Positions 1 to 64,000 of a stretch of DNA of 64,000 nt are shown here, piece after piece. Source of the DNA: Actinomycetota bacterium. GTDB lineage: Bacteria; Actinomycetota; Acidimicrobiia; Acidimicrobiales; MedAcidi-G1. Each line of letters opens with the position of its first letter. Positions within the stretch are counted from its first letter, which is position 1. The notes under the pieces are model-generated. The model did not search any database. It was not told the DNA's origin and was given only the letters and a program-made list of their open reading frames with translations. Location: the NCBI GenBank assembly GCA_014381745.1, contig JACNLA010000028.1, positions 186,001 through 250,000 of the forward strand, given 5' to 3'. A program made the position numbers and the translations under genes.

Positions 1-51
1 GGTTGGTTTCAGGGAAGCCATGGGGGGATAACGCTACAGCCGAGACCAACC
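1..51. repeat. Imperfect inverted repeat at window edge
   Basis: GGTTGGTTTC (1-10) can pair with GAGACCAACC (42-51) over 10 bp with one G-U pair. It lies just beyond the stop codon of the carboxypeptidase gene, so a terminator is possible, but no T-run is visible. The structure may continue outside the window. Confidence 0.3.
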
Positions 52-77
52 GGGTCAATCCTGCGCCCCTCGGCAAA

Positions 78-1511
78 TCAACCGGTTGCTATGAGCGGTT
101 CCAACAGATCCAGGTCGGGTCCAGAGGGGTAGCTGATCAGGTTGAGGACAACCTGGTCGTGAAGTCGCTTCACCTTGTCGGGAAGAGGCTCGGCGTTGGT
201 CAGAATCGCGAAGGAGAGGGTTCGTCCCTCAAGGGTCTCCACCTGCCCTGCCAGGCTGGTCACATCCCTCAGCGTTCCGGTCTTGGCTCTGGCGCGTCCC
301 TCAGCCGAGGATCCGACGAGACGGCGCCGCATCGTTCCACTCTGACCAGCTACGGCCAGACCTGCCACAAGCTCCTCTCCATGTTCCGCGTCTTCCAGAA
401 CCGCTGTCAGGACTTGACAGGTAACCCGGTTTGATGGATCCAGACCGGAGCCGTCGGCGGTCACCAACCCGACCGAATCGAGGCCAGCCGACACCAGGGC
501 CCCAAGAACCACCTCGGCACCACCTGCTGAGGATCCCGGCGGGGCTGCTATCGCACCCATGCTCTTCAAGAGCAGTTCAGCCGTCGTGTTGTCGGAGGTG
601 ACGAGCATCTGGGTGACGATGTCGGCGAGGGTTGGAGAGTCGAGGCGTGCCAACTCCACGACGGCATCAAGGGGCGCCACCCCGGACTGTGCTGACCTCT
701 TGATCACAAGGTCACGGTCCTCAAGGAGATCGTCAAAGAAGGCAGCCGCGAACTCTGCAGGATCCGCAGCCGGGGTGTTTAGGCCGTTTGCAGTGTTTTC
801 TGCATGCCACCAGACAAAACCGTCGTTGACCGAGAGGGCGCTCAGGGGCCCGGCCTGATTCTGTTGGCCGGGACGGAACCGTTCAGGCCACGTTGCCACG
901 TAGCGGAGAGAGTCGAAATGGCTCTCGTCGCCTATGACCGCCCCTGTGATGGTCGTGATTCCGGCGGCAGACACCTTTTCAGCGAGACGCTCCAGATCGC
1001 TAAAGGCCATTGCATCGTCGAATCGCTCCACATAGTCGCCGGTCATCAGGACTGGGTCTCCCCCACCCACCAGCCAGATATCACCGTCGACTACGCCATC
1101 TACCGGTTGGGTGCGCGCCATCAACCTCGTTGAAAAGACATGCTCCGGCCCCATTGCCTCAAGGGCAGCAAGGGCCAGAATCAACTTCTGAGTGCTGGCC
1201 GGAATCATTGGCCTGATCTCGTTGTGACCGTAAAGAAGCCGGCCATATTCGGTTACCGCTATGCAAGTGTTGTCGGGAAGGTCCCGTACCACCTGATTCA
1301 GATCGGCCACCAACCGCCTGTCGGCCTCAGGTGCCTGCAGGAAAAGGGGTATCCGGCGAACAGACAAGAGAGGTGTGACAACCGGTACGCCCGGAGGCGT
1401 AGTCGGCACTGCAAGAGGGATATCAGCAGCTGCGTCTGTTGCCCGGACCTGCCAGGCCGTACCGATCAGAGCCAACACCAGGACTGCTGGCAACAGGAAG
1501 CGCCTCACCAC
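78..1511 (-). CDS. dacB: D-alanyl-D-alanine carboxypeptidase (PBP4/DacB type, serine peptidase S13)
   Basis: Penicillin-binding protein that removes or hydrolyses terminal D-Ala of peptidoglycan peptides outside the membrane. The 477-residue product starts with a signal-peptide-like segment (two arginines then a hydrophobic stretch, residues 3-24). The three active-site motifs are in order: SxxK at S106-K109 (STQK), SxN at S306-D-N308, and KTG at 410-412. The roughly 200 residues between the first two motifs are the family's usual insert. The start is a GTG; a -10-like TAGCAT lies 8 nt upstream, which suggests a nearly leaderless mRNA. The gene stands alone and diverges from the FIST gene. 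Family assignment is firm; the in vivo balance of carboxypeptidase and endopeptidase activity is not readable from sequence. Confidence 0.93.
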   Translation of the reverse strand: MVRRFLLPAVLVLALIGTAWQVRATDAAADIPLAVPTTPPGVPVVTPLLSVRRIPLFLQAPEADRRLVADLNQVVRDLPDNTCIAVTEYGRLLYGHNEIRPMIPASTQKLILALAALEAMGPEHVFSTRLMARTQPVDGVVDGDIWLVGGGDPVLMTGDYVERFDDAMAFSDLERLAEKVSAAGITTITGAVIGDESHFDSLRYVATWPERFRPGQQNQAGPLSALSVNDGFVWWHAENTANGLNTPAADPAEFAAAFFDDLLEDRDLVIKRSAQSGVAPLDAVVELARLDSPTLADIVTQMLVTSDNTTAELLLKSMGAIAAPPGSSAGGAEVVLGALVSAGLDSVGLVTADGSGLDPSNRVTCQVLTAVLEDAEHGEELVAGLAVAGQSGTMRRRLVGSSAEGRARAKTGTLRDVTSLAGQVETLEGRTLSFAILTNAEPLPDKVKRLHDQVVLNLISYPSGPDLDLLEPLIATG

Positions 1512-1519
1512 GGAGAGCC

Positions 1520-1525
1520 ATGCTA
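1520..1525 (-). promoter_or_regulatory. -10 element of dacB
   Basis: TAGCAT on the minus strand, 8 nt before the GTG start at 1511. Confidence 0.5.
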
Positions 1526-1529
1526 GGAG

Positions 1530-1548
1530 CGACTTGCCTCACAAGTCG
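1530..1548. promoter_or_regulatory. Perfect 7-bp palindrome between two divergent genes
   Basis: CGACTTG-CCTCA-CAAGTCG. It sits directly upstream of the dacB -10 element and in the shared promoter region of dacB and the FIST gene, so it could be an operator. No protein can be named for it. Confidence 0.4.
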
Positions 1549-1575
1549 GCCACCCCGAACCCGGGACGGGTCCTC

Positions 1576-1581
1576 TAGGTT
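1576..1581 (+). promoter_or_regulatory. -10 element of the FIST gene (leaderless)
   Basis: TAGGTT, 6 nt before the ATG at 1588. Confidence 0.6.
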
Positions 1582-1587
1582 CACTCC

Positions 1588-2697
1588 ATGCGCTACGCCG
1601 TCGCCCTGTCAGAACACACCGACCCCCGCGTCGCTGTGGCCGAAGTGATCGGACAGATTCTGGACCGCATCGGGAAAGCTCCCGACCTGGCAGCTCTCTT
1701 CGTCTCCGGATCCCATGTCTCCTCGGTCAGGGCCATTGCCAAAACCGTGAGACAGGGCCTTGAGCCGGGATCCCTGATCGGGAGCACCGCTACCTCAGTC
1801 CTTGCACACCGCAGCGAGGTAGAGGCCCGGCCAGCGGTCGTAATCTGGGCGGGGCACACCGGTCCGGTTGAACTGCGGGCCGCTGGCAAAGGCGCCGCCG
1901 TAACAGATGCAGCAGCTGGATCAACGCTGATGGTGCTCGCCAACCCGCTCACCTTCGACGCGCCGGCAACCCTGGAGTCGATTCCAGCCGGCGTCACCCT
2001 CGTAGGCGGCTTCTCTTCCGGCACCGGCACGACCTCCCCAAACAGCCTCATCGCCGACGATGAAATTCTGCTTGAGGGTTCGGTGCTGGCCGTGCTGCCA
2101 GAAGGTCTCGGCATTCGTCCGCTGGTATCCCAAGGGTGCCGGGCCGTGGGGGACCCGTTCACCATCACCGCTGCCTCAGACAACCTGATACTCGAACTTG
2201 GAGGTCGCTCTGCGGTGGATCGGTTGGAGGAAATCGTCACCTCCTGCGATCCCGCTGACCGGCGCCTGATGGCCGACGGTCTTCAGGTCGGCCTCGCCAT
2301 CGTCGAACATGCCGGAATGCCACGGTTCGGCGACTTCCTCATGCGAGATGTGCTGGGTACTGAGAGATCCCGGCGGGCCGTCGCCGTGGCGGGAATCCCG
2401 ACAGTCGGAACAACCGCGCAGTTCCATGTCAGGGATGCAGAAGCCGCCAGCATGGAACTGGCCGGTCTGCTTCAGCCTCTGCGGGCCGATAGTGCCCTGG
2501 TGTTCACCTGCAACGGGCGAGGCACCAGGTATTTCAGGAGACCCAACCACGACGCAGAGAGTTTCTGCGACGGTCTGGATACGACTTCCGTTGCGGGAAT
2601 GTTCTGTGCCGGAGAACTCGGCCCTACAGGCAGGCAGCATTTCGTTCACGGCTTCACGGCCTCGGGTCTCCTGTTCGGCGCGTCGGAGCTCTCCTGA
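1588..2697 (+). CDS. FIST domain protein (FIST_N plus FIST_C)
   Basis: FIST domains are predicted small-ligand sensor modules in bacterial signalling, possibly binding amino acids. The 369-residue product carries an N-terminal FIST half (about residues 25-210, with the early GSTATSVLA stretch around 74) and a C-terminal half with the GRGTRYF segment near residue 310. There is no output domain, kinase or membrane segment, so it is a stand-alone cytoplasmic version. Transcription probably starts at the ATG itself. A hairpin with one bulged base follows the gene. Neighbours do not suggest a partner; the target and ligand are unknown. Confidence 0.85.
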   Translation: MRYAVALSEHTDPRVAVAEVIGQILDRIGKAPDLAALFVSGSHVSSVRAIAKTVRQGLEPGSLIGSTATSVLAHRSEVEARPAVVIWAGHTGPVELRAAGKGAAVTDAAAGSTLMVLANPLTFDAPATLESIPAGVTLVGGFSSGTGTTSPNSLIADDEILLEGSVLAVLPEGLGIRPLVSQGCRAVGDPFTITAASDNLILELGGRSAVDRLEEIVTSCDPADRRLMADGLQVGLAIVEHAGMPRFGDFLMRDVLGTERSRRAVAVAGIPTVGTTAQFHVRDAEAASMELAGLLQPLRADSALVFTCNGRGTRYFRRPNHDAESFCDGLDTTSVAGMFCAGELGPTGRQHFVHGFTASGLLFGASELS

Positions 2698-2737
2698 GAA
2701 TCGAGGTGCCCTCTGCTGCCGGTTTCTGACAAGAACC

Positions 2738-2769
2738 GCTGGGTGGTTCCCATCAGCCCACCAGCGGGG
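2738..2769 (+). terminator. Stem-loop between FIST gene and tkt
   Basis: CCGCTG/CAGCGG plus GTGG/CCAC form a 10-bp stem with one bulged G. No T-run follows, so it may be a weak terminator or a tkt leader structure. Confidence 0.35.
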
Positions 2770-2809
2770 GGATATGGTGGCGCCGCGTTGACGGCGACCA
2801 GGGGCTGAG

Positions 2810-4780
2810 ATGACCAACATGACCGACGCCGAGTTGGAACGTCAGGCGATCGCTGTCGTCAAGGGCCTTGCCATGGACGGCCCGCATGCCGCACGCTCCG
2901 GACATCAGGGGACGGCAATGGCCCTGGCGCCGCTTGCCCACGTGCTCTGGACGCGGATCATGACCTACGACGCTGCCGATCCGCTCTGGCCTGACCGTGA
3001 CCGGTTCATCCTGTCGGCTGGTCACGCTTCCATCCTCCTGTACTCGATGCTCCACCTGACCGGACACGGCCTCACCCTCGATGACCTGAAGGCATTCCGT
3101 CAGTGGGGCTCGGCCACACCAGGCCACCCCGAGGTCGGCCACACTCCCGGCGTGGAGGTGACAACCGGTCCCCTGGGCCAGGGTCTGGCAAATGCAGTTG
3201 GAATGGCGATTGCCGAACGAAACCTGCGAGCCCGCTTCGGACCGGACCTCTGTGACCACAGAACCTTCGTTGTCTGCGGAGATGGCGACCTGGCCGAGGG
3301 AATCAGCCACGAGGCGGCCTCCCTTGCGGGACACCAGGGACTCGGTCGCCTCATCGCCGTATACGACGACAATCACATAACGATCGACGGGCCCACCGAG
3401 TTAGCGCTCTCAGACGACGCTCCGGCCCGATTCGAGGCGTACGGCTGGAACGTCATCGACCTTGGTGAGGCAGCCGAGGACCTTGACGCAATGGAGTCGG
3501 CACTACGGGCCGCCATGGCCATCGAGGACCGCCCATCACTTGTGGTGCTGCGTAGCCACATCGGCTCACCCTCACCCGATGTCGACACATCCGCCGTCCA
3601 CGGATACTCGCTGACCGATGAGGGCATCGCCATGACGCGCGAGCAACTCGGGCTGCCGCCAGGAGAATCGTTCTGGGTGCCTCCAGAGGTAAGAGACCTG
3701 TATGCGGCAGCGGGCCAACGCGGCTCCAGCGCCCGCAGCGCCTGGGATACGCGTCTCAAGTCAGCAGATGGCGACCTCCACGCCTGGAACGCCTGCCAGC
3801 AGGCACGCGGCACCGACGGTTGGGAGGCCAGCCTTCCAACTTGGGATACCGGCTCTGCAGTTGCCACCAGAAAGGCGGGCGCCGCATGCCTTGACGCCCT
3901 GCTCGACGTCGTCCCGGCGATCATCGGTGGTGGAGCCGACCTAACGGGCAACACCGGCACAACGATCAAAGGACACGGCATACAGGGTCCCGACTGCCCC
4001 GAGGGTCGACAGCTCTACTTCGGGGTGAGGGAACACGCCATGGGTGCCATCTGCAACGGCATGGCCCTCCACGGGGGTGCCCTGCCTGTATGCGGAACCT
4101 TTCTCGTCTTCAGCGACTACATGCGCGGTGCCGTGCGGTTGGCGGCTCTCAGCAGTGCACGCACCATCTTCATCTGGACACATGACTCGGTCGGCGTGGG
4201 CGAGGACGGGCCAACCCACCAACCCGTTGAGCAAGCGGCGGCCCTCAGGAGCATCCCCGGCCTGACGGTATTCAGGCCTGCCGATGCGAACGAGACGGCG
4301 GCAGCATGGCGTTTCGCTGTCGACGGCGACGGCCCTGTCGCAATGCTGCTGACCCGACAGGACGTACCCGTGCTGGACGGCACCTCCACTCATGAGAACG
4401 TCGCCCGCGGCGGGTACGTGCTGGCAGAGCCCGATTCGGCAGTAGACGTCGTGCTCATTGGCACCGGCAGTGAGGTTTGCGTTGCACTCGACGCAGCGGC
4501 AACGCTCACCGCAGCCGGCGTCGCGGTGCGGGTCGTGTCGATGCCCAGCACCGACCTGTTCGATGCCCAGCCCGAGACCTACAGGGCCGAAGTTCTCCCT
4601 CCCGGCATCCCGACCGTCTCTGTCGAAGCCGGCGTCACGTTCGGCTGGGCAAGGTGGGCTGACAAGTCCGTAGGAATTGACAGGTTTGGTGCCTCAGCCC
4701 CGGGCGATGAGGTGATGGCCAGGCTTGGCATCACATCCGATGCTGTCGTCACGGCAGCCCGCAGCCTCTTAGAGGCATGA
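2810..4780 (+). CDS. tkt: Transketolase
   Basis: Thiamine-diphosphate enzyme moving two-carbon ketol units between sugar phosphates in the pentose phosphate pathway. The 656-residue length is normal. Seen in order: GHQGTA (31-36), SAGHAS (69-74), GPLGQG (120-125), the ThDP/metal motif GDGDLAEG (157-164) with a DDN about 25 residues later, and in the Pyr domain FGVREHAMG with the catalytic glutamate. The C-terminal domain is complete. A purine-rich AGGGG lies about 5 nt before the ATG. It is followed after 28 bp by transaldolase, so the two non-oxidative pentose phosphate enzymes are co-transcribed. Confidence 0.97.
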   Translation: MTNMTDAELERQAIAVVKGLAMDGPHAARSGHQGTAMALAPLAHVLWTRIMTYDAADPLWPDRDRFILSAGHASILLYSMLHLTGHGLTLDDLKAFRQWGSATPGHPEVGHTPGVEVTTGPLGQGLANAVGMAIAERNLRARFGPDLCDHRTFVVCGDGDLAEGISHEAASLAGHQGLGRLIAVYDDNHITIDGPTELALSDDAPARFEAYGWNVIDLGEAAEDLDAMESALRAAMAIEDRPSLVVLRSHIGSPSPDVDTSAVHGYSLTDEGIAMTREQLGLPPGESFWVPPEVRDLYAAAGQRGSSARSAWDTRLKSADGDLHAWNACQQARGTDGWEASLPTWDTGSAVATRKAGAACLDALLDVVPAIIGGGADLTGNTGTTIKGHGIQGPDCPEGRQLYFGVREHAMGAICNGMALHGGALPVCGTFLVFSDYMRGAVRLAALSSARTIFIWTHDSVGVGEDGPTHQPVEQAAALRSIPGLTVFRPADANETAAAWRFAVDGDGPVAMLLTRQDVPVLDGTSTHENVARGGYVLAEPDSAVDVVLIGTGSEVCVALDAAATLTAAGVAVRVVSMPSTDLFDAQPETYRAEVLPPGIPTVSVEAGVTFGWARWADKSVGIDRFGASAPGDEVMARLGITSDAVVTAARSLLEA

Positions 4781-4808
4781 CCATCTCGACAGCTCATCCG
4801 GAGGACCG

Positions 4809-5897
4809 ATGACCAGACTTCACGACCTCTACAGAGAGCAGGGGCAGAGCCCGTGGCTCGACAACCTGAGGCGCGGTTGGCTCAGCTCGGGCGAGCTGCA
4901 GGGCTGGATCGACCGTGGCGTTCGGGGCATTACCTCGAACCCGTCGATCTTCCAGAAGGCGATGTCGGACACCAGCGACTACGACATCCAGTTGGGTGAG
5001 CTGAAATCTGCCGGCATGTCGATCCTGGACAGCTACTGGGAGCTCGTCACCAGCGATATCTCGGCTGCCCTGGATCTCCTCGCTCCCGTCTATGCGGAGT
5101 CCTCCGGCATCGACGGGTACGTGTCCGTCGAGGTTGACCCGTCGCTGGCCACCGATACCGAAGGCACCACAACAGCTGCACGTGACCTTCACAACCAGAT
5201 AGACAAGCCCAATCTTCTGGTGAAGATTCCGGCCACAGCTGAGGGGATTCCCTCCATTCGTCAGATGATCTCAGAGGGCCGCAGCGTGAACGTGACCCTG
5301 ATCTTCTCCCTCCAGCGCTACGAGCAGGTCATGGAGGCCTACATCTCCGGCCTCGAGGCATGCGAGGGTGACCTGTCAGGGGTGGCCTCGGTGGCCTCTT
5401 TCTTCATCAGTCGGACCGAAACCGAAGTTGACAATCGACTTGGCGCGATTGGAACCCCTGAGGCGCTTGAACTACAAGGCATGGGTGCCGTGGCCCAGGG
5501 GCGGGTCGCCTACGAACTCTTCAGGAGCACGTTCAGTGGCCCCCGTTGGGATGCTCTGGTGGAGCGCGGGGCGAGGGTTCAGAGGCCCCTTTGGGCATCT
5601 ACCTCGACCAAGAACCCCGCCTACCCGGACACCCTTTATGTCGATGCCCTGATCGGCCCCGACACCGTCAACACCATTCCTGATGCCACGCTCGAGGCCT
5701 TCGAGAACCACGGCATGGTCACGCGGACAATCGACTCCGATGCCGCTGGAGCCAACGAGACCCTCGAGGCCCTGACCCGCGCCGGCATCGATCTCGAAGA
5801 CGTGGCTACCCAACTCGAGGCAGAGGGCGTGGCCGCCTTCATCAAGTCCTTTGATGACCTCTTGGTGACACTTGGCGAGAAAGCTTCCACGCTCTGA
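4809..5897 (+). CDS. tal: Transaldolase
   Basis: Transfers a dihydroxyacetone unit between sugar phosphates through a Schiff base. The 362-residue form matches the longer actinobacterial transaldolases. The substrate motif GITSNPSIFQKA is at 40-51 and the Schiff-base lysine is K139 in NLLVKIPAT. A strong GGAGG Shine-Dalgarno is centred about 8 nt before the ATG. It is the second gene of the tkt-tal unit. Its last codons form one arm of an inverted repeat that reaches into the fbiC promoter region. Confidence 0.97.
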   Translation: MTRLHDLYREQGQSPWLDNLRRGWLSSGELQGWIDRGVRGITSNPSIFQKAMSDTSDYDIQLGELKSAGMSILDSYWELVTSDISAALDLLAPVYAESSGIDGYVSVEVDPSLATDTEGTTTAARDLHNQIDKPNLLVKIPATAEGIPSIRQMISEGRSVNVTLIFSLQRYEQVMEAYISGLEACEGDLSGVASVASFFISRTETEVDNRLGAIGTPEALELQGMGAVAQGRVAYELFRSTFSGPRWDALVERGARVQRPLWASTSTKNPAYPDTLYVDALIGPDTVNTIPDATLEAFENHGMVTRTIDSDAAGANETLEALTRAGIDLEDVATQLEAEGVAAFIKSFDDLLVTLGEKASTL

Positions 5898-5929
5898 TCA
5901 GACAACCATCCGGTCCGCTAAAGCGTGGA
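5886..5929. repeat. 8-bp inverted repeat at tal end / fbiC promoter
   Basis: TCCACGCT (5886-5893) and AGCGTGGA (5922-5929) are perfect complements with a 28-nt loop. The left arm covers the tal stop region and the right arm ends 9 nt before the fbiC -10 element. It may be a tal terminator or an operator for fbiC. Confidence 0.4.
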
Positions 5930-5938
5930 GCCGAATGC

Positions 5939-5944
5939 TAACTT
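5939..5944 (+). promoter_or_regulatory. -10 element of fbiC (leaderless)
   Basis: TAACTT, 6 nt before the GTG at 5951. This spacing is what selects that GTG as the start, since no Shine-Dalgarno is present. Confidence 0.6.
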
Positions 5945-5950
5945 TCGCGA

Positions 5951-8371
5951 GTGGAATCAGGGGACTGCCCAAACACCGTGGCTGACTACGCGAACCTCCG
6001 TGGTGAGGAACTGCGCTCGGCTGCCCGGAGCATCCGCGACCGGCAGCACGGAAACCGGATCACCTTTAGCCCCAAGGTCTTCATTCCGCTGACAATGCTC
6101 TGCCGCGACCGCTGCGGCTACTGCACGTTCGCCCAGCCACCGGCTCGCCTCCAGTCCCCCTACCTGAGCCGCGACGAGGTTCTCGCTATTGCCCGGGCGG
6201 GGGCCATCGCCGGGTGCCATGAGGCTCTCTTCACACTCGGCGAAAGCCCCGAGACCCGCTACCCGCTTGCGGCCAAGTGGCTGGCCGACCACGGGTTTGG
6301 CTCAACTGTCGAGTACCTGGCCGAGATGGCTCGAGCCGTGCTTGACGAGACGGGCCTGTTGCCACACGCCAACGCCGGCGCCCTTGACGAGGCCGAGCTG
6401 GAGCTTCTTCGGGGGGTGTCCGCATCGCAGGGAATGATGCTCGAGTCCCTCGCAGCCGACCTGCCCTGCCACGGGGCATGTCCCGACAAGGAACCGCAGA
6501 GGCGTCTCGACACCCTGGAGGCCGCCGGTCGGCTTTCCATTCCGTTCACAACAGGTCTCCTCGTCGGAATCGGCGAGGATCGCCCATCCCGGATTCAGAC
6601 ACTTCAGGCAATCGCCGGGTCCCACCGACGTCATGGCCATGTCCAGGAGGTCATCGTCCAGAACTTTCTTCCCAAGCCGGGGACAGCCATGCACGATCAT
6701 GACCCCTGCGACAGGAGCGACTACCTGGACACGATCGCCCTGGCGCGCGTCATTCTCCCCCCAGAGATTCATGTTCAGGCACCGCCAAACCTGTCAGACG
6801 ATTTCGGCGACCTCTTGAGCGTCGGCATAGACGACTGGGGTGGCGTCTCTCCGGTCACCGACGACCATGTGAACCCGGAGCGGCCATGGCCGGGCCTGGA
6901 ATCCCTTCAGCGCGTCACCGCCAGCCATGGCCATGTCCTCGCTCCACGCCTGACCATCTACCCAGAGTTCGCAGGACAGCCTGAGCGTTGGCTTCACCCC
7001 GATCTGCGGTTCCCGGTGATGGACCGGAGCGATTCCGAGTCCCTGGCCAGAGATGACCCCGGCTCTGTCTTCCCTGAGGTATTTCAGGAACGCAAGGACG
7101 ACGACGGCTCCACCCGGCGGAGCCTCAGCTCCATCTCCACCCCCTGGTACTCGGGTGCACCTCGCTCCCCCGTCCAGTTGCTGCCAGGTCGTGCCCATCC
7201 GAGCGGAGCGGTGAAGGATGTCCTCGACGGTGTTCTCGACGGGCAGGAACCGGGTCAGGCGGAACTCGAGACCCTGTTTACGGCGCGGGCCGGCGAGGTG
7301 GTTGCTGTCGCCGAGGTCGCCGACGAGTTGCGGCGCCAGATCAACGGTGACGCCGTGACCTTCGTAGCCAACCGGAACATCAACTACACGAACATCTGCA
7401 CCTACAAGTGTCGATTCTGTGGATTCTCCAAGGGCCCAATGTCGCTGGACCTGCGCGGTACGCCGTATCTCCTCGATATCGCCGAGATCGTCGACCGGGC
7501 GGCCGACGGCGCCCGAATGGGCGCAACCGAGGTCTGCCTTCAGGGTGGAATCCACCCCGACTTTGACGGCGACTACTACATCGAGGTGACCCGGGCCGTC
7601 CGTAATGCTGTACCAGACATTCATGTCCACGGCTTCACAGCCCTCGAGGTAACCGAGGGGGCGCGGCGTCTCGGCGAGCCACTCGACGTGTACCTGAATC
7701 GACTCATGGATGCCGGGCTGCGATCCCTTCCCGGTACCGCTGCCGAGATCCTCGACGACGGAATCCGGGAAATCCTCTGTCCCGACAAGATCTCGACCGA
7801 CGAGTGGCTGGATGCACACAGGACCGCGCACGGTGTCGGTCTGGCATCCAACGTGACGATGATGTTCGGATCGGTCGAGCGGCCTGAACACTGGGTTCGT
7901 CACCTTCTCTTGTGCCGTGATCTTCAAAAGGAGACGGGGGGCTTCACCGAGTTTGTAGGCCTTCCGTTCGTCCACATGGCCTCACCTATCTACCTGCAGC
8001 ACCGGGCCAGACGCGGTCCCACCTTCCGAGAGACGCTGCTCGTCCATGCGGTTGCCCGCATCGCCTACCGCGACCTGATTCCGAACGTCCAGGCTTCCTG
8101 GGTCAAGATCGGATTCGACGGTGTCAGGCAGTTGCTCCAGGCGGGGGTCAACGACCTGGGAGGAACCCTCGTCGACGAAAATATCTCACGTGCCGCAGGA
8201 GCCGAGCACGGGCAGATGACGACTGAGCCGGAACTTCGTGCCCTGGTCGAACCCCTCGGCCGAACACTCAAACAGCGCACAACCCTCTATGGCGCCCTTG
8301 AGCAGGGCACACGACTCAAGGTCTCGACCCGTGACGACGGCCGAATCCTCATTCCGGTGACCGGAGCATGA
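5951..8371 (+). CDS. fbiC: FO synthase, fused CofG-CofH (FbiC)
   Basis: Makes the deazaflavin chromophore FO of coenzyme F420 from tyrosine and a pyrimidine precursor, using two radical-SAM centres. The 806-residue fusion has the CofG half first, with its cluster motif C51-x3-C55-x2-C58 (CRDRCGYC), and the CofH half second, with C483-x3-C487-x2-C490 (CTYKCRFC). This order is the actinobacterial FbiC arrangement. The GTG start is supported by a -10 box 6 nt upstream. The next gene overlaps the stop by 4 bp (ATGA), implying translational coupling. No other F420 biosynthesis gene (fbiA, fbiB, cofC) or clear F420-dependent enzyme is in the window. Confidence 0.96.
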   Translation: MESGDCPNTVADYANLRGEELRSAARSIRDRQHGNRITFSPKVFIPLTMLCRDRCGYCTFAQPPARLQSPYLSRDEVLAIARAGAIAGCHEALFTLGESPETRYPLAAKWLADHGFGSTVEYLAEMARAVLDETGLLPHANAGALDEAELELLRGVSASQGMMLESLAADLPCHGACPDKEPQRRLDTLEAAGRLSIPFTTGLLVGIGEDRPSRIQTLQAIAGSHRRHGHVQEVIVQNFLPKPGTAMHDHDPCDRSDYLDTIALARVILPPEIHVQAPPNLSDDFGDLLSVGIDDWGGVSPVTDDHVNPERPWPGLESLQRVTASHGHVLAPRLTIYPEFAGQPERWLHPDLRFPVMDRSDSESLARDDPGSVFPEVFQERKDDDGSTRRSLSSISTPWYSGAPRSPVQLLPGRAHPSGAVKDVLDGVLDGQEPGQAELETLFTARAGEVVAVAEVADELRRQINGDAVTFVANRNINYTNICTYKCRFCGFSKGPMSLDLRGTPYLLDIAEIVDRAADGARMGATEVCLQGGIHPDFDGDYYIEVTRAVRNAVPDIHVHGFTALEVTEGARRLGEPLDVYLNRLMDAGLRSLPGTAAEILDDGIREILCPDKISTDEWLDAHRTAHGVGLASNVTMMFGSVERPEHWVRHLLLCRDLQKETGGFTEFVGLPFVHMASPIYLQHRARRGPTFRETLLVHAVARIAYRDLIPNVQASWVKIGFDGVRQLLQAGVNDLGGTLVDENISRAAGAEHGQMTTEPELRALVEPLGRTLKQRTTLYGALEQGTRLKVSTRDDGRILIPVTGA

Positions 8372-9444
8372 GCAGCGACCCAACGCCGGAACGGCGCAGC
8401 CTGCGTCGATATCGAACCGGAGACACGGACCTCGACGCCGCCGTCGAGGAGCTTGCCGCTGCAACCGGTGACGTCGACAATCAAGACCTGCTTGCTGAGC
8501 TCCTGGTCACAACCGTGCGCCTCGGGCAGGAGGATGTAGACAGAGGCGAGTTGAAGCTCGTCAACTCGGCTCTCAAGGAACTGCGGCACTCCTTTGCCGT
8601 ATTCGCCCCATACCGCGGGGTCAGGAAGGCGACCATCTTCGGCTCTGCGCGCATCTGCAAGGGCGACCCCGCCTACCTGGCGGCGAGGGCATTTGGGTCT
8701 GCAATCGCAGAGCGGGGGTGGATGGTAATTACCGGCGCCGGTCCGGGGATCATGGCAGCAGGCATTGAGGGCGCCGGCGCAGACCGATCCTTCGGCGTCA
8801 ACATCCAGTTGCCGTTCGAATCCGAGGCAAATGAGTTCATCTCAGACGATCCGAAGTTGATCAACTTCCGCTACTTCTTCACCCGCAAGGTCATGTTCAT
8901 GAAGGAATCCCACGGATATGCCCTGCTACCTGGTGGCTTTGGGACCATGGACGAGGCATTCGAGTTGCTGACCCTCATGCAGACGGGCAAGTCGCCTCTG
9001 GCACCGGTTGTCCTGCTCGATCCCCCCGAGAGCACCTATTGGGCCTACTGGACGGAGTTCGTCGAGAAGGAACTCGTCGAGGGCGGCCTCATTTCTTCAG
9101 CCGACCTTTCCCTCGTTTTCGCAACAGATGACCCTGTCGCCGCTGCGGACCACATCTGCGACTTCTACAACACCTACCACTCGATGAGGTACGTCGGAAA
9201 GCGCCTGGTCCTACGCCTGAAACGGGAGATCGGCGACGAGGAACTAGAGCAACTCAACGACCAGTTCGCGGACCTTCTGGTCGAAGGATCTATTGAACGA
9301 TGCGAGCCGAGTGCATCCGAGGTGGCTGATGAGGACATGGTTCACCTGATGCGGCTCTCCATGCATTTCGACCGGCACGCCCACGCCCGTCTCCGCCAAC
9401 TCATCGATGCCCTGAACCGCTCGGGCGCGGCTGCCTCAACCTAG
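8368..9444 (+). CDS. LOG-family Rossmann protein (TIGR00730-like nucleoside-monophosphate phosphoribohydrolase)
   Basis: The family splits nucleotide monophosphates into base and ribose phosphate (cytokinin-activating LOG and related nucleosidases). Seen: FGSAR (91-95), GAGPGIM (123-129) and the signature PGGFGTMDE (188-196). At 358 residues it is longer than the usual 180-250; the extra parts are an N-terminal helical region (1-80) and a C-terminal helical tail (about 280-358), seen in a long actinobacterial subgroup. It overlaps fbiC by 4 bp. Substrate is not predictable. Its stop codon shares the bases CTAG with the stop of the converging small gene. Confidence 0.85.
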   Translation: MSSDPTPERRSLRRYRTGDTDLDAAVEELAAATGDVDNQDLLAELLVTTVRLGQEDVDRGELKLVNSALKELRHSFAVFAPYRGVRKATIFGSARICKGDPAYLAARAFGSAIAERGWMVITGAGPGIMAAGIEGAGADRSFGVNIQLPFESEANEFISDDPKLINFRYFFTRKVMFMKESHGYALLPGGFGTMDEAFELLTLMQTGKSPLAPVVLLDPPESTYWAYWTEFVEKELVEGGLISSADLSLVFATDDPVAAADHICDFYNTYHSMRYVGKRLVLRLKREIGDEELEQLNDQFADLLVEGSIERCEPSASEVADEDMVHLMRLSMHFDRHAHARLRQLIDALNRSGAAAST

Positions 9445-9638
9445 AACCCGTCGCCTTCCCCAAGAAGATGAGAGGCCTTGAGTACCGCTCTGCGTGCTCT
9501 GTTGAGGCGTCGCTCGTCGACCGGCAGTTCCTGGCCTCCGGCATCGATCGAGTCGCGCAGCCGCGACAGCGAAAGTTCGGCAAGTTCCTCTGCGACCGCC
9601 TCGAGCCGCAGCCTGATTTCCTCGAACTCACCGGCCAT
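9441..9638 (-). CDS. Small helical protein of unknown function, last gene of the glycolate oxidase operon
   Basis: 65 residues, mostly charged heptad-like helix (many E, L and R), no cysteine and no membrane segment. I do not recognise a family. The ATG lies inside the last codons of glcF (11-bp overlap), which is typical of coupled genes and argues that it is real. A longer in-frame upstream reading overlaps glcF further and is less likely. It could be an accessory or unrelated passenger protein. Confidence 0.55.
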   Translation of the reverse strand: MAGEFEEIRLRLEAVAEELAELSLSRLRDSIDAGGQELPVDERRLNRARRAVLKASHLLGEGDGF

Positions 9639-10839
9639 GCTCTTGCCCTTCGTCTTCGCTTTGTGTGGACAGCAGATCTGCCAGAACCTGGACAGGGTGA
9701 ACAACCTCGAGACCCGCTGCAGCCAGATGCATCGAGCAACCCGGGTTGGCGCTGACAACGATCGTGGCACCTGATCGCTCAGACGCCCTGTTGATTACAT
9801 CAACCTTGCGGTCCCTTGCGGCGGCGGCCAGTTCGGGTTGGAGAAGCGAATAGGAGCCACCCGCTCCACAGCAGAGACCGTCGTCATCAAGATCGACCAC
9901 ATCACTGCAATGGCTGAGAACCTCTCGAACTGAACCGTGAGCCCGCTGAACGTGACGCAGATGACAGGGATCCTGGACAATGACCCCGGGTCGGTCGCCT
10001 GAATCTGAAAATTTCACCTCGCCAAGGTGATCGGCCAACCACTCATGGACATCCATTACCCGGGTTGAGAACTCCGCTGCCTCTTCGGTCCCCAACAGGA
10101 CCCCGTACTCCTTGAGAGATGCCCCGCATCCGGCAGAATCGACGAGTACAGGCCGGTCGCCGGGCAGTGATCGGATCACCTGCTCAGCCATACGACGGGC
10201 CTGGGTCTTGAGCCCGGCGTGTTCGTGAAGTGCCCCGCAACAGCCTGTCGTAGTGCCGGACCTCTCGACCGTGGCCCCGGTGGCCCCGACGACCGTCTCA
10301 GCAGCGTCGTGGACCTCAGGTTGCCACACGTCCATGACGCAGCCCGTGAAGAGAATCACGTCACCGTTCGTGCGACGGGGTAGCGAGGAGCCACGCAGCG
10401 GTAGCCGACGTGGAAGAAAGCCCACCCGGGGAAGGAGGTGGAGTCGCTGGATGGCTGCCAGGACGCGGCTTCCGAGCAGCAGCAGCACGGGGCGGGTGAG
10501 CGCCCAGAGACCAACCCGAAGACGTAGCGGCAGAGGACGGCGGTCGACCATGGCCGAGCGGGTCCCAGAGATCAACTCTCCGAACGGCACGCCTGCTGGA
10601 CATGCAGCCTCACAGCCGCGGCACTGGATACAGGTCTCGATGGATTCGAACCACTCCTCGTCGCATTCAACGCTGCCCGTCTCAACGGCGCGCATCAGGG
10701 CTATACGCCCACGTGGTGACATTCGCTCGTCCCCGGTGAGGCGAAATGTGGGGCAGTGTGGAAGGCAGAGTCCACACGCGACACACGCTGTGAGGGCGTC
10801 ATCGTCCAGGTTCAGCCAGCTAGTTGTCGAGCCATTCAT
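9628..10839 (-). CDS. glcF: Glycolate oxidase iron-sulfur subunit
   Basis: Electron-transfer subunit of the membrane-associated glycolate dehydrogenase, which oxidises glycolate to glyoxylate. The 403 residues contain two ferredoxin-type 4Fe-4S motifs: C19, C22, C25, C29-P and C70, C73, C76, C80-P. Two CCG domains follow, with CCG motifs in GCCGALHEH and LCCGAGGSY. The gene starts 4 bp inside the end of glcE. It is third in a D-E-F operon. The DEF set is complete, so a working enzyme is expected. Confidence 0.94.
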   Translation of the reverse strand: MNGSTTSWLNLDDDALTACVACGLCLPHCPTFRLTGDERMSPRGRIALMRAVETGSVECDEEWFESIETCIQCRGCEAACPAGVPFGELISGTRSAMVDRRPLPLRLRVGLWALTRPVLLLLGSRVLAAIQRLHLLPRVGFLPRRLPLRGSSLPRRTNGDVILFTGCVMDVWQPEVHDAAETVVGATGATVERSGTTTGCCGALHEHAGLKTQARRMAEQVIRSLPGDRPVLVDSAGCGASLKEYGVLLGTEEAAEFSTRVMDVHEWLADHLGEVKFSDSGDRPGVIVQDPCHLRHVQRAHGSVREVLSHCSDVVDLDDDGLCCGAGGSYSLLQPELAAAARDRKVDVINRASERSGATIVVSANPGCSMHLAAAGLEVVHPVQVLADLLSTQSEDEGQEHGR

Positions 10840-11726
10840 GCCGGCACCAGATACGGGTCGCGACCGGGATTGAGACGACCATCAGGATCAAAGTTGGACT
10901 TCATCCGCTCCCCTATTGCCCGTACGCCCGGGTCCACGTCAGGAGGATTCACCGACGCTCCGAGGTGGACCACTCCCAGGGGAACATCCAATATGGCTCC
11001 CTCAGGTAGGACACCTGTCCATCGATCACGGTTGGGTGGAAGGTCTGGAGGGCCAGCGATCTCGAGCATCCCGTGGTCCCTGAGGACTGTGGCCTCAGCA
11101 TCAACATCGGTTCCGTAGCCCTCGAGGCACACGTGTGTGCTGCTGCCGTCCCAAAGGATGCTCGACGGCCGGTAACAGAATCTGGAGACCTCAACAGGCG
11201 ACAGGTTGCCGCTCAGCCAGAGGCTACGTTCGGGTAGGGGTCGCGTGCGAAGGATCACCCGACCAATGAGTCCGAGGGTTCCCAGAGATCCGACAAGCAG
11301 TCGGCAGAGCTCGTAGCCACTGACGTTCTTGACCGTGGGACCGCCGGCCTTGAAGACCATGCCGCCCGCACCAACACACTCTGCCTGAAGCAGGGCATCT
11401 CGGGCAGCTCCAACGCGCAGGCTCCGCGTGCTGTTCCACCCCACCGCCAGGGACCCGCCAACCGTTGAGCCCGAGGGCCCGGTAAGCGCCACCTCCTGAC
11501 GGCTCTCCATGAGAGCAGCGGCAAGTTCCTCAAGCCTGGTACCCGCCCAGACTGCCACCGTCATTTCAGATGGATCGAACGACTCAACGCCGCTGGGTGC
11601 GCGGACGGTTCGTGTACCTGCAGAGGACTCGCCGCCTAAACCCCAGCGCGTCTCACCACCCACCACGCACACGGGACCTGACGGGCCAACTTCGGATGCA
11701 AAACTCTGCATTTCCGTCAAACCCAT
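10836..11726 (-). CDS. glcE: Glycolate oxidase FAD-binding subunit GlcE
   Basis: Second flavoprotein-like subunit of glycolate oxidase. It has a PCMH-type FAD-binding fold: VVGGETRWGLGG near the N-terminus, then GSTVGGSLAVGWNS and the FKAGGPTVKNVSGYEL segment. From the ATG at 11726 it is 296 residues. This start overlaps the glcD stop by 10 bp and has GGGG just upstream; an ATG 15 nt further in is the alternative. It is shorter than GlcD and lacks most of the C-terminal cap, as usual for GlcE. Confidence 0.9.
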   Translation of the reverse strand: MGLTEMQSFASEVGPSGPVCVVGGETRWGLGGESSAGTRTVRAPSGVESFDPSEMTVAVWAGTRLEELAAALMESRQEVALTGPSGSTVGGSLAVGWNSTRSLRVGAARDALLQAECVGAGGMVFKAGGPTVKNVSGYELCRLLVGSLGTLGLIGRVILRTRPLPERSLWLSGNLSPVEVSRFCYRPSSILWDGSSTHVCLEGYGTDVDAEATVLRDHGMLEIAGPPDLPPNRDRWTGVLPEGAILDVPLGVVHLGASVNPPDVDPGVRAIGERMKSNFDPDGRLNPGRDPYLVPA

Positions 11727-13171
11727 ACCCCTTCGGGAACTTCGGCAAGGCCCATCACGTCTCCGCAACTGGCACCGGTGGGTAGGACCTTGAAGGGGTT
11801 GGCATGCCCCAGAGGATCAAAGGCGGCTCTCAGAGACCCCTGGGCCGCCAGGTCGTCAGGCGAGTAGAGCAGCGGCATGAAGCCACGCTTTTCGAGACCT
11901 ATACCGTGTTCGCCAGAAAGAACGCCGCCAGCCTCAAGTGAAATTCTCACGATCTCCTCGCCTGCTGCGTGGACCCGCTCCATGGTGCCCGGCTCCCTCG
12001 GGTCGAACACGAGGAGTGGGTGGAGGTTTCCGTCTCCCGCATGAAACACGTTCATGACGATGAGGTCGTGCCGCTCGACGGCTTCGTTCACCTTTGCAAC
12101 GACCTCCGCCAGCCGGGTCCTAGGCACGACCGTGTCGTGCAGGTAGTAGCCGGGTTTGATGTGGGCAATCGCACCGAACGCGTTCTTGCGGCCCTTCCAG
12201 ATGAGGTCCCTCTCAGCATCGTCGGCTGCCACACGCACCTCGCCGACACTGTTCTGGGCAGCAACCGTCTCGACGATCTCCACCTCACGTTCAACGCCAC
12301 CGGGAAGGCCATCCAGCTCGACGATCAGGACGGCAGCAGCTTCGAGGGGGTAGCCGGCATTGACGAACTGTTCGACCGCCACGATCACCTTCTGATCCAT
12401 CATCTCGAGGGCGGCAGGCACGATTCCTGCTGCGATGATGCCTGTAACGGTCTCAGCGGCATCCACTATTGACCCGAAGTCCAACAGGAGGGTCCTCACC
12501 ACCGGCGGGTCAGGTGTCAACCTCACCGCTATCCGGGTTGCGATGCCGAGGGTTCCCTCACCGCCAACGAAGGCGCCCCGCAGGTCGTAACCGACCCCAT
12601 CTCCTACCTCTGCGCCGAGCGTCACGACGCTTGCATCTGGCAGGACAACCTCGATCGCCGCCACGTGCGCACTGGTTACGCCGTAGGCCAGGCAGTGTGG
12701 TCCCCCAGAGTTGTTGGCAAGGTTTCCACCGATGGTGCACGCCTGCTGACTTGAGGGGTCTGGAGCGAAATGGAGGCCTGTCCCGACGAGATGCCTGGTG
12801 AGGTCCAGGTTCACGACCCCCGGTTCAACCCAGGCAATGCGCCGCTCCTGATCAACCTCGAGTATCCGGTTCATTCTGGTTGTTGCGATCACAACGGGGT
12901 CGTTGCACGGCACGGCACCCCCTGAAAGGCCCGTGCCGGCACCGCGTGGAACAAAGTCACGGCCGTGTGCCAGGGCCACCCTCACGCAGGCGGAGACCTG
13001 CGAGGTGGAGTCCGGAAAGCAGACCGGGCCGGAGTGTCCCCCTTCGATAATCGAGCTGTCACGGCTGTACAGATGGCGCGCACCTCCACCAGCTGTGACC
13101 CGATCTTCTCCGATCGCCTCGACCAGGTCGAGGTACAGGTCCCCTGTTCCGGCGGGTACATCATGGGCCAT
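11717..13171 (-). CDS. glcD: Glycolate oxidase FAD subunit GlcD (FAD-linked oxidase)
   Basis: Catalytic flavoprotein subunit oxidising glycolate (or D-lactate). Seen: the FAD-binding PCMH motif VPRGAGTGLSGGAVP around residues 74-88, IGGNLANNSGGPHCLAYG, and the C-terminal domain with HAGDGNLHP and SGEHGIGLEKR, which hold conserved histidines. The ATG at 13171 gives 484 residues, the usual length; 13 further codons upstream are possible. It is the first gene of the glcDEF operon. The context with glcE and glcF favours glycolate over other 2-hydroxyacids. Confidence 0.93.
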   Translation of the reverse strand: MAHDVPAGTGDLYLDLVEAIGEDRVTAGGGARHLYSRDSSIIEGGHSGPVCFPDSTSQVSACVRVALAHGRDFVPRGAGTGLSGGAVPCNDPVVIATTRMNRILEVDQERRIAWVEPGVVNLDLTRHLVGTGLHFAPDPSSQQACTIGGNLANNSGGPHCLAYGVTSAHVAAIEVVLPDASVVTLGAEVGDGVGYDLRGAFVGGEGTLGIATRIAVRLTPDPPVVRTLLLDFGSIVDAAETVTGIIAAGIVPAALEMMDQKVIVAVEQFVNAGYPLEAAAVLIVELDGLPGGVEREVEIVETVAAQNSVGEVRVAADDAERDLIWKGRKNAFGAIAHIKPGYYLHDTVVPRTRLAEVVAKVNEAVERHDLIVMNVFHAGDGNLHPLLVFDPREPGTMERVHAAGEEIVRISLEAGGVLSGEHGIGLEKRGFMPLLYSPDDLAAQGSLRAAFDPLGHANPFKVLPTGASCGDVMGLAEVPEGVWV

Positions 13172-13255
13172 TGGCGCAGTCTGCCGGATAAATGGTGGTG
13201 CATGCGACACGGAATGTCCGAGGAAGGCTGCGGTGGAGGGTGTAGGAAGATACCC

Positions 13256-14977
13256 GTGAGCAGGCTCGGCAAACTGGCAACACGCGGGAACACCCCTGTT
13301 CTGACCCTCTCAATTGCCACCGGTGCGCTCGTAGCGATCCTCATCGCAGGCTTCGAGTACGTGACAGCTGAGGTGTTCCTCCACCGCCTCCAGGCCAGAC
13401 CTCTGTGGCAGATTGCAGCGGCACCCGGGCTGGGCATTCTCCTTGCCTCCCTTATCCTCCGCTATCCGGGGCGACGAGGAACTTCGGCTACCTCCGACGA
13501 GTTCATACGAGCATTCCACGACCGCTCTCCTCGCCTGCCTCTCCGGGACCTGCCAGCCAAGTTGTTTGCCGGGGCTGTCACGATCGGCATGGGGGGCGCC
13601 CTGGGCCTTGAAGGTCCTTCCATCTACGCCGGAGCAACCGTCGGCCTCACCATGCGGGACCGCTTCGGTCGTTGGCTTAACCGTGACGACGTCAAGGTTC
13701 TTCTCACAGCCGGGGCTGCCGCTGGCGTCGCAGCAGTTTTCAAGGCACCTGCGACCGGTGTCCTGTTCGCCCTTGAGGCCCCGTACCGCGATGACGTCAA
13801 CCGCAGGGCCCTCCTGCCTTCCCTCCTTGCCGCTGCTACCAGCTACGTCGTGTACATAAACCTCGTCGGTTCCAGCGCGGTCGTTCCATTCCTGAACAAT
13901 CCCGCCAACAGGCTCGGATTCAGTCAGGATCAGCTCTGGTTCAACGCAGATGATCTTGCAGGTGTATTCAGCGGCGTTGAAACCGCCGATGTGTTCGGAG
14001 CGATCCTCCTGGGTTTCCTAGCTGGCCTCGGAGGCCGTTCAATGGCATGGCTGGTGCGCTGGTCCAAGGGAAGGGCCAAGCAGACATCGTTCGTTCCCAG
14101 GGTCATCATCGGGGGATCCCTCCTGGCAGCGCTGGCGGTCCTGGCCGACATCCTCTTTGGTGCTCCTCTGACGATCGGCCCTGGCTTTGAGGCAATGGAC
14201 TGGGTAGTCGGGCCCGACCACGGGATTGGCCTCATCGGCCTCCTTTTCGGAATTCGAATGGCTGCAACCCTGGTCACCCTCGGATCCGGTGGCGTCGGAG
14301 GCCTGTTCATCCCTCTTGCCGTGCAGGGTGTGATCCTCGGCCAGTTGACCGGCCAGTTGCTCGGCAGCGACAGGCCCGGCCTCTACCCGACCCTGGGACT
14401 GGCGGCATTCCTCGGAGCCGGATACCGGGCACCAATCGCCGCAGTGATGTTCGTGGCTGAGGTATCGGGTGGATCGTTCGTGGTTCCAGCACTGGTAGCG
14501 GCGGCCGTGAGCCAGGTGGTGGCCGGGCCGTCATCGGTCGCTGAGCATCAACACAGCGTCCGACTCGGTCACCTCGAGCGTCGTTTTGCGCTGCCGGTCA
14601 CCTCAGCCCTGACCACAGAGGTACTCACGGTTCCACCCGATGCCACAGCTGCCGAGTTTGTGTATCTCCACGTGCTCGCACGGCGTGAGCGCTCGGTGGC
14701 CGTCGTTGACGGTGGGCACTATCTGGGAATGGTGAGCCTCTCTGAGGTGTCAGCCCTGAATCGAGCCGACTGGGACTCGACAGCGGTAAGCGACGTCCTC
14801 AGGACCGACCTGCCGGCGGTACTTCCATCATGGACTCTCCGGGATGCCGTGATGGCCATGGAGGAGTCGGCCGTCGACGTCCTTGCTGTGACCGACGGTG
14901 AGGACCGCTTCATCGGGCTGCTCCGCGAGGAAGACATCTTGAAGTTGGACGAGATCCTTGAAGAGACCGGCGGCTGA
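13256..14977 (+). CDS. ClC-family chloride channel/antiporter with CBS pair
   Basis: Integral membrane chloride channel or Cl-/H+ exchanger. The ClC core shows the GLEGPS motif (GxEGP, containing the gating glutamate), the GSGGVGGLFIP segment and GAGYRAPIAAVMFV helix. Two CBS domains fill the last 130 residues, giving a cytoplasmic regulatory module that binds adenine nucleotides in relatives. The GTG at 13256 has GGAAG 8 nt upstream and begins just before the first membrane helix (573 residues). ATG codons at 13163, 13202 and 13214 are in frame but would add a Cys/Gly-rich head with no signal character. It diverges from glcD. Confidence 0.9.
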   Translation: MSRLGKLATRGNTPVLTLSIATGALVAILIAGFEYVTAEVFLHRLQARPLWQIAAAPGLGILLASLILRYPGRRGTSATSDEFIRAFHDRSPRLPLRDLPAKLFAGAVTIGMGGALGLEGPSIYAGATVGLTMRDRFGRWLNRDDVKVLLTAGAAAGVAAVFKAPATGVLFALEAPYRDDVNRRALLPSLLAAATSYVVYINLVGSSAVVPFLNNPANRLGFSQDQLWFNADDLAGVFSGVETADVFGAILLGFLAGLGGRSMAWLVRWSKGRAKQTSFVPRVIIGGSLLAALAVLADILFGAPLTIGPGFEAMDWVVGPDHGIGLIGLLFGIRMAATLVTLGSGGVGGLFIPLAVQGVILGQLTGQLLGSDRPGLYPTLGLAAFLGAGYRAPIAAVMFVAEVSGGSFVVPALVAAAVSQVVAGPSSVAEHQHSVRLGHLERRFALPVTSALTTEVLTVPPDATAAEFVYLHVLARRERSVAVVDGGHYLGMVSLSEVSALNRADWDSTAVSDVLRTDLPAVLPSWTLRDAVMAMEESAVDVLAVTDGEDRFIGLLREEDILKLDEILEETGG

Positions 14978-14988
14978 CCGCCGCCGGT
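14966..14988. terminator. Terminator between convergent genes
   Basis: ACCGGCGGC-TGACC-GCCGCCGGT, a perfect 9-bp stem overlapping the ClC stop codon and followed by TTTCTGG. It can serve the ClC gene. Confidence 0.6.
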
Positions 14989-14997
14989 TTCTGGCAG

Positions 14998-15213
14998 TCA
15001 GCCCTGGCGCGAGTCCTCTTCCAGGTCTGTCGAATCGTCGAAGTCTTCGGACCAGGCGTCGAACGCCGTGGAGTCGCCGGAGTCGGTCGGTCCCGCTTCG
15101 GTCGCCGTGAGGCTCTCGAAGATCGAGTCCAGATCAAGATCCTGATTGCGCTTGAGGGCTCGCGCCTCTTCGAAGCGACGATGCCGACCCTTCTTCACCG
15201 CAGGTTCTCCCAT
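14998..15213 (-). CDS. Small protein: basic head, acidic tail, unknown function
   Basis: 71 residues. The first 24 are very basic (KKGRHRRFEEARALKR) and the last 30 very acidic (D/E/S-rich). The layout recalls the small actinobacterial DUF3073 proteins, which also start with a short basic stretch and continue in a charged helix, but the similarity is too weak to name it. It is the last gene after RNase D on the same strand, 80 bp away. Coding is plausible, not proven. Confidence 0.5.
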   Translation of the reverse strand: MGEPAVKKGRHRRFEEARALKRNQDLDLDSIFESLTATEAGPTDSGDSTAFDAWSEDFDDSTDLEEDSRQG

Positions 15214-15293
15214 ACATGTTGGCGAACGGTCCTAGAGTCTACCCATCAGATCGCTCCACGGAGCAGAGGGCTGGGTGGAGTTGAGCCTCGCCA

Positions 15294-16427
15294 TCAGGTG
15301 GTTCGGGGAACCAGTTCCAACTCGCCCTGTCCATCAAAGGCGAGGGCAGCTCGTCCGGACAAGAGCTCGTCGACGGGCTCGCCAACGAGATCGTGGCGCC
15401 AGCCGTGAGACATTCTGGAATCTCCGCCCCCCCGGACCAGTGCCTCAATGTCGGAGCGTGTCCCCACGAGCACAGGATCAATCTCGAGGTCCCGTGCGAG
15501 TTGGGAAACCCATGCTGATACGAGGGTCACGGCTGCCCGTGCTTCACGTTCTCGACCCGGCGGCCGCTCGTCACCTGCAGGAAGGGGTTGCAGCTCAGAT
15601 GCAGAGGCGACGGCCTCCAGTATTCCCCGGGCGACATCACCCTTTAGGTGTCGTCCGTCGACGCCTCGCACCTTCCTTAGGTCTTCCGTGGTGGTCGGTG
15701 CCTTCTGGGCAATGGCCACTACGGCCAGATCCGGCAGTACATGGCGGACGGGAATGTCGATGTCGGCTGCCCGTCGCTCACGCCAACTGGCCACGGAGCG
15801 GACGACCATCTTCGCCTTGCCACCAAGATTTCTGGCTTCCTTGATCTTCCGCCAGGCGTCCTCGGGTTCCCGTCTGGTGATCTCTCTCTCAAGCATCTCC
15901 TCACATTCGGCGATCGCCCACTCGAGGCGTCCCCTGTCCCTCAGGTTCAACATCAGGCGATCATGGATCTCGAGCAGATGCGCGACGTCTGAGGCAGCGT
16001 AGGAAAGTTGAGATTCGGTGAGCGGACGAGCCAACCAGTCCGTAAGCCGGTCACCCTTCGCGAGGCGAAAGCCGAGTTCTTGTTGATGGAGTGCCGACAG
16101 GGACGGCGAAGACATACCAATGAAACCAGCCGCCAACTGTGTGTCGAAGAGTCGGTGCGGTGCAGTGCCACAAGCCCGCTGAAATACCTCTATGTCCTGC
16201 CCCGCTGCATGCATCACCCAGAGCGTTTCCGACTCAAGTAGAGCAGCCATCGGGGTGAGGTCGATCTCGAGGGGGTCGATCAGAGCCAGCCCACCCGACC
16301 AGGCGATCTGGATGAGGGCCACCTTGGGAAAGTAGGTGCGTTCCCTGTGGAACTCGGTGTCCACGGCTATCCGTTCCTCACCACCAATGATGTCGAGGAG
16401 ATCATGAAGGGCACCTTGCGTCGTCAA
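15294..16427 (-). CDS. rnd: Ribonuclease D-like 3'-5' exonuclease with HRDC domain
   Basis: 3'-5' exoribonuclease of the DEDD superfamily, trimming tRNA and other stable RNA ends. Seen: ExoI motif AVDTEFHRERTYFP (about 20-34, D-x-E), ExoII with MHAAGQDIEVF, and ExoIII SYAASDVAHL with the Y and D catalytic residues. An HRDC domain follows (about residues 215-290). 377 residues is normal. The start is a TTG without a clear Shine-Dalgarno; the true start may differ by a few codons. It follows the rhodanese gene by 29 bp. Confidence 0.92.
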   Translation of the reverse strand: MTTQGALHDLLDIIGGEERIAVDTEFHRERTYFPKVALIQIAWSGGLALIDPLEIDLTPMAALLESETLWVMHAAGQDIEVFQRACGTAPHRLFDTQLAAGFIGMSSPSLSALHQQELGFRLAKGDRLTDWLARPLTESQLSYAASDVAHLLEIHDRLMLNLRDRGRLEWAIAECEEMLEREITRREPEDAWRKIKEARNLGGKAKMVVRSVASWRERRAADIDIPVRHVLPDLAVVAIAQKAPTTTEDLRKVRGVDGRHLKGDVARGILEAVASASELQPLPAGDERPPGREREARAAVTLVSAWVSQLARDLEIDPVLVGTRSDIEALVRGGGDSRMSHGWRHDLVGEPVDELLSGRAALAFDGQGELELVPRTT

Positions 16428-16456
16428 CAGGTCCCATGCGAGTTCGGGCTGGCGGC

Positions 16457-16777
16457 TCAGGTCTGGTCCTCTGTCTCGACTGGCCTACCGCTCTCGATCC
16501 ATGCCGCCGTTCCACCACTGACGTTCACGGCGTCGATTCCCTGTTCACGCATGAAATGAACAGCCGCTCGGCTCCGTCCCCCCTTGGCGCAAATTACGTA
16601 GACGACCTCGTCGCCTGGCACCTCGTTCATCCGTCCCGGTACGTCAGCGAGGGGAATGTGTCGTGCCTCGGAGATGCGGGCATGACGAAACTCGTCGGGC
16701 TCACGAACATCAATCAGGGTGGCACCGCTGTTCACTAGCTTCGCAAGCTCGTCTACATCGATCTCTGGTGGTGGCAT
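16457..16777 (-). CDS. Rhodanese-domain protein
   Basis: Single-domain rhodanese of 106 residues, a likely sulfur carrier or persulfide transferase. The domain shows LIDVREPDEFRHARI near the N-terminus and the active-site loop CAKGGRS with the catalytic cysteine. Usual loops are CxxGxRS, so it looks active. The start at the ATG giving MPPPEIDVDEL is chosen because the domain begins there; a longer reading would overlap mobA. It lies between mobA and rnd. Confidence 0.88.
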   Translation of the reverse strand: MPPPEIDVDELAKLVNSGATLIDVREPDEFRHARISEARHIPLADVPGRMNEVPGDEVVYVICAKGGRSRAAVHFMREQGIDAVNVSGGTAAWIESGRPVETEDQT

Positions 16778-16820
16778 TCCGCTCCCGGTTGTCGATCCGG
16801 GGCGCCACCCTATCGGCCTG

Positions 16821-17435
16821 TCATCCACCGTCCGGAAGGGACCACGGCAGGTCCTCTGGTCGGTCCACGTCGCGGGTCGATACAGGGTCAAGGCCCTCAA
16901 CCACATAGATCTTCACCGTTGCCGGGAGTCGGCGCGGCGCTCTGGTCCCGTCTTCGAATGCCGTTTGCAGATCGGCCTGGAGTGTTAGCGGCCAACAGGC
17001 GTGAAGCCACTGAAGTTGTCCGTGGACAAGGGGTACCGCCACGGCACCCCTCGCTCCCGCAGCCTCTCTGACCAGGATTCGCACGGATTCGGCAGCGGGG
17101 GCCAAGAGGTCACACGGCAGGACCACAATGTGGGTCACCGAAGCATCGTCGACCGCCGCCATGGCCGTGATGATCCCTCCTAGTGGCCCGGCACCCTTCC
17201 ATGTGTCATCCACCACCCGAAGCCCAAGGGCGGTGAGTGCCGTCGGGTCCCCTCCCACGACGAACACATCAGATGCCCCACCATTCCACAGGGTGTTGGC
17301 AGCAAGGCTGACAAGAGGCTCCGCCGCCCCAGTCGCCGGGGCAAGAAGTGCCTTGTCAACACCCATGCGCCTGCTGGACCCTCCAGCCAGAACCGCCCCG
17401 GCGAAGATCAGGGGTTCACGTTGCTCTCCGTTCAT
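16821..17435 (-). CDS. mobA: Molybdenum cofactor guanylyltransferase (MobA-like NTP transferase)
   Basis: Attaches GMP to molybdopterin to form the MGD cofactor. The nucleotide-binding signature LAGGSSRRMGVDKALL is at 16-31, then GGDPTAL and DDTWKGAGPLGGI, and the metal-binding region LPCDLLAP with the conserved D. 204 residues fits. It sits 42 bp after pyk on the same strand. No other molybdenum cofactor gene is nearby, so a related nucleotidyltransferase activity remains possible. Confidence 0.85.
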   Translation of the reverse strand: MNGEQREPLIFAGAVLAGGSSRRMGVDKALLAPATGAAEPLVSLAANTLWNGGASDVFVVGGDPTALTALGLRVVDDTWKGAGPLGGIITAMAAVDDASVTHIVVLPCDLLAPAAESVRILVREAAGARGAVAVPLVHGQLQWLHACWPLTLQADLQTAFEDGTRAPRRLPATVKIYVVEGLDPVSTRDVDRPEDLPWSLPDGG

Positions 17436-17477
17436 GCCCGGTACCGGCTGTACCCGTCTTGCGACAAGAATTGTCCG

Positions 17478-18917
17478 TCAGGCAACCGGTGGAACAAGTT
17501 CCAGCCGCAACACGTTGGTTGAACGGGAGCGCACGTTTGTACCTGCCAGGACGCCAACCAGCTCACCCGGCTGGACATGACCCGTCTCGCGTGCCGCCCT
17601 GACGGCACTCTCGACCCTCGCCTCGATGCTTCCGTCCTCTGGAAGGTGTATCGGCTCAGTGCCCCAACTCAGGGTCAACTGGCCGACGGTGCGTTTGTCG
17701 GCGCTGAAGCCGAGGATCCTGGCCTCGGGCCTGAAGCGGGCCATCGAACGCACCGTGAAGCCAGATCCCGAGATGCACAAAACCGTCTTTATGTGAAGCT
17801 CGGATATTGCCCTCGCTGCCGCCATGGTCATGGCGTCGGTGATCGCACTGTCGGGCTCTTCCCGATCCGTGAGGCGAAGGTCGGACAGTTCGGCAGCCCA
17901 TGACCGATGATCAAACTCGTCGTCGGCTCGCTCGGCAATCCGCGACATCGTCGCCACCACATTGGCGGGGTCACTTCCGATTGCGGTCTCACCTGAAAGC
18001 ATTACGGCGCTCGACCCGTCCCATACTGCGTTGGCGACATCTGAGACCTCGGCTCGAGTGGGTTCCGGATTGGTGATCATGGTCTCAAGCATCTGCGTGG
18101 CGGTAATTGCCGGCCGTCCGAGGGCGATGCACTCCCGAATGATTTCCTTTTGGAGAATCGGAAGCTCCTCGAGGCGGCACTCGTTTCCTAGGTCGCCTCT
18201 TGCGACCATGACCGCACCGGAAGCTCCGATGATCGCCTGCAGGTCATCGACCGCGGCGCGTGTCTCGATCTTGGCTACAACGAGGGGCCCGGCCGGGTGC
18301 GGTTCCACGGGCAGCCGCCTCAGGTCATCGGCCGAGCGTACGAACGACACGGCCACCATGTCGACGTCCAGTTCGAGGAAATGCTCGAGTGCCACCAGGT
18401 CCTCGCTGGTAGGTGTGGTTATAGACAGACGATCCGAGGGGATGTGGACCCCGGGCCGGCCGCTCAGGACCCCGCCGTGCATGACCCTCGCCACCAGCTG
18501 GTCGTCGTCAGCCTCGCTGACCTCAAGGATCACCCTCCCATCTCCAATGCTCAAGCGATCGCCCTCGACGACATCAGACAACAGCCCGTCGTAGTCGACC
18601 TCCATCACCTCGACGGTGCTCCGAGTGCGACCAACGGTGAGCCGGATCTCGGAGTTCTCCACGATTGAAACCGACTGTTCCCCGAATGTGGCGGCCCTCA
18701 CCTTGGGGCCGGGCAGGTCAACGAGAATCCCTACGGGCCTGCCCTCCTCTGCCGCAATCCTGCGGATGGCAGCCATTCGTTGGGCAGCCTCGTCGTGGGT
18801 TCCGTGGGCCAGGCCCAACCGGGCCACGTCCATTCCGGCGCGAACGAGGTCACGAAGTGTGGACTCGGCCTCGGATGCTGGTCCAATGGTGGCGATGATC
18901 TTTGTCCGTCTGGCCAT
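17478..18917 (-). CDS. pyk: Pyruvate kinase with altered potassium-site residues
   Basis: Final glycolytic step, phosphoenolpyruvate plus ADP to pyruvate plus ATP. The 479-residue product has the usual catalytic features: VAKIE with the catalytic lysine, MVARGDLG, ITATQMLETM and MLSGETA. Two sites are unusual. The motif normally RxNFSHG reads RLGLAHG (33-39), losing the Asn and Ser that coordinate potassium in muscle enzyme. The strip normally DTKGPEIR reads DLPGPKVR (67-74), with Lys at the position that is Glu in K+-dependent enzymes. Lysine there is typical of K+-independent kinases. A -10 TAGCGT lies 6 nt before the ATG, so the mRNA is probably leaderless. Confidence 0.95.
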   Translation of the reverse strand: MARRTKIIATIGPASEAESTLRDLVRAGMDVARLGLAHGTHDEAAQRMAAIRRIAAEEGRPVGILVDLPGPKVRAATFGEQSVSIVENSEIRLTVGRTRSTVEVMEVDYDGLLSDVVEGDRLSIGDGRVILEVSEADDDQLVARVMHGGVLSGRPGVHIPSDRLSITTPTSEDLVALEHFLELDVDMVAVSFVRSADDLRRLPVEPHPAGPLVVAKIETRAAVDDLQAIIGASGAVMVARGDLGNECRLEELPILQKEIIRECIALGRPAITATQMLETMITNPEPTRAEVSDVANAVWDGSSAVMLSGETAIGSDPANVVATMSRIAERADDEFDHRSWAAELSDLRLTDREEPDSAITDAMTMAAARAISELHIKTVLCISGSGFTVRSMARFRPEARILGFSADKRTVGQLTLSWGTEPIHLPEDGSIEARVESAVRAARETGHVQPGELVGVLAGTNVRSRSTNVLRLELVPPVA

Positions 18918-18923
18918 CCACCC

Positions 18924-18936
18924 ACGCTACCGGTAG
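18924..18936 (-). promoter_or_regulatory. pyk -10 element overlapped by a palindrome
   Basis: The -10 is TAGCGT (18924-18929 on the minus strand). The perfect palindrome CTACCGGTAG covers 18927-18936 and overlaps it, a position suited to repression. Confidence 0.45.
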
Positions 18937-19004
18937 GGGCTCTCGTGAGGTCCTGAGGTCGCGGATTGCCGCGCCTCCCCGTCAGAGCGATCCCCAGCAA
19001 GGGG

Positions 19005-19010
19005 TACTGT
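19005..19010 (+). promoter_or_regulatory. -10 element of the GDPD gene (leaderless)
   Basis: TACTGT, 7 nt before the ATG at 19018. Confidence 0.6.
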
Positions 19011-19017
19011 TGCCACC

Positions 19018-19791
19018 ATGGCCCGGTCAGATGAGCGGCGGTTGCACCCGTTCCTGGATCATTCCGGTGTCTTGGCCTTCGCCCACCGGGGCGGCACCGG
19101 CGACTGGCCCGAGAACACCATGGCCGCGTTTGGGCACGCTGTGTCACTCGGGTACAGCTATCTGGAAACCGACGTCCACCTCACGTCGGACGGGGTTGTC
19201 GTGGCATTCCACGATGACTCGCTGGATCGTGTCACCGACCGGCAGGGCCTCATTTCGGAGCTTTCCTGGAAGGAGGTGTCTGAGGCCCGTGTCGGTGGAA
19301 CTGAAGCAGTTCCTCGGCTCGTAGATCTTCTGGGCGCCTTTCCTGATGCCAAGATCAACATTGACCCAAAAGATGACCCGGTTGTAGGTCCACTCGCCTC
19401 TCTGCTGCTCGACCACGATGCCTTGGACCGGGTCTGTATCGGTGCGTTCTCTGACCGCCGTCTGGATCGCTGCCGCAAGCTCATGGGTGCGGGGCTGTGT
19501 ACGTCAGCCGGCCCAAGGGCCACGGCCCGGTTCCGCCTGGCGAATTTTGGCCTTCCGTTCCCGATGCCTCCGTGGAGATGCCTCCAGGTTCCGATCCGGT
19601 CCTCAGGTATCCGCGTCGTAGACGAGCGCTTTGTCAGGCATGCCCACCGCCTGGGATTGCAGGTGCACGTATGGACCGTCGACGATCCCGTGGAGATGGG
19701 CCATCTCCTCGACCTCGGGGTCGACGGGATCATGACCGACGTTCCGGCGGTCCTGCGTGCGGTGCTGGTCGAACGTGAAATGTGGGCCTGA
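19018..19791 (+). CDS. Glycerophosphodiester phosphodiesterase
   Basis: Hydrolyses glycerophosphodiesters to glycerol 3-phosphate and an alcohol. Seen: AHRGG (22-26), PENT (31-34), E50-T-D52 and the FHDDSLDRVT segment with H65, which together give the metal ligands and catalytic histidine pair. At 257 residues it is a standard single-domain enzyme. No signal peptide, so cytoplasmic (UgpQ-like). It is divergent from pyk. Confidence 0.92.
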   Translation: MARSDERRLHPFLDHSGVLAFAHRGGTGDWPENTMAAFGHAVSLGYSYLETDVHLTSDGVVVAFHDDSLDRVTDRQGLISELSWKEVSEARVGGTEAVPRLVDLLGAFPDAKINIDPKDDPVVGPLASLLLDHDALDRVCIGAFSDRRLDRCRKLMGAGLCTSAGPRATARFRLANFGLPFPMPPWRCLQVPIRSSGIRVVDERFVRHAHRLGLQVHVWTVDDPVEMGHLLDLGVDGIMTDVPAVLRAVLVEREMWA

Positions 19792-19854
19792 CGGTTTCAC
19801 CGTTTCTGATCTGTTGATCGTCTCTCCTGGCGCGACGGCTGCCAGAATGCTTGC

Positions 19855-20259
19855 GTGAACGACGTTGGCCTGGCAGAGATCCGGATCTTCCTTCACCTTC
19901 TGGGTGTGGCAGGGTGGGTCGGCGGACAGCTGACGATGGCCGCCCTCGTCCCGGTTCTGCGCAGGCTTGGACCCGATGCGCCCCGGTTGGCAGCCAACCG
20001 TTTCGGACGGTTTGCGTGGTCGTTCTTTGCTCTTGCCATCGCTACGGGTATCTGGAATCTGTTCGAAGTGGACCTCACGCTGCGCGGAACCCCGTACCTC
20101 ATGACCCTCATGGTCAAGCTGGTGCTCGTGGGCCTGTCCGGTTCAGCCGCTTTGCTCCACAGCAACACCTCCTCCGTCGCTGTTCGGGCAGCCACCGGGG
20201 CACTTGGCGTGCTTACCGCTCTAGGGGCGCTCCTCATGGGAGCGGTCCTGACCGGCTGA
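19855..20259 (+). CDS. Small four-helix membrane protein (CopD-like)
   Basis: 134 residues with four hydrophobic segments at roughly 8-30, 48-67, 78-98 and 107-131. The first helix contains the H-x4-GWVGGQ pattern that resembles the start of CopD-like and related putative heme or copper membrane proteins. The start is a GTG without a convincing Shine-Dalgarno. It is the last clear gene before a long gene-free stretch. Function cannot be assigned beyond the membrane family. Confidence 0.65.
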   Translation: MNDVGLAEIRIFLHLLGVAGWVGGQLTMAALVPVLRRLGPDAPRLAANRFGRFAWSFFALAIATGIWNLFEVDLTLRGTPYLMTLMVKLVLVGLSGSAALLHSNTSSVAVRAATGALGVLTALGALLMGAVLTG

Positions 20260-20323
20260 CTTGGACGCCAGAAGGGCCTGATCTGGCCCGATCTGTGGAA
20301 TACCTGTGCACATCGTCCTCGGG

Positions 20324-20359
20324 TTCTGGGGAAATGTCTGCCGATTCTGGGGAAATGTC
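20324..20359 (+). repeat. Two 15-bp direct repeats 21 bp apart upstream of a promoter
   Basis: TTCTGGGGAAATGTC occurs at 20324-20338 and again at 20345-20359, identical in every base. The 21-bp period is two helical turns, and the second copy ends 9 bp before the -35 box, so an activator bound on one DNA face is plausible. Confidence 0.65.
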
Positions 20360-20368
20360 CGTATTCGG

Positions 20369-20397
20369 TTGACGAAATGCTTCCGGATGCGCATGAT
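20369..20397 (+). promoter_or_regulatory. Promoter with strong -35 box for the predicted RNA
   Basis: TTGACG (20369-20374), 17-bp spacer, CATGAT (20392-20397). Predicted start of transcription is near 20404. Most other promoters readable in this window show only a -10 element, so this one stands out. Confidence 0.55.
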
Positions 20398-20403
20398 GCT
20401 CCC

Positions 20404-20824
20404 ACGCCGAACACGGCGAAGGGATACGGAACCGGATGGAACCGGCACCCGAAGTGGGAGCGAGCGCAAGCTCTGTTTCCGCCGAGGAGCGCTGAGACCC
20501 TGGGAAAGCCCCGGAGAAGTGTTCGGGGAGGACCGCAACCACGTTTCTCTCGAAGGGGAGGAACGGGTCGGCCAGTGACACGCAGGTGTCGAGGCCGGTG
20601 GAGCGAGCCCGGGTCGCAAGATCCGGTGGAGCGCCGTCGGACGAGATACCTACCGGGTCCGGGCGATTCCTGGTTGCACCGCTGCCCTCGGGTGGTGGTG
20701 TTCACCGGGTGGGAGTGGAACGATAGGAGCGGCTCCAAGGAGTTGACCGGTTCGCCGGGAGGCTACTTGGAGCCGTTTCCGCGTCTACGGGCGGCCCGAT
20801 GAGCGTTCAGATCGCCGCGGAACC
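20404..20824 (+). ncRNA. Candidate large structured RNA, class unknown
   Basis: A series of local helices, read directly from the sequence. 20405-20418: 5-bp stem, AACA loop. 20462-20473: GAGC/GCTC with a GCAA tetraloop. 20509-20528: CCCCG/CGGGG. 20531-20569: GACC/GGTC enclosing a 10-bp stem (20542-20565) with a 4-nt loop. 20570-20596: GGCC/GGCC then GACAC/GTGTC. 20609-20626: 7-bp stem, GCAA loop. 20730-20775: perfect 10-bp CGGCTCCAAG/CTTGGAGCCG enclosing CCGG-TTCG-CCGG. 20777-20822: TTCCGCG/CGCGGAA. A long-range helix, CCGA+GCGC (20482-20492) with GCGC+TCGG (20631-20640), closes a junction over four of these hairpins. GNRA and UUCG caps are typical of stable RNAs. RNase P RNA, tmRNA, SRP RNA and group I/II intron hallmarks are absent. 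Ends are approximate. Confidence 0.5.
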
Positions 20825-20830
20825 AACCTG

Positions 20831-20900
20831 CGGGGATGTTACATGATCGCAACACATACCCCGTGGATGTTGCGACAATGTTTCGCTGGCATCCACCCCG
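20831..20900 (+). promoter_or_regulatory. Leader with mutually exclusive stems before the small membrane protein gene
   Basis: CGGGG (20831-20835) can pair with CCCCG at 20859-20863 or at 20896-20900. TCGCAAC (20847-20853) pairs perfectly with GTTGCGA (20869-20875). GTGGATG (20863-20869) pairs with CATCCAC (20890-20896). These cannot all form together, as in attenuators or riboswitches. No known ligand motif is recognised. It could also be the 3' part of the upstream RNA. Confidence 0.35.
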
Positions 20901-20991
20901 AAATTGTGCAAGCCTCCTAACGTTGAGTCATACAGACCAGATCCGGCTCGATCCCGAGTCGGTGGCTGACAACAAAAAGGGGTAAACCATA

Positions 20992-21312
20992 ATGATGTCA
21001 ACCATCCTCACCCTGATCGTCATGGCGATCATTTTTCAGGGTGTTGTGGCAGTTCTGGACAGCATTCTCGACACCGTCGGTGTCAACAGCATGCTTAAGG
21101 GTCTGCCCGTCATCGGTGCCAACCTGACACTGATCTGGGCGTATCTTTTCGTCCTGATCAGCGGCGTGGGAGGCTTCGGCTTCGGTGCGTCAACAGAGGT
21201 CCTGGGACTTGGTGATCTTGGTGTCGACATTGGAACGGCGCTGGCAATAGTCGGCTTCATTCCGATCAAGGACGCCGCTATTGGTGCGCTGGGCAAGGGC
21301 CTGGCACGCTGA
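20992..21312 (+). CDS. Small hydrophobic membrane protein, unknown
   Basis: 106 residues with hydrophobic segments at about 3-24, 40-62 and 80-92, separated by short polar turns, a glycine-rich FGFG stretch and a short basic end. The N-terminus starts with two methionines; AAGGGG lies about 10 nt before the first. I do not recognise a family. It is followed by a strong terminator and preceded by the structured region, so it is an independent unit. Its size and topology would suit a small membrane accessory protein. Confidence 0.7.
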   Translation: MMSTILTLIVMAIIFQGVVAVLDSILDTVGVNSMLKGLPVIGANLTLIWAYLFVLISGVGGFGFGASTEVLGLGDLGVDIGTALAIVGFIPIKDAAIGALGKGLAR

Positions 21313-21326
21313 CCTGAGTTCGTTAC

Positions 21327-21360
21327 GGAAGCCCCGCTGCCTCCGGGTAGCGGGGCTTCC
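21327..21360 (+). terminator. Strong intrinsic terminator
   Basis: GGAAGCCCCGCT and AGCGGGGCTTCC form a perfect 12-bp stem with a 10-nt loop, followed by GCCGTTTTGGG. It ends the small membrane protein transcript. Confidence 0.85.
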
Positions 21361-21421
21361 GCCGTTTTGGGCTTCGCCGCGGACCGCGTAGCCTCGACCT
21401 GGGACAAATTGGAGTGGACCG

Positions 21422-22072
21422 ATGAGCGACCAACTTGAGAGCCGCCCCTACGTGCTGGGTGTCGACCTGGACGGGGTCTGTGGCGACTACACGGCAGCAT
21501 TCCGCTCGGTGGTCGCCCACGAGACCGGAGTTGACGAGGAGGCCCTCCCCCTTCTGCGATCCTGGGACTTCAGCGAGTGGGACCTGTCATCGGAGGAGTT
21601 CGAGCGGCTTCACTTTCTTGCGGTCAGCGAGCATCGCATCCTCCGGTCGATGCCAGTGATTGACGACACCTCCGAGACCCTCTGGCGGCTGTCAGACATC
21701 GGTGTCTGGATCCGGGTTATAACCCACCGTCTCTATGTGAACTGGACCCACGCAACCGCCATCGCCGACACCGTCGACTGGCTCGATCGTGCCCGCATCC
21801 CCTACAGGGACATCTGTTTCCTCGGTGCCAAGCCTGAGGTCGAGGCCGACCTGTACATCGACGACGGCCCACACAACGTCGAGGCCCTGCGAGCTTCGGG
21901 CAACAGCGTCATCGTGTTTGATGCTCCGTACAACCAGCACCTTGAGGGTCCACGTGCCCACGACTGGCTGGAGTGCGAGCATCTGGTTCTGGCCGACGCT
22001 GCCGAGCGCGGTTTCGACCTTCAGGTCCAGCTCCCGGGCCTAGAGGCCGGCACGGACCGCCTCAGGTCCTGA
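21422..22072 (+). CDS. HAD-family 5' nucleotidase (5'(3')-deoxyribonucleotidase-like)
   Basis: Predicted phosphatase of (deoxy)nucleoside monophosphates. HAD motif I is D15-L-D17-G (VDLDGVCGDY), motif II is the threonine in VITHRLY, motif III the lysine in GAKPEVEADLYIDD with the acidic pair of motif IV. The spacing matches the 5' nucleotidase C family rather than sugar phosphatases. A TAGCCT box about 27 nt upstream and a GGAGTGGA before the ATG indicate its own promoter. It converges on the nucleotidyltransferase gene 9 bp away. Confidence 0.82.
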   Translation: MSDQLESRPYVLGVDLDGVCGDYTAAFRSVVAHETGVDEEALPLLRSWDFSEWDLSSEEFERLHFLAVSEHRILRSMPVIDDTSETLWRLSDIGVWIRVITHRLYVNWTHATAIADTVDWLDRARIPYRDICFLGAKPEVEADLYIDDGPHNVEALRASGNSVIVFDAPYNQHLEGPRAHDWLECEHLVLADAAERGFDLQVQLPGLEAGTDRLRS

Positions 22073-22081
22073 CGCGATACA

Positions 22082-22912
22082 TCACATGGAATCACTGAAC
22101 GCCTTCCGAACCGCCTGAAGATCAGCGGGGTTGGTGATACCCATCCACTTCTCGCCGGATCTGATCACGTCGACCGCAACGAGGCCAGCTGCGCGCTGCT
22201 CCTCAACGGCGACGGGCAGAAGGAACTCGATGGTGGCATCGGTGCCGTGTTCTGAGTGAAACTCCGACCACTGTCTTCCAAGACGGTCCAGAACGGGGCG
22301 TGGAAGGCCCCAGAGGTTCATCGACACGGGGGTATCAGGCGACAGAACGCCACGGGGCTCCTCAGAACGGATTACTTCACCATCCCTGTGGATGCCATGG
22401 GTCTCAACGAGGCCCGCAAGTCCGCCTGCGGCGACATCGCATACACCGCGCGAGACAGCACCGTTCTCGGAAAGGGTTTCCTCGAGGTTGTAGGCCACCA
22501 GAACAGCAATCTCGCCGTCGCCGCCGACCAGGCCCGTCGCTGCCAACCCTGGACCGCTCGGCCCGTAGTAGTCGTCGGCATTCAAGATCACCATCGATCC
22601 ACTGCACGCCATGGCTGCACAGAGAACAGCGTGACCGGTCCCCCATGGCTTGGACCGGGGCGGACCGAACGTGTCCTGGTGGACAATGCGTATCTCAGAT
22701 GCCGAGTGATCCTGAGTGGAGAGATGCTCCACCAGCAGGTCGTCTATGTTCGTCCTGGCGACGATCAGCACCTCGTGCATACCCGACCTGGATGCGTCCA
22801 CGATCGCAAGGTCAAGGAAGGTCTCGCCGCCCGGCCCGACAGGGACCAACTGCTTGTCACCACCGAATCTGGAACCCAGCCCTCCGGCCAGAATCACAAG
22901 CGTGGGGGTCAC
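22082..22912 (-). CDS. Nucleotidyltransferase family protein (sugar-phosphate NTP transferase fold)
   Basis: Predicted enzyme that activates a sugar phosphate or related substrate with an NTP. The signature is at the extreme N-terminus, LAGGLGSRFGGDKQL (residues 8-22), and a later NADDYYG provides the metal aspartates. The GTG at 22912 is chosen because this motif must start the protein and AGGAG lies 8 nt upstream; a longer frame upstream has no family similarity. 276 residues. Substrate is unknown. Confidence 0.85.
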   Translation of the reverse strand: MTPTLVILAGGLGSRFGGDKQLVPVGPGGETFLDLAIVDASRSGMHEVLIVARTNIDDLLVEHLSTQDHSASEIRIVHQDTFGPPRSKPWGTGHAVLCAAMACSGSMVILNADDYYGPSGPGLAATGLVGGDGEIAVLVAYNLEETLSENGAVSRGVCDVAAGGLAGLVETHGIHRDGEVIRSEEPRGVLSPDTPVSMNLWGLPRPVLDRLGRQWSEFHSEHGTDATIEFLLPVAVEEQRAAGLVAVDVIRSGEKWMGITNPADLQAVRKAFSDSM

Positions 22913-23154
22913 CGGGCATCTCCTGGGGGTACAGCCTGAAATCCGGGTGAGCCGCCGGTCCCGCTGTCTGCCGTATCTGTATGTGGATGCTGTTGCATGC
23001 TGTCCCGGACGATACATGCCGCTGAACTTCAGCCTCCGGAGGGCGCCCGAAGATCCGGACCCAAACCCGAAACAACCGCCACAACGCCTCTGTGACAGAT
23101 GACATCTGGGTCTCGTCACGAAGTGCGGCTATCTTGTCAGGTGCTGACATAACC
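22913..23154. other. Spacer between divergent units, nothing further recognised
   Basis: This stretch must hold the promoters of the nucleotidyltransferase gene and of the gcvP riboswitch transcript. I see no clear -35/-10 pair on either strand and no protein gene. Confidence 0.4.
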
Positions 23155-23345
23155 CCTGTGGGAGAGACCCCGGCTGGACCGGGGCGCCGAAGGAGCAACC
23201 GCCCTCGGAAACTCTCAGGCGACTGGACCGCGGGGGCTGGCAACTCTGGAGAGTGACCGGCTACAACCGGTCCACCGACGGGGCAAGCCTGGCAGCGGAC
23301 TCCGGTCCGCGGCGGGTCCATCTCTCAGGTACCGGACAGAGGAGG
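23155..23345 (+). promoter_or_regulatory. Tandem glycine riboswitch
   Basis: Aptamer 1 (about 23157-23232) shows GGGAGAG, GCGCCGAAGGAGCAA and AACTCTCAGGC...GGACCG. Aptamer 2 (about 23243-23345) shows CTCTGGAGAG, CACCGACGGGGCAAGC and TCTCTCAGGTACCGGACAGAG. Both carry the family's conserved segments in order. It lies 33 nt upstream of gcvP and should switch that gene on when glycine is plentiful. Confidence 0.95.
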
Positions 23346-23377
23346 GCGCAATCAACACGCGCTCTCCCCTACCCGAA

Positions 23378-26278
23378 ATGGAAACCACAGAGATGCCGAG
23401 CCCAACAGACCGCAATCGCCCACTCAGCGACCTTCTCGACGAGGACGCATTCCATCGGCGCCACCTGGGGCCGGACGAGGCCGCCACGACTCGGATGCTC
23501 GAAGCAATCGGTGCAACGAGCCTGGATGGGTTGATCGACACGATCGTGCCGGCATCGATTCGCGACAGTTCTTCTCTGGATCTGGCAGATCCGATATCTG
23601 AGGATGCAGCACTCTCCCGCTTGCGTGGGTTCGCCGATGACAACCGGGTCATGACAAGCCTCATCGGGGCGGGGTGGTACGACACACACATGCCGAGCGT
23701 GATCATGCGAAACGTGTTTGAGAATCCCGCCTGGTACACCGCCTACACCCCCTATCAACCGGAGATCTCCCAGGGCCGGCTCGAGCTGCTCCTCGGCTTT
23801 CAGACGATGATCGCAGACCTCACCGGCATGGACCTTGCCAACGCATCCCTTCTGGACGAAGCCACTGCTGGGGCCGAGGCGATGACCCTCCTGAACAGGA
23901 TCCACAAGAGCACTCGCTCCTGTTTCCTGGTTGACGTCGACTGTCATCCACAGGTGATAGACGTGATCCGCACCCGGGCAACCCCATTGGGTATTCAGGT
24001 GCTGGTCGAGGACCCATGGACGCTCGACCTTGAAGAGGGCCACGATCTGTTCGGGGCCCTGATCTCCTACCCGGGCTCCAGCGGAAGAATCCGGCCCCTT
24101 GACTCCCTCGTGGCCACCCTCGGGGATGCCGATGTTGGCGTGGCCGTGACTGCGGACCTCCTGGCCCTGTGTGTTCTGACACCACCTGGCGATCTGGGCG
24201 TTGATGTGGTGGTCGGATCGGCGCAGAGGTTTGGCGTTCCGATGGGTTTCGGCGGCCCCCACGCTGGCTTCATGGCCGTTGCGGATCGCCACAAGCGGAT
24301 GCTTCCCGGCCGCCTCGTCGGCACATCGCTCGACTCAACCGGTCGTGTCGCACACCGTCTGGCTCTTCAGACACGCGAACAGCACATTCGCCGTGAGAAG
24401 GCGACCTCCAACATCTGTACCGCCCAGGTGCTCCTGGCGATCCTCTCTGCCCTGTATGCGGCCTACCACGGGCCCACGGGTCTTCGGAGGATCGCTGAGC
24501 GTGTGAGCCGGCTCACATCGGCCCTGGCCGAGGGGCTCAGACGTTCGGGCCTGGACGTAGTGCACGATGACTTCTTCGACACGATCTCGGTGCAGCTCCC
24601 CGACGGTGTGGATGCCACCCTCGCATCGGCCCGGGACCTTGGCTGCAACCTCCGCCGAATCGACTCCCACACGATCGGGGTGAGCCTTGACGAGACAACC
24701 CGTCCCGAGACCGTCAAGACCGTTCTGGAGGCGTTTGAGATCCACGATGTAGACGTGATGGAGCTCGACCGATCGGCTGCCCCTGGCATCCCTGAGGCAC
24801 TTCAGAGGCAGTCGTCGTATTGCACATCGGAGTTCTTCAACTCGCACCACAGCGAGACCTCGATGCTGCGTTGGCTGAGACGGCTAGCGGATCGCGACCT
24901 CGCCCTTGACCGCACGATGATCCCGCTCGGGTCATGCACGATGAAGCTGAACGCGACAACCGAGATGGCTGCAATCAGTTGGCCCGAGTTTTCCCGCATC
25001 CACCCATACGCTCCAACGGATCAGGTTTCTGGCTACCTCGAGTTGATCGACGACCTCGAGCAGATGCTGGTGAGCATCACCGGCTACTCGGCTGTATCGC
25101 TTCAACCAAATGCTGGATCACAGGGCGAGTTGGCTGGCCTTCTGGCAGTGCGTGCCTGGCATGACTCGCGCGGCGAGAACCAGAGGGTGGTATGCCTCAT
25201 ACCTGCGTCAGCGCACGGTACGAATGCCGCCAGCGCAGTCATGGCGGGAATGGAGGTGGTCGTGGTCGCGTCCAACGCCGACGGCAACATCGATCTGAAC
25301 GACCTCCGGCTGCGAATCAGCGAATGCGGCGACTCCCTCGCGGCGCTCATGATCACGTATCCCTCCACCCACGGCGTGTTCGAAGCGGCCATCGTGGAGA
25401 TCTGCGACATGATTCACGAGGCTGGCGGCCAGGTGTATTTGGATGGTGCAAACCTCAACGCTCTGGTCGGTCTCGCCAGACCGGGTCGATTCGGTGCGGA
25501 TGTATCCCACCTGAACCTCCACAAGACCTTCTGCATTCCACACGGTGGCGGGGGGCCGGGAGTCGGACCGGTGGCAGTTCGGGAACATCTCGCACCATTC
25601 CTCCCTAATCACTCCGTCGTGGACGAGGCAGGTCCAAAAACGGGAATCGGGCCCGTCTCGGCTGCACCATTTGGCTCGGCGGGCATTCTCCCGATCTCCT
25701 GGGCCTACATCGCGATGATGGGTGAATCCGGTCTCCGCAGAGCCTCAGAGGTGGCGATCCTGTCAGCAAACTACGTTGCGGCACGTCTTCGCCCCTACTT
25801 CCCCATTCTCTACTCGGGCCCCAACGGCTACGTCGCTCACGAATGCATCCTTGATGTCAGGGTGCTGTTGGAGCAAGGGGTGTCGGCAGAAGATGTCTGC
25901 AAGCGCCTGGTCGACTACGGGTTCCACGCTCCCACAGTCTCCTTTCCGGTTCCAGGAACCCTCATGGTTGAACCGACCGAATCGGAGGACCTGATCGAGC
26001 TGGATCGTTTCTGCGATGCGATGATCGCCATCTCCGGAGAGGCCGAGAGGATCGCCAGCGGCGAGTGGCCAGTGGACGACAACCCCCTGGTCAACGCACC
26101 TCACACTTCCGAAATGATTGTCGGCCCGTGGGAACACCCGTACGACCAAACCACGGCCGCCTTTCCAATGCCCGGCATGGGGCCCGACAAGTACTGGCCG
26201 CCAGTAGCCCGCGTGGACTCTGCGTACGGCGACAAGAACCTGAACTGCTCGTGCCCGCCGGTGACTACCTACGCCTGA
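23378..26278 (+). CDS. gcvP: Glycine dehydrogenase (decarboxylating), fused P-protein
   Basis: PLP enzyme of the glycine cleavage system; it decarboxylates glycine and loads the aminomethyl group on GcvH lipoate. The 966-residue form combines both halves that some bacteria encode separately. The N-terminal half has HLGPDE (27-32) and GGPHAGF; the C-terminal half has the PLP lysine K716 in LNLHKTF, followed by the glycine-rich GGGGPGVGP. An ATG 15 nt downstream (MPSPTDRN) is an alternative start. Expression is controlled by the preceding riboswitch. gcvT and gcvH lie 8-15 kb away. Confidence 0.97.
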
Positions 26279-26329
26279 CGCCGCGGGTGGGGCTGAGCCC
26301 CGGACTACGGCAGTCAGCACCGCAAACAT

Positions 26330-26335
26330 TACGGT
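26330..26335 (+). promoter_or_regulatory. -10 element of the acyl-CoA dehydrogenase gene (leaderless)
   Basis: TACGGT, 7 nt before the ATG at 26343. Confidence 0.6.
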
Positions 26336-26342
26336 CGCAGCG

Positions 26343-27563
26343 ATGCAGGAACATGCTGACGCCAGTGGTTCCGGCCCGGATGGGGCCTTTCGGACCAAGG
26401 TCAACGACTTTCTAGAGTCCCACTGCAGCAAGCGGGGTGAAACGACTCCTGTCGATCCGGCTGACGAGGCTGACGCTGCGAGGCGGTTCCAGGCAGATCT
26501 CTCTGCTGCAGGCCTGGCCGGGCTCACCTACTCCCGCCACTTCGGCGGGGCCGGCCTGACGAGGGAACACCAGAACTGCTTTGATGAGTTGGCAGCGGCT
26601 TGGCGCCTGCCCAACCTCCCGCTGGCCATCTCGCACGGAATGTGCCTGCCGATGCTCAACCAGTTCGGAAGTGACACACAACGTGCCGACTTTATGGCCG
26701 ACAACATCAGCGGGCGGACGATCTGGTGCCAGATGTTTTCTGAGCCAGGTGCCGGGTCGGATGTGGCTGGGCTGTCCACAAAGGCTGTTCGGGACGGCGA
26801 CGAGTGGGTCATCAGCGGCCAGAAGGTCTGGACCTCTGGGGCTCACTACTGCGACTACGGGATCGTCGTAGCTCGAACCGAACCGAGCGTGCCCAAGCAC
26901 CAGGGCCTCTCCATGTTCATCGTGGACATGTCGGACCCGGCTATCGAGGTGAGGCCCCTCAGGCAGATCTCAGGAGACAGCGGGTTCAACGAGGTCTTCT
27001 TCACAGATCTCCGCATCCCCGCCGACTGGCTGTTGGGCGACCTGAACCAGGGCTGGAATCTGGCGGTAGCAATGCTCATGTTCGAGCGCGTGTCGATCGG
27101 AGCAGGAGGCGGCGGTCTGGGCGGAGAGCGATCCTCGCAGAGTCTCATCATGCTCGCCCGACGGATGGGTCTGGCCGAGGACCCGTGTATCCGCCAGGAC
27201 CTCGCAGACCTGTGGATCAGGGAACGAATCAAGGGGTTCATCGGACGACGCATCCGTGATGCAGTCGCCGCCGGCCGGGTACCAGGGCCTGAGGGCTCCA
27301 TCGCCAAGTTGAACGGGGCCCTTCTTGTACGGGCTATCAGGGACGTCTCCATGAAGCTTGTGGGGCCGTCGGGGCAGGCATGGGGGCCCGAAGGTGGGGA
27401 CGGTGAGCGTTGGTCCACCTTCTGCCTCTCCGCCGCAGGAATCAGCATTGCCGGCGGAACCGATGAGGTTCAGCGCAATATCATCGGCGACCGCGTCCTC
27501 GGACTTCCGAGGGAGCCCAACCCGTTCAAGGACGTTGCATGGGAGGACGTGCCGCGCAACTAG
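26343..27563 (+). CDS. Acyl-CoA dehydrogenase
   Basis: Flavoenzyme oxidising an acyl-CoA at the alpha-beta bond. The three-domain fold is visible: helical N-domain, the MFSEPGAGSDVAGLSTKA substrate/FAD motif near residue 130, and the C-terminal helical domain ending with GGTDEVQRNIIGDRVLGLP. 406 residues is standard. The chain-length or branched substrate cannot be told. It has its own start-proximal promoter 64 bp after gcvP. Mycothione reductase follows. Confidence 0.92.
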   Translation: MQEHADASGSGPDGAFRTKVNDFLESHCSKRGETTPVDPADEADAARRFQADLSAAGLAGLTYSRHFGGAGLTREHQNCFDELAAAWRLPNLPLAISHGMCLPMLNQFGSDTQRADFMADNISGRTIWCQMFSEPGAGSDVAGLSTKAVRDGDEWVISGQKVWTSGAHYCDYGIVVARTEPSVPKHQGLSMFIVDMSDPAIEVRPLRQISGDSGFNEVFFTDLRIPADWLLGDLNQGWNLAVAMLMFERVSIGAGGGGLGGERSSQSLIMLARRMGLAEDPCIRQDLADLWIRERIKGFIGRRIRDAVAAGRVPGPEGSIAKLNGALLVRAIRDVSMKLVGPSGQAWGPEGGDGERWSTFCLSAAGISIAGGTDEVQRNIIGDRVLGLPREPNPFKDVAWEDVPRN

Positions 27564-27656
27564 GGGGCAGGCTACGCAACTATCTGGAATATCCCGGACT
27601 TCTGGAGCAGCTGGCCGGGTTGCAACCTGAGACGCAGAGCAGTTGGAGAACTACAG

Positions 27657-29003
27657 ATGCCACACCATGACCTCTTGATAATCGGAGCCGGTTCCGGCAA
27701 CACCGTTGTCCAGGACAGCTACTCCGGCATGGACGTCGCCATTGTTGAGCCGTGGGTATTCGGGGGTACATGTCTAAACCGGGGCTGTATCCCCTCCAAG
27801 ATGTTCGTCCACGCTGCCGACGTCGCCCTCTCGGCCCGTCGGGGCGAAGCCCTGGGCCTACACACCAGCTTTGACGGCGTCGACTGGCCAGCAATCCGTG
27901 ACCGCGTTTTCGGTCGGATCGATCCGATCGCCGCTGGTGGACGCGACTACCGCGTCGGGCTGGAAAACGTGACCGTGTACGAAAGCAGCGCCAGGTTCAC
28001 CGGTGAGAGGTGCGTCGACATTGACGGAGAGGAGGTGTCGGCCGATCAGATCGTGGTTGCCGCCGGGGGCAGACCCGTGGCACCTGACCTGCCCGGCCTG
28101 GCGGGTGTGCCGTTCCACACCTCGGACTCGATCATGCGGTTAGACGAGCTGCCTGACCATCTGGTGATCCTTGGGGGCGGCTTCATAGCCATCGAGATGG
28201 CCCATGTGTTTGAGGCCCTGGGTAGCCGGGTGACGATTCTGCATAGAAGCGAACTGCTCCTGCGCGGTGCGGATGACTCCGTCAGGGAGAGAATCACCGA
28301 TATCTACGCCAAGCGGATGGATGTGCGTCTCAACACGACGGTGGCCAGGGTTTCCCACGACGACACCTTCAGGCTCGAACTAAGCGATGGCTCGACCCTC
28401 GAAGCCGACCAGTTCTTGGTCGCTACGGGAAGACGGCCCAACACCGACACGCTGAACGTGGAGGCAGGGGCGATAGCGACGAACGAGCGCGGCCTGATCA
28501 CAACCGACGAGTACCTGCGCACATCGGCCGAGGGAGTGTGGGCCCTCGGCGACATTACGAACCCGGCACAGTTGAAGCACACAGCGAACGCCGAGGCCCG
28601 CCTCCTCAGCCACAACCTGATCAACCCCGATGACCTCTGGAAGATCGACAACACCCTCACCCCTCACGCCGTCTTCGGGTACCCGCAGATTGGCAGCGTC
28701 GGGAAAACCGAGCAGGAGTTGATCAGCAGTGACACCGCCCACCTGGTCTCCATCCGCAACTTCTCTGACATCGCCTACGGGTGGGCAATGGAGGACACGA
28801 CCGGCTTTGTAAAACTGCTGGCCGACCCGTCAACGCGACTGCTTCTGGGTGCACACATCATCGGCCCCCACGCCCCCACCCTGATTCAACAACTCATCCA
28901 GGGCATGGCTGCCGGGTTGACCGTCGATGTCATGGCCAGAGGGCAGCTCTACGTGCACCCTGCAATGCCAGAGGTGCTCGAACAGGCCCTCCTGGAACTG
29001 TGA
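27657..29003 (+). CDS. mtr: Mycothione reductase
   Basis: FAD/NADPH disulfide reductase that returns oxidised mycothiol to the thiol form. Seen: FAD motif GAGSGN (10-15), redox pair C39 and C44 in GGTCLNRGCIPSKM, a second nucleotide-binding GGGFIAIEMA, and the C-terminal HPxxxE (HPAMPEV) that activates the thiol. The NRGC and SKMF context and the overall pattern match mycothione rather than glutathione reductases or lipoamide dehydrogenase, which is the main alternative. GGAG lies 9 nt before the ATG. It implies mycothiol use by this organism. Confidence 0.88.
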   Translation: MPHHDLLIIGAGSGNTVVQDSYSGMDVAIVEPWVFGGTCLNRGCIPSKMFVHAADVALSARRGEALGLHTSFDGVDWPAIRDRVFGRIDPIAAGGRDYRVGLENVTVYESSARFTGERCVDIDGEEVSADQIVVAAGGRPVAPDLPGLAGVPFHTSDSIMRLDELPDHLVILGGGFIAIEMAHVFEALGSRVTILHRSELLLRGADDSVRERITDIYAKRMDVRLNTTVARVSHDDTFRLELSDGSTLEADQFLVATGRRPNTDTLNVEAGAIATNERGLITTDEYLRTSAEGVWALGDITNPAQLKHTANAEARLLSHNLINPDDLWKIDNTLTPHAVFGYPQIGSVGKTEQELISSDTAHLVSIRNFSDIAYGWAMEDTTGFVKLLADPSTRLLLGAHIIGPHAPTLIQQLIQGMAAGLTVDVMARGQLYVHPAMPEVLEQALLEL

Positions 29004-29051
29004 TGAAATCGGCATGAGACCAGCCAACCGGCCGCTACCGAACTCGAGGAG

Positions 29052-29912
29052 ATGATGAAGGATCTCAAAGGATCTGTGGCTCTCGTAACCGGCGGAGCGT
29101 CGGGCATGGGCCGGGCCTTTGCGGACCGCTTCGCGGCCGAAGGCATGAACATTGTCGTCGCTGACGTTGAACAGGTTGCCCTTGACCGGGCCGTGGATGA
29201 ACTCCGTTCCGACGGTGCAGACGCTGTCGGCATCCACTGCGACGTCTCTGACCATGACTCGGTCATGAAGCTTCGCGATCAGGCGTCTGACCACTTCGGC
29301 CAACCACAACTCCTATGTCTGAACGCCGGCGTGGCAGGCGGAGGTGCCATCAACGAGGTGACAATGATGGACTGGAAATGGGTTCTGGGGGTGAACCTGT
29401 GGGGCGTTATCCACGGACTCGACGTGTTCCTGCCACACCTGATCGACTCAGACCGCGGCCATGTCGTTATCACCGCTTCCGTTGCCGGCCACACCTCATA
29501 CCCGAACCTGGCGCCCTATAGCGCCTCAAAGCACGCTGTGACGACAATTGCCGAGACACTCCATCACGAGCTGCGCTCCCTCGGGTCGTCTGTCGGGGTC
29601 ACCTGTCTGTGTCCTGGAATCGTTGCTACGAATATCCTCACCTCCTCCCGCAACCGACCAGAGGCTGTGAGCGACATTCTGGTTGAACCTCCGAGTGACG
29701 ATGAGGTCGCCCAGCGGGAGGCCCTGATCCAGTGGATGGCCGCTACGGGAAAGTCCCCCGCTGAGGTCGCCGACCTCGTCCTTACCGCCGTACGGGATCA
29801 GACCTTCTGGTTGTTCACCGACGACGACTATTCCGAAGCCATCGCTGAACGTCACCGGTCAATCAGGGAGCGCAGCAACCCGCTCTTGGACGAGCCGATC
29901 TTTGACATCTGA
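29052..29912 (+). CDS. Short-chain dehydrogenase/reductase (SDR)
   Basis: NAD(P)-dependent oxidoreductase, classical type. The cofactor motif TGGASGMG is at 13-20, an NAG follows in CLNAGVAGG, and the catalytic pair is Y156-x3-K160 (YSASK) with a serine in ITASVAGH about 13 residues before. 286 residues. A GGAG precedes the start. A downstream acyl-CoA synthetase converges on it. The substrate is unknown; a lipid or steroid-like alcohol is a guess from neighbours. Confidence 0.88.
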   Translation: MMKDLKGSVALVTGGASGMGRAFADRFAAEGMNIVVADVEQVALDRAVDELRSDGADAVGIHCDVSDHDSVMKLRDQASDHFGQPQLLCLNAGVAGGGAINEVTMMDWKWVLGVNLWGVIHGLDVFLPHLIDSDRGHVVITASVAGHTSYPNLAPYSASKHAVTTIAETLHHELRSLGSSVGVTCLCPGIVATNILTSSRNRPEAVSDILVEPPSDDEVAQREALIQWMAATGKSPAEVADLVLTAVRDQTFWLFTDDDYSEAIAERHRSIRERSNPLLDEPIFDI

Positions 29913-29921
29913 TTCAGGTCA

Positions 29922-31550
29922 CTAGGAAGCCTCAAGAAGTTCGCGGGCCCACTTGTAGTCGGGCTTCCCGTTGGGACCCCTTTGGATCCGGTCGACCACC
30001 AGAATGCGCTTTGGAACCTTGTACCCCGCCAGGACCTCCCGGGCGTGGCGCTCCAACTCCTCAATGTTTCGGCCGGCGGTGTCCCGGCCTGATAGCTCGA
30101 CCACCGCCACAACAGCCTGACCCCAGCGCTCATCTGCCACCCCAACCACGTTGCAGTCGACAACACCAGGATGTTCCTTCAGGGCCTCCTCTACCTCTTC
30201 GGGGTAGACCTTCTCTCCCCCGGTGTTGATGCATGCAGAGCCCCGACCCAGAAGGGTGATGCTTCCATCGGCCTCAACCGTCGCCCAGTCACCCGGGACC
30301 GACCATCGTCGGCCCCCGATCATGGGGAACGTCTCATCGGTCTTGATCTGATCCTTGTAGTAGCCAAGAGGAATCGGCTCGCCGAGTGCAAGCCGACCCC
30401 GTTCGCCTGATCCCGGCACCACATCCAGGCCCTTGTCGTTGAACACCCTGGCCCGATCGCCCAGGGTGAAGCGTGCTGTCCCTGCGTCCTTCAGCTCCCG
30501 GGAGGTCACCTGCGAACCCATTCCGGTTCCCTCGCTGGAACCCAGGACGTCGACGACCGTGCAGTCGTGGTGCGCCAGGATCCCGGCCTTCACCGGAGCG
30601 CTGAACATGACCCCTGATGACAACACCAGGCGGAGTGAGGACAGGTCCCAGAGACGCTCCTCGGCGGCGGCCCGGTCGAGGGAGTCCAGCATGGGTCGAG
30701 CGAATGCATCGCCGACGATCGTGAGCATCGTGATCCTCTCAGACTCGACGACCGACCAGAGTTCGTCAGGATCGAAGGATCCCGGGCTCAGGGTGGCGAT
30801 CATCCCACCGTGGCTGAGGGTGCCGAGGCTGCTCAGGCCGGATGTGCCGTGCATCAGCGGAGCGGCGCAGAGTTGTCTAATGCGATTGCCGGCCTGTGCA
30901 ATCCTGCCGGCAATCGCAGCAGCCTCTGCTGGTGTTGCCGGCATTTCCTCGCCGAGAGAGGCGAAGGTCCTGGCCATGTTGGCAAAGAGGCTGTCGTGAG
31001 TCCACATGACCGCTTTGGGCATTCCGGTGGTTCCGCCGGTGTAGAGGAACCAGAGGTCCTCGCCTGTGCGGTTAATGCGTTGCATTGGAGGGCTGCTGAG
31101 TGCCTCCTCGTAGGAAATGGCCCACGGGGGTGCACCGTCACCACCCGTTTGGACTAGTGCCTTCAGTTCAGGAAACCTCCCTCTTACCTCGTCGACGCGG
31201 TCAGCCAGGGATGCATCAAAGAAGAGGGCCTCGGCGTCAGAGTTCTCGAGGATGTAGGCGAGCTCGTCACCCAGGTAGCGGTAGTTCACGTTGGCCGGAA
31301 CGGCACGCAACTTGAAGGCGGCGAACTGGGCCTCCGGATACTGGGATCCATTGAAGCAGTAGAGGGCCACCTTTGACCCAGCCTCGAGCCCATGGCTGCG
31401 AAGGGTTTCTGCCAGACAGGCAGCCCTGTGGTCATAGTCGCTCCACGAGGTGGCGACCCCACCGACGGTAACGGCCGTCTGATCGCCAACGGTGTCGGCA
31501 ACGGCTTCCCATGCTGTAGCGATGTTGAGGGTGGGACCTGCTGCCGACAT
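29922..31550 (-). CDS. Acyl-CoA synthetase (AMP-forming, FadD-like)
   Basis: Activates a carboxylic acid through an acyl-adenylate to the CoA thioester. Motifs: LYTGGTTGMPKAVMWTH (P-loop-like A3), the A5 segment SSEGTG, the GERGRLALGEP region, and near the end the A8/A10 motifs with GGEKVYPEEVEEAL and NGKPDYKWA (catalytic lysine). 542 residues from the ATG at 31550. That start, 45 codons inside the open frame, is supported by a TAGCCT box 8 nt upstream. Chain-length preference is not predictable. Confidence 0.9.
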   Translation of the reverse strand: MSAAGPTLNIATAWEAVADTVGDQTAVTVGGVATSWSDYDHRAACLAETLRSHGLEAGSKVALYCFNGSQYPEAQFAAFKLRAVPANVNYRYLGDELAYILENSDAEALFFDASLADRVDEVRGRFPELKALVQTGGDGAPPWAISYEEALSSPPMQRINRTGEDLWFLYTGGTTGMPKAVMWTHDSLFANMARTFASLGEEMPATPAEAAAIAGRIAQAGNRIRQLCAAPLMHGTSGLSSLGTLSHGGMIATLSPGSFDPDELWSVVESERITMLTIVGDAFARPMLDSLDRAAAEERLWDLSSLRLVLSSGVMFSAPVKAGILAHHDCTVVDVLGSSEGTGMGSQVTSRELKDAGTARFTLGDRARVFNDKGLDVVPGSGERGRLALGEPIPLGYYKDQIKTDETFPMIGGRRWSVPGDWATVEADGSITLLGRGSACINTGGEKVYPEEVEEALKEHPGVVDCNVVGVADERWGQAVVAVVELSGRDTAGRNIEELERHAREVLAGYKVPKRILVVDRIQRGPNGKPDYKWARELLEAS

Positions 31551-31558
31551 GGCCGGCG

Positions 31559-31564
31559 AGGCTA
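31559..31564 (-). promoter_or_regulatory. -10 element of the acyl-CoA synthetase gene
   Basis: TAGCCT on the minus strand, 8 nt before the ATG at 31550. Confidence 0.5.
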
Positions 31565-31641
31565 CCCCACTCCTCTCCCGGCGGAGCAGCCAGGGGTCCA
31601 TGAAATGGGTCAGACCCTGAGGGGCAGCGGACCTATGCTCG

Positions 31642-32730
31642 ATGACCGTGGGAAACACATTCGGATCACTGTTTCGCATCACCACCTGGGGAGAGAGTCA
31701 CGGAGCCGGTGTGGGGGTGGTCATCGACGGCTGCCCACCGCGTCTGGAGTTGACCGAGGCCGACCTTCAGGCTGACCTGGATCGACGCAGGCCGGGACAG
31801 AGCCGCATTACGACCCAGCGCTCAGAGGAGGACCGGGCCGAGATCCTTTCGGGCGTCTTTGATGGACAGACGACCGGCTCGCCCATCGCAGTGCTTGTGA
31901 GGAACTCCGACGCCAGGTCAGATGCCTACGACCACCTTCGGGATCTGTACCGGCCCTCCCACGCCGACTACACCTACGAGGCCAAGTACGGGATACGGGA
32001 CTGGCGTGGCGGTGGACGCGCCAGCGCCAGGGAAACGGTTGGAAGGGTGGCAGCCGGGGCGATTGCAAGAAAGCTTCTCAGCCACGTTGCCGGTATCGAG
32101 GTTCTGGCCTGGGTCAGCCAGGTTCACACCATCACAACCGAAATCGACCCGGTCAAGGTGACCCTCGAAGAGGTCGAGAGCGACCCGACCCGCTGTCCTG
32201 ATCCCGATGCGGCCGCTGCAATCGGGTTCGCAATTGAGGAGGCCAGACGCGACGGGGACTCCCTGGGAGGAGTGGTCACATGTGTGGCACGCGGGGTCCC
32301 TCCTGGCCTGGGCGACCCGGTCTTCGACCGGCTCGAGGCTGACCTAGCTAAGGGGATGCTCTCGCTTCCGGCATCCCGAGGCTTTGAGGTCGGCAGCGGC
32401 TTTGGGTCGGTGGTGATGACAGGGCGTGAACACAACGACCCCTTCATCCCGGGCGATAGCGGCCCCACCACCAGCTCCAACCGGTCTGGCGGTGTTCAGG
32501 GCGGCATCTCCAACGGCTCCGACGTACTCTTTCGCGTGCCCTTCAAGCCAACAGCCACCATCGCGTCTCCACAGGACACGGTGGACACGTCCAACGTACC
32601 CGTGGTGCTTGAGGCCAGGGGCCGCCACGATCCGTGTGTTCTTCCCAGGGCAGTTCCACTGGTGGAGGCCATGGCCCTCCTGACCCTCGCCGACCACTGG
32701 CTCCGCCAACGTGCCGTCGACCTTCCATGA
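31642..32730 (+). CDS. aroC: Chorismate synthase
   Basis: Last step of the shikimate pathway, forming chorismate with reduced flavin. Seen: [17 protein letters not shown] near residue 18, [17 protein letters not shown] (spaced RPG and the arginine-rich site), [18 protein letters not shown] (about 118-135), and [10 protein letters not shown] with the later [11 protein letters not shown]. 362 residues is normal. Other aro genes are not in the window. The aldolase gene begins close to its end. Confidence 0.96.
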
Positions 32731-32743
32731 CCCGGAGAACGCC

Positions 32744-33508
32744 GTGAACGAACTTCCTCCCTACTACGTTCCCCCCACCTTCTCCGATGCCGCCGATGAA
32801 CGGCGACACCGAAAGGAACGCCTTGCTGCGGCCTTTCGGCTGTTCGCCAGCTTCGGCTTCAGCGAAGGCGTGGCTGGACACATAACTGCCCGCGATCCTG
32901 AACACACCGACTGTTTCTGGGTAAACCCGTTTGGTATGGCATTTGGGCAGATATCTGCCTCGGACCTTCTCCTCGTCGACCACTCGGGAAACGTGGTGGA
33001 GGGCATCCACTCGGTCAACCAGGCGGCGTTCGCCATCCACTCGGCACTTCACATGGCCCGACCCGAGATCGTGGCCGCCGCCCATTCCCATTCCGTGTAC
33101 GGAAAGGCCTGGTCATCGCTTGGCCGCCTGTTGGATCCCCTTACCCAGGACTCGTGCATCTTTTTTGACAATCACGTCCTGTTCGATGACTACACCGGCG
33201 TCGTGAACGACCCTGAGGAGGGAAAGCGGATAGCCCACGCTCTGGGTGGGAACGGCGCGGCGATACTCAGGAACCATGGCCTCTTAACTGTCGGCCTCTG
33301 CGTAGAAGAGGCGCTCTGGCTCTTTGTCACCATGGAGCGAACCTGTCAGGCACAGCTCTTGGCAGAAGCGGCCGGCACCCCTGTGCTCATTGAAGCCGAG
33401 GTGGCGGCCGAAACAGCCAGATTGCTGAACCACCCCTACTCGGGCTGGTTCAGCCCCCAGCCCATGTTCGACCAGATAATGATGGACCAGCCCGACCTTC
33501 GAGACTGA
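32744..33508 (+). CDS. Class II aldolase/adducin family protein
   Basis: Zinc-dependent aldolase fold of the fuculose-phosphate aldolase/adducin family. Zinc-ligand motif HSHSVYG and a downstream NHGLL are present, with the acid residue in the N-terminal half. 254 residues from the GTG at 32744, which has GGAG 7 nt before it; a GTG at 32711 would overlap aroC by 20 bp. The long N- and C-terminal extensions match decarboxylase/epimerase-like uncharacterised members. Substrate unknown. Confidence 0.82.
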   Translation: MNELPPYYVPPTFSDAADERRHRKERLAAAFRLFASFGFSEGVAGHITARDPEHTDCFWVNPFGMAFGQISASDLLLVDHSGNVVEGIHSVNQAAFAIHSALHMARPEIVAAAHSHSVYGKAWSSLGRLLDPLTQDSCIFFDNHVLFDDYTGVVNDPEEGKRIAHALGGNGAAILRNHGLLTVGLCVEEALWLFVTMERTCQAQLLAEAAGTPVLIEAEVAAETARLLNHPYSGWFSPQPMFDQIMMDQPDLRD

Positions 33509-33514
33509 TACGCG

Positions 33515-34573
33515 TCAGAGGAACGGCAGTTCCACAACAACAGCAGGTACCTCGGTGCCCCTCTGGTCGAGCGTCACGAAATCGCCCGCCACAACATCGG
33601 CCGGAAGAAACGCCATCGCTATCCCGTGGCCGAGGGTCGGCGAGAAGTTGCCGCTGGTCACAGCCGCCACCTCTGCTCCATTCCGAAACACCGCTTGACC
33701 CTCCCGGGGTGGGCGACGCCCCTCGATGGAGAGGCCGCAAAGCCTTACGGTGGGGCCTGCCTCTCTGAGAGCGACGATGGCGTCCCTCCCTGTGAAGTTC
33801 TCCTTGTCCCAGCCGACGACCCATCCGAGGCCCGCATCCAGCGGGCTAATTCCGGGACCCAACTCGTGGCCGTGAAGAGGCAGCCCTGCCTCAAGCCTGA
33901 GCGTGTCACGGGCACCCAGTCCGGCCTGCTCTGCACCACTCTCGGCGAGCGCGGCCCACATGCTGGCGGCCACCCGGTTCGGTAGGGACAACTCGAAACC
34001 TTCCTCGCCCGTGTAACCGGTTCCGGCAACAATCGCCAACTCTCCATCCCACTCAAAGGTAGAAACCCTGAAACGGGCCACGCCGGCTGCCTCAGGAGAC
34101 ACCTTCTCAAGGGTTGAGCGGGAGGCCGGGCCCTGGAGCGCCAGAAGCGCACGATCCGGCGCTACATCCGCACAGCCCGGCAGGGCACCGACAACGCCCT
34201 TGTTGTTGGTTGCGTTTGGTAGGACGATGAACCGCTGCTCCTCCAGCCACCAGACGATGATGTCGTCCACTACAGACGCATCCGCCTCTGCCAGAAGATG
34301 GGTGTACTGCGCCCGACCCGGCCCGATCCTCCGGAGGTCGTTGGTGAACGCTGTCTGGAGCAGCTCAAAGGCCCCCTCGCCTGACACCTCCAGGCTTCCC
34401 AGGTGGCTCACATCAAACAGCGCCACCCCGCTTCGGCAGGCCAGGTGTTCGGCGATGGTTCCTGCGGGATAGTTCAGCGGCATCCCCCAGCCGCCGAAAG
34501 GGACCATCCGCGCCCCCGCTGACCGGTGCACCGCATCCAGCGGCGACAAGGAGAGTTCAGTACTGCCGTTCAT
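33515..34573 (-). CDS. gcvT: Aminomethyltransferase (glycine cleavage T-protein)
   Basis: Moves the aminomethyl carbon from lipoyl-GcvH to tetrahydrofolate and releases ammonia. Recognised by the N-terminal VPFGGWGMPLNY, the DVSHLG segment around residue 53, the GYTGEEGFEL motif and LRLEAGLPLHGHEL. 352 residues is a little short of the usual 360-375 but complete. A TATCCT box 7 nt before the ATG leaves no leader, so there is no room for a riboswitch. It converges on the aldolase gene. Confidence 0.95.
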   Translation of the reverse strand: MNGSTELSLSPLDAVHRSAGARMVPFGGWGMPLNYPAGTIAEHLACRSGVALFDVSHLGSLEVSGEGAFELLQTAFTNDLRRIGPGRAQYTHLLAEADASVVDDIIVWWLEEQRFIVLPNATNNKGVVGALPGCADVAPDRALLALQGPASRSTLEKVSPEAAGVARFRVSTFEWDGELAIVAGTGYTGEEGFELSLPNRVAASMWAALAESGAEQAGLGARDTLRLEAGLPLHGHELGPGISPLDAGLGWVVGWDKENFTGRDAIVALREAGPTVRLCGLSIEGRRPPREGQAVFRNGAEVAAVTSGNFSPTLGHGIAMAFLPADVVAGDFVTLDQRGTEVPAVVVELPFL

Positions 34574-34580
34574 GGCGGCG

Positions 34581-34586
34581 AGGATA
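34581..34586 (-). promoter_or_regulatory. -10 element of gcvT (leaderless)
   Basis: TATCCT on the minus strand, 7 nt before the ATG at 34573. Confidence 0.6.
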
Positions 34587-34595
34587 ACGCCGGGT

Positions 34596-34943
34596 TCAGG
34601 CTGCGTGTTTGACGAACAGTCGCTCTACGTCGCTGCGGTAGAGAACCCGGATCTGGATGCCGGGGTGGAGTTCCTGCAGTCGCCTTACCTTCCGGTTCTT
34701 ACGGGTTACGAGCGACTGGCGCAGCGTGGTCACCTCGAGGTAGAGGTCATGGTCGGGAAGGTAGAAGTCAGGGGTGAAGGCCGACAGGGTGCCCCCGTCT
34801 GGAGCTTCGTCGAGCACGAAGGTGCGGGGTTCGTAATCCCAGGCGATTCCGTAGAAGTCAAGGAGGTCGGCTACCCGTCGCTCGGACTCGTGTGCAAAGC
34901 CAATCAGTTCCGGATCAGGAAGTTGGTGGATGTCACTCACCAC
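34596..34943 (-). CDS. Small PD-(D/E)xK-like nuclease-fold protein
   Basis: 115 residues. A glutamate in HESERRVADLLDFYGI is followed by the core FTPDFYLPDHDLYLEVTTL, which has the PD-x(n)-E strand pattern of this nuclease superfamily, with T in place of the usual lysine. The rest of the small domain (KNRKVRRLQEL, then a strand IQIRVLYRSD) also fits the fold. Start is GTG GTG. It is 30 bp downstream of the MerR-family gene on the same strand, probably co-transcribed. Activity is uncertain because of the changed motif. Confidence 0.6.
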   Translation of the reverse strand: MVSDIHQLPDPELIGFAHESERRVADLLDFYGIAWDYEPRTFVLDEAPDGGTLSAFTPDFYLPDHDLYLEVTTLRQSLVTRKNRKVRRLQELHPGIQIRVLYRSDVERLFVKHAA

Positions 34944-34973
34944 TGGAGTCGCTCTGCTTCCGGCCTTCTCCGG

Positions 34974-35453
34974 CTATCCGTCGACCGCCAGCGGGGACAC
35001 CTCTGCGGCGGCGCCACGCCCCTCGGGATACAACTCGACGATCTTGGAGTCCAGCTGTTCCTTGACCCCGGCCAGGGGCAAGATATTGAGGACGCCCTGA
35101 CCCTGACGCAGCAGGTCGATGATCTCGTCGCCACTCCGAACAGCCACCGACCTTGTGCCGCTGATAACCAGGTTCACCCTGGTGACATCCTCGTCGAGGT
35201 GTTCGCTCAGGTAGCTGAACACCTCCCGCACCAACTCCAGGCGTATTCCAGCATCAAGCAGCGTCTTGATCGCCTTCAGCTCGAGAAGGTTGCGATAGTC
35301 GTAGCGTCTCCGGCTTCCGCTGCCGGTTGCGACATCAAGGGCTGGCTTGATGAGATCGGTCCTGGTCCAGTAGTCCAGTTGCCGGTATGTGACGCCCACA
35401 ATCTCAGCCGTCCGCTTTGAGCTGTATCCCTCGACTGGAACATTCGTGGCCAT
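34974..35453 (-). CDS. MerR-family transcriptional regulator
   Basis: DNA-binding regulator of 159 residues. The winged-helix MerR domain occupies the first 70 residues: TAEIVGVTYRQLDYWTRTDLIKP, then RRRYDYRNLLELKAIKTLLDAGI. A long dimerisation helix and a short effector-type tail follow, with no metal-binding cysteines. GAGAGGGG is a good Shine-Dalgarno. A TTGACC-17-TAGCCT promoter lies 100 nt upstream. The size and cluster position resemble the MerR paralogue of the mycobacterial gcvH-garA locus. Confidence 0.85.
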   Translation of the reverse strand: MATNVPVEGYSSKRTAEIVGVTYRQLDYWTRTDLIKPALDVATGSGSRRRYDYRNLLELKAIKTLLDAGIRLELVREVFSYLSEHLDEDVTRVNLVISGTRSVAVRSGDEIIDLLRQGQGVLNILPLAGVKEQLDSKIVELYPEGRGAAAEVSPLAVDG

Positions 35454-35552
35454 AAGCCACCCCTCTCTCTAGATCCTGCACAGGTTTCGGTGTTGGCCGT
35501 CAGAGTCAAGCCAAGACAACATCGACGGAACTACACCCCTGTGACTTCAAAC

Positions 35553-35581
35553 AGGCTAGGCGGATCCGATTCAGGGGTCAA
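35553..35581 (-). promoter_or_regulatory. Promoter of the MerR gene
   Basis: On the minus strand: TTGACC (35581-35576), 17-bp spacer, TAGCCT (35558-35553). It implies a leader of about 90 nt. Confidence 0.5.
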
Positions 35582-35639
35582 CCATCGACCGTTCAGCAGC
35601 CCTCAGTGAGCGCTCAAACGCCCTGTCTGGAGGCCCCTT

Positions 35640-36140
35640 CTAACCCCCGGCGAAATCCTCGGGGTTTACAGAATCCAGGAACTCCTTGAACTCCTCAACC
35701 TGGGCCTCGGCAGCCGGAACGGCCTGGCCGCTGTCATCCAAGGGAGCCATGTAGCCGGCCTCTTCCAGAACCTCCTCGGACGCCAGGATCGGCGAATCGG
35801 TTCGGATAGCCAGAGCAATGGCATCAGAGGGGCGACACGACAGGACCTGGGATCCGGACGGACCCCGAAGGTGCAGTTCTGCGAAGAAGGTTCGATCCCG
35901 CAATTCAGTTACGTGGACCTTCTCGACCTCAATCGTGAATGCATCCAGGAGAACCGCTATCAGGTCGTGGGTCATGGGACGTGGCGGCTCCTGGCCAGCA
36001 AGGACGAGGCCTATCGCCGTTGCCTCCGAGACCCCGATGAAGATCGGCAGGAGTCGCTCGCCCTTCTCCTCGCGGAGAAGAACAACCGGTGTGCTGCTCG
36101 GAAGCACCTCCTGGACACCGATGATACGCATCTCGATCAT
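35640..36140 (-). CDS. Bifunctional nuclease family protein (DUF151)
   Basis: Member of the BFN/DUF151 family (DNase/RNase activity in plant members), of unsettled role in bacteria. The 166-residue domain shows LPIFIGVSEATAIGLVLAG and CRPSDAIALAIRTDSPI, both family signatures; an acidic tail follows. The start MIEMRIIGV at 36140 fits the family N-terminus; an ATG 9 nt in is the alternative. A DUF151 gene in this position beside MerR genes, an FHA gene and gcvH is conserved in actinobacteria. Confidence 0.9.
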   Translation of the reverse strand: MIEMRIIGVQEVLPSSTPVVLLREEKGERLLPIFIGVSEATAIGLVLAGQEPPRPMTHDLIAVLLDAFTIEVEKVHVTELRDRTFFAELHLRGPSGSQVLSCRPSDAIALAIRTDSPILASEEVLEEAGYMAPLDDSGQAVPAAEAQVEEFKEFLDSVNPEDFAGG

Positions 36141-36201
36141 GCTCAGGCCGGTCCCATCTGTCGGATGTCCCCGAGGTGGAGGCGGATAGCAGGGCCGTGG
36201 T

Positions 36202-36834
36202 TCACCCGGGCACCCTACTCCCGCCCTGTTGCGCGCCCGTAGACCCGGCGAGTGGGCTCCGGCCCGCCAGAGCCATGATCGTCTCGGCAACGACCGTTTC
36301 GCCCATTGCGAACTCCGCCTCAAGTTCTGTGAGGTCGACTGCCAGCACGCTCGGCAAGTTCCGGTACATGCCGTGATGGTCGAGGCCGTACCCAACAACG
36401 AAGCCGTCGTCTATCACGAAGCCCGCATGCTCGACCTCGACTGGCAGGATCCTTCGATCAGATCGATCCAGGAGCGTGCAGACCCGAACCTCGGTGGGAT
36501 CATGGTCGGCAAGGTGTCGTCGCAGAAAATCCAGCCTGAAGCCCGTGTCGACGACGCCTTCTACCAAAAGTACCTGCCGGCCTGTGACGTCGCTGACCAC
36601 ATCACGCGTGAGGCGAATTCGGCCACTGTCGGGAGCAAAGGCACTGAGGGCTACGAAGTCGACCTCCAGATGCCGGTCAATCCGCCGCACCAGGTCTGCC
36701 ATAAACGGCAGACATCCCTTCAATACACCGACCACGACTGCCCCGTCGTTGAGCACATCGGTCAGATTGTCTGCCAACTCGGCGACCCGTGCTGCAATTT
36801 CGTCGGGTCCATAGAGGAGACGCGGGGCGGCCAT
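36202..36834 (-). CDS. hpt: Hypoxanthine-guanine phosphoribosyltransferase
   Basis: Purine salvage enzyme that joins a base to PRPP. It has GVLKGCLPFMADL (36-48), the PRPP motif VLLVEGVVDTG (88-98), and GFVIDDGFVVGYGLDHHGMYRNLP for base binding. The PRPP motif normally reads VEDxxDTG; here the first Asp is Gly (E92-G93), while the catalytic-base position D96 is kept. 210 residues is somewhat long, with an extra basic C-terminal tail. It follows the second MerR gene after 4 bp and precedes the DUF151 gene. Confidence 0.88.
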   Translation of the reverse strand: MAAPRLLYGPDEIAARVAELADNLTDVLNDGAVVVGVLKGCLPFMADLVRRIDRHLEVDFVALSAFAPDSGRIRLTRDVVSDVTGRQVLLVEGVVDTGFRLDFLRRHLADHDPTEVRVCTLLDRSDRRILPVEVEHAGFVIDDGFVVGYGLDHHGMYRNLPSVLAVDLTELEAEFAMGETVVAETIMALAGRSPLAGSTGAQQGGSRVPG

Positions 36835-36838
36835 CGGC

Positions 36839-37597
36839 TCAGTGGGTGAGGTGGCCCAGACGACCCATTGAACGCCTGCGCATCACGTCGCGGATTTGTC
36901 CTCCGGCGTCGACCAGTTCCTCAAACCGCTTCCTTGCGGCTGCCACCGCCGTCTGGTCGTTTGCACGCAGGCGCGGAAGCAGAATTTGTTCCAACACCCC
37001 CGCCTCACGCTGGGCAGCCACCAGATGCATGCGGAGGTGACGAACGTCGAGTCCGTTTCGTACACAGATACCGGCTAGGCGGGCCACGAGCAGAGCGTCA
37101 CCGTCATAGACCGTTGTGGAGCCGGCTTCGCTCCCCTCGATCAGTCCCATTGCCTCAAGTTGGAGAACCGTTTCCATGGGCTCGCCGGCAGCGGCAGCCA
37201 CTTCTTCGAGCGTGATGCTCACAGACCCTGCAACCGGCATGGTCGCCTGTTCCCGGAAGGGCGCCACCTCGTCGATTCCCGTCGGCGGCTTTCCGCCAGA
37301 TTCCTCCAACAGTTCGTGGATCACCTTGAGTGGCAGGAAGTTCTGTCGCTGCTGACGGAGAATCCAGGTGAGAAGAGACATGTCTGCATCGGAGAAACGA
37401 CGGTACCCGGACTCCGACCGCTCGGGGTTGATTAGGCCCTGGGCCTCCAGGTAGCGAACCTTTGAGACCGTCACGTCCGGGAACTCATCTACCAGCCTGG
37501 CAAGGGCTTCGCTGATGCCGACCCGTGCCCCCACGGGCCCAGCTTCACCTGTGTCACCGCCGGGGTGTTGGTGGGTCATGTCGGGGCTCTCGGTCAA
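36839..37597 (-). CDS. MerR-family regulator, two-domain type
   Basis: 252 residues. After a 25-residue polar N-terminus the MerR domain reads VGISEALARLVDEFPDVTVSKVRYLEAQGLINPERSESGYRRFSDAD; it recognises promoter DNA as a dimer. The remaining about 160 residues are helical with a second MerR-like segment (ITLEEVAAAAGEPMETVLQLEAMGLIEG). This matches the long MerR gene of the gcvH-garA cluster. It overlaps the FHA gene by 4 bp. Confidence 0.87.
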   Translation of the reverse strand: MTESPDMTHQHPGGDTGEAGPVGARVGISEALARLVDEFPDVTVSKVRYLEAQGLINPERSESGYRRFSDADMSLLTWILRQQRQNFLPLKVIHELLEESGGKPPTGIDEVAPFREQATMPVAGSVSITLEEVAAAAGEPMETVLQLEAMGLIEGSEAGSTTVYDGDALLVARLAGICVRNGLDVRHLRMHLVAAQREAGVLEQILLPRLRANDQTAVAAARKRFEELVDAGGQIRDVMRRRSMGRLGHLTH

Positions 37598-38064
37598 GTG
37601 GCGGTTCCGTGGAAGAACACCAACTTGAAACGACCGATCTGCAACTCGTCGCCATCATGGAGTTCTCCCGATTCGATTCGATCCCGGTTCAGGTACGTAC
37701 CGTTGAGCGAGCCGACGTCACGCACGACGTAGCGATCACCTGAGCGATCCACCTCGACGTGACACCTTGACACGGTCACATCATCGAGAAAAATGTCGGC
37801 GCTCCGATGCCTTCCAACCGTGGTCAGGTCGGACTCAAGGCCGTAGCGCGATCCGGCCTTCGGGCCCGAGTCGACCACGAACAGGCCGCAACCCTGGGGA
37901 AACCGCTCGCGGTCCTCCTCGTGGGGAGAGGTCGGCAGCACCTCGAATGAGTCGGTGGCCTCATCTTCCCTGTTAGCCAACTGCTCACCACACGACGGAC
38001 AGAAGTTGGCGCCCTCAGCGTCCTTGAGGCCACATGCCTGACAGCCGGGGGTGTCGCCTGTCAC
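37594..38064 (-). CDS. FHA-domain protein with N-terminal zinc ribbon (GarA-like)
   Basis: 156 residues. The FHA domain is at about 72-156: GRHRSADIFLDDVTVSRCHVEVD, then GSLNGTYLNRD, which holds the phosphothreonine-binding residues. It closely matches mycobacterial GarA, the kinase-controlled switch of 2-oxoglutarate metabolism. Unlike GarA, the N-terminus is a four-cysteine zinc ribbon (C8, C11, C22, C25) and the ETTS phosphorylation motif is not seen; an acidic linker follows. It is 3 bp after gcvH on the same strand and overlaps the MerR gene. Confidence 0.88.
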   Translation of the reverse strand: MTGDTPGCQACGLKDAEGANFCPSCGEQLANREDEATDSFEVLPTSPHEEDRERFPQGCGLFVVDSGPKAGSRYGLESDLTTVGRHRSADIFLDDVTVSRCHVEVDRSGDRYVVRDVGSLNGTYLNRDRIESGELHDGDELQIGRFKLVFFHGTAT

Positions 38065-38067
38065 TGC

Positions 38068-38451
38068 TCAGGTCTCCAGCAGTGCCAGATACGCCTCGGC
38101 GTCCATCAGGGCATCCGCTGCCCCGGGATTCATCGGCTCCATGACGCAGATCCAGCCATCGCCATAGGGGTCTTCGTTCACGCGCTCAGGCGCTGCCTCA
38201 AGGTCGTGGTTGACCTCGAGAATCGTTCCTCCGACCGGGGCGAAGAGCTCTGAAACGGACTTGGTTGATTCGACCTCACCGAACACACCGCCCGCCTGGA
38301 CCTTTGAACCGACGACGGGCAACTCAACGAACACCACGTCACCGAGGGCATCTTGCGCGTAGTCGGTGATGCCAACCCTCAGACGGTTGCCGTCCTCGGG
38401 TCGCACCCATTCGTGATCTTCCGAGTAGGAGACATCTGTTGGTACGTTCAT
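38068..38451 (-). CDS. gcvH: Glycine cleavage H-protein
   Basis: Lipoyl carrier that shuttles the aminomethyl group between P- and T-proteins. The lipoylated lysine is K64 in ESTKSV. 127 residues, standard. It starts without a leader. Between pgsA and the FHA gene; the gcvH-FHA-MerR order is the conserved actinobacterial arrangement, linking glycine cleavage to phospho-signalling in the mycobacterial case. Confidence 0.96.
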   Translation of the reverse strand: MNVPTDVSYSEDHEWVRPEDGNRLRVGITDYAQDALGDVVFVELPVVGSKVQAGGVFGEVESTKSVSELFAPVGGTILEVNHDLEAAPERVNEDPYGDGWICVMEPMNPGAADALMDAEAYLALLET

Positions 38452-38458
38452 GCGGCTG

Positions 38459-38464
38459 AACTTA
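38459..38464 (-). promoter_or_regulatory. -10 element of gcvH (leaderless)
   Basis: TAAGTT on the minus strand, 7 nt before the ATG at 38451. Confidence 0.6.
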
Positions 38465-38520
38465 CCGGATACATCAGGGCCTGAGGCTCCACTGCATGCT
38501 CTGTTGCGGCGAGGGCCTGA

Positions 38521-39153
38521 TCATTCGGATCGGATCCCGGCCCGACGGCCTGCTCTACCGGCTCTCAGGGCATCTATCGCACGTGGCACGTAGCCGAAAG
38601 CGGCCCACCATGCAATCAACAGGCCGGGCAGGCCGAACACCCATGCTCCAACGGCAAACCACTGGTGAGCGAAAGCCGTCGACTCACCGGCGAGGAAGAA
38701 GGGGACGGCGAACATCAGAGCGAATGTCCCGGTCTTACCCCACCAGGTCACCTCGATCCGGGCTGCACCCAGCAGCGCCAAAACAATTGCCGCCAGACCA
38801 ACCAGCAGCTCGCGTGTCAGGACCGCCACTGCGAACCATACGGGCACCGACCCATCGATGATCATTCCAACAAGGGCAACGAGGATCATGAGCCTGTCGG
38901 CGGTCGGGTCCAGAACCTTGCCGACATCTGAGACCATGTCAAAGCGCCGGGCGATCCAACCGTCAACCCAGTCGGTGGCACCTAGCGCACCCAAAAGGAG
39001 GGCAGCGTCAGTCCGGTTTCCGGCGCCGAACAGGATCCATACGAACCAGGGAATGCAGCCAAGTCGGGCCAAGCTGATCAGGTTTGGGAGCGTCAGCACC
39101 CCAGCCCAGCCGGTTAGCGACCTCGCACCGCCCCCCTCCGTCACCTGATCCAT
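38521..39153 (-). CDS. pgsA: CDP-alcohol phosphatidyltransferase (phosphatidylglycerophosphate synthase-like)
   Basis: Membrane enzyme joining CDP-diacylglycerol to an alcohol phosphate. The full signature D61-x2-D64-G65-x2-A68-R69-x8-G78-x3-D82-x3-D86 is intact. Several hydrophobic helices surround it; 210 residues. Phosphatidylglycerol phosphate is the most likely product, but a phosphatidylinositol-phosphate enzyme is the alternative in actinobacteria. Its -10 lies 7 nt before the ATG, and it diverges from the HIT gene. Confidence 0.85.
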   Translation of the reverse strand: MDQVTEGGGARSLTGWAGVLTLPNLISLARLGCIPWFVWILFGAGNRTDAALLLGALGATDWVDGWIARRFDMVSDVGKVLDPTADRLMILVALVGMIIDGSVPVWFAVAVLTRELLVGLAAIVLALLGAARIEVTWWGKTGTFALMFAVPFFLAGESTAFAHQWFAVGAWVFGLPGLLIAWWAAFGYVPRAIDALRAGRAGRRAGIRSE

Positions 39154-39160
39154 GGCTGAC

Positions 39161-39166
39161 AGCCTA
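39161..39166 (-). promoter_or_regulatory. -10 element of pgsA (leaderless)
   Basis: TAGGCT on the minus strand, 7 nt before the ATG at 39153. Confidence 0.6.
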
Positions 39167-39223
39167 CGATCAGGCCCGGTCCGGGATCATCGTCCCGGCC
39201 TAGGAGGTGAGGAGACGTTCAAG

Positions 39224-39643
39224 ATGGCATCCATCTTCACACGGATTATCCAGGGAGAGATCCCCGGCCGCATCATCTGGCGTGATGCACATTGCGTTGT
39301 CATGCTCGACATCCGACCCCTTCGCCGAGGACACGTCCTAGTGGTCCCGGTTGACGAGGTGGACAGGTGGACAGACCTGGCCGAGGAGACCGCCGGCCGC
39401 TGCTTCCACGTGGCCCACGTCCTTGGTCGTGCACAACAGGAGGCCTTCGGGCCGGTCCGCGTAGGCCTCATGGTCGCCGGATTCGAGGTGCCACACGCCC
39501 ACATCCATGTTGTTCCCATCGACAGCATGGCCGATCTCAACTTCAGCAACGCCGATCCTGATGCCGACCCCGCGGACCTAGACCTCGTAGCCGACGCACT
39601 GCGCGCCACTCTCCGGTCGCACGGTCACGACTCGGTCACCTGA
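39224..39643 (+). CDS. HIT-family nucleotide hydrolase
   Basis: Histidine-triad protein cleaving nucleoside phosphoramidates or dinucleoside polyphosphates. The active-site triad HAHIHVVPI is near residue 92; the N-terminus SIFTRIIQGEIPG is typical. 139 residues from the ATG with GGAG 11 nt upstream; an upstream in-frame ATG has no family similarity. It converges on the DUF2079 gene, ending 3 bp away. Confidence 0.92.
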   Translation: MASIFTRIIQGEIPGRIIWRDAHCVVMLDIRPLRRGHVLVVPVDEVDRWTDLAEETAGRCFHVAHVLGRAQQEAFGPVRVGLMVAGFEVPHAHIHVVPIDSMADLNFSNADPDADPADLDLVADALRATLRSHGHDSVT

Positions 39644-39646
39644 GCG

Positions 39647-41179
39647 TCAACTCGAACCTGGCCGTCTGACCCAGACGCTCACGCCCTCAGCTTCGAACCT
39701 GCTCCTGAAGTCCAGGAGAACCAGCTTGTGTTCGAAGGCCCTGTTCCCTGAGGTCGACAGGCCCGACGTCTCCCGGTCAAACACGACCACGTCGATGGTG
39801 TCTGGAATCTCAGGGTCGACTCTCTGGAGCGTCGCCCCGTCGAGCACGTACACCGATTCCCTGTCAGCCAGTAGTGGAAACACGACCGGCGATGCCAGCA
39901 CGCTGGCCTCGTCTCCGACCCAGGTGGTGGCCGAGACGCGTGCCGAGTCGACGTGGTCACGACTGCCCCAATCCCATGGCTTTTCATACGGTGACGCCGC
40001 AGCATCACGGACAAAGAACACCGAGGCCGTCAGGACCATTACCGTCAGAACCCGCCGATCCACCAATACCCGACTGATTCCACGTGTGCCTATGCGCATC
40101 AGGGCAAAGGCCGTGGCAATGAACACGAACACGAGTGCGGGAACATCCTGTTGCGGGTTGCCCATGACATCCTCGGGCACGTCGGCCACAAGATAGAGAG
40201 CCGTGAGGGGCAGCAGGGTCACGATGTAGCGGGGCCGCACCAATGGAAGAAACAGCACGGGAGCAACCAGTAGAAGCATCTTCTCGAAGCTGGCCCGATC
40301 CATGAGGTCACCTAAGAGACCCACCGGGTCGGCCAACATCCCGAGCAGGACCCCGAATGAACTGTCTCCGTAGTGGGCAAATGCCGTGATGTGGGGATAG
40401 ACGCCGTCTCCAAACATCGGCTGGACAACAAACGCCATCACCAGGAACCACGACATCCCGAACGCTGCCAACGACCATCCGACCCTGCGTCGATCCTCAG
40501 TAACGAACAACAACCCCAGGGCGGTCACCGCCAGACCAAGATCGGCCCGAGCTGTCACAACGATCGCCACGAGCACCCCGAGTGCCCACCAGTTCTGGCG
40601 GTGGGTCGCCAGGTAGGCAGCCAGCAGGGCCGGCAGGGCGAAGACCTCAGGATGGAAGCCAGCCAGATTCAGATTGTGTACCGAGGGATGAAGGGCGAAG
40701 GCGACCGCCAGGGTTGCCGCACCGCTCACCCTCAGGTTGGCGGGCCCACGGGCGACCCGCCAGAGGGGAACCACCGTCACCGCGAGGGCGAGCGCCTGCA
40801 GGACCAACAGCGTCTCGACGGAAGGCAGCAGGACCGCCAGTCGGGCAACAGGCCAGAAGAGAAATGCCGCCTGATTGGCAAACACGTTGAATCCCCATTC
40901 GCTCACGACAGGAGACAACCCCTCCCCCATGAGGTGGACGGCCTGGAGGTAGTGACCAACCTGTGGACTGAGGCCCAGGTCCCTGCTGCGAGCTATTGCC
41001 AGAAGAGCCAAAATGACCCAGAAGACAATGGCCAGCCCCCACGGTAGATAGCGGTCGACGCCAGGAGCGTCCAGGCGTGCCTGCCATCTGAGCATTTGAA
41101 TGTCGAGCCTGCGCCGGAGGGAATGGACGGTCGTAACCATCTGTTCTCCGGTGCGCTCCAGGCCAAGCGTCGCCTTCAC
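39647..41179 (-). CDS. DUF2079 polytopic membrane protein
   Basis: 510 residues, ten or more hydrophobic helices beginning at about residue 47. The N-terminal third contains AGFHPEVFALPALLAAY, a hallmark of the DUF2079 family, which is related to glycosyltransferase C-type folds. A soluble C-terminal end of about 140 residues follows. The start overlaps the upstream SRAP gene by 4 bp (ATGA). No lipid-linked sugar genes nearby support a specific role. The first 40 residues are cytoplasmic and basic. Confidence 0.75.
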   Translation of the reverse strand: MKATLGLERTGEQMVTTVHSLRRRLDIQMLRWQARLDAPGVDRYLPWGLAIVFWVILALLAIARSRDLGLSPQVGHYLQAVHLMGEGLSPVVSEWGFNVFANQAAFLFWPVARLAVLLPSVETLLVLQALALAVTVVPLWRVARGPANLRVSGAATLAVAFALHPSVHNLNLAGFHPEVFALPALLAAYLATHRQNWWALGVLVAIVVTARADLGLAVTALGLLFVTEDRRRVGWSLAAFGMSWFLVMAFVVQPMFGDGVYPHITAFAHYGDSSFGVLLGMLADPVGLLGDLMDRASFEKMLLLVAPVLFLPLVRPRYIVTLLPLTALYLVADVPEDVMGNPQQDVPALVFVFIATAFALMRIGTRGISRVLVDRRVLTVMVLTASVFFVRDAAASPYEKPWDWGSRDHVDSARVSATTWVGDEASVLASPVVFPLLADRESVYVLDGATLQRVDPEIPDTIDVVVFDRETSGLSTSGNRAFEHKLVLLDFRSRFEAEGVSVWVRRPGSS

Positions 41180-41961
41180 CAGAGTTCTCCCTGAGAAGTT
41201 GCACCGTCGTCCGACCTTTCGGCGGGGGCTACGGCCTCAAGAAGGCCCGGACCCTTGTTTTTGGTGCTGCCAACCCTTCGGTCCACCGGGTGGAGGGTAA
41301 CGACACCGACGGCTGCCGGCCCGAGAAGATGGGTGACCTGGGCGGGGTCCTCCATGCCGGGGTTCAACCACTGTTCCCAGTCTTGCTCCTCCAACAGAAC
41401 CGGCATCCGGTGGTGAACCGGTTCGATGTCGAGGTTGGCAGTGGTGGTGATCACTGTGCATGTGTCTAGGGCTCTGCTGTCATCGTCGCTGTCGACTCCC
41501 CAGCGTTCCCAGAGGCCTGCCAGGGCCATTGGCCGACCATCGGCACGCTTGACATACCAGGGCTGCTTGCGGTTGGCTCCAGCAAATGTGTTCAACGGAG
41601 GGCCCCATTCAAAGAAGCCGTCCACCGGGACAAGGCACCGACGTCGTCTCAAGGCCGCGCGAAACGACGGTTTCTCAGCAACCGATTCTGCTCTTGCGTT
41701 GAAGCGCCGGGCCCCCACAGCAGGGTCCTGCTCCCATGCCGGGACAAGACCCCAACGGGCTGTGCCCATCTTTCGTGTTGCAGCGCTGCCCGACTCTGCT
41801 CGGTCCGAGGTGGACAGGTTCTCCACGGTCCACACGATCGGCAGTTGGCCGGTCGGTGCCACGTTGTGGTCGGGGGCGTCGAGCACCGCGACGATCTCAT
41901 CGACGCCCATGTACTCGCTCAGTTCACCCGGCGAAGAGGCCGTCACGACCCTGCCACACAT
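41176..41961 (-). CDS. SOS-response-associated peptidase (SRAP/HMCES family)
   Basis: Forms a stable crosslink with abasic sites in single-stranded DNA via the amino group of Cys2. After removal of Met1 the sequence begins CGRVV; the NVAPT motif, NARAESVAEKPSFR, RCLVPVDGFFEW (catalytic Glu) and the HRMPVLL histidine are all present. 261 residues. The start must be at 41961 so that Cys is residue 2; a TACTGT box 7 nt upstream confirms it, as a leaderless start. Confidence 0.94.
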   Translation of the reverse strand: MCGRVVTASSPGELSEYMGVDEIVAVLDAPDHNVAPTGQLPIVWTVENLSTSDRAESGSAATRKMGTARWGLVPAWEQDPAVGARRFNARAESVAEKPSFRAALRRRRCLVPVDGFFEWGPPLNTFAGANRKQPWYVKRADGRPMALAGLWERWGVDSDDDSRALDTCTVITTTANLDIEPVHHRMPVLLEEQDWEQWLNPGMEDPAQVTHLLGPAAVGVVTLHPVDRRVGSTKNKGPGLLEAVAPAERSDDGATSQGELW

Positions 41962-41968
41962 GAATCCC

Positions 41969-41974
41969 ACAGTA
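41969..41974 (-). promoter_or_regulatory. -10 element of the SRAP gene (leaderless)
   Basis: TACTGT on the minus strand, 7 nt before the ATG at 41961. Confidence 0.6.
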
Positions 41975-42009
41975 CCGGCAGCAGTGGAGCAGCGTCATGC
42001 GGGGCCTGT

Positions 42010-43320
42010 TCAGATAATGGTGCAGGTTGCGGTGCGCTGTCCTGATGCGTCGGTCCCGAGGTCCAGGGTCAGCTCATCGCCGGAGCCTCCGCCGAACCGC
42101 GGCACCGCCACCGCGTCTGCTCCCAACGGCACCGAGATAGTGCCCCTGAGTGCGAGCGTCTCCCAGCGTCCGGCCGGGTTGACGGCCTCCTCTACACCGA
42201 ACCGGACTGCCTCGGCCCAACCGGTTCCACCCTCGACGAGGCTCACCTCACCCTGTGGGATCCGTATTGCCAGGATCAGACCGGCATCTCCAATACATGT
42301 CACCTCTGCCATCCGGCCGGCCAACCCCGCCGGACACGTGGCGCCGGGCCCTTCGTAGATGACCGTGTCAAGCGGCCTCAGCCTGTCGGTCACCACCGAG
42401 ACGCGCACGCACGATGATTCCACCCAGCCCTCCGGTCCAACCAGGGCCACCTGGCCGCCGGCATGTTCGAACACGGTTGCACTCAGAGATCCTCTCCGGA
42501 TTGGCAGAGCCGAGTCCGGAACTCCCACGATGATCCGCTCGGCAATCGGGGCGTCTCCACGTAGGACCGCTACTGGTCGGTCGGCGACTGCCACGAGGAC
42601 AGGCTCCGCAACTGGTTGACCGCCGGCTATCCGGTCTTCATCTGTTTCAGTCTCTGCGCCTGGTTCCTCAACCACGGCAAAGCGGAGTGACCTGTCAACC
42701 CTGTCGACCGGGTCCGACTCCAACAGCGTGCGCCCGAACACGACTCCCCCGCCGAGCAGGCCAACCAGCAAGATGGTGCTGGCAATCCGCTTGCGCATTC
42801 CCAGGCGGAGAGCGTGCGCAATGACAGCCTCGTCACGACGCTCGGCCCTGGACCGCGGCCCGAATGCCTCGGATCTGTCTCCGCCGCTGAGAAGCGTGGC
42901 CCATACCGCAACGGTCTCGTCGGGAAAGCGCAGCGCCAACCGGGCAAAGGCCTCCTCCTCTTCTGGCCCGAAGAGAAGCATCAGGTCATTTTCCCGGACC
43001 AACTCCACGGGGTCACTTCTGTGGGTCAGCTTTCGATCACCAGCCAGGCGGATCAGAAAGGTACGGATCTGGCGATTTGCCTCCGATTCTGTCCAGCGCC
43101 GGCCCGGTTCGATCTCGAGGTCCTCAACCGGTGACCCTGTGTCGCTCCTGATCCTGAAAAACGTGGCCCTCCGTTCCCTGAGCGAGGATGAGACCTTGAG
43201 TCCAGGTTCAGTGCTGGCACGCTCGGGGAGGTCCTGGGACTCGGGAGGCTGCAGGGGGTCTGAGTTAGTCGCGCCAGATGGCTCCTGAGGGGTATCTTCC
43301 CCGGTCTCGTCCTCGCTCAT
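42010..43320 (-). CDS. Membrane-anchored protein of unknown function
   Basis: 436 residues with one clear membrane helix (about 179-200). The N-terminal 178 residues are charged and presumably cytoplasmic, opening with an acidic, Pro/Ser-rich stretch. The extracellular part (200-436) is rich in beta-type residues, valine and glycine, with four cysteines and repeated short hydrophobic strands. I recognise no domain. It is divergently placed from a receptor lipoprotein gene. An anti-sigma or receptor role would fit the topology but is not shown. Confidence 0.6.
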   Translation of the reverse strand: MSEDETGEDTPQEPSGATNSDPLQPPESQDLPERASTEPGLKVSSSLRERRATFFRIRSDTGSPVEDLEIEPGRRWTESEANRQIRTFLIRLAGDRKLTHRSDPVELVRENDLMLLFGPEEEEAFARLALRFPDETVAVWATLLSGGDRSEAFGPRSRAERRDEAVIAHALRLGMRKRIASTILLVGLLGGGVVFGRTLLESDPVDRVDRSLRFAVVEEPGAETETDEDRIAGGQPVAEPVLVAVADRPVAVLRGDAPIAERIIVGVPDSALPIRRGSLSATVFEHAGGQVALVGPEGWVESSCVRVSVVTDRLRPLDTVIYEGPGATCPAGLAGRMAEVTCIGDAGLILAIRIPQGEVSLVEGGTGWAEAVRFGVEEAVNPAGRWETLALRGTISVPLGADAVAVPRFGGGSGDELTLDLGTDASGQRTATCTII

Positions 43321-43516
43321 CTGGCACCCAGCGTCTTCACCGGCCCGAGGCTACGCAATCGGCGCGCCGTGGCCAGTCACCCCCACACACATCCGTCGGA
43401 ATCCAAAAGGGGCCGCATGCACAGGATCGACGACACCCATGAGCCAGAATCAGACAGGAACCCGGCGGCCCATCCCCGGGCCGAACGACCAGACGCCACG
43501 CACCGTTGAGGAACCA

Positions 43517-45175
43517 GTGAACCGACAGTCAACTCGAGTTCTGCATGTGGTCTTTGTCTTGGCCGCCGTGACCTCCGCATGTGCCACAGGTGGAGACAAG
43601 GCGGAGGGTCCGCTCGCCGCCGGGTCCGACCTGCCTGCGCCAACAACGATCCCCACCTCCAGTTCCACCTCGCTTCAGGCGAGCACGCCGACCACCATCA
43701 CAACCACGATTCCGACAACCACAGAGGTTGTGGCTCCAGTTTCCACCCAGCCACCTCAGTCGGCTGCTGACGAGGACCTTGCTCCTGAGGTTGACCCAAT
43801 CGGCGATGCCTTCCAGGAATCATTTGATCGCGAGCATCCATTCCTGCCCCTTCACCGTTTCTGCACCCCGCTGGAACCGCCAGAGACTGCACCCGCGGAT
43901 ATGGAGAGCGGCATCACCGAGCAGATGCTCACCATCGTCCAGATCCGGACCCTCCTAGACGAGCTGACGCTGATCGGAATGACGATTCCGGCCGGTGAGA
44001 CGAGTCAGGCCCTCGAGGCGTTCGCCGACCTGGTGAACAGGGAGTGCGGCGGCATTCACGGCAGGCGACTGGACCTCCGAATCGTTGACGCTCCTTCCCT
44101 GGGTGGTGGTGGCGTTGATCTGGACACCCTCCAGACCGCCGCATGCCTTGAGGCGACCGAGCAGATGCCGGCCGTGATCGTCCTCGACCTGGGAGGACTG
44201 GGAAGCGCTGCCACCCGTTGCGTGGCTGTCGAGCACGATGTGGCCGTCATTTCCACGTCTTATAGGTCCAAACCGCTCATGGATGAGGCAGATGGAAGGC
44301 TCTTGACAATCCCGCCCACCGCCGAGCAGGTCATGCGTGCGTCGGTTGCCGCGGCGCATGACAGTGGCCTGTTGGAGGGCGCCACCATCGCCGTGCTGGT
44401 CGGGGACACAGCGGGTCAACCCGAGCTGGTTGACGCCGCCCTCGTCACGCCGCTGCGGTGGCTCGGCTACCAGCCGGTCCTGCATCTGCTTGGCTGCGAG
44501 GGGTCTGCCACGTGTCGCATAGGGAGCGACACCGCAGTCTCCAGAATGATTGCCGCCGGCACCGACGTCGTGTTCACCGCCCTGAACCTCACAACGCTTC
44601 CCAGGGTGATTGGGCAGATGGTGAGCCAGAGCATGCCCCACCCGCTAATCATCCAGTCCGGCTTCAACGGTCAGGGGCAGGATCTGGCTGCCCAGAATGT
44701 CGCCTCCTACTCCGGTCCGGACGCAGGTTCCTACTACGACGGCTCAATTATCGTGGCCGCCGAGCCGACCGGGGCCTCACGCCTACCGGGATATCTGGTG
44801 CCAACCTTTGACAGCATGTGCAACCAGGAATACGCCAGAGCGGTCGGTAGACCCGCCACTGCCTCCTTCGATCCTGCCTCTCCGAGTTTTCAGGCAGTCG
44901 TCAGCGCCTGCTCAGTTATGCGGATAGTCGCCAGGGCGGTCTACGACGCCGGACCCGATCCCAGGCGCCGAGACGTCCTGCACGCTCTCGAACACCTGGG
45001 GCCAGTCGACGTCCCGGGAATGCTGCCGGCAACCTCCGGCCATGGAAAGCAGGCCCTCACAGACGTGATCTACGACCTCGAGTACCGATATCCATGTCAG
45101 CCGGTCACAGCCGATCCCGCTGTTGAGGAGGCCGGCTGCATCATCCCGCTCGGCGGATACCGACCACTCGGGTAA
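43517..45175 (+). CDS. Extracellular substrate-binding lipoprotein (branched-chain amino acid ABC receptor type)
   Basis: Periplasmic-binding-protein fold (Peripla_BP_6), binding a small ligand outside the membrane. The GTG at 43517 follows GAGGA; residues 1-20 form a signal with the lipobox VTSAC, cysteine modified with lipid. A Thr/Ser/Pro-rich linker (about 28-75) precedes the two-lobed domain with CGGIHGRRLDLRIVD and the later AEPTGASRLPGY. No permease or ATPase gene lies nearby, so it may serve a distant transporter or act as a sensor. Confidence 0.78.
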   Translation: MNRQSTRVLHVVFVLAAVTSACATGGDKAEGPLAAGSDLPAPTTIPTSSSTSLQASTPTTITTTIPTTTEVVAPVSTQPPQSAADEDLAPEVDPIGDAFQESFDREHPFLPLHRFCTPLEPPETAPADMESGITEQMLTIVQIRTLLDELTLIGMTIPAGETSQALEAFADLVNRECGGIHGRRLDLRIVDAPSLGGGGVDLDTLQTAACLEATEQMPAVIVLDLGGLGSAATRCVAVEHDVAVISTSYRSKPLMDEADGRLLTIPPTAEQVMRASVAAAHDSGLLEGATIAVLVGDTAGQPELVDAALVTPLRWLGYQPVLHLLGCEGSATCRIGSDTAVSRMIAAGTDVVFTALNLTTLPRVIGQMVSQSMPHPLIIQSGFNGQGQDLAAQNVASYSGPDAGSYYDGSIIVAAEPTGASRLPGYLVPTFDSMCNQEYARAVGRPATASFDPASPSFQAVVSACSVMRIVARAVYDAGPDPRRRDVLHALEHLGPVDVPGMLPATSGHGKQALTDVIYDLEYRYPCQPVTADPAVEEAGCIIPLGGYRPLG

Positions 45176-45178
45176 AAC

Positions 45179-46273
45179 CTACGGACGAACCTCGTAGTAG
45201 AGGTTGACTGGGTCATCGAAGTCGTGGCGGACGAACCTGGTGAAGCCGGCGTCGCCGGTCATTGCCTCGGCCACATCAGGGTTCAGGCCCATCGTGCCCA
45301 GTCCCAACGAGTCAGGCGCCGACATCGCCGACGAGAGACACGATGCGACCGAGGTCGCATACATCAGGGCCAGCATCGGGTTGCGCCTGTTGTCCGCCCA
45401 GCTGGAGCTGGAGCGGATGTCCTTGATGAGCCAGGTCCCATCGTCGGCAATCGCTCCGCGAATGGCCGACATGACTGTGTCGGGGCGTGGCATGTCGTGG
45501 AGGCAGTCCATTGTCAGCACCAGATCCACGTCGCCGGTCGCCGGCAAATCCTCACCACCGACCGGCAGGACCTCGATGTTCCCGACCCCACCGAGGCGCT
45601 CCTCGGCCAGGGCGACAGCATGAAGGGACGGGTCGTAGCCGACGAAGCTGGAGGACGGGTACTTCTCGGCCAACAGACCAAGCACGGTTCCGGCTCCACA
45701 ACCCACGTCGACCACCTTGGCGCCAGCCACCAACTTGTCCTCGACGCCGCCGAGTGCCGGAATGATCACCGGCAACAGCAGAGCTCGGGCCATTGGACCG
45801 AGCATGGCATCGGTCTGGTGGGCCGCTCCCACGCCCTGACCGTCGTAGGTGATTCCGAGACCCGTCTGGAAGGCATCGGCCAGGGCGTCAACGACCTCAA
45901 GCGGTCGAATGTTGCTGAACACCCCGGCTGCGTACGTCCGCTGGTCGGGTCGGGCCAGGACCGCTGCGGCCTCCGGCTCAAGAAGAAACGACTCACCGTC
46001 ATCGCTGACAAGCAACCCGGCCGCCGCCTGGCCCCGTAACCATTCAGACAACCAGCGTTCGTGAAGTCCGGTTCGATCGGCGAGGCCGGTCGCTGTGACC
46101 GTACCCATGCCATCGAGAGCCTCATAGATGCCGAGACGGTGGCCTAGGTGGATCATCAAAGAGACCATCTCGCCCTGTTTGAATCCCCATGTCGCAAAGG
46201 TGTAGCGGCCGAGACGATCAGCATCCAACTGCGTCCCATCCACCTCTGTCACAGCACCTTCGGTGTCGGTCAT
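45179..46273 (-). CDS. SAM-dependent methyltransferase with N-terminal winged-helix domain
   Basis: Class I methyltransferase. Residues 20-100 form a helical/winged-helix N-domain (ATGLADRTGLHERWLSEWLRG) as in O-methyltransferase-like dimers; the SAM motif VVDVGCGAGTVLG comes at about 190. 364 residues from the ATG preceded by AGGAGGGTGAA, the best Shine-Dalgarno in the window. Similar proteins are common as uncharacterised actinobacterial methyltransferases. Substrate unknown. It follows the Rieske gene after 13 bp. Confidence 0.82.
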   Translation of the reverse strand: MTDTEGAVTEVDGTQLDADRLGRYTFATWGFKQGEMVSLMIHLGHRLGIYEALDGMGTVTATGLADRTGLHERWLSEWLRGQAAAGLLVSDDGESFLLEPEAAAVLARPDQRTYAAGVFSNIRPLEVVDALADAFQTGLGITYDGQGVGAAHQTDAMLGPMARALLLPVIIPALGGVEDKLVAGAKVVDVGCGAGTVLGLLAEKYPSSSFVGYDPSLHAVALAEERLGGVGNIEVLPVGGEDLPATGDVDLVLTMDCLHDMPRPDTVMSAIRGAIADDGTWLIKDIRSSSSWADNRRNPMLALMYATSVASCLSSAMSAPDSLGLGTMGLNPDVAEAMTGDAGFTRFVRHDFDDPVNLYYEVRP

Positions 46274-46286
46274 TTCACCCTCCTGC

Positions 46287-46658
46287 CTAGACCTCAGTCT
46301 CTTGTTCAGAGCAGTCGTCTGGGGACCTGATCCAGATACCCCCCTCGAGTTCACGGCATGCTCTCACACCAATGTCGCCCTTTCTGTCTCGGCGGCCGCT
46401 GACGTTTTCCTTCCAGCCGTCACCGTCGCCGGTGAAGCGCCAGAAATGGGTAAGACAAACCAACTCCTCGCCGTCGACAGCCCCCTCACCCGCAAGGTGG
46501 GACCACTGGTGGGGACATCGGGCCTCCATGACATGGGGGACACCACCAAGGGACCTCCATGCAACCAGGTCATCACCCTCGACAGATACCCCGGTGATCT
46601 CGCCTGGCTGCAGGTCAGAACCACAGACCCGGACCCAGCCGACCCCGGGGCCAGCCAC
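46287..46658 (-). CDS. Rieske-type 2Fe-2S protein
   Basis: Small electron-transfer or ferredoxin-like component of 123 residues. The Rieske ligands are C48-P-H50 and C68-x2-H71, spaced as in the ferredoxin component of dioxygenases. No oxygenase subunit is adjacent. It lies 4 bp after ftsX, and the methyltransferase follows; this small pair is in the place where most genomes have a cell-wall hydrolase or smpB after ftsEX. Confidence 0.86.
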   Translation of the reverse strand: MAGPGVGWVRVCGSDLQPGEITGVSVEGDDLVAWRSLGGVPHVMEARCPHQWSHLAGEGAVDGEELVCLTHFWRFTGDGDGWKENVSGRRDRKGDIGVRACRELEGGIWIRSPDDCSEQETEV

Positions 46659-46662
46659 CGGC

Positions 46663-47559
46663 TCAGACGTCCAGGTAGCGGGTGACGGCTACAGCCGAGC
46701 CAAACATCCCCACGGCTCCGCCCAGCAGCAACAACCAGAGGCTGGTATCCCAGACAAACCCATCCGGGACGGCAAATCCACGAAACAGCGGAACTACGTC
46801 GGACTCCTGAAAGAAGGAGAGAACCTGATTCTCGACAATGAACAGCGATGGTATTGCCAGCGCGGCACCGATTAGGCCGTGGATCATTCCCTCCAGCATG
46901 AACGGGATGCGTACGAACCAGTTTGTGGCACCCACCAACTTCATCACCTCAATCTCTTCGCGGCGCGCCCCAATCGCGGTGAAGACGGTGTTGAGAATCA
47001 GCATTGCCGACACCGCTACGAGAACAACGGCTGCGACCAACAGAACCTGGCTGACCCGTGTTGAGAAATCTTCGATCTGTCGAATGGCATCGGTGGCGGT
47101 GGCGACCTCCCTGACTCCCGGCTGGGATGAGAACTGACGCGCCAACTCAGCCACGTTGGCTGCATCCGGGTCCGCCGGAACAATCCGATAAGAGGGTGGC
47201 ATCACGTCAGGCGTGACGCTCTCTATCAACTCGGGCTTGTCCACGAACAGCGTCTGGAACTCTTCGTAGGCAGCCAGCTTGTCGACATAGGAGTAGCCGC
47301 CGATGGCCGGGCTGGTGTCAAGGACCTGACGGATGGCCGTGTCCTGGTCCGGGGTGTGGTCGGCGTTCATGAACACGATGAACTCGACGCCCTCCTGGAA
47401 CTGGGCGGTTGCCCTGTCGGCTCCCTCCCTAACCAGCAGCGAGGTCCCCACAAGGGAGAGAGAAATGCCGACGGTGAGTATGGCGGCAAGGGTGAGGCTG
47501 AGGTTGCGCCAGAGGCTTACGACGGTCTCGCGAATGAAGTACCAGAGCCGGTAGATCAT
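46663..47559 (-). CDS. ftsX: Cell division ABC permease FtsX
   Basis: Membrane partner of FtsE; relays ATP hydrolysis to activate cell-wall hydrolases at the septum. The N-terminal helix (about 20-45), an extracellular domain of about 110 residues, and three more helices near the C-terminus (about 150-298) match FtsX; the LILNTVFTAIGARREEIEVMKLVGA stretch is characteristic. 298 residues from MIYRLWYF. It follows ftsE by 28 bp. Confidence 0.95.
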   Translation of the reverse strand: MIYRLWYFIRETVVSLWRNLSLTLAAILTVGISLSLVGTSLLVREGADRATAQFQEGVEFIVFMNADHTPDQDTAIRQVLDTSPAIGGYSYVDKLAAYEEFQTLFVDKPELIESVTPDVMPPSYRIVPADPDAANVAELARQFSSQPGVREVATATDAIRQIEDFSTRVSQVLLVAAVVLVAVSAMLILNTVFTAIGARREEIEVMKLVGATNWFVRIPFMLEGMIHGLIGAALAIPSLFIVENQVLSFFQESDVVPLFRGFAVPDGFVWDTSLWLLLLGGAVGMFGSAVAVTRYLDV

Positions 47560-47587
47560 GTGGGGCCACCCGGAGAGTGAAAGGTCA

Positions 47588-48265
47588 TCAGTCGTAGACC
47601 CCTCGCGACTCGTCACGGACGATTACGCCCCGGTCCAGCTCAATCACACGTCGGCGCATCGTGTCGACGACGCTCCGGTCGTGGGTGGCCATTACGACTG
47701 TTGTGCCGCTCCTGTTGATTCGATCAAGAAGCCGCATGATGCCAACGGAGGTGGCTGGGTCCAAATTTCCCGTTGGCTCATCGGCCAGCAAGATGAGCGG
47801 TCTGTTCACGAAGGCCCTGGCAATGGAGACCCTCTGTTGTTCACCACCTGAGAGTTCGTCTGGTGTCCTGTCGGCCTTACGGCTGAGGCCGACCAGCTCA
47901 AGAATCGCGGGCACCTGCCGTTTGATGACAGGTCGAGGTCGCCCGATGACCTCAAGGCCGAACGCCACGTTTTCAGCGACCGTCTTCTTCGACAACAGCT
48001 TGTAGTCCTGGAATATGCAGCCAATGTTGCGGCGAAGATACGGGACCCTCCATGAACTAAGGGATCCAAGGTCCTTGCCGGCAACCATGATTCGACCGGA
48101 ATCTGCAACTTCTTCACGGTTCAAGAGCCGTATGAAGGTGGATTTTCCTGATCCGGATGGTCCAACCAGAAAGACGAACTCGCCACGTTGGATCTCGGCA
48201 GATGCGTCTCGTAGGGCTGTCACGTCGCCCTTGAAGACCTTGCTCACCGACTCCAGCCTGATCAT
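47588..48265 (-). CDS. ftsE: Cell division ATPase FtsE
   Basis: ABC ATPase of the FtsEX complex. Walker [10 protein letters not shown], signature [14 protein letters not shown] and Walker [14 protein letters not shown] are all intact. 225 residues. GGGGAG lies 10 nt before the ATG. First gene of ftsE-ftsX-Rieske-methyltransferase. The 126 bp between it and prfB show no gene. Confidence 0.96.
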
Positions 48266-48391
48266 CGCAGGAACTCCCCACGAGCAGACGCTTGGCAGAA
48301 CATGGTCAGGTGGCTACGGATCGGCACGGCGGGCACGGTACCAGAGCGCCGCGTGGCGATCGCGGTGCCCCGCAACCCGGCACCTGGGGAC

Positions 48392-49501
48392 TCAGGCACT
48401 GTCGCCGACACGTGCCCACCTCAGGTAGGACTCGATAAAGCCATCCAGATTTCCGTCCAGCACACCCATGACATCGCCTACCTCGTGCTCTGTGCGTAGG
48501 TCCTTGGCCATCTGGTAGGGGTGGAGGACGTAGGACCGAATCTGGCTACCAAAGTCGACGTTGCTCTGCTTTCCGCCGATCTGGGCCAGCTCCTCATCAC
48601 GCCTTTGTCGTTCCAAGTCAAGAAGTCGTGCGGCCAGCATCTGCATCGCCCTGTCCTTGTTCTGGTGTTGGCTCCGTTCGTTCTGACATGAGGTCACGAT
48701 GCCGGTTGGAAGGTGGGTTATCCGTACGGCCGAGTCGGTCACGTTCACGTGCTGGCCGCCGGCGCCCGACGAGCGGTATGTGTCGATTCTGAGGTCGACC
48801 TCGTCGATGTTGATCTCGTCAGCCACCGCCTCGAAGAACGGGACGACATGGACCGAGGCGAAAGCCGTCTGGCGCTTGGCCTCCTTGTTGAAAGGTGAGA
48901 TGCGGACCAGACGGTGCACGCCGCGTTCACCCTGCATCAGCCCGAATGCGTGCCGGCCTCGGATGATGAACTCGGCCGAGCTGATTCCGGCCTCGGTGCC
49001 TGCCGAAACCGACTCGACCTGAAGTGTGAAACCGCGACGCTCCGCCCACCTCGTGTACATCCGGAGAAGGGTCTCGGCCCAGTCCTGGGCATCGGTCCCT
49101 CCGGCACCCGACTGAACGGAGCAGACAGCGTCGCTCTCGTCGTATTGCCCCGCGAACAGCGAACGCATCTCGAGCTCGTCAAAGGACTGTTCCAAGTCGA
49201 GCACGGCGGCTGCTATCTCACCTTCGAGGGTCTCGTCATCCTCCTCGAGCGCCAACTCAACGAGAGTCTCTACATCTTCGAGTCTGCCGGCGAGGTCGGC
49301 ATGCAGCGTGATGTCATCCACTGCTCTGGCGAGGTCCATCTGGACCTGCCGGCCCCGGTCCTGATCATTCCAGAGTTCAGGATCCGCCATCTCGCCCTCA
49401 AGTTCAGCGCGAGTCGTCTGAAGCTCTTCGATTCTGAGGTACACGGTCGCCTCGTCGAGCCGACGTCTCAGGGCACCCAGTTCCTGCGTGTGGTCCTGCA
49501 T
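48392..49501 (-). CDS. prfB: Peptide chain release factor 2
   Basis: Terminates translation at UGA and UAA. The GGQ motif is intact (SGAGGQHVNVTDSAVRITHLPTG) and the N-terminal acidic coiled-coil domain is complete. The 369-residue frame reads through without interruption, so the programmed +1 frameshift at an internal UGA known from E. coli prfB is absent. The ATG at 49501 fits the family N-terminus. It lies 19 bp downstream of secA. Confidence 0.95.
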   Translation of the reverse strand: MQDHTQELGALRRRLDEATVYLRIEELQTTRAELEGEMADPELWNDQDRGRQVQMDLARAVDDITLHADLAGRLEDVETLVELALEEDDETLEGEIAAAVLDLEQSFDELEMRSLFAGQYDESDAVCSVQSGAGGTDAQDWAETLLRMYTRWAERRGFTLQVESVSAGTEAGISSAEFIIRGRHAFGLMQGERGVHRLVRISPFNKEAKRQTAFASVHVVPFFEAVADEINIDEVDLRIDTYRSSGAGGQHVNVTDSAVRITHLPTGIVTSCQNERSQHQNKDRAMQMLAARLLDLERQRRDEELAQIGGKQSNVDFGSQIRSYVLHPYQMAKDLRTEHEVGDVMGVLDGNLDGFIESYLRWARVGDSA

Positions 49502-49520
49502 GTTCAACTGTCCCAGCGTT

Positions 49521-52211
<2,691 letters not shown>

Positions 52212-52245
52212 TGTGCCGCCGAGGCTACCTGCGGACCCTTCCGGG

Positions 52246-52776
52246 TCAGTCGGTCGCCGGCCTGTAGAGAAGGCCCATTTCTGCAAGTCGCGGCGCCGCT
52301 CCGTCGACGCTTGTTCCAAGAATGGCAGCAAGGGCCTGGAGGTCGTCACCGCGGATTGTCAGCACCCTCCCGTTGAAGTCCTGGCGCTTCACCTGGATGA
52401 TCGTCAGATACCTGCCGATCATCTCCGCCTCGGATCCATCGGCCTCCGCCTGTCGTGTCAGGTCGATGACGACCTTCTGACCTGGCTCCCATGCGGGTGG
52501 CTCGGTGTCTGTTTCGGTGTCAGGCAGGTTCAGGGGTGTCTCAGGTGGGAGCAGTTGTTCCACCGGGACGCTGTAGAAGAGGGACAGGCGGTGCAGACGT
52601 GGGACAGATATGGACCGCTCTCCCCTCTCATAAGCACCCAGCACCGAGGCCTTGAACTCAGATTCTGAGCGCGCCTCGACGTCTTGGAGCGAGAGTCGCT
52701 TCTGTCGCCTGATGGTACGAATCCGCTCGCCGAGCAGTGAGCTGTACCCGGAGTCGGCATCGTCGTGGTCTGACAT
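52246..52776 (-). CDS. bldD: BldD-like transcription factor
   Basis: 176 residues: N-terminal XRE-type HTH (about 15-75, [20 protein letters not shown] through VPVEQLLP) and C-terminal domain (about 98-176). The latter aligns with Streptomyces BldD, including the bipartite cyclic-di-GMP site: BldD has RGD-x8-RQDD, and here the same spacing reads R131-Q-D133-x8-R142-G-D144-D145. The arginines and aspartates that contact the nucleotide are kept. It is directly upstream of secA. Whether it controls development here is unknown; a master-regulator function is known for Streptomyces. Confidence 0.85.
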
Positions 52777-52885
52777 CGGTTACCTAGCCTCTAGCTGGAA
52801 GCGTGAAACGACTGGACCGGGAAACACGCCCGCAATAGCGGCAATGCGACTGTGGGTGGTCGGAATGCATCGTAGGGTGAGCATA

Positions 52886-53569
52886 TCAGCCTCTGTTCTC
52901 ACGCATCGCGGTCATAAGCACACCAGCAGCGATGGCAGCGGTCTCAGCCCTCAGGATTGTGGTGCCCAGACCGACCAGCTGATGAGTGCCCAACTCCTCC
53001 TGGGTCCAACCGCCCTCGGGGCCGACAAGCAGCAGAGAGCATCCGCCGTCAAGACCTCCGCCGCCCGGCTCGGCCATTGCTGCGCCCGTCTCTGCAGCAG
53101 CGACCCCAACCGGTTCAACACCTTCCAGTGAAGGGAGACGCACGCGACGGGACTGCATGGCCGCTTCCCTCGCCACCTTCTTCATTCGGTGCATCTGCCT
53201 GGCCCGCTTCGCCTTGTCCCAGCGGACGACAGACCGCTCGGCGGTCAATACAAGGATGCGATCAACTCCGAGTTCGGTCAACTTCTGGACGACCATTTCG
53301 GGTCGGCCTCCCTTGATGAGAGCAAAGCCGACCCCGACCTCAAACTCAGGAGGTGGAACATGGATAGGTTCGCCGATTGGTTCCAACGCCTCGCCGAATC
53401 GACATGGCAACCACGTGCCAGCACCGTCAGCGACGGTCATGGCATCGCCGGGTCGCAGGCGCAGAACGCCCGCCAGGTGATGCCGATCGTCATCGGTCAG
53501 TTCGGGTGACCCCACACTGTCAACGAACGCATGCGGGCCACCGCGCCCATCCGGGAGCGCGACGCTCAA
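52886..53569 (-). CDS. rsmE: 16S rRNA m3U1498 methyltransferase
   Basis: SPOUT-class enzyme methylating U1498 of 16S rRNA. The C-terminal knot region reads LLLVGPEGGWTQEE and LGTTILRAETAAIAAG, which are the family hallmarks, and the N-terminal PUA-like part has DDRHHLAGVLRLRPGD. 227 residues. It overlaps the dnaJ stop by 4 bp; the hrcA-dnaJ-rsmE order is common in bacteria. Confidence 0.94.
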   Translation of the reverse strand: MSVALPDGRGGPHAFVDSVGSPELTDDDRHHLAGVLRLRPGDAMTVADGAGTWLPCRFGEALEPIGEPIHVPPPEFEVGVGFALIKGGRPEMVVQKLTELGVDRILVLTAERSVVRWDKAKRARQMHRMKKVAREAAMQSRRVRLPSLEGVEPVGVAAAETGAAMAEPGGGGLDGGCSLLLVGPEGGWTQEELGTHQLVGLGTTILRAETAAIAAGVLMTAMRENRG

Positions 53570-54669
53570 CGAAAAGCCGACCTGATCTTGGACACGATGC
53601 CGGCCCCTGGAGCCGCCACCTCCTCGCCACGTGCGGCGGCCAGGCTTCGAAGAAGTTCTTCGCTGCCTTCGTCAAGGTCGGTAGGCGTAGCCACGACAAC
53701 CTCAACGAGAAGGTCGCCACGCCCACGTCCCTCGACATAAGGCACACCGCTTCCGCGTATGCGGAACACGTCGCCGGTGCTCGTTCCCCGTGGAATGTCG
53801 AGGGTCTCGATTCCATCGAGGGTCTCGTAGCTGAGGGTCGCCCCGAGCGCTGCCTGGGTAACCGCCAAGTCCATCCGATGCACGAGGTCGAAGCCGTGAC
53901 GCACCAAGAAGGCGTGCGCCTTGACCCTCACGTGCACATAGAGGTCCCCGTGCGGGCCGCCCCGGGGGCCTGCCGCCCCTCTTCCGGTCAGGCGCAGGGT
54001 CGTGCCGTCGTCAACCCCAGCCCTGACATGCACGGTGAGGGTCTGTTCCTCAAGAACCCGACCCTCCCCGCTGCACGACTCGCATGGATCCTCGATCGTC
54101 TCACCACGGCCATTGCAGGTCGGGCAGGCCGTGTTCGTGACCACCTGTCCCAGAAGGGACTGCCTAACCCGTTGAACCTGACCCATTCCCTGACAGGTAC
54201 CGCATTGCCTTGAAACAGTTCCCTCCGTTGCTCCGGTGGCTTCACAGGCCGAACACGCCACAGCGGTGTGGATGCTCAGTTCCCGCTCACACCCGAAGAC
54301 GGCCTCTTCGAAGTCCAACTCGACGACCGTCTCGAGATCCTCTCCGGGGATCGGTCCGCGTTGGCGGCGACCCTGCCCAAAACCACCCCCGAAGAATGTC
54401 TCGAAGAGGTCCCCAAACCCGCCGAACGGGTCAGCCGCACCACCGGACCGTGAGGCTTCATCACCAAAGCGGTCGTAGTGGAGCCTGCGCTGAGGATCGG
54501 ACAACACCGCATAGGCGGCCGATACCGCCTTGAAGCGTTCCTCGGCGTGTTCGTCGCCGGGATTGGCGTCTGGGTGGGAGTCGCGGGCGAGGCGCCTGTA
54601 GGCCTTCTTGATTTCGCCGGCATCGGCATCTCTGGTGACGCCCAGCACCTGGTAGTGGTCAGTTGCCAC
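53566..54669 (-). CDS. dnaJ: Chaperone DnaJ
   Basis: Co-chaperone that delivers substrates to DnaK. J domain at 4-68 with H32-P33-D34, a Gly/Phe segment, four CxxCxGxG zinc repeats (CSACEATG, CGTCQGMG, CPTCNGRG, CESCSGEG) and a substrate-binding C-terminal domain. 367 residues. It follows hrcA by 3 bp. No dnaK is in the window. Confidence 0.96.
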   Translation of the reverse strand: MATDHYQVLGVTRDADAGEIKKAYRRLARDSHPDANPGDEHAEERFKAVSAAYAVLSDPQRRLHYDRFGDEASRSGGAADPFGGFGDLFETFFGGGFGQGRRQRGPIPGEDLETVVELDFEEAVFGCERELSIHTAVACSACEATGATEGTVSRQCGTCQGMGQVQRVRQSLLGQVVTNTACPTCNGRGETIEDPCESCSGEGRVLEEQTLTVHVRAGVDDGTTLRLTGRGAAGPRGGPHGDLYVHVRVKAHAFLVRHGFDLVHRMDLAVTQAALGATLSYETLDGIETLDIPRGTSTGDVFRIRGSGVPYVEGRGRGDLLVEVVVATPTDLDEGSEELLRSLAAARGEEVAAPGAGIVSKIRSAFR

Positions 54670-54672
54670 AGA

Positions 54673-55680
54673 TCAGCCCTGACTCAGACGTTGACCCAGA
54701 CGCCGTCCGACCACGGCGACCGTTGCCAGCGCCTGGGGGTAGTTCATTCGAGTGGGTCCAAGGATGCCAATGGAGCCGGCAGCCTCTCCCTCGATCTCGT
54801 AGGGGGCAACAACGATTGAGCAGTCGGCCAAGGGTTCAAGGCCGGTTTCGGCACCGATGGCGACGCTGAGGCCCCTGTCGATCAGGTCTCGAACGAGGCT
54901 GACTACGACGAACTGCCGCTCGAGGACATTGAGCACCTGTTGGACTCGTTCGACCTCGCCGAATGCCGAAGCAACACGGGCGGTTCCACCCACGTAAATC
55001 TGGTCGAGTTCCAACCCACGCTCTTCGAGCACGGAAATGGCAGTCGCTATGACAGAGTCGACACCCTTGTCGCCGGTCTCAGCCGACTCAGGTACCGAGC
55101 TGAGACGGTGACCTATCAGAGCCCCAGAGAGGTGTGCTCCCGCAACAGCGAGGGTCGCCTCGGAAGCGTCGCAGGCGTCGCCGGTCAGGTCCAATGCGTG
55201 CTTTTCGACGGCCCCGTTGGCCATCACCATTACGAGCAGCGCCAGATCGGGGCCTAGCCCGACCACCTGTACCGACCTGACCTCCTGATGGTCGCGGTCG
55301 GGAGCCAGCACGACCGAGGCACTTCCGGTTATGTCGGCCAAGAGGGTGCTTGTATCGCCGAGCATCTCCTCCAACTCGGTGTAGGAGCGGTTGAAGAAGG
55401 CCTTGACCTGCTCCTGATCATCTGCTTTCAGCAGGCCGGGTTTGTCGAGACCGTCCACGAAGAATCGGTAGGCCTTCTCTGTCGGGACCCTGCCAGCTGA
55501 GGTGTGGGGCTGGATCAGGTAGCCCTGTTCCTCAAGGTGAACCAACTCGTTGCGAATAGTTGCAGAGGAGACATCAAGGTCGGTTGATGATGCAACCCGG
55601 CCGGATCCGACCGGTAGAGCGGTCTCGATGTATTGCTCCACGACAGCGCTCAGGATCGCTGCCTTACGGTCCTCCAACAT
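54673..55680 (-). CDS. hrcA: Heat-shock repressor HrcA
   Basis: Represses heat-shock operons by binding CIRCE palindromes, in conjunction with GroEL. N-terminal winged helix (EQYIETALPVGSGRVASSTDLDVSSATIRNELVHLEEQGYL) and a GAF-like core. 335 residues. No CIRCE element is seen in the 71 bp upstream, so it is not visibly self-controlled. TAGCCT lies 7 nt before the ATG. Confidence 0.95.
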   Translation of the reverse strand: MLEDRKAAILSAVVEQYIETALPVGSGRVASSTDLDVSSATIRNELVHLEEQGYLIQPHTSAGRVPTEKAYRFFVDGLDKPGLLKADDQEQVKAFFNRSYTELEEMLGDTSTLLADITGSASVVLAPDRDHQEVRSVQVVGLGPDLALLVMVMANGAVEKHALDLTGDACDASEATLAVAGAHLSGALIGHRLSSVPESAETGDKGVDSVIATAISVLEERGLELDQIYVGGTARVASAFGEVERVQQVLNVLERQFVVVSLVRDLIDRGLSVAIGAETGLEPLADCSIVVAPYEIEGEAAGSIGILGPTRMNYPQALATVAVVGRRLGQRLSQG

Positions 55681-55687
55681 CTCGACA

Positions 55688-55693
55688 AGGCTA
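55688..55693 (-). promoter_or_regulatory. -10 element of hrcA (leaderless)
   Basis: TAGCCT on the minus strand, 7 nt before the ATG at 55680. Confidence 0.6.
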
Positions 55694-55751
55694 TCTGGCG
55701 GGCCAGACGGCCAAGGCCGCCGGCTGACGCCGTTCCCACACCTGAAATACG

Positions 55752-57536
55752 TCAGTCGTCCAAGCGGAGGACCGAGATGAAGGCTTCCTGGGGAACCTCG
55801 ACGCGACCAATTGACTTCATCTTTCTCTTGCCCTCTTTCTGCTTCTCGAGCAGCTTGCGTTTGCGGGTGATGTCGCCGCCGTAGAGCTTCTCGGTTACGT
55901 CCTTTCTAAACGCCCTGACAGTCTCCCGGGCAATGATCCGGCCTCCGATCGCCGCCTGGATCGGCACCTCGAACTGCTGGCGTGGGATGAGTTCTCTCAA
56001 CTTTGCCGCCATGCGGCGACCGTATGAGTAGGACGAGTCACGGTGCACGATCATGGAAAACGCATCAACGGCCTCGCCATGCAGGAGTATGTCGACACGG
56101 ACCAGGTCCGAGGCCTTGTAGCCCTCCGGCTCATAGTCGAGGCTGGCGTAGCCCTGCGTGCGGCTCTTCAACTGGTCGAAGAAGTCGATCACGACCTCGG
56201 CCAGAGGAAGGTGATATTTCAGCTCGACCCTCTCCGGGGACAGATAGGTGAGCGACTCCATCTCGCCCCTCCTCTCCTGACACAGGTCCATGAGCGTCCC
56301 CGTGTAGTCCGAAGGCGCAATGATCACCGCCATCAGCCATGGCTCCTCGATCTGGTTGATCTCTCCGCCGGGGGGAAGGTCACAGGGATTGTCGATCCGC
56401 TGCCTGTCGCCGTCGATCCCCGTAATCAGGTACTCCACCGAGGGCGCAGTGGTAATAAGGCTCAGATCGAACTCACGCTCGAGCCTTTCCCTCACGATCT
56501 CCATGTGGAGCAGACCCAGGAACCCGCACCTGAAGCCAAAGCCGAGAGCGCCCGAGGTCTCCGGCTCGTAGGTGAAGCTGGAGTCGTTGAGGCGCAACTT
56601 CTCGAGTGCATCCCTGAGGTCGCTGAACTCATCTCCGTCGATCGGATAGAGGCCGGAGAAGACCATTGGCTGAGGTTCGCGATAGCCCGCAAGGGGCTCG
56701 TCTGCACCGTCTCTGGATGTTGTGATGGTCTCACCGGAGCGTGCCTCTCCCACGTCCTTGACGCCTGCGATCAGGTAACCGACCTCACCCGGTCCAAGTT
56801 CGTCCACCGGCGAGAGATTGGGGCACCTGACACCAACCTCATCGACATCGTGAACTGCACCGGCCTGCATGAAGCGGATGCCTGAGTCGCTCCTGAGCAC
56901 ACCGTTCATGACACGAATTGATGAAACCACTCCCCGGTACTGGTCAAAGTGGCTGTCAAATACGAGGGCCTGTAGCGGCGCTTCCGAGTCTCCGACCGGT
57001 GGCGGTGTTCGCTCGACTACCGCATCCATCAACTCTGCGATCCCGTCGCCGGTCTTGGCACTGACACGGATTATGTCCTCGGTGGGTATGCCAAGAACCC
57101 TCTCGATCTCGGCGGCGTAGCGATCCGGATCTGCAGCCGGCAGGTCGATCTTGTTGAGGACGGCCACGATCTCCAGGTCGTTCTCGATGGCCAGATAGCA
57201 GTTGGCCAAGGTCTGCGCCTCGATCCCCTGGGCGGCATCCACAACCAGGATGACCCCCTCGCATGCAGCCAGGGAACGGCTCACCTCGTACCCGAAGTCC
57301 ACATGACCGGGTGTATCGATCAGGTTGATGACGGCGTCTCCCCAGTCCAGGCGAACGCTCTGGAGCTTGATGGTTATGCCACGCTCCCTTTCGATGTCCA
57401 TCGAGTCGAGGTACTGGCTGCGCATGTCCCTTGGATCCACGGCTCCGCAGAGTTCGAGCATCCGGTCGGCGAGGGTCGACTTGCCGTGGTCGATATGGGC
57501 GATGATTGACGTGTTGCGTAGCCGCGAGAGTTCCAT
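55752..57536 (-). CDS. lepA: Elongation factor 4 (LepA)
   Basis: Ribosomal GTPase that assists translation under stress and initiation. The G1 motif is AHIDHGKST near residue 13, with DTPGHVDF and NKIDLP as G3 and G4; the LepA-specific C-terminal domain with [22 protein letters not shown] is complete. 594 residues from MELSRLRN, chosen as the family N-terminus. It diverges from rpsT. Confidence 0.97.
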
Positions 57537-57672
57537 GCGCGGCTGACGGTACCGCCACACCAGATCGAGAGGACACCTGCGGGCGGGATCACCGAGGAGC
57601 GCCGATACGCTTGGCCGCTGCCCTGACGGCGAATGTCGGTTCTTTGACCGCTTTCCCGTCCTGACTCAACAC

Positions 57673-57689
57673 CCGGTAGCACCTACCGG
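57673..57689. promoter_or_regulatory. Perfect hairpin in the rpsT leader
   Basis: CCGGTAG-CAC-CTACCGG, 7 bp with a 3-base loop, 27 bp before the rpsT start. It may be a leader structure or an operator in the lepA/rpsT intergenic region. It shares the 7-mer CTACCGG with the pyk palindrome. Confidence 0.4.
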
Positions 57690-57715
57690 ATCTATTGAAC
57701 GAGGTACGTGCCCCC

Positions 57716-57973
57716 GTGGCAAACATCAAGAGCCAGATCAAGCGGAATCGTCAAAACGAGAAGCGGCGCGTCCGCAACCGTGCAGTCCGTACCGAACTCC
57801 GCACCCGAATCAAGAAGGCCATGACCGCAGCCGACTCAGGCGAAGCCTCTGATTCCGATGCTGTCGAGGCAATGAAGTTGATCGACAAGGCTGCGGCCAA
57901 GGGCATCATCCACGCCAACACGGCATCCCGCCGCAAGTCGAGGCTGCAGAAGCGTCTCAACGCCGCTAGCTGA
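57716..57973 (+). CDS. rpsT: Ribosomal protein bS20
   Basis: Small-subunit protein binding 16S rRNA. The GTG start gives ANIKSQIKRNRQNEKRRVRN, the conserved basic head after Met removal, then two helices ending with ANTASRRKSRLQKRLN. 85 residues. GAGG lies about 12 nt upstream. An in-frame TTG at 57695 is less likely. A 7-bp hairpin (57982-57998) inside the converging holA end could stop the transcript. Confidence 0.95.
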   Translation: MANIKSQIKRNRQNEKRRVRNRAVRTELRTRIKKAMTAADSGEASDSDAVEAMKLIDKAAAKGIIHANTASRRKSRLQKRLNAAS

Positions 57974-57981
57974 GTCGTCCT

Positions 57982-57998
57982 TCCCGTCAGCGACGGGA
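57982..57998 (+). terminator. Possible rpsT terminator
   Basis: TCCCGTC-AGC-GACGGGA, 7-bp stem 9 nt after the rpsT stop, without a T-run. It overlaps the end of holA. Confidence 0.35.
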
Positions 57999-59000
57999 CA
58001 GTGACGCCAGTCGGGCCACCAGCACCTCCGCCACCAGCTCGGGCGGCCATGCGCTCCGTCCGCGCAGGTCCAGGTCGGCGTCACCAAGCAACCTGACGGC
58101 TCTGGCTATCTTCTCCGAGCCGAGTCGCCTGCTCGCTGCCAGCGCCTTCTTGGCCGGATATGGCTTGATCCCCAGAGCCGACGCAGCTGAGTTCTCGTCG
58201 GCGATTCCTGAACCGTCCAGGCGAAGAAGCCTTGCGTAGTGGCTGTTCAGGCCGGCCAGAACGACGAAGGGATGACGAGCGCCTGCCCCCAGCGTGCGAT
58301 GCAGCCTGTCGATTGCAGCCGCTATGTCCCCTGAGTCGATGGCATCGGTCAACTCCCAAGGGGTCACTCCCCCGGCCTCGCCTAGGTACGGAGCCACGTC
58401 GGCGGGCCCGATTTCGGCACCAGGTCCGAACACGCCCTCCAGGGTGGACAAGAGCCCGATGACCCTGGTGCGATCCTCGCCGATGCGTTCAGCAACCATC
58501 GCCCGGGCGCGACCATCAAGCCTCACCGCTGCATCGGCCAACTGTGCGGCTACCCACTTGTCGGCATCTCGTCCCCTACCCAGCGAACACTTCAGGACCC
58601 GCCCACCGGCCGCCGCCACAGCTTCAGACAACGACTTGGGCACAGATGCCAGCCGCTGCTGGACCGGGTTGACTCCCTTTTCCCAGACGAGAACCAAGGT
58701 GGTGGTGTCGAGTGGATCTGCCAGGTACCTGATCAGGGACTCGACATCGGCTGCCCGACCAAAGCGTCCCACGTGCCTCGCGACGACAACCCTCCGAGAG
58801 GTCAGCATCGGTGGAGTCTGTGCCGCATCGACCAGCGAAGCGAGATCCATGTCGGCATCGACCCTGTAGTTCTCCTCGGTCAACTCCTCGAGCGCCAGCG
58901 AGCGGTCTTCGCCGCCCAGGGCTTCGTCGACGGCATCGCGCACCGCATCGCCCAGCAGGGCCTCGTCTCCTGAGATCAGAACAACCGGGGTCGTGCTCAC
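57987..59000 (-). CDS. holA: DNA polymerase III subunit delta
   Basis: Clamp-loader wrench that opens the sliding clamp. Recognised by the N-terminal VVLISGDEALLGDAVRDAV, the LVLVWEKG strand, and the C-terminal helical bundle with NSHYARLLRLDGSG and GIKPYPAKKALAASRRLG. 337 residues. It overlaps the folP2-like gene by 4 bp. Confidence 0.93.
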   Translation of the reverse strand: MSTTPVVLISGDEALLGDAVRDAVDEALGGEDRSLALEELTEENYRVDADMDLASLVDAAQTPPMLTSRRVVVARHVGRFGRAADVESLIRYLADPLDTTTLVLVWEKGVNPVQQRLASVPKSLSEAVAAAGGRVLKCSLGRGRDADKWVAAQLADAAVRLDGRARAMVAERIGEDRTRVIGLLSTLEGVFGPGAEIGPADVAPYLGEAGGVTPWELTDAIDSGDIAAAIDRLHRTLGAGARHPFVVLAGLNSHYARLLRLDGSGIADENSAASALGIKPYPAKKALAASRRLGSEKIARAVRLLGDADLDLRGRSAWPPELVAEVLVARLASLSRR

Positions 59001-59845
59001 CCCGAAACCCCTACTCGGTTTGCCAGCAGGGCCGCCATGACATCGGAGACACGGCGGGCACCTCTTACGTCATGTGTACGCACTATCCGGCAACCCAGAC
59101 CGATACCGAGTGCATGCGCGGCCCAGGTGGCTTCGCCCCGGGCATCCACCCCGGCGTCGACCAGCTCACCCAGAAAGCCCTTGTTGGACGCCGACAGAAA
59201 GACCGGATAACCGAGGCTCACAAGTTGATCTGAGGATCGCAACAGCGCTGCCGACATCTCCGGGGTCTTTCCGAGGTCCAGGCCCGCATCCACCATGATC
59301 CGATTGGCAGGAACACCGGCCTCCTCGGCCCATCCGGCCCTGACTGCCAAAAAAGCCGCCACCTCGTCGAGAAGATTCCGGTAGACGGGCTTCGGGTCAG
59401 GGATACGCGGACCCAGCCTCACGTGTGTGGCAACCGCTGCCGCACCATGGCGGGCACATGCCGGAAGGTAGGTGGGGTCGGCGAACCCGCTGATGTCATT
59501 TCCTATGCAGGCTCCGGCCTCAAATGCGGCCTCAGCAACCTCACCCCTAAAGGTGTCGATGGCTATGGGAACATCGAAGCGCTCGCTGAGTGCCTCTACC
59601 GCTCCACATGTGCGGGACAGTTCCTCGGAGGCAGTCACCTCGGGCCCCGGCCCCGCCCTCACCCCACCCACGTCGAGGATGTCAGCACCCTCGAGCATGT
59701 GCCGATCTGCCAGAACCAGAAAGTCGTCAAAGTCCCAGAAGCGGCCGTTGTCGTAGAACGAGTCGGGAGTCCGGTTCAAGATCCCCATCACGAGGGCACG
59801 GTGGGAGATGTCACGCACGTTTCCAACACCCAGTTCAACGATCAC
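58997..59845 (-). CDS. Dihydropteroate-synthase homologue, FolP2 type
   Basis: TIM-barrel pterin-binding family. Residues NRTPDSFYDNG, DVGGVRAGPG and SASNKGFLGEL match mycobacterial FolP2 rather than FolP1, which has NVTxDSFSDGG, DVGGESTRPGA and a different C-terminal motif. FolP2 of mycobacteria lacks dihydropteroate synthase activity. 282 residues. A TACCGT box 7 nt before the GTG start suggests it is leaderless. The window has no second folP, so whether this one makes folate is open. Confidence 0.82.
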   Translation of the reverse strand: MIVELGVGNVRDISHRALVMGILNRTPDSFYDNGRFWDFDDFLVLADRHMLEGADILDVGGVRAGPGPEVTASEELSRTCGAVEALSERFDVPIAIDTFRGEVAEAAFEAGACIGNDISGFADPTYLPACARHGAAAVATHVRLGPRIPDPKPVYRNLLDEVAAFLAVRAGWAEEAGVPANRIMVDAGLDLGKTPEMSAALLRSSDQLVSLGYPVFLSASNKGFLGELVDAGVDARGEATWAAHALGIGLGCRIVRTHDVRGARRVSDVMAALLANRVGVSG

Positions 59846-59852
59846 CGGGCCG

Positions 59853-59858
59853 ACGGTA
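59853..59858 (-). promoter_or_regulatory. -10 element of the folP2-like gene (leaderless)
   Basis: TACCGT on the minus strand, 7 nt before the GTG at 59845. Confidence 0.6.
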
Positions 59859-59874
59859 CACGCCCCGGTCAGCC

Positions 59875-61644
59875 CTACCGGGTGCTTCCGGAACCCAGCC
59901 TCCTCAGGCTCAATATGCCACTACCCAGGTCGAGCAGCCATGCCTCTCCGGCCACCTCGAGCACCGTTTCATCATCTGGAATCTCGGCCCCGACAGAGCC
60001 GGGCGGCCCCACGAGCAGAACATCTCCGTACCGATCACGCAAAGCATCGGCCAGACCGGGAGCCAACGGTTCCCTGAAGACGATCAGTTCCGGATATGAA
60101 ACTCCCCTCGCCCTCAACTCCTCAAGCAGCCGTCTTGCCGACGGAGCACGGTCTACTGCAACGACGGACCCTCTTTGATCGAGGATTCGCACCCCATCCA
60201 TTACGCCAACTCCCGGATGGTCCATCGCTGTCAACGCCGCCACGACCGTGAGAGCTGCGAACAGCGCCAGCAGAAGCCGGCGTGCAGCTGTAAGGGCTCC
60301 CCTGACAGCAAGCACGGCTATGGCCCCGACCGCGGCCGTCACCGACAGGCCAGCCGGCCCTCCCAGCAGGCCCAGCGACCAGCGGCCCGCCCAACCTGCC
60401 ACCGCAGCTATCCACCAGAGACCAACGGCGCTCGGTATGTGGAGCACCCAGTCCATCGGTGGACCCAGCACGCCCGCAAGCAGGCCACCTGTAATGCCCC
60501 AGATCATCAGGGGCCCGGCCACGGGCGCTGCGAGCAGGTTCGCCGGGAGGGCGGCAACTGGAACCGGTCCGAACCTCGCCAGCAGCAGCGGTGCCACGGC
60601 GGCCTGTGCAGCCAGGGTCACACCGGCCGCCTCCTTCAACATCTTGGGGCCCGGAAGCACGTCGGCGAGAGGTCGGGCAGCGAGGAGAATTCCGGCTGAG
60701 GCAGCGACCGAAAGCTGGAATGCGGCCCTGTGGATCAACAAGGGGTCCAGCAGGAGCAGTACCAACACCGAGGCCGAGAGAAGCCTCATTCCGCCAACGG
60801 TCCGACCACGGGCCGCCGCAAGCGCGCTTCCGCCCGCCATGACAGTCGCACGCAGCACCGACGGCTCAAACCTGGTGACAAGGGCGAAGAATCCAAGGAG
60901 AAGGATTGCGAGAGGAAGGCGGTACCTGAAACGGAGCCTGTAGATGAGGGGGCCGGCCGCTGCAAGAACGAACGCCACGTTTTGGCCGGACACGGCTAGC
61001 AGGTGTCCAAGTCCTGCTGCCCGGAAGTCGTCAGATGTCCTGTCGCCCTGCGCCCGGTCGTCGCCAACCACGAGGCCGCCCAGAAGCGCTGATGCCTCTT
61101 CCCCGAGAGGTTCTGCGCCTTTGGACAAGGTTCGACGTAGCAGGTTCGCCATGCCGCTGATAGGCCCCGCCGGGTGAACCGGACCGGCACTCAGGACGGT
61201 GAGGGTCCCGCCCACATGCCTCACCCGCTGCCAACGTCGCGGGGTGGCGTCGATGCGACCGGTGATCGTCACGCCCTCTCCTGCCAGAAGCTCCTCGACC
61301 TCGATGTGGGCTGCACCGAACTCCGCGTCGAGGTGACGACCGTCGATCATCACCTCCACCCGCCAACCACCGCCGGGGAGTGACTTCGGATCACCAACAA
61401 GGCGTACAACCCCATCCACCATCCCCGAACCTGCGTCGGTTGTCCCATCCCATGCGCGTGCTGCAAGGGTCGAGACGACAAGACCCGGAAGCAGCAGGAG
61501 TGGCAGGACACGCCGCCCTCCAGCGACCATCCACGCGACGGACACGGCTGACAGAATCCACAGGGTCCCACCGGTTGGAACCCGGGCCACAAGAGCTCCG
61601 CTCGCCGCCGAGACGGCCAGCAGAAAGACGCCTCCCGTTCTCAC
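59875..61644 (-). CDS. comEC: ComEC/Rec2-type DNA-uptake channel lacking the C-terminal hydrolase
   Basis: Membrane channel for transforming DNA. N-terminal hydrophobic helices are followed by an OB-like extracellular part and the competence domain (GLGHLLAVSGQNVAFVLAAA, FRYRLPLAILLLG, SVLRATVMAGGSALAA). After the last helix only about 105 residues remain and the metallo-beta-lactamase HxHxDH motif is absent, whereas many ComEC proteins (700-800 residues) have it. 589 residues from the GTG at 61644, 4 bases after comEA. The end reads cleanly to a stop, so no disruption is seen. Confidence 0.87.
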   Translation of the reverse strand: MRTGGVFLLAVSAASGALVARVPTGGTLWILSAVSVAWMVAGGRRVLPLLLLPGLVVSTLAARAWDGTTDAGSGMVDGVVRLVGDPKSLPGGGWRVEVMIDGRHLDAEFGAAHIEVEELLAGEGVTITGRIDATPRRWQRVRHVGGTLTVLSAGPVHPAGPISGMANLLRRTLSKGAEPLGEEASALLGGLVVGDDRAQGDRTSDDFRAAGLGHLLAVSGQNVAFVLAAAGPLIYRLRFRYRLPLAILLLGFFALVTRFEPSVLRATVMAGGSALAAARGRTVGGMRLLSASVLVLLLLDPLLIHRAAFQLSVAASAGILLAARPLADVLPGPKMLKEAAGVTLAAQAAVAPLLLARFGPVPVAALPANLLAAPVAGPLMIWGITGGLLAGVLGPPMDWVLHIPSAVGLWWIAAVAGWAGRWSLGLLGGPAGLSVTAAVGAIAVLAVRGALTAARRLLLALFAALTVVAALTAMDHPGVGVMDGVRILDQRGSVVAVDRAPSARRLLEELRARGVSYPELIVFREPLAPGLADALRDRYGDVLLVGPPGSVGAEIPDDETVLEVAGEAWLLDLGSGILSLRRLGSGSTR

Positions 61645-61648
61645 CGGA

Positions 61649-62296
61649 TCAGAGCGAAACCTTGTCGCGGAGGCCGGCCAACTTGGCAGGTCCGATTCCG
61701 GGAACAGAAAGGAGGTCCTCCACAACCGTGAAAGGCCCGGAGCGCTGCCGGTACTCGACGATTGCGGCAGCGAGGGAGGGGCCGACGCCGGGGAGTTGTT
61801 CCAGTTGTGGAGCGGAAGCCTGATTCACGTTGACCGTGGAGGCTCCTCCTTCGACCTCTTGTAGTGGCATCGGGTCGCTCAGGTCATCTTCGGACGGGAC
61901 CCACACGCGGCTCCCGTCGAGCAACGGTGCTGCCAGGTTCAACATGTCGGGCCTGGCCGTGCCGAGGGGCCCTCCCGCAGCATCGATCAGGTCGGCGACG
62001 CGTGCCTCAGGTGACATCAGGTAGATGCCGGGTCGATGAACTGCCCCAGCTACATGAACGAAGACCTCTGGCTGTTCCGCCACGCTTGTCGGCGGAACCG
62101 TCACGAACGGTATGGATCCCTCCCGGCTCCCAGAGGATCCGACACGGGCAAGCAGGACAATCATGACGACAAGGGCCACCAGGGCACCCGCGCCCAGCAC
62201 GCGCTGGGTCGTTGGTGGTCGTTCGAACAGGATTTCCTGGACCCGGCTCCTGATCGGGTCCGGCTGGATCTGGTCTGGCACGGCAGGCCTCCACAC
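61649..62296 (-). CDS. comEA: ComEA-type DNA receptor
   Basis: DNA-binding competence protein. One membrane anchor (about 33-51), an SLBB domain (VFVHVAGAVHRPGIYLMSPEA) and two helix-hairpin-helix motifs at the C-terminus (LPGVGPSLAAAIVEYR and VPGIGPAKLAGLRD). 215 residues. The start is GTG, without a clear Shine-Dalgarno. Upstream of comEC in the same unit. Together they suggest DNA uptake, but pilus genes are not in the window. Confidence 0.93.
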   Translation of the reverse strand: MWRPAVPDQIQPDPIRSRVQEILFERPPTTQRVLGAGALVALVVMIVLLARVGSSGSREGSIPFVTVPPTSVAEQPEVFVHVAGAVHRPGIYLMSPEARVADLIDAAGGPLGTARPDMLNLAAPLLDGSRVWVPSEDDLSDPMPLQEVEGGASTVNVNQASAPQLEQLPGVGPSLAAAIVEYRQRSGPFTVVEDLLSVPGIGPAKLAGLRDKVSL

Positions 62297-62367
62297 AAGG
62301 TCGGTGCGGGGAAAGCCTCGGGTGCCGATCCAACGGCGGGCCGCCTCTCAGCGGCCGATTCTGAGAG

Positions 62368-63069
62368 TCAGTAAAGAGCGGAAGTGAGACGGCGGCGCCA
62401 CTTGGCGGTTCGCTCGTCGTCAGGCCCTAGGACCTCGAGCAGGTCAACAAAGCGGTCTCTGGCTGCCTCGTCGACTGCGACGCTGCCGAGGAGTGCCTCG
62501 AGCGCGGCATCGATGTCCGCGACTGCCTCGACCCGCGCTATTGCGGCCAGGCGGCGGCTCTCGGGCGACTCCGGAATCCCCTTAAGGAGCTCGAGCGCCT
62601 CGGTGCGGTCACCGTCGTCGTCACGTTTGATGAGAAGCAGCGCCAGTCCACAAACGGCAGCAGCGTTGTCAGCCTCGAGTTCCAGGGCCTCACGCAGGGA
62701 GGTCTCATCGCCGGCCTCGATCAGCAGATCGATCGGAGCGGGTTCAGCGTCGGTGATGAGGCTGTCCACGAATGACCGCACTGCCTCTTCGCCCTGTGCT
62801 CCCACGAAGTTGCCGGCGACCTGGCCGTCACGGATTCCGTAGACGGCGGGGATCGACTGCACCTGAAAGGTCTTGGCGATTTCGGGGTTGGCGTCAATGT
62901 CGACCTTGGCCAACTCGACACGGCCGTCGGTCTCGGCGATCACCTTTTCGATGATCGGCGTGAGAGAGCGACACGGGCCACACCACTCGGCCCACAGGTC
63001 GACGACGACGGGAACCTGGCTGGAACGGTCAAGAACCTGCGTCTGGAAGGTGGCGTCGGTGACGTCCAT
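62368..63069 (-). CDS. Thioredoxin-TPR co-chaperone (CnoX/YbbN type)
   Basis: Thioredoxin domain at 1-110 with the active site C30-G-P-C33 (WCGPC), then a helical TPR-like part to residue 233 (ALALLLIKRDDDGDRTEALELLKGIP). This fusion is the CnoX family, which holds unfolded proteins and works with GroEL/DnaK in E. coli. CnoX of E. coli lacks the redox pair, whereas here it is complete. 233 residues from MDVTDATF, with TACCCT 6 nt upstream. Confidence 0.87.
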   Translation of the reverse strand: MDVTDATFQTQVLDRSSQVPVVVDLWAEWCGPCRSLTPIIEKVIAETDGRVELAKVDIDANPEIAKTFQVQSIPAVYGIRDGQVAGNFVGAQGEEAVRSFVDSLITDAEPAPIDLLIEAGDETSLREALELEADNAAAVCGLALLLIKRDDDGDRTEALELLKGIPESPESRRLAAIARVEAVADIDAALEALLGSVAVDEAARDRFVDLLEVLGPDDERTAKWRRRLTSALY

Positions 63070-63075
63070 GTGCTC

Positions 63076-63081
63076 AGGGTA
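63076..63081 (-). promoter_or_regulatory. -10 element of the thioredoxin-TPR gene (leaderless)
   Basis: TACCCT on the minus strand, 6 nt before the ATG at 63069. Confidence 0.6.
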
Positions 63082-63104
63082 GGGAGGCCCCTGTCGTGCT
63101 CCAC

Positions 63105-63110
63105 TACCTT
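63105..63110 (+). promoter_or_regulatory. -10 element of the phosphotransferase gene (leaderless)
   Basis: TACCTT, 7 nt before the ATG at 63118. Confidence 0.55.
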
Positions 63111-63117
63111 TCAGGCG

Positions 63118-64000
63118 ATGGATGACGTTCCGGGGATCAACCATGCAAGGGTGAGCCGCTGGCTCTCACCGCTGGTCGGTGGAATCGACGGCACCCTCAC
63201 CTTTTCAAAGATCGCCGGCGGCCACTCCAACCTCACGTTCGCTGTCAGCGACGAATCGGCTCGCCGCTGGGTTCTGCGCCGCCCGCCTCTGGGAAACGTG
63301 CTGGCAACGGCGCACGACATGGCGAGGGAGCACAAGGTCATCAGCGCCCTGGCCGACAGCGACGTTCCTGTCCCCGGAATCATCGGTATGTGCGCCGACA
63401 CAGACGTCAACGACGCACCCTTTTATGTGATGGAGTTCGTGGACGGCTCCGTCATTCGCACCATCGAGGATGCCCACCAGCACCCGGTCGATCTCCGGCG
63501 CCGGATGGGTCAGTCTCTCGTGACCGTGCTGGCTCGTATCCACGAGGTTGACGTGGATGCCGTGGGGCTCGCCGAGTTGGGCCGCCGAGAGGGCTACATA
63601 GCAAGGCAACTCAAGAGGTGGAAGAGGCAGTTTCTTGAGTCGGCTGACCGCGAGGTGCCACACGTCCTTGAGGTCCACGACACCCTGGCCTCCCGTATTC
63701 CCGAACAACAGGGGGTCGGCATCGTCCACGGTGACTACAGAATCGACAACACCATCGTGGGATCGGACGGCAATGTCGCTGCGGTCCTGGATTGGGAACT
63801 CTGCACCCTCGGAGACGTTTTGGCTGACGTGGCCGCCATGATCGCGTATTCAGACGAGCGGGCGTCCAGCGGGGCCGCTCTGCCGATGTCGGCCGAGGGT
63901 TTCCCGAACCCTGACGAGGTCCGGAGCCTCTACGAAGCCATCAGCTCGCGAAGTCTTGCCGATCTCGACTTCTACGTTGCGTTCGCATACTGGCGTACTG
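63118..64000 (+). CDS. Phosphotransferase family (APH/choline-kinase fold), 3' end outside window
   Basis: My own translation of this region gives an open frame of 294 codons running off the window. The protein kinase-like fold is shown by KIAGGHSNLTFAV (nucleotide loop), FYVMEFVDGSVI, the catalytic Brenner motif HGDYRIDN and the metal motif VLDWELCTLGD. Proteins of this type with a following acyl-CoA dehydrogenase domain (ACAD10/11) occur; whether such a fusion or separate gene follows is outside the window. Confidence 0.85.
   Translation, partial: MDDVPGINHARVSRWLSPLVGGIDGTLTFSKIAGGHSNLTFAVSDESARRWVLRRPPLGNVLATAHDMAREHKVISALADSDVPVPGIIGMCADTDVNDAPFYVMEFVDGSVIRTIEDAHQHPVDLRRRMGQSLVTVLARIHEVDVDAVGLAELGRREGYIARQLKRWKRQFLESADREVPHVLEVHDTLASRIPEQQGVGIVHGDYRIDNTIVGSDGNVAAVLDWELCTLGDVLADVAAMIAYSDERASSGAALPMSAEGFPNPDEVRSLYEAISSRSLADLDFYVAFAYWRT

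Follow-up and report, generated by a model that had tools for sequence, protein, structure and literature searches.

A structured RNA gene that fits no known class tested, conserved in a marine family of Acidimicrobiia

Results

Genomic context of the predicted RNA gene

The window, by which we mean the whole 64,000-nucleotide stretch of Acidimicrobiales DNA under analysis, carries on its plus strand a predicted RNA gene of about 390 nt (20403-20795), recognised by its fold, its homologues, covariation and its presence as a single copy in its own genome. Both ends are predictions. The start falls on CACGCCGAACACGGCG at 20403 (range about 20403-20405), in agreement with the 20404 given by an original prediction made from the sequence alone, whereas the 3' end drawn there at 20824 has to be moved back to 20787-20795, the end of the 3' hairpin plus a few bases. 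On the same strand lie a glycerophosphodiester phosphodiesterase (GDPD) gene (19018-19791; PF03009, E 1.7e-43), which is the conserved upstream neighbour, a CopD-like membrane protein gene directly upstream of the RNA (19855-20259; PF05425, E 4.8e-4, below the cut-off), and, directly downstream, a gene for a 106-aa membrane protein without a Pfam match (20992-21312). An NT5C gene, which is genus-specific, lies two genes downstream of the RNA.

Both immediate neighbours had been named beforehand and are borne out, the upstream one through its weak PF05425 match; the small membrane protein gene is present as described but was found only in the window's genus (six loci, 91-94% protein identity within the genus), and since it is genus-specific it is not the cis target of the RNA. 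Across the family, the RNA gene mostly lies downstream of the GDPD gene and usually also of the CopD-like gene, on the same strand. The CopD-like gene is syntenic in most of the family and missing in genus g3, and synteny with the GDPD gene was seen in the family and in several other families of the class.

Fold, helices and covariation

That this stretch folds into a multibranched RNA beyond chance had been judged by eye, and the folding energies agree with that judgement. The plus strand of 20404-20824 reaches a minimum free energy of -220.4 kcal/mol, against a mean of -186.8 (sd 5.7) for 100 dinucleotide-preserving shuffles, none of which folds as well (z -5.9), while the minus strand attains only z -1.2, an asymmetry that in itself argues for a plus-strand RNA. 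Folding well past shuffled sequence was also found in 22 homologues of 35-79% GC, and because those of 43-46% GC reach z -9.2 and -11.3, base composition is not the cause. When the window RNA is made to adopt the covarying helices, its folding energy worsens by only 3 kcal/mol (-203.7 against -206.8 unconstrained), and UUCG and GNRA loops are about four to eight times over-represented in the homologues (observed versus expected: CUUCGG 21 versus 2.5, CGCAAG 22 versus 3.4, CGAAAG 16 versus 3.9).

The 5' end of the RNA (20405-20414) pairs with 20519-20528 to form helix P1, which closes a 5' domain, has 98.3% of its cells paired with three pairs changed on both sides (26 sequences), and is followed immediately by a strongly conserved GGGGAGGACCGCAACC stretch. 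P1 takes the place of the long-range helix originally drafted between 20482-20492 and 20631-20640, several pairs of which break in sister species; it is P1 that covaries. The hairpins drawn by hand fared better: the GCAA-capped stem at 20462-20473, inside the 5' domain, keeps 98.7% of its cells paired in the family, and the 10-bp hairpin after P1 (20542-20565) has, in each of its seven scored pairs, two-sided changes that leave the pair intact, and it also varies compensatorily inside the window's genus. It is followed by a hairpin with a GACAC/GUGUC inner stem (20569-20597; inner stem 100% of cells paired) and by a GGUC-GCAA-GAUC hairpin at 20612-20623 (drafted as 20609-20626), whose pairs are kept in 6/6 genus members, two via a one-sided change.

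The last element is the 3' hairpin (20717-20787; core 20726-20779, AGGAGCGGCUCCAAG-G-AGUUGACCGGUUCGCCGGGAGGCU-A-CUUGGAGCCGUUU), which takes in the stem predicted at 20730-20775. This stem proves to be part of a class-wide hairpin with clear compensatory changes and a near-invariant core, CCGAG-R-AG...CU-A-CUCGG, and it is by the 3' hairpin that the RNA class is defined. Examined by hand, its internal loop is symmetrical, with a tandem G-A plus an R-A mismatch. A kink-turn has a three-nucleotide bulge; the symmetrical loop lacks one, and we rejected that motif. A U run, poor in the window's genus and good in others, comes after the hairpin, so that most relatives finish U-rich; the hairpin is a probable terminator, termination being inferred.

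Covariation, without which the original prediction would have failed, was present in both the 5' part and the 3' hairpin. When 26 sequences of the 5' part are aligned, standard pairs fill 94.6% of cells, a share that drops below 50% when partners are slid by one column; two-sided change occurs in 21/43 pairs (shuffled mean 11.1) and in 73 cells (20.3 in shuffles), values reached by none of 500 shuffles in either case. For the 3' hairpin (39 sequences), 11/27 pairs are changed on both sides against a shuffled mean of 7.0 (0/500). A home-made tree-based, pair-by-pair G-statistic with APC, akin to R-scape, returned no individually significant pair in the family alignment, because that alignment holds only about 3 substitutions per column, and double canonical changes on the tree numbered 64 against 15.7 expected, about four times the null. 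The evidence for covariation is thus that of whole helices and of enriched double changes on the tree, and the shuffle controls do not remove relatedness.

Promoter and upstream sites

A sigma70-type promoter, TTGACG-17-CATGAT, precedes the RNA on the plus strand, with its -35 box at 20369-20374 (TTGAY is family-conserved) and its -10 box 17 bp further on at 20392-20397 (CAWGAT stands at the same distance in most of the family), giving a family consensus of TTGAC-17-CAWGAT. Further upstream, also on the plus strand, are two tandem sites 11 bp apart, CTGTGGA (20293-20299) and CTGTGCA (20304-20310), whose position and spacing are kept wherever the upstream region of a family member can be read and which we infer to be activator or DNA-bending sites, and two family-conserved copies of CTGGGGAAAT 21 bp apart (20326-20335 and 20347-20356). 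Similar CTGGGGATTT sites occur upstream of the RNA in other families of the class. In the window sequence the successive spacings of the four sites and the -35 box are 11, 22, 21 and 22 bp, and with the second CTGGGGAAAT beginning 22 bp ahead of the -35 box, all four sites lie on one helix face. This spacing by whole turns of the helix suggests, by inference, a protein bound on one face or phased A/T tracts. Some relatives have upstream sites that look like DnaA boxes (TGTGGACAA), and others have sites like phased A/T tracts.

The promoter was also sought in distant copies, 60-620 bases upstream. Among the 67 distinct copies examined, a TTGAC-17/19-YANNNT pattern stands on the RNA strand in 58 and on the reverse strand in none; this test, which is independent of the hairpin, shows the distant copies to be genes. 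Conservation of the promoter's place and strand speaks strongly, though indirectly, for transcription of the RNA, in the absence of transcript data.

Distribution in the family and class

Searching 61 genomes at the DNA level, we found homologues in 36, all of the window's family: 35/36 other family members were matched and 0/24 genomes of other families of the order. A covariance model of the hairpin found the RNA in 43/48 family genomes, including 23/23 near-complete ones. The 25-base pattern of the 3' hairpin, run against 84,980 species genomes, hit 36 stretches, all but one labelled actinobacterial or acidimicrobial, including marine MedAcidi-G1 and MedAcidi-G2B; the single stretch labelled as a gammaproteobacterium is probably mislabelled, a suspicion raised by its carrying the same GDPD gene. 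The pattern is absent from viral contigs and the RNA had no match in phage or plasmid records; with one copy in its own genome, a mobile element was rejected.

Class-wide relatives were found with covariance models (R1-R3) built on the 3' hairpin, the narrow model matching 57/395 genomes across the class Acidimicrobiia and the wider one 97/298 genomes of the order. Over all searches, ten weak hits were set aside as likely chance. The class-wide matches share CCCCGAG-R-AG...CU-A-CUCGGGG, in which 5/11 pairs have changed on both sides. Length varies far more. The form of the window's genus (g1) has about 390 nt and that of g3 only about 250 nt, whereas in five further genera (g2, g4, g5, g6 and relatives) there is mostly an extra ~200 nt, inserted between the middle part and the 3' hairpin, for a total of ~610 nt, with three shorter exceptions. 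The class-wide short form has ~160-300 nt, and as the distance from start to hairpin in distant copies is mostly 90-330 nt, the 610-nt form is an elaboration. One locus has two hairpin matches 355 bp apart on one strand (G964:C357:1314-1367 and 1669-1723), which may reflect tandem duplication of the gene, and three genomes (G043, G037 and G819) have two hairpin matches each.

Hairpin forms in other classes of Actinomycetota

Most genomes in two samples of the phylum (396 and 386 genomes) gave no match to the hairpin model. Family f85 has full copies with a promoter; in f82, f105 and f108 the promoter is followed at once by the hairpin. Seven loci were noted in which a promoter stands directly ahead of a hairpin of the conserved type. 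Hairpin-only RNA genes of ~60 nt in other classes are therefore possible, and hairpin-only forms that carry both promoter and U run mark the 3' hairpin as the part that is essential.

In f76, a family of AT-rich genomes of 1.2-2.2 Mb, 21/35 genomes contain a 170-nt RNA, in as many as three copies, that is built of a 5' domain closed by P1, a hairpin and a U run and stands behind mostly perfect TTGACA-TATATT promoters. Thirteen f76 loci (L214, L218, L221, L223 and L229-L237) share two invariant motifs, CAGGAGGCAAC and AGAAAAG, as well as a terminator hairpin with CCCCGAG. This RNA has no match in Rfam. Its homology to the window RNA is probable on the argument of shared architecture, but not proven, since the hairpin scores are individually weak (E 0.03-0.5).

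Known RNA classes and protein coding

Over the whole window, Rfam 15 at gathering score returned only two glycine riboswitch aptamers. These stand in tandem at 23149-23346 (RF00504, 70 and 41 bits), directly ahead of a 966-aa open frame from 23378 that looks like a glycine dehydrogenase. At loose E-values, region 20260-21000 gave five listings, all well below family thresholds, and neither 20 class-level homologues nor 20 loci further away matched any Rfam family, so that the earlier failure to recognise a class is confirmed in the window and in both sets of relatives. RNase P RNA (RF00010) is not matched anywhere in 20260-21000, even at E-values up to 10, and the genome's own copy is at G000:C22:4923-5298. 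No tmRNA (RF00023) matched in the window, ARAGORN reported none in homologous loci, and the genome's own tmRNA is at G000:C8. SRP RNA, group I/II introns and the other Rfam 15 families likewise had no gathering-score match at the RNA. 6S RNA (RF00013) went undetected in the window genome and about 20 relatives, while control genomes were positive. A CsrA-titrating, CsrB-like sponge was rejected: GGA is only 1.1-fold over shuffled (433 versus 383), without a repeated loop motif. We found no description of the RNA in open-licence full text; a description elsewhere is possible.

The original prediction had also denied the stretch a credible protein gene. The open frames across the RNA do hold in-frame stops in sister species, and their protein identity is lower than their DNA identity, unlike that of the intact, real genes nearby.

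Discussion

We consider it close to certain that 20403-20795 is a non-coding RNA gene. The proposal of a structured, possibly undescribed RNA gene, from which this analysis started, is supported by covariation, fold energy and negative Rfam searches, and the RNA fits no known class tested: it is a new class, although its general kind, the stand-alone structured bacterial RNA, is familiar. To the full reading, a trans-acting structured RNA gene that functions in a ribonucleoprotein (RNP), we give a probability of roughly 0.6, expression and partners being untested. The RNP step is an inference from the pattern of conservation alone, with no transcript, binding partner or phenotype known.

The RNA would be made independently of its neighbours from its own sigma70-type promoter, under the control of a factor, or of curved DNA, at the four phased upstream sites, and would end at the 3' hairpin through intrinsic termination. 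The irregular helix CCGAG-R-AG/CU-A-CUCGG may be bound by a conserved protein or serve in tertiary docking, a contact inferred because the sequence of this helix, and not its pairing alone, is constant across an otherwise variable class. The 5' and middle domains, which range from nothing to 560 nt between lineages, could then serve as a scaffold or as add-on parts. The overall role, likewise inferred, is most likely that of a global regulatory or housekeeping RNP. Only tentatively, and with more doubt than conviction, do we entertain the wider idea of one RNA class, defined by the terminator hairpin, across several Actinomycetota classes, in forms from ~60 nt with hardly more than that hairpin, by way of the 170-nt form of two domains, to the ornate 620 nt, as a global, lineage-wide RNP regulator replacing 6S.

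In other bacteria, 6S is a single-copy regulatory RNA that binds the sigma70 holoenzyme and templates pRNA. The window RNA might be the Acidimicrobiia counterpart of 6S or Ms1, binding RNA polymerase to control transcription by growth phase, as its single occurrence per sampled family genome, the failure to detect 6S RNA in relatives, a short form (~160-300 nt) within the 6S and Ms1 size range and phased upstream sites, expected of a growth-regulated gene, would allow. Architecture tells against it. 6S and Ms1 each form a long rod that is paired at its ends and opens into a bubble at the centre, whereas in the window RNA the 5' domain and the 3' hairpin are separate units, and its hairpin-only relatives would be unable to mimic a promoter bubble. 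The HAD-IB hydrolase gene that flanks Ms1 is not a neighbour either, NT5C being of another family and genus-specific. We regard such a counterpart, whose binding is untested, as unlikely. In favour of it is also that a synteny survey lists Ms1 only for orders of the class Actinomycetes (PMC9130861). An autonomous gene with promoter and terminator would equally suit a small RNA that base-pairs with mRNAs through exposed single strands, and invariant unpaired stretches do exist (GGGGAGGACCGCAACC in the family, GCAGGAGGCAAC in f76); but families do not share them, and the strongest class-wide conservation lies within a helix, the opposite of what a seed region needs, which leaves this an improbable account.

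The small membrane protein gene of the window lies on the same strand ~200 nt past the hairpin, a position that would allow for a cis-acting leader, such as a riboswitch or attenuator. The downstream gene differs between genera, however, so the RNA is not the leader of a fixed gene; the window's one was found only in its genus, most other genera appear by eye to have a convergent gene after the RNA, and the RNA itself ends in a hairpin and U run. We hold a leader to be very improbable, and just as little speaks for a ribozyme or a divergent form of an established RNA with a catalytic or housekeeping role (RNase P, tmRNA, SRP, intron): the RNA is large, multibranched and single-copy, but RNase P RNA and tmRNA sit at other loci, neither window nor relatives match Rfam, and no single-stranded invariant core was seen. 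That the window is GC-rich and that a 141-codon open frame crosses the RNA might still suggest a chance fold of a spacer or an unannotated protein gene, a suggestion with next to no weight left given covariation, promoter strand bias, the folding of low-GC homologues and the frame's stops in sister species.

The trans-acting RNA that we favour can be set beside several known systems. It shares with 6S RNA (RF00013) at most a possible role, having neither a match to that family nor a rod or central bubble. Like CsrB/RsmZ sponges it has many stable hairpins and a stand-alone gene, but it lacks their GGA loop repeats. Ms1 of Mycobacterium and Streptomyces, which binds core polymerase, is likewise an RNA of Actinomycetota that is stand-alone, structured and single-copy; it measures about 230-300 nt, is equally too divergent for Rfam outside near relatives, and adjoins HAD-IB hydrolase and oxidoreductase genes (PMC9130861), where the window RNA has GDPD, CopD-like, small membrane protein and NT5C genes. 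Ms1 also differs in architecture, and the window's hairpin model has no match outside the lineages reported here (396 + 386 phylum genomes). OLE, GOLLD, ROOL and similar ornate bacterial RNAs are likewise large, multibranched and non-coding, with functions partly unresolved (PMC12286853); the window RNA differs in having no Rfam match and in its build of ~60-620 nt around one invariant hairpin.

An RNA that no near-complete genome of a streamlined marine family lacks, and that stands behind a carefully conserved promoter, likely matters to the cell. Large single-copy structured RNAs that last across a bacterial class are rare, and several of them (RNase P, tmRNA, SRP, 6S) carry central functions; Acidimicrobiia abound in the sea, and there is hardly any genetics for them. 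Present across the whole class and in scattered lineages, this is probably an important RNA that has been overlooked and whose job is unknown. Its 3' hairpin offers a precise handle with which to seek protein partners and to follow the RNA into other Actinomycetota, whose short forms ease experiments. A minor observation concerns gene order: four g3 loci (L071, L072, L075 and L078) have the RNA gene on the strand of the RNase P RNA gene and ~1.2 kb upstream of it, and in the window genome these two genes are ~200 kb apart.
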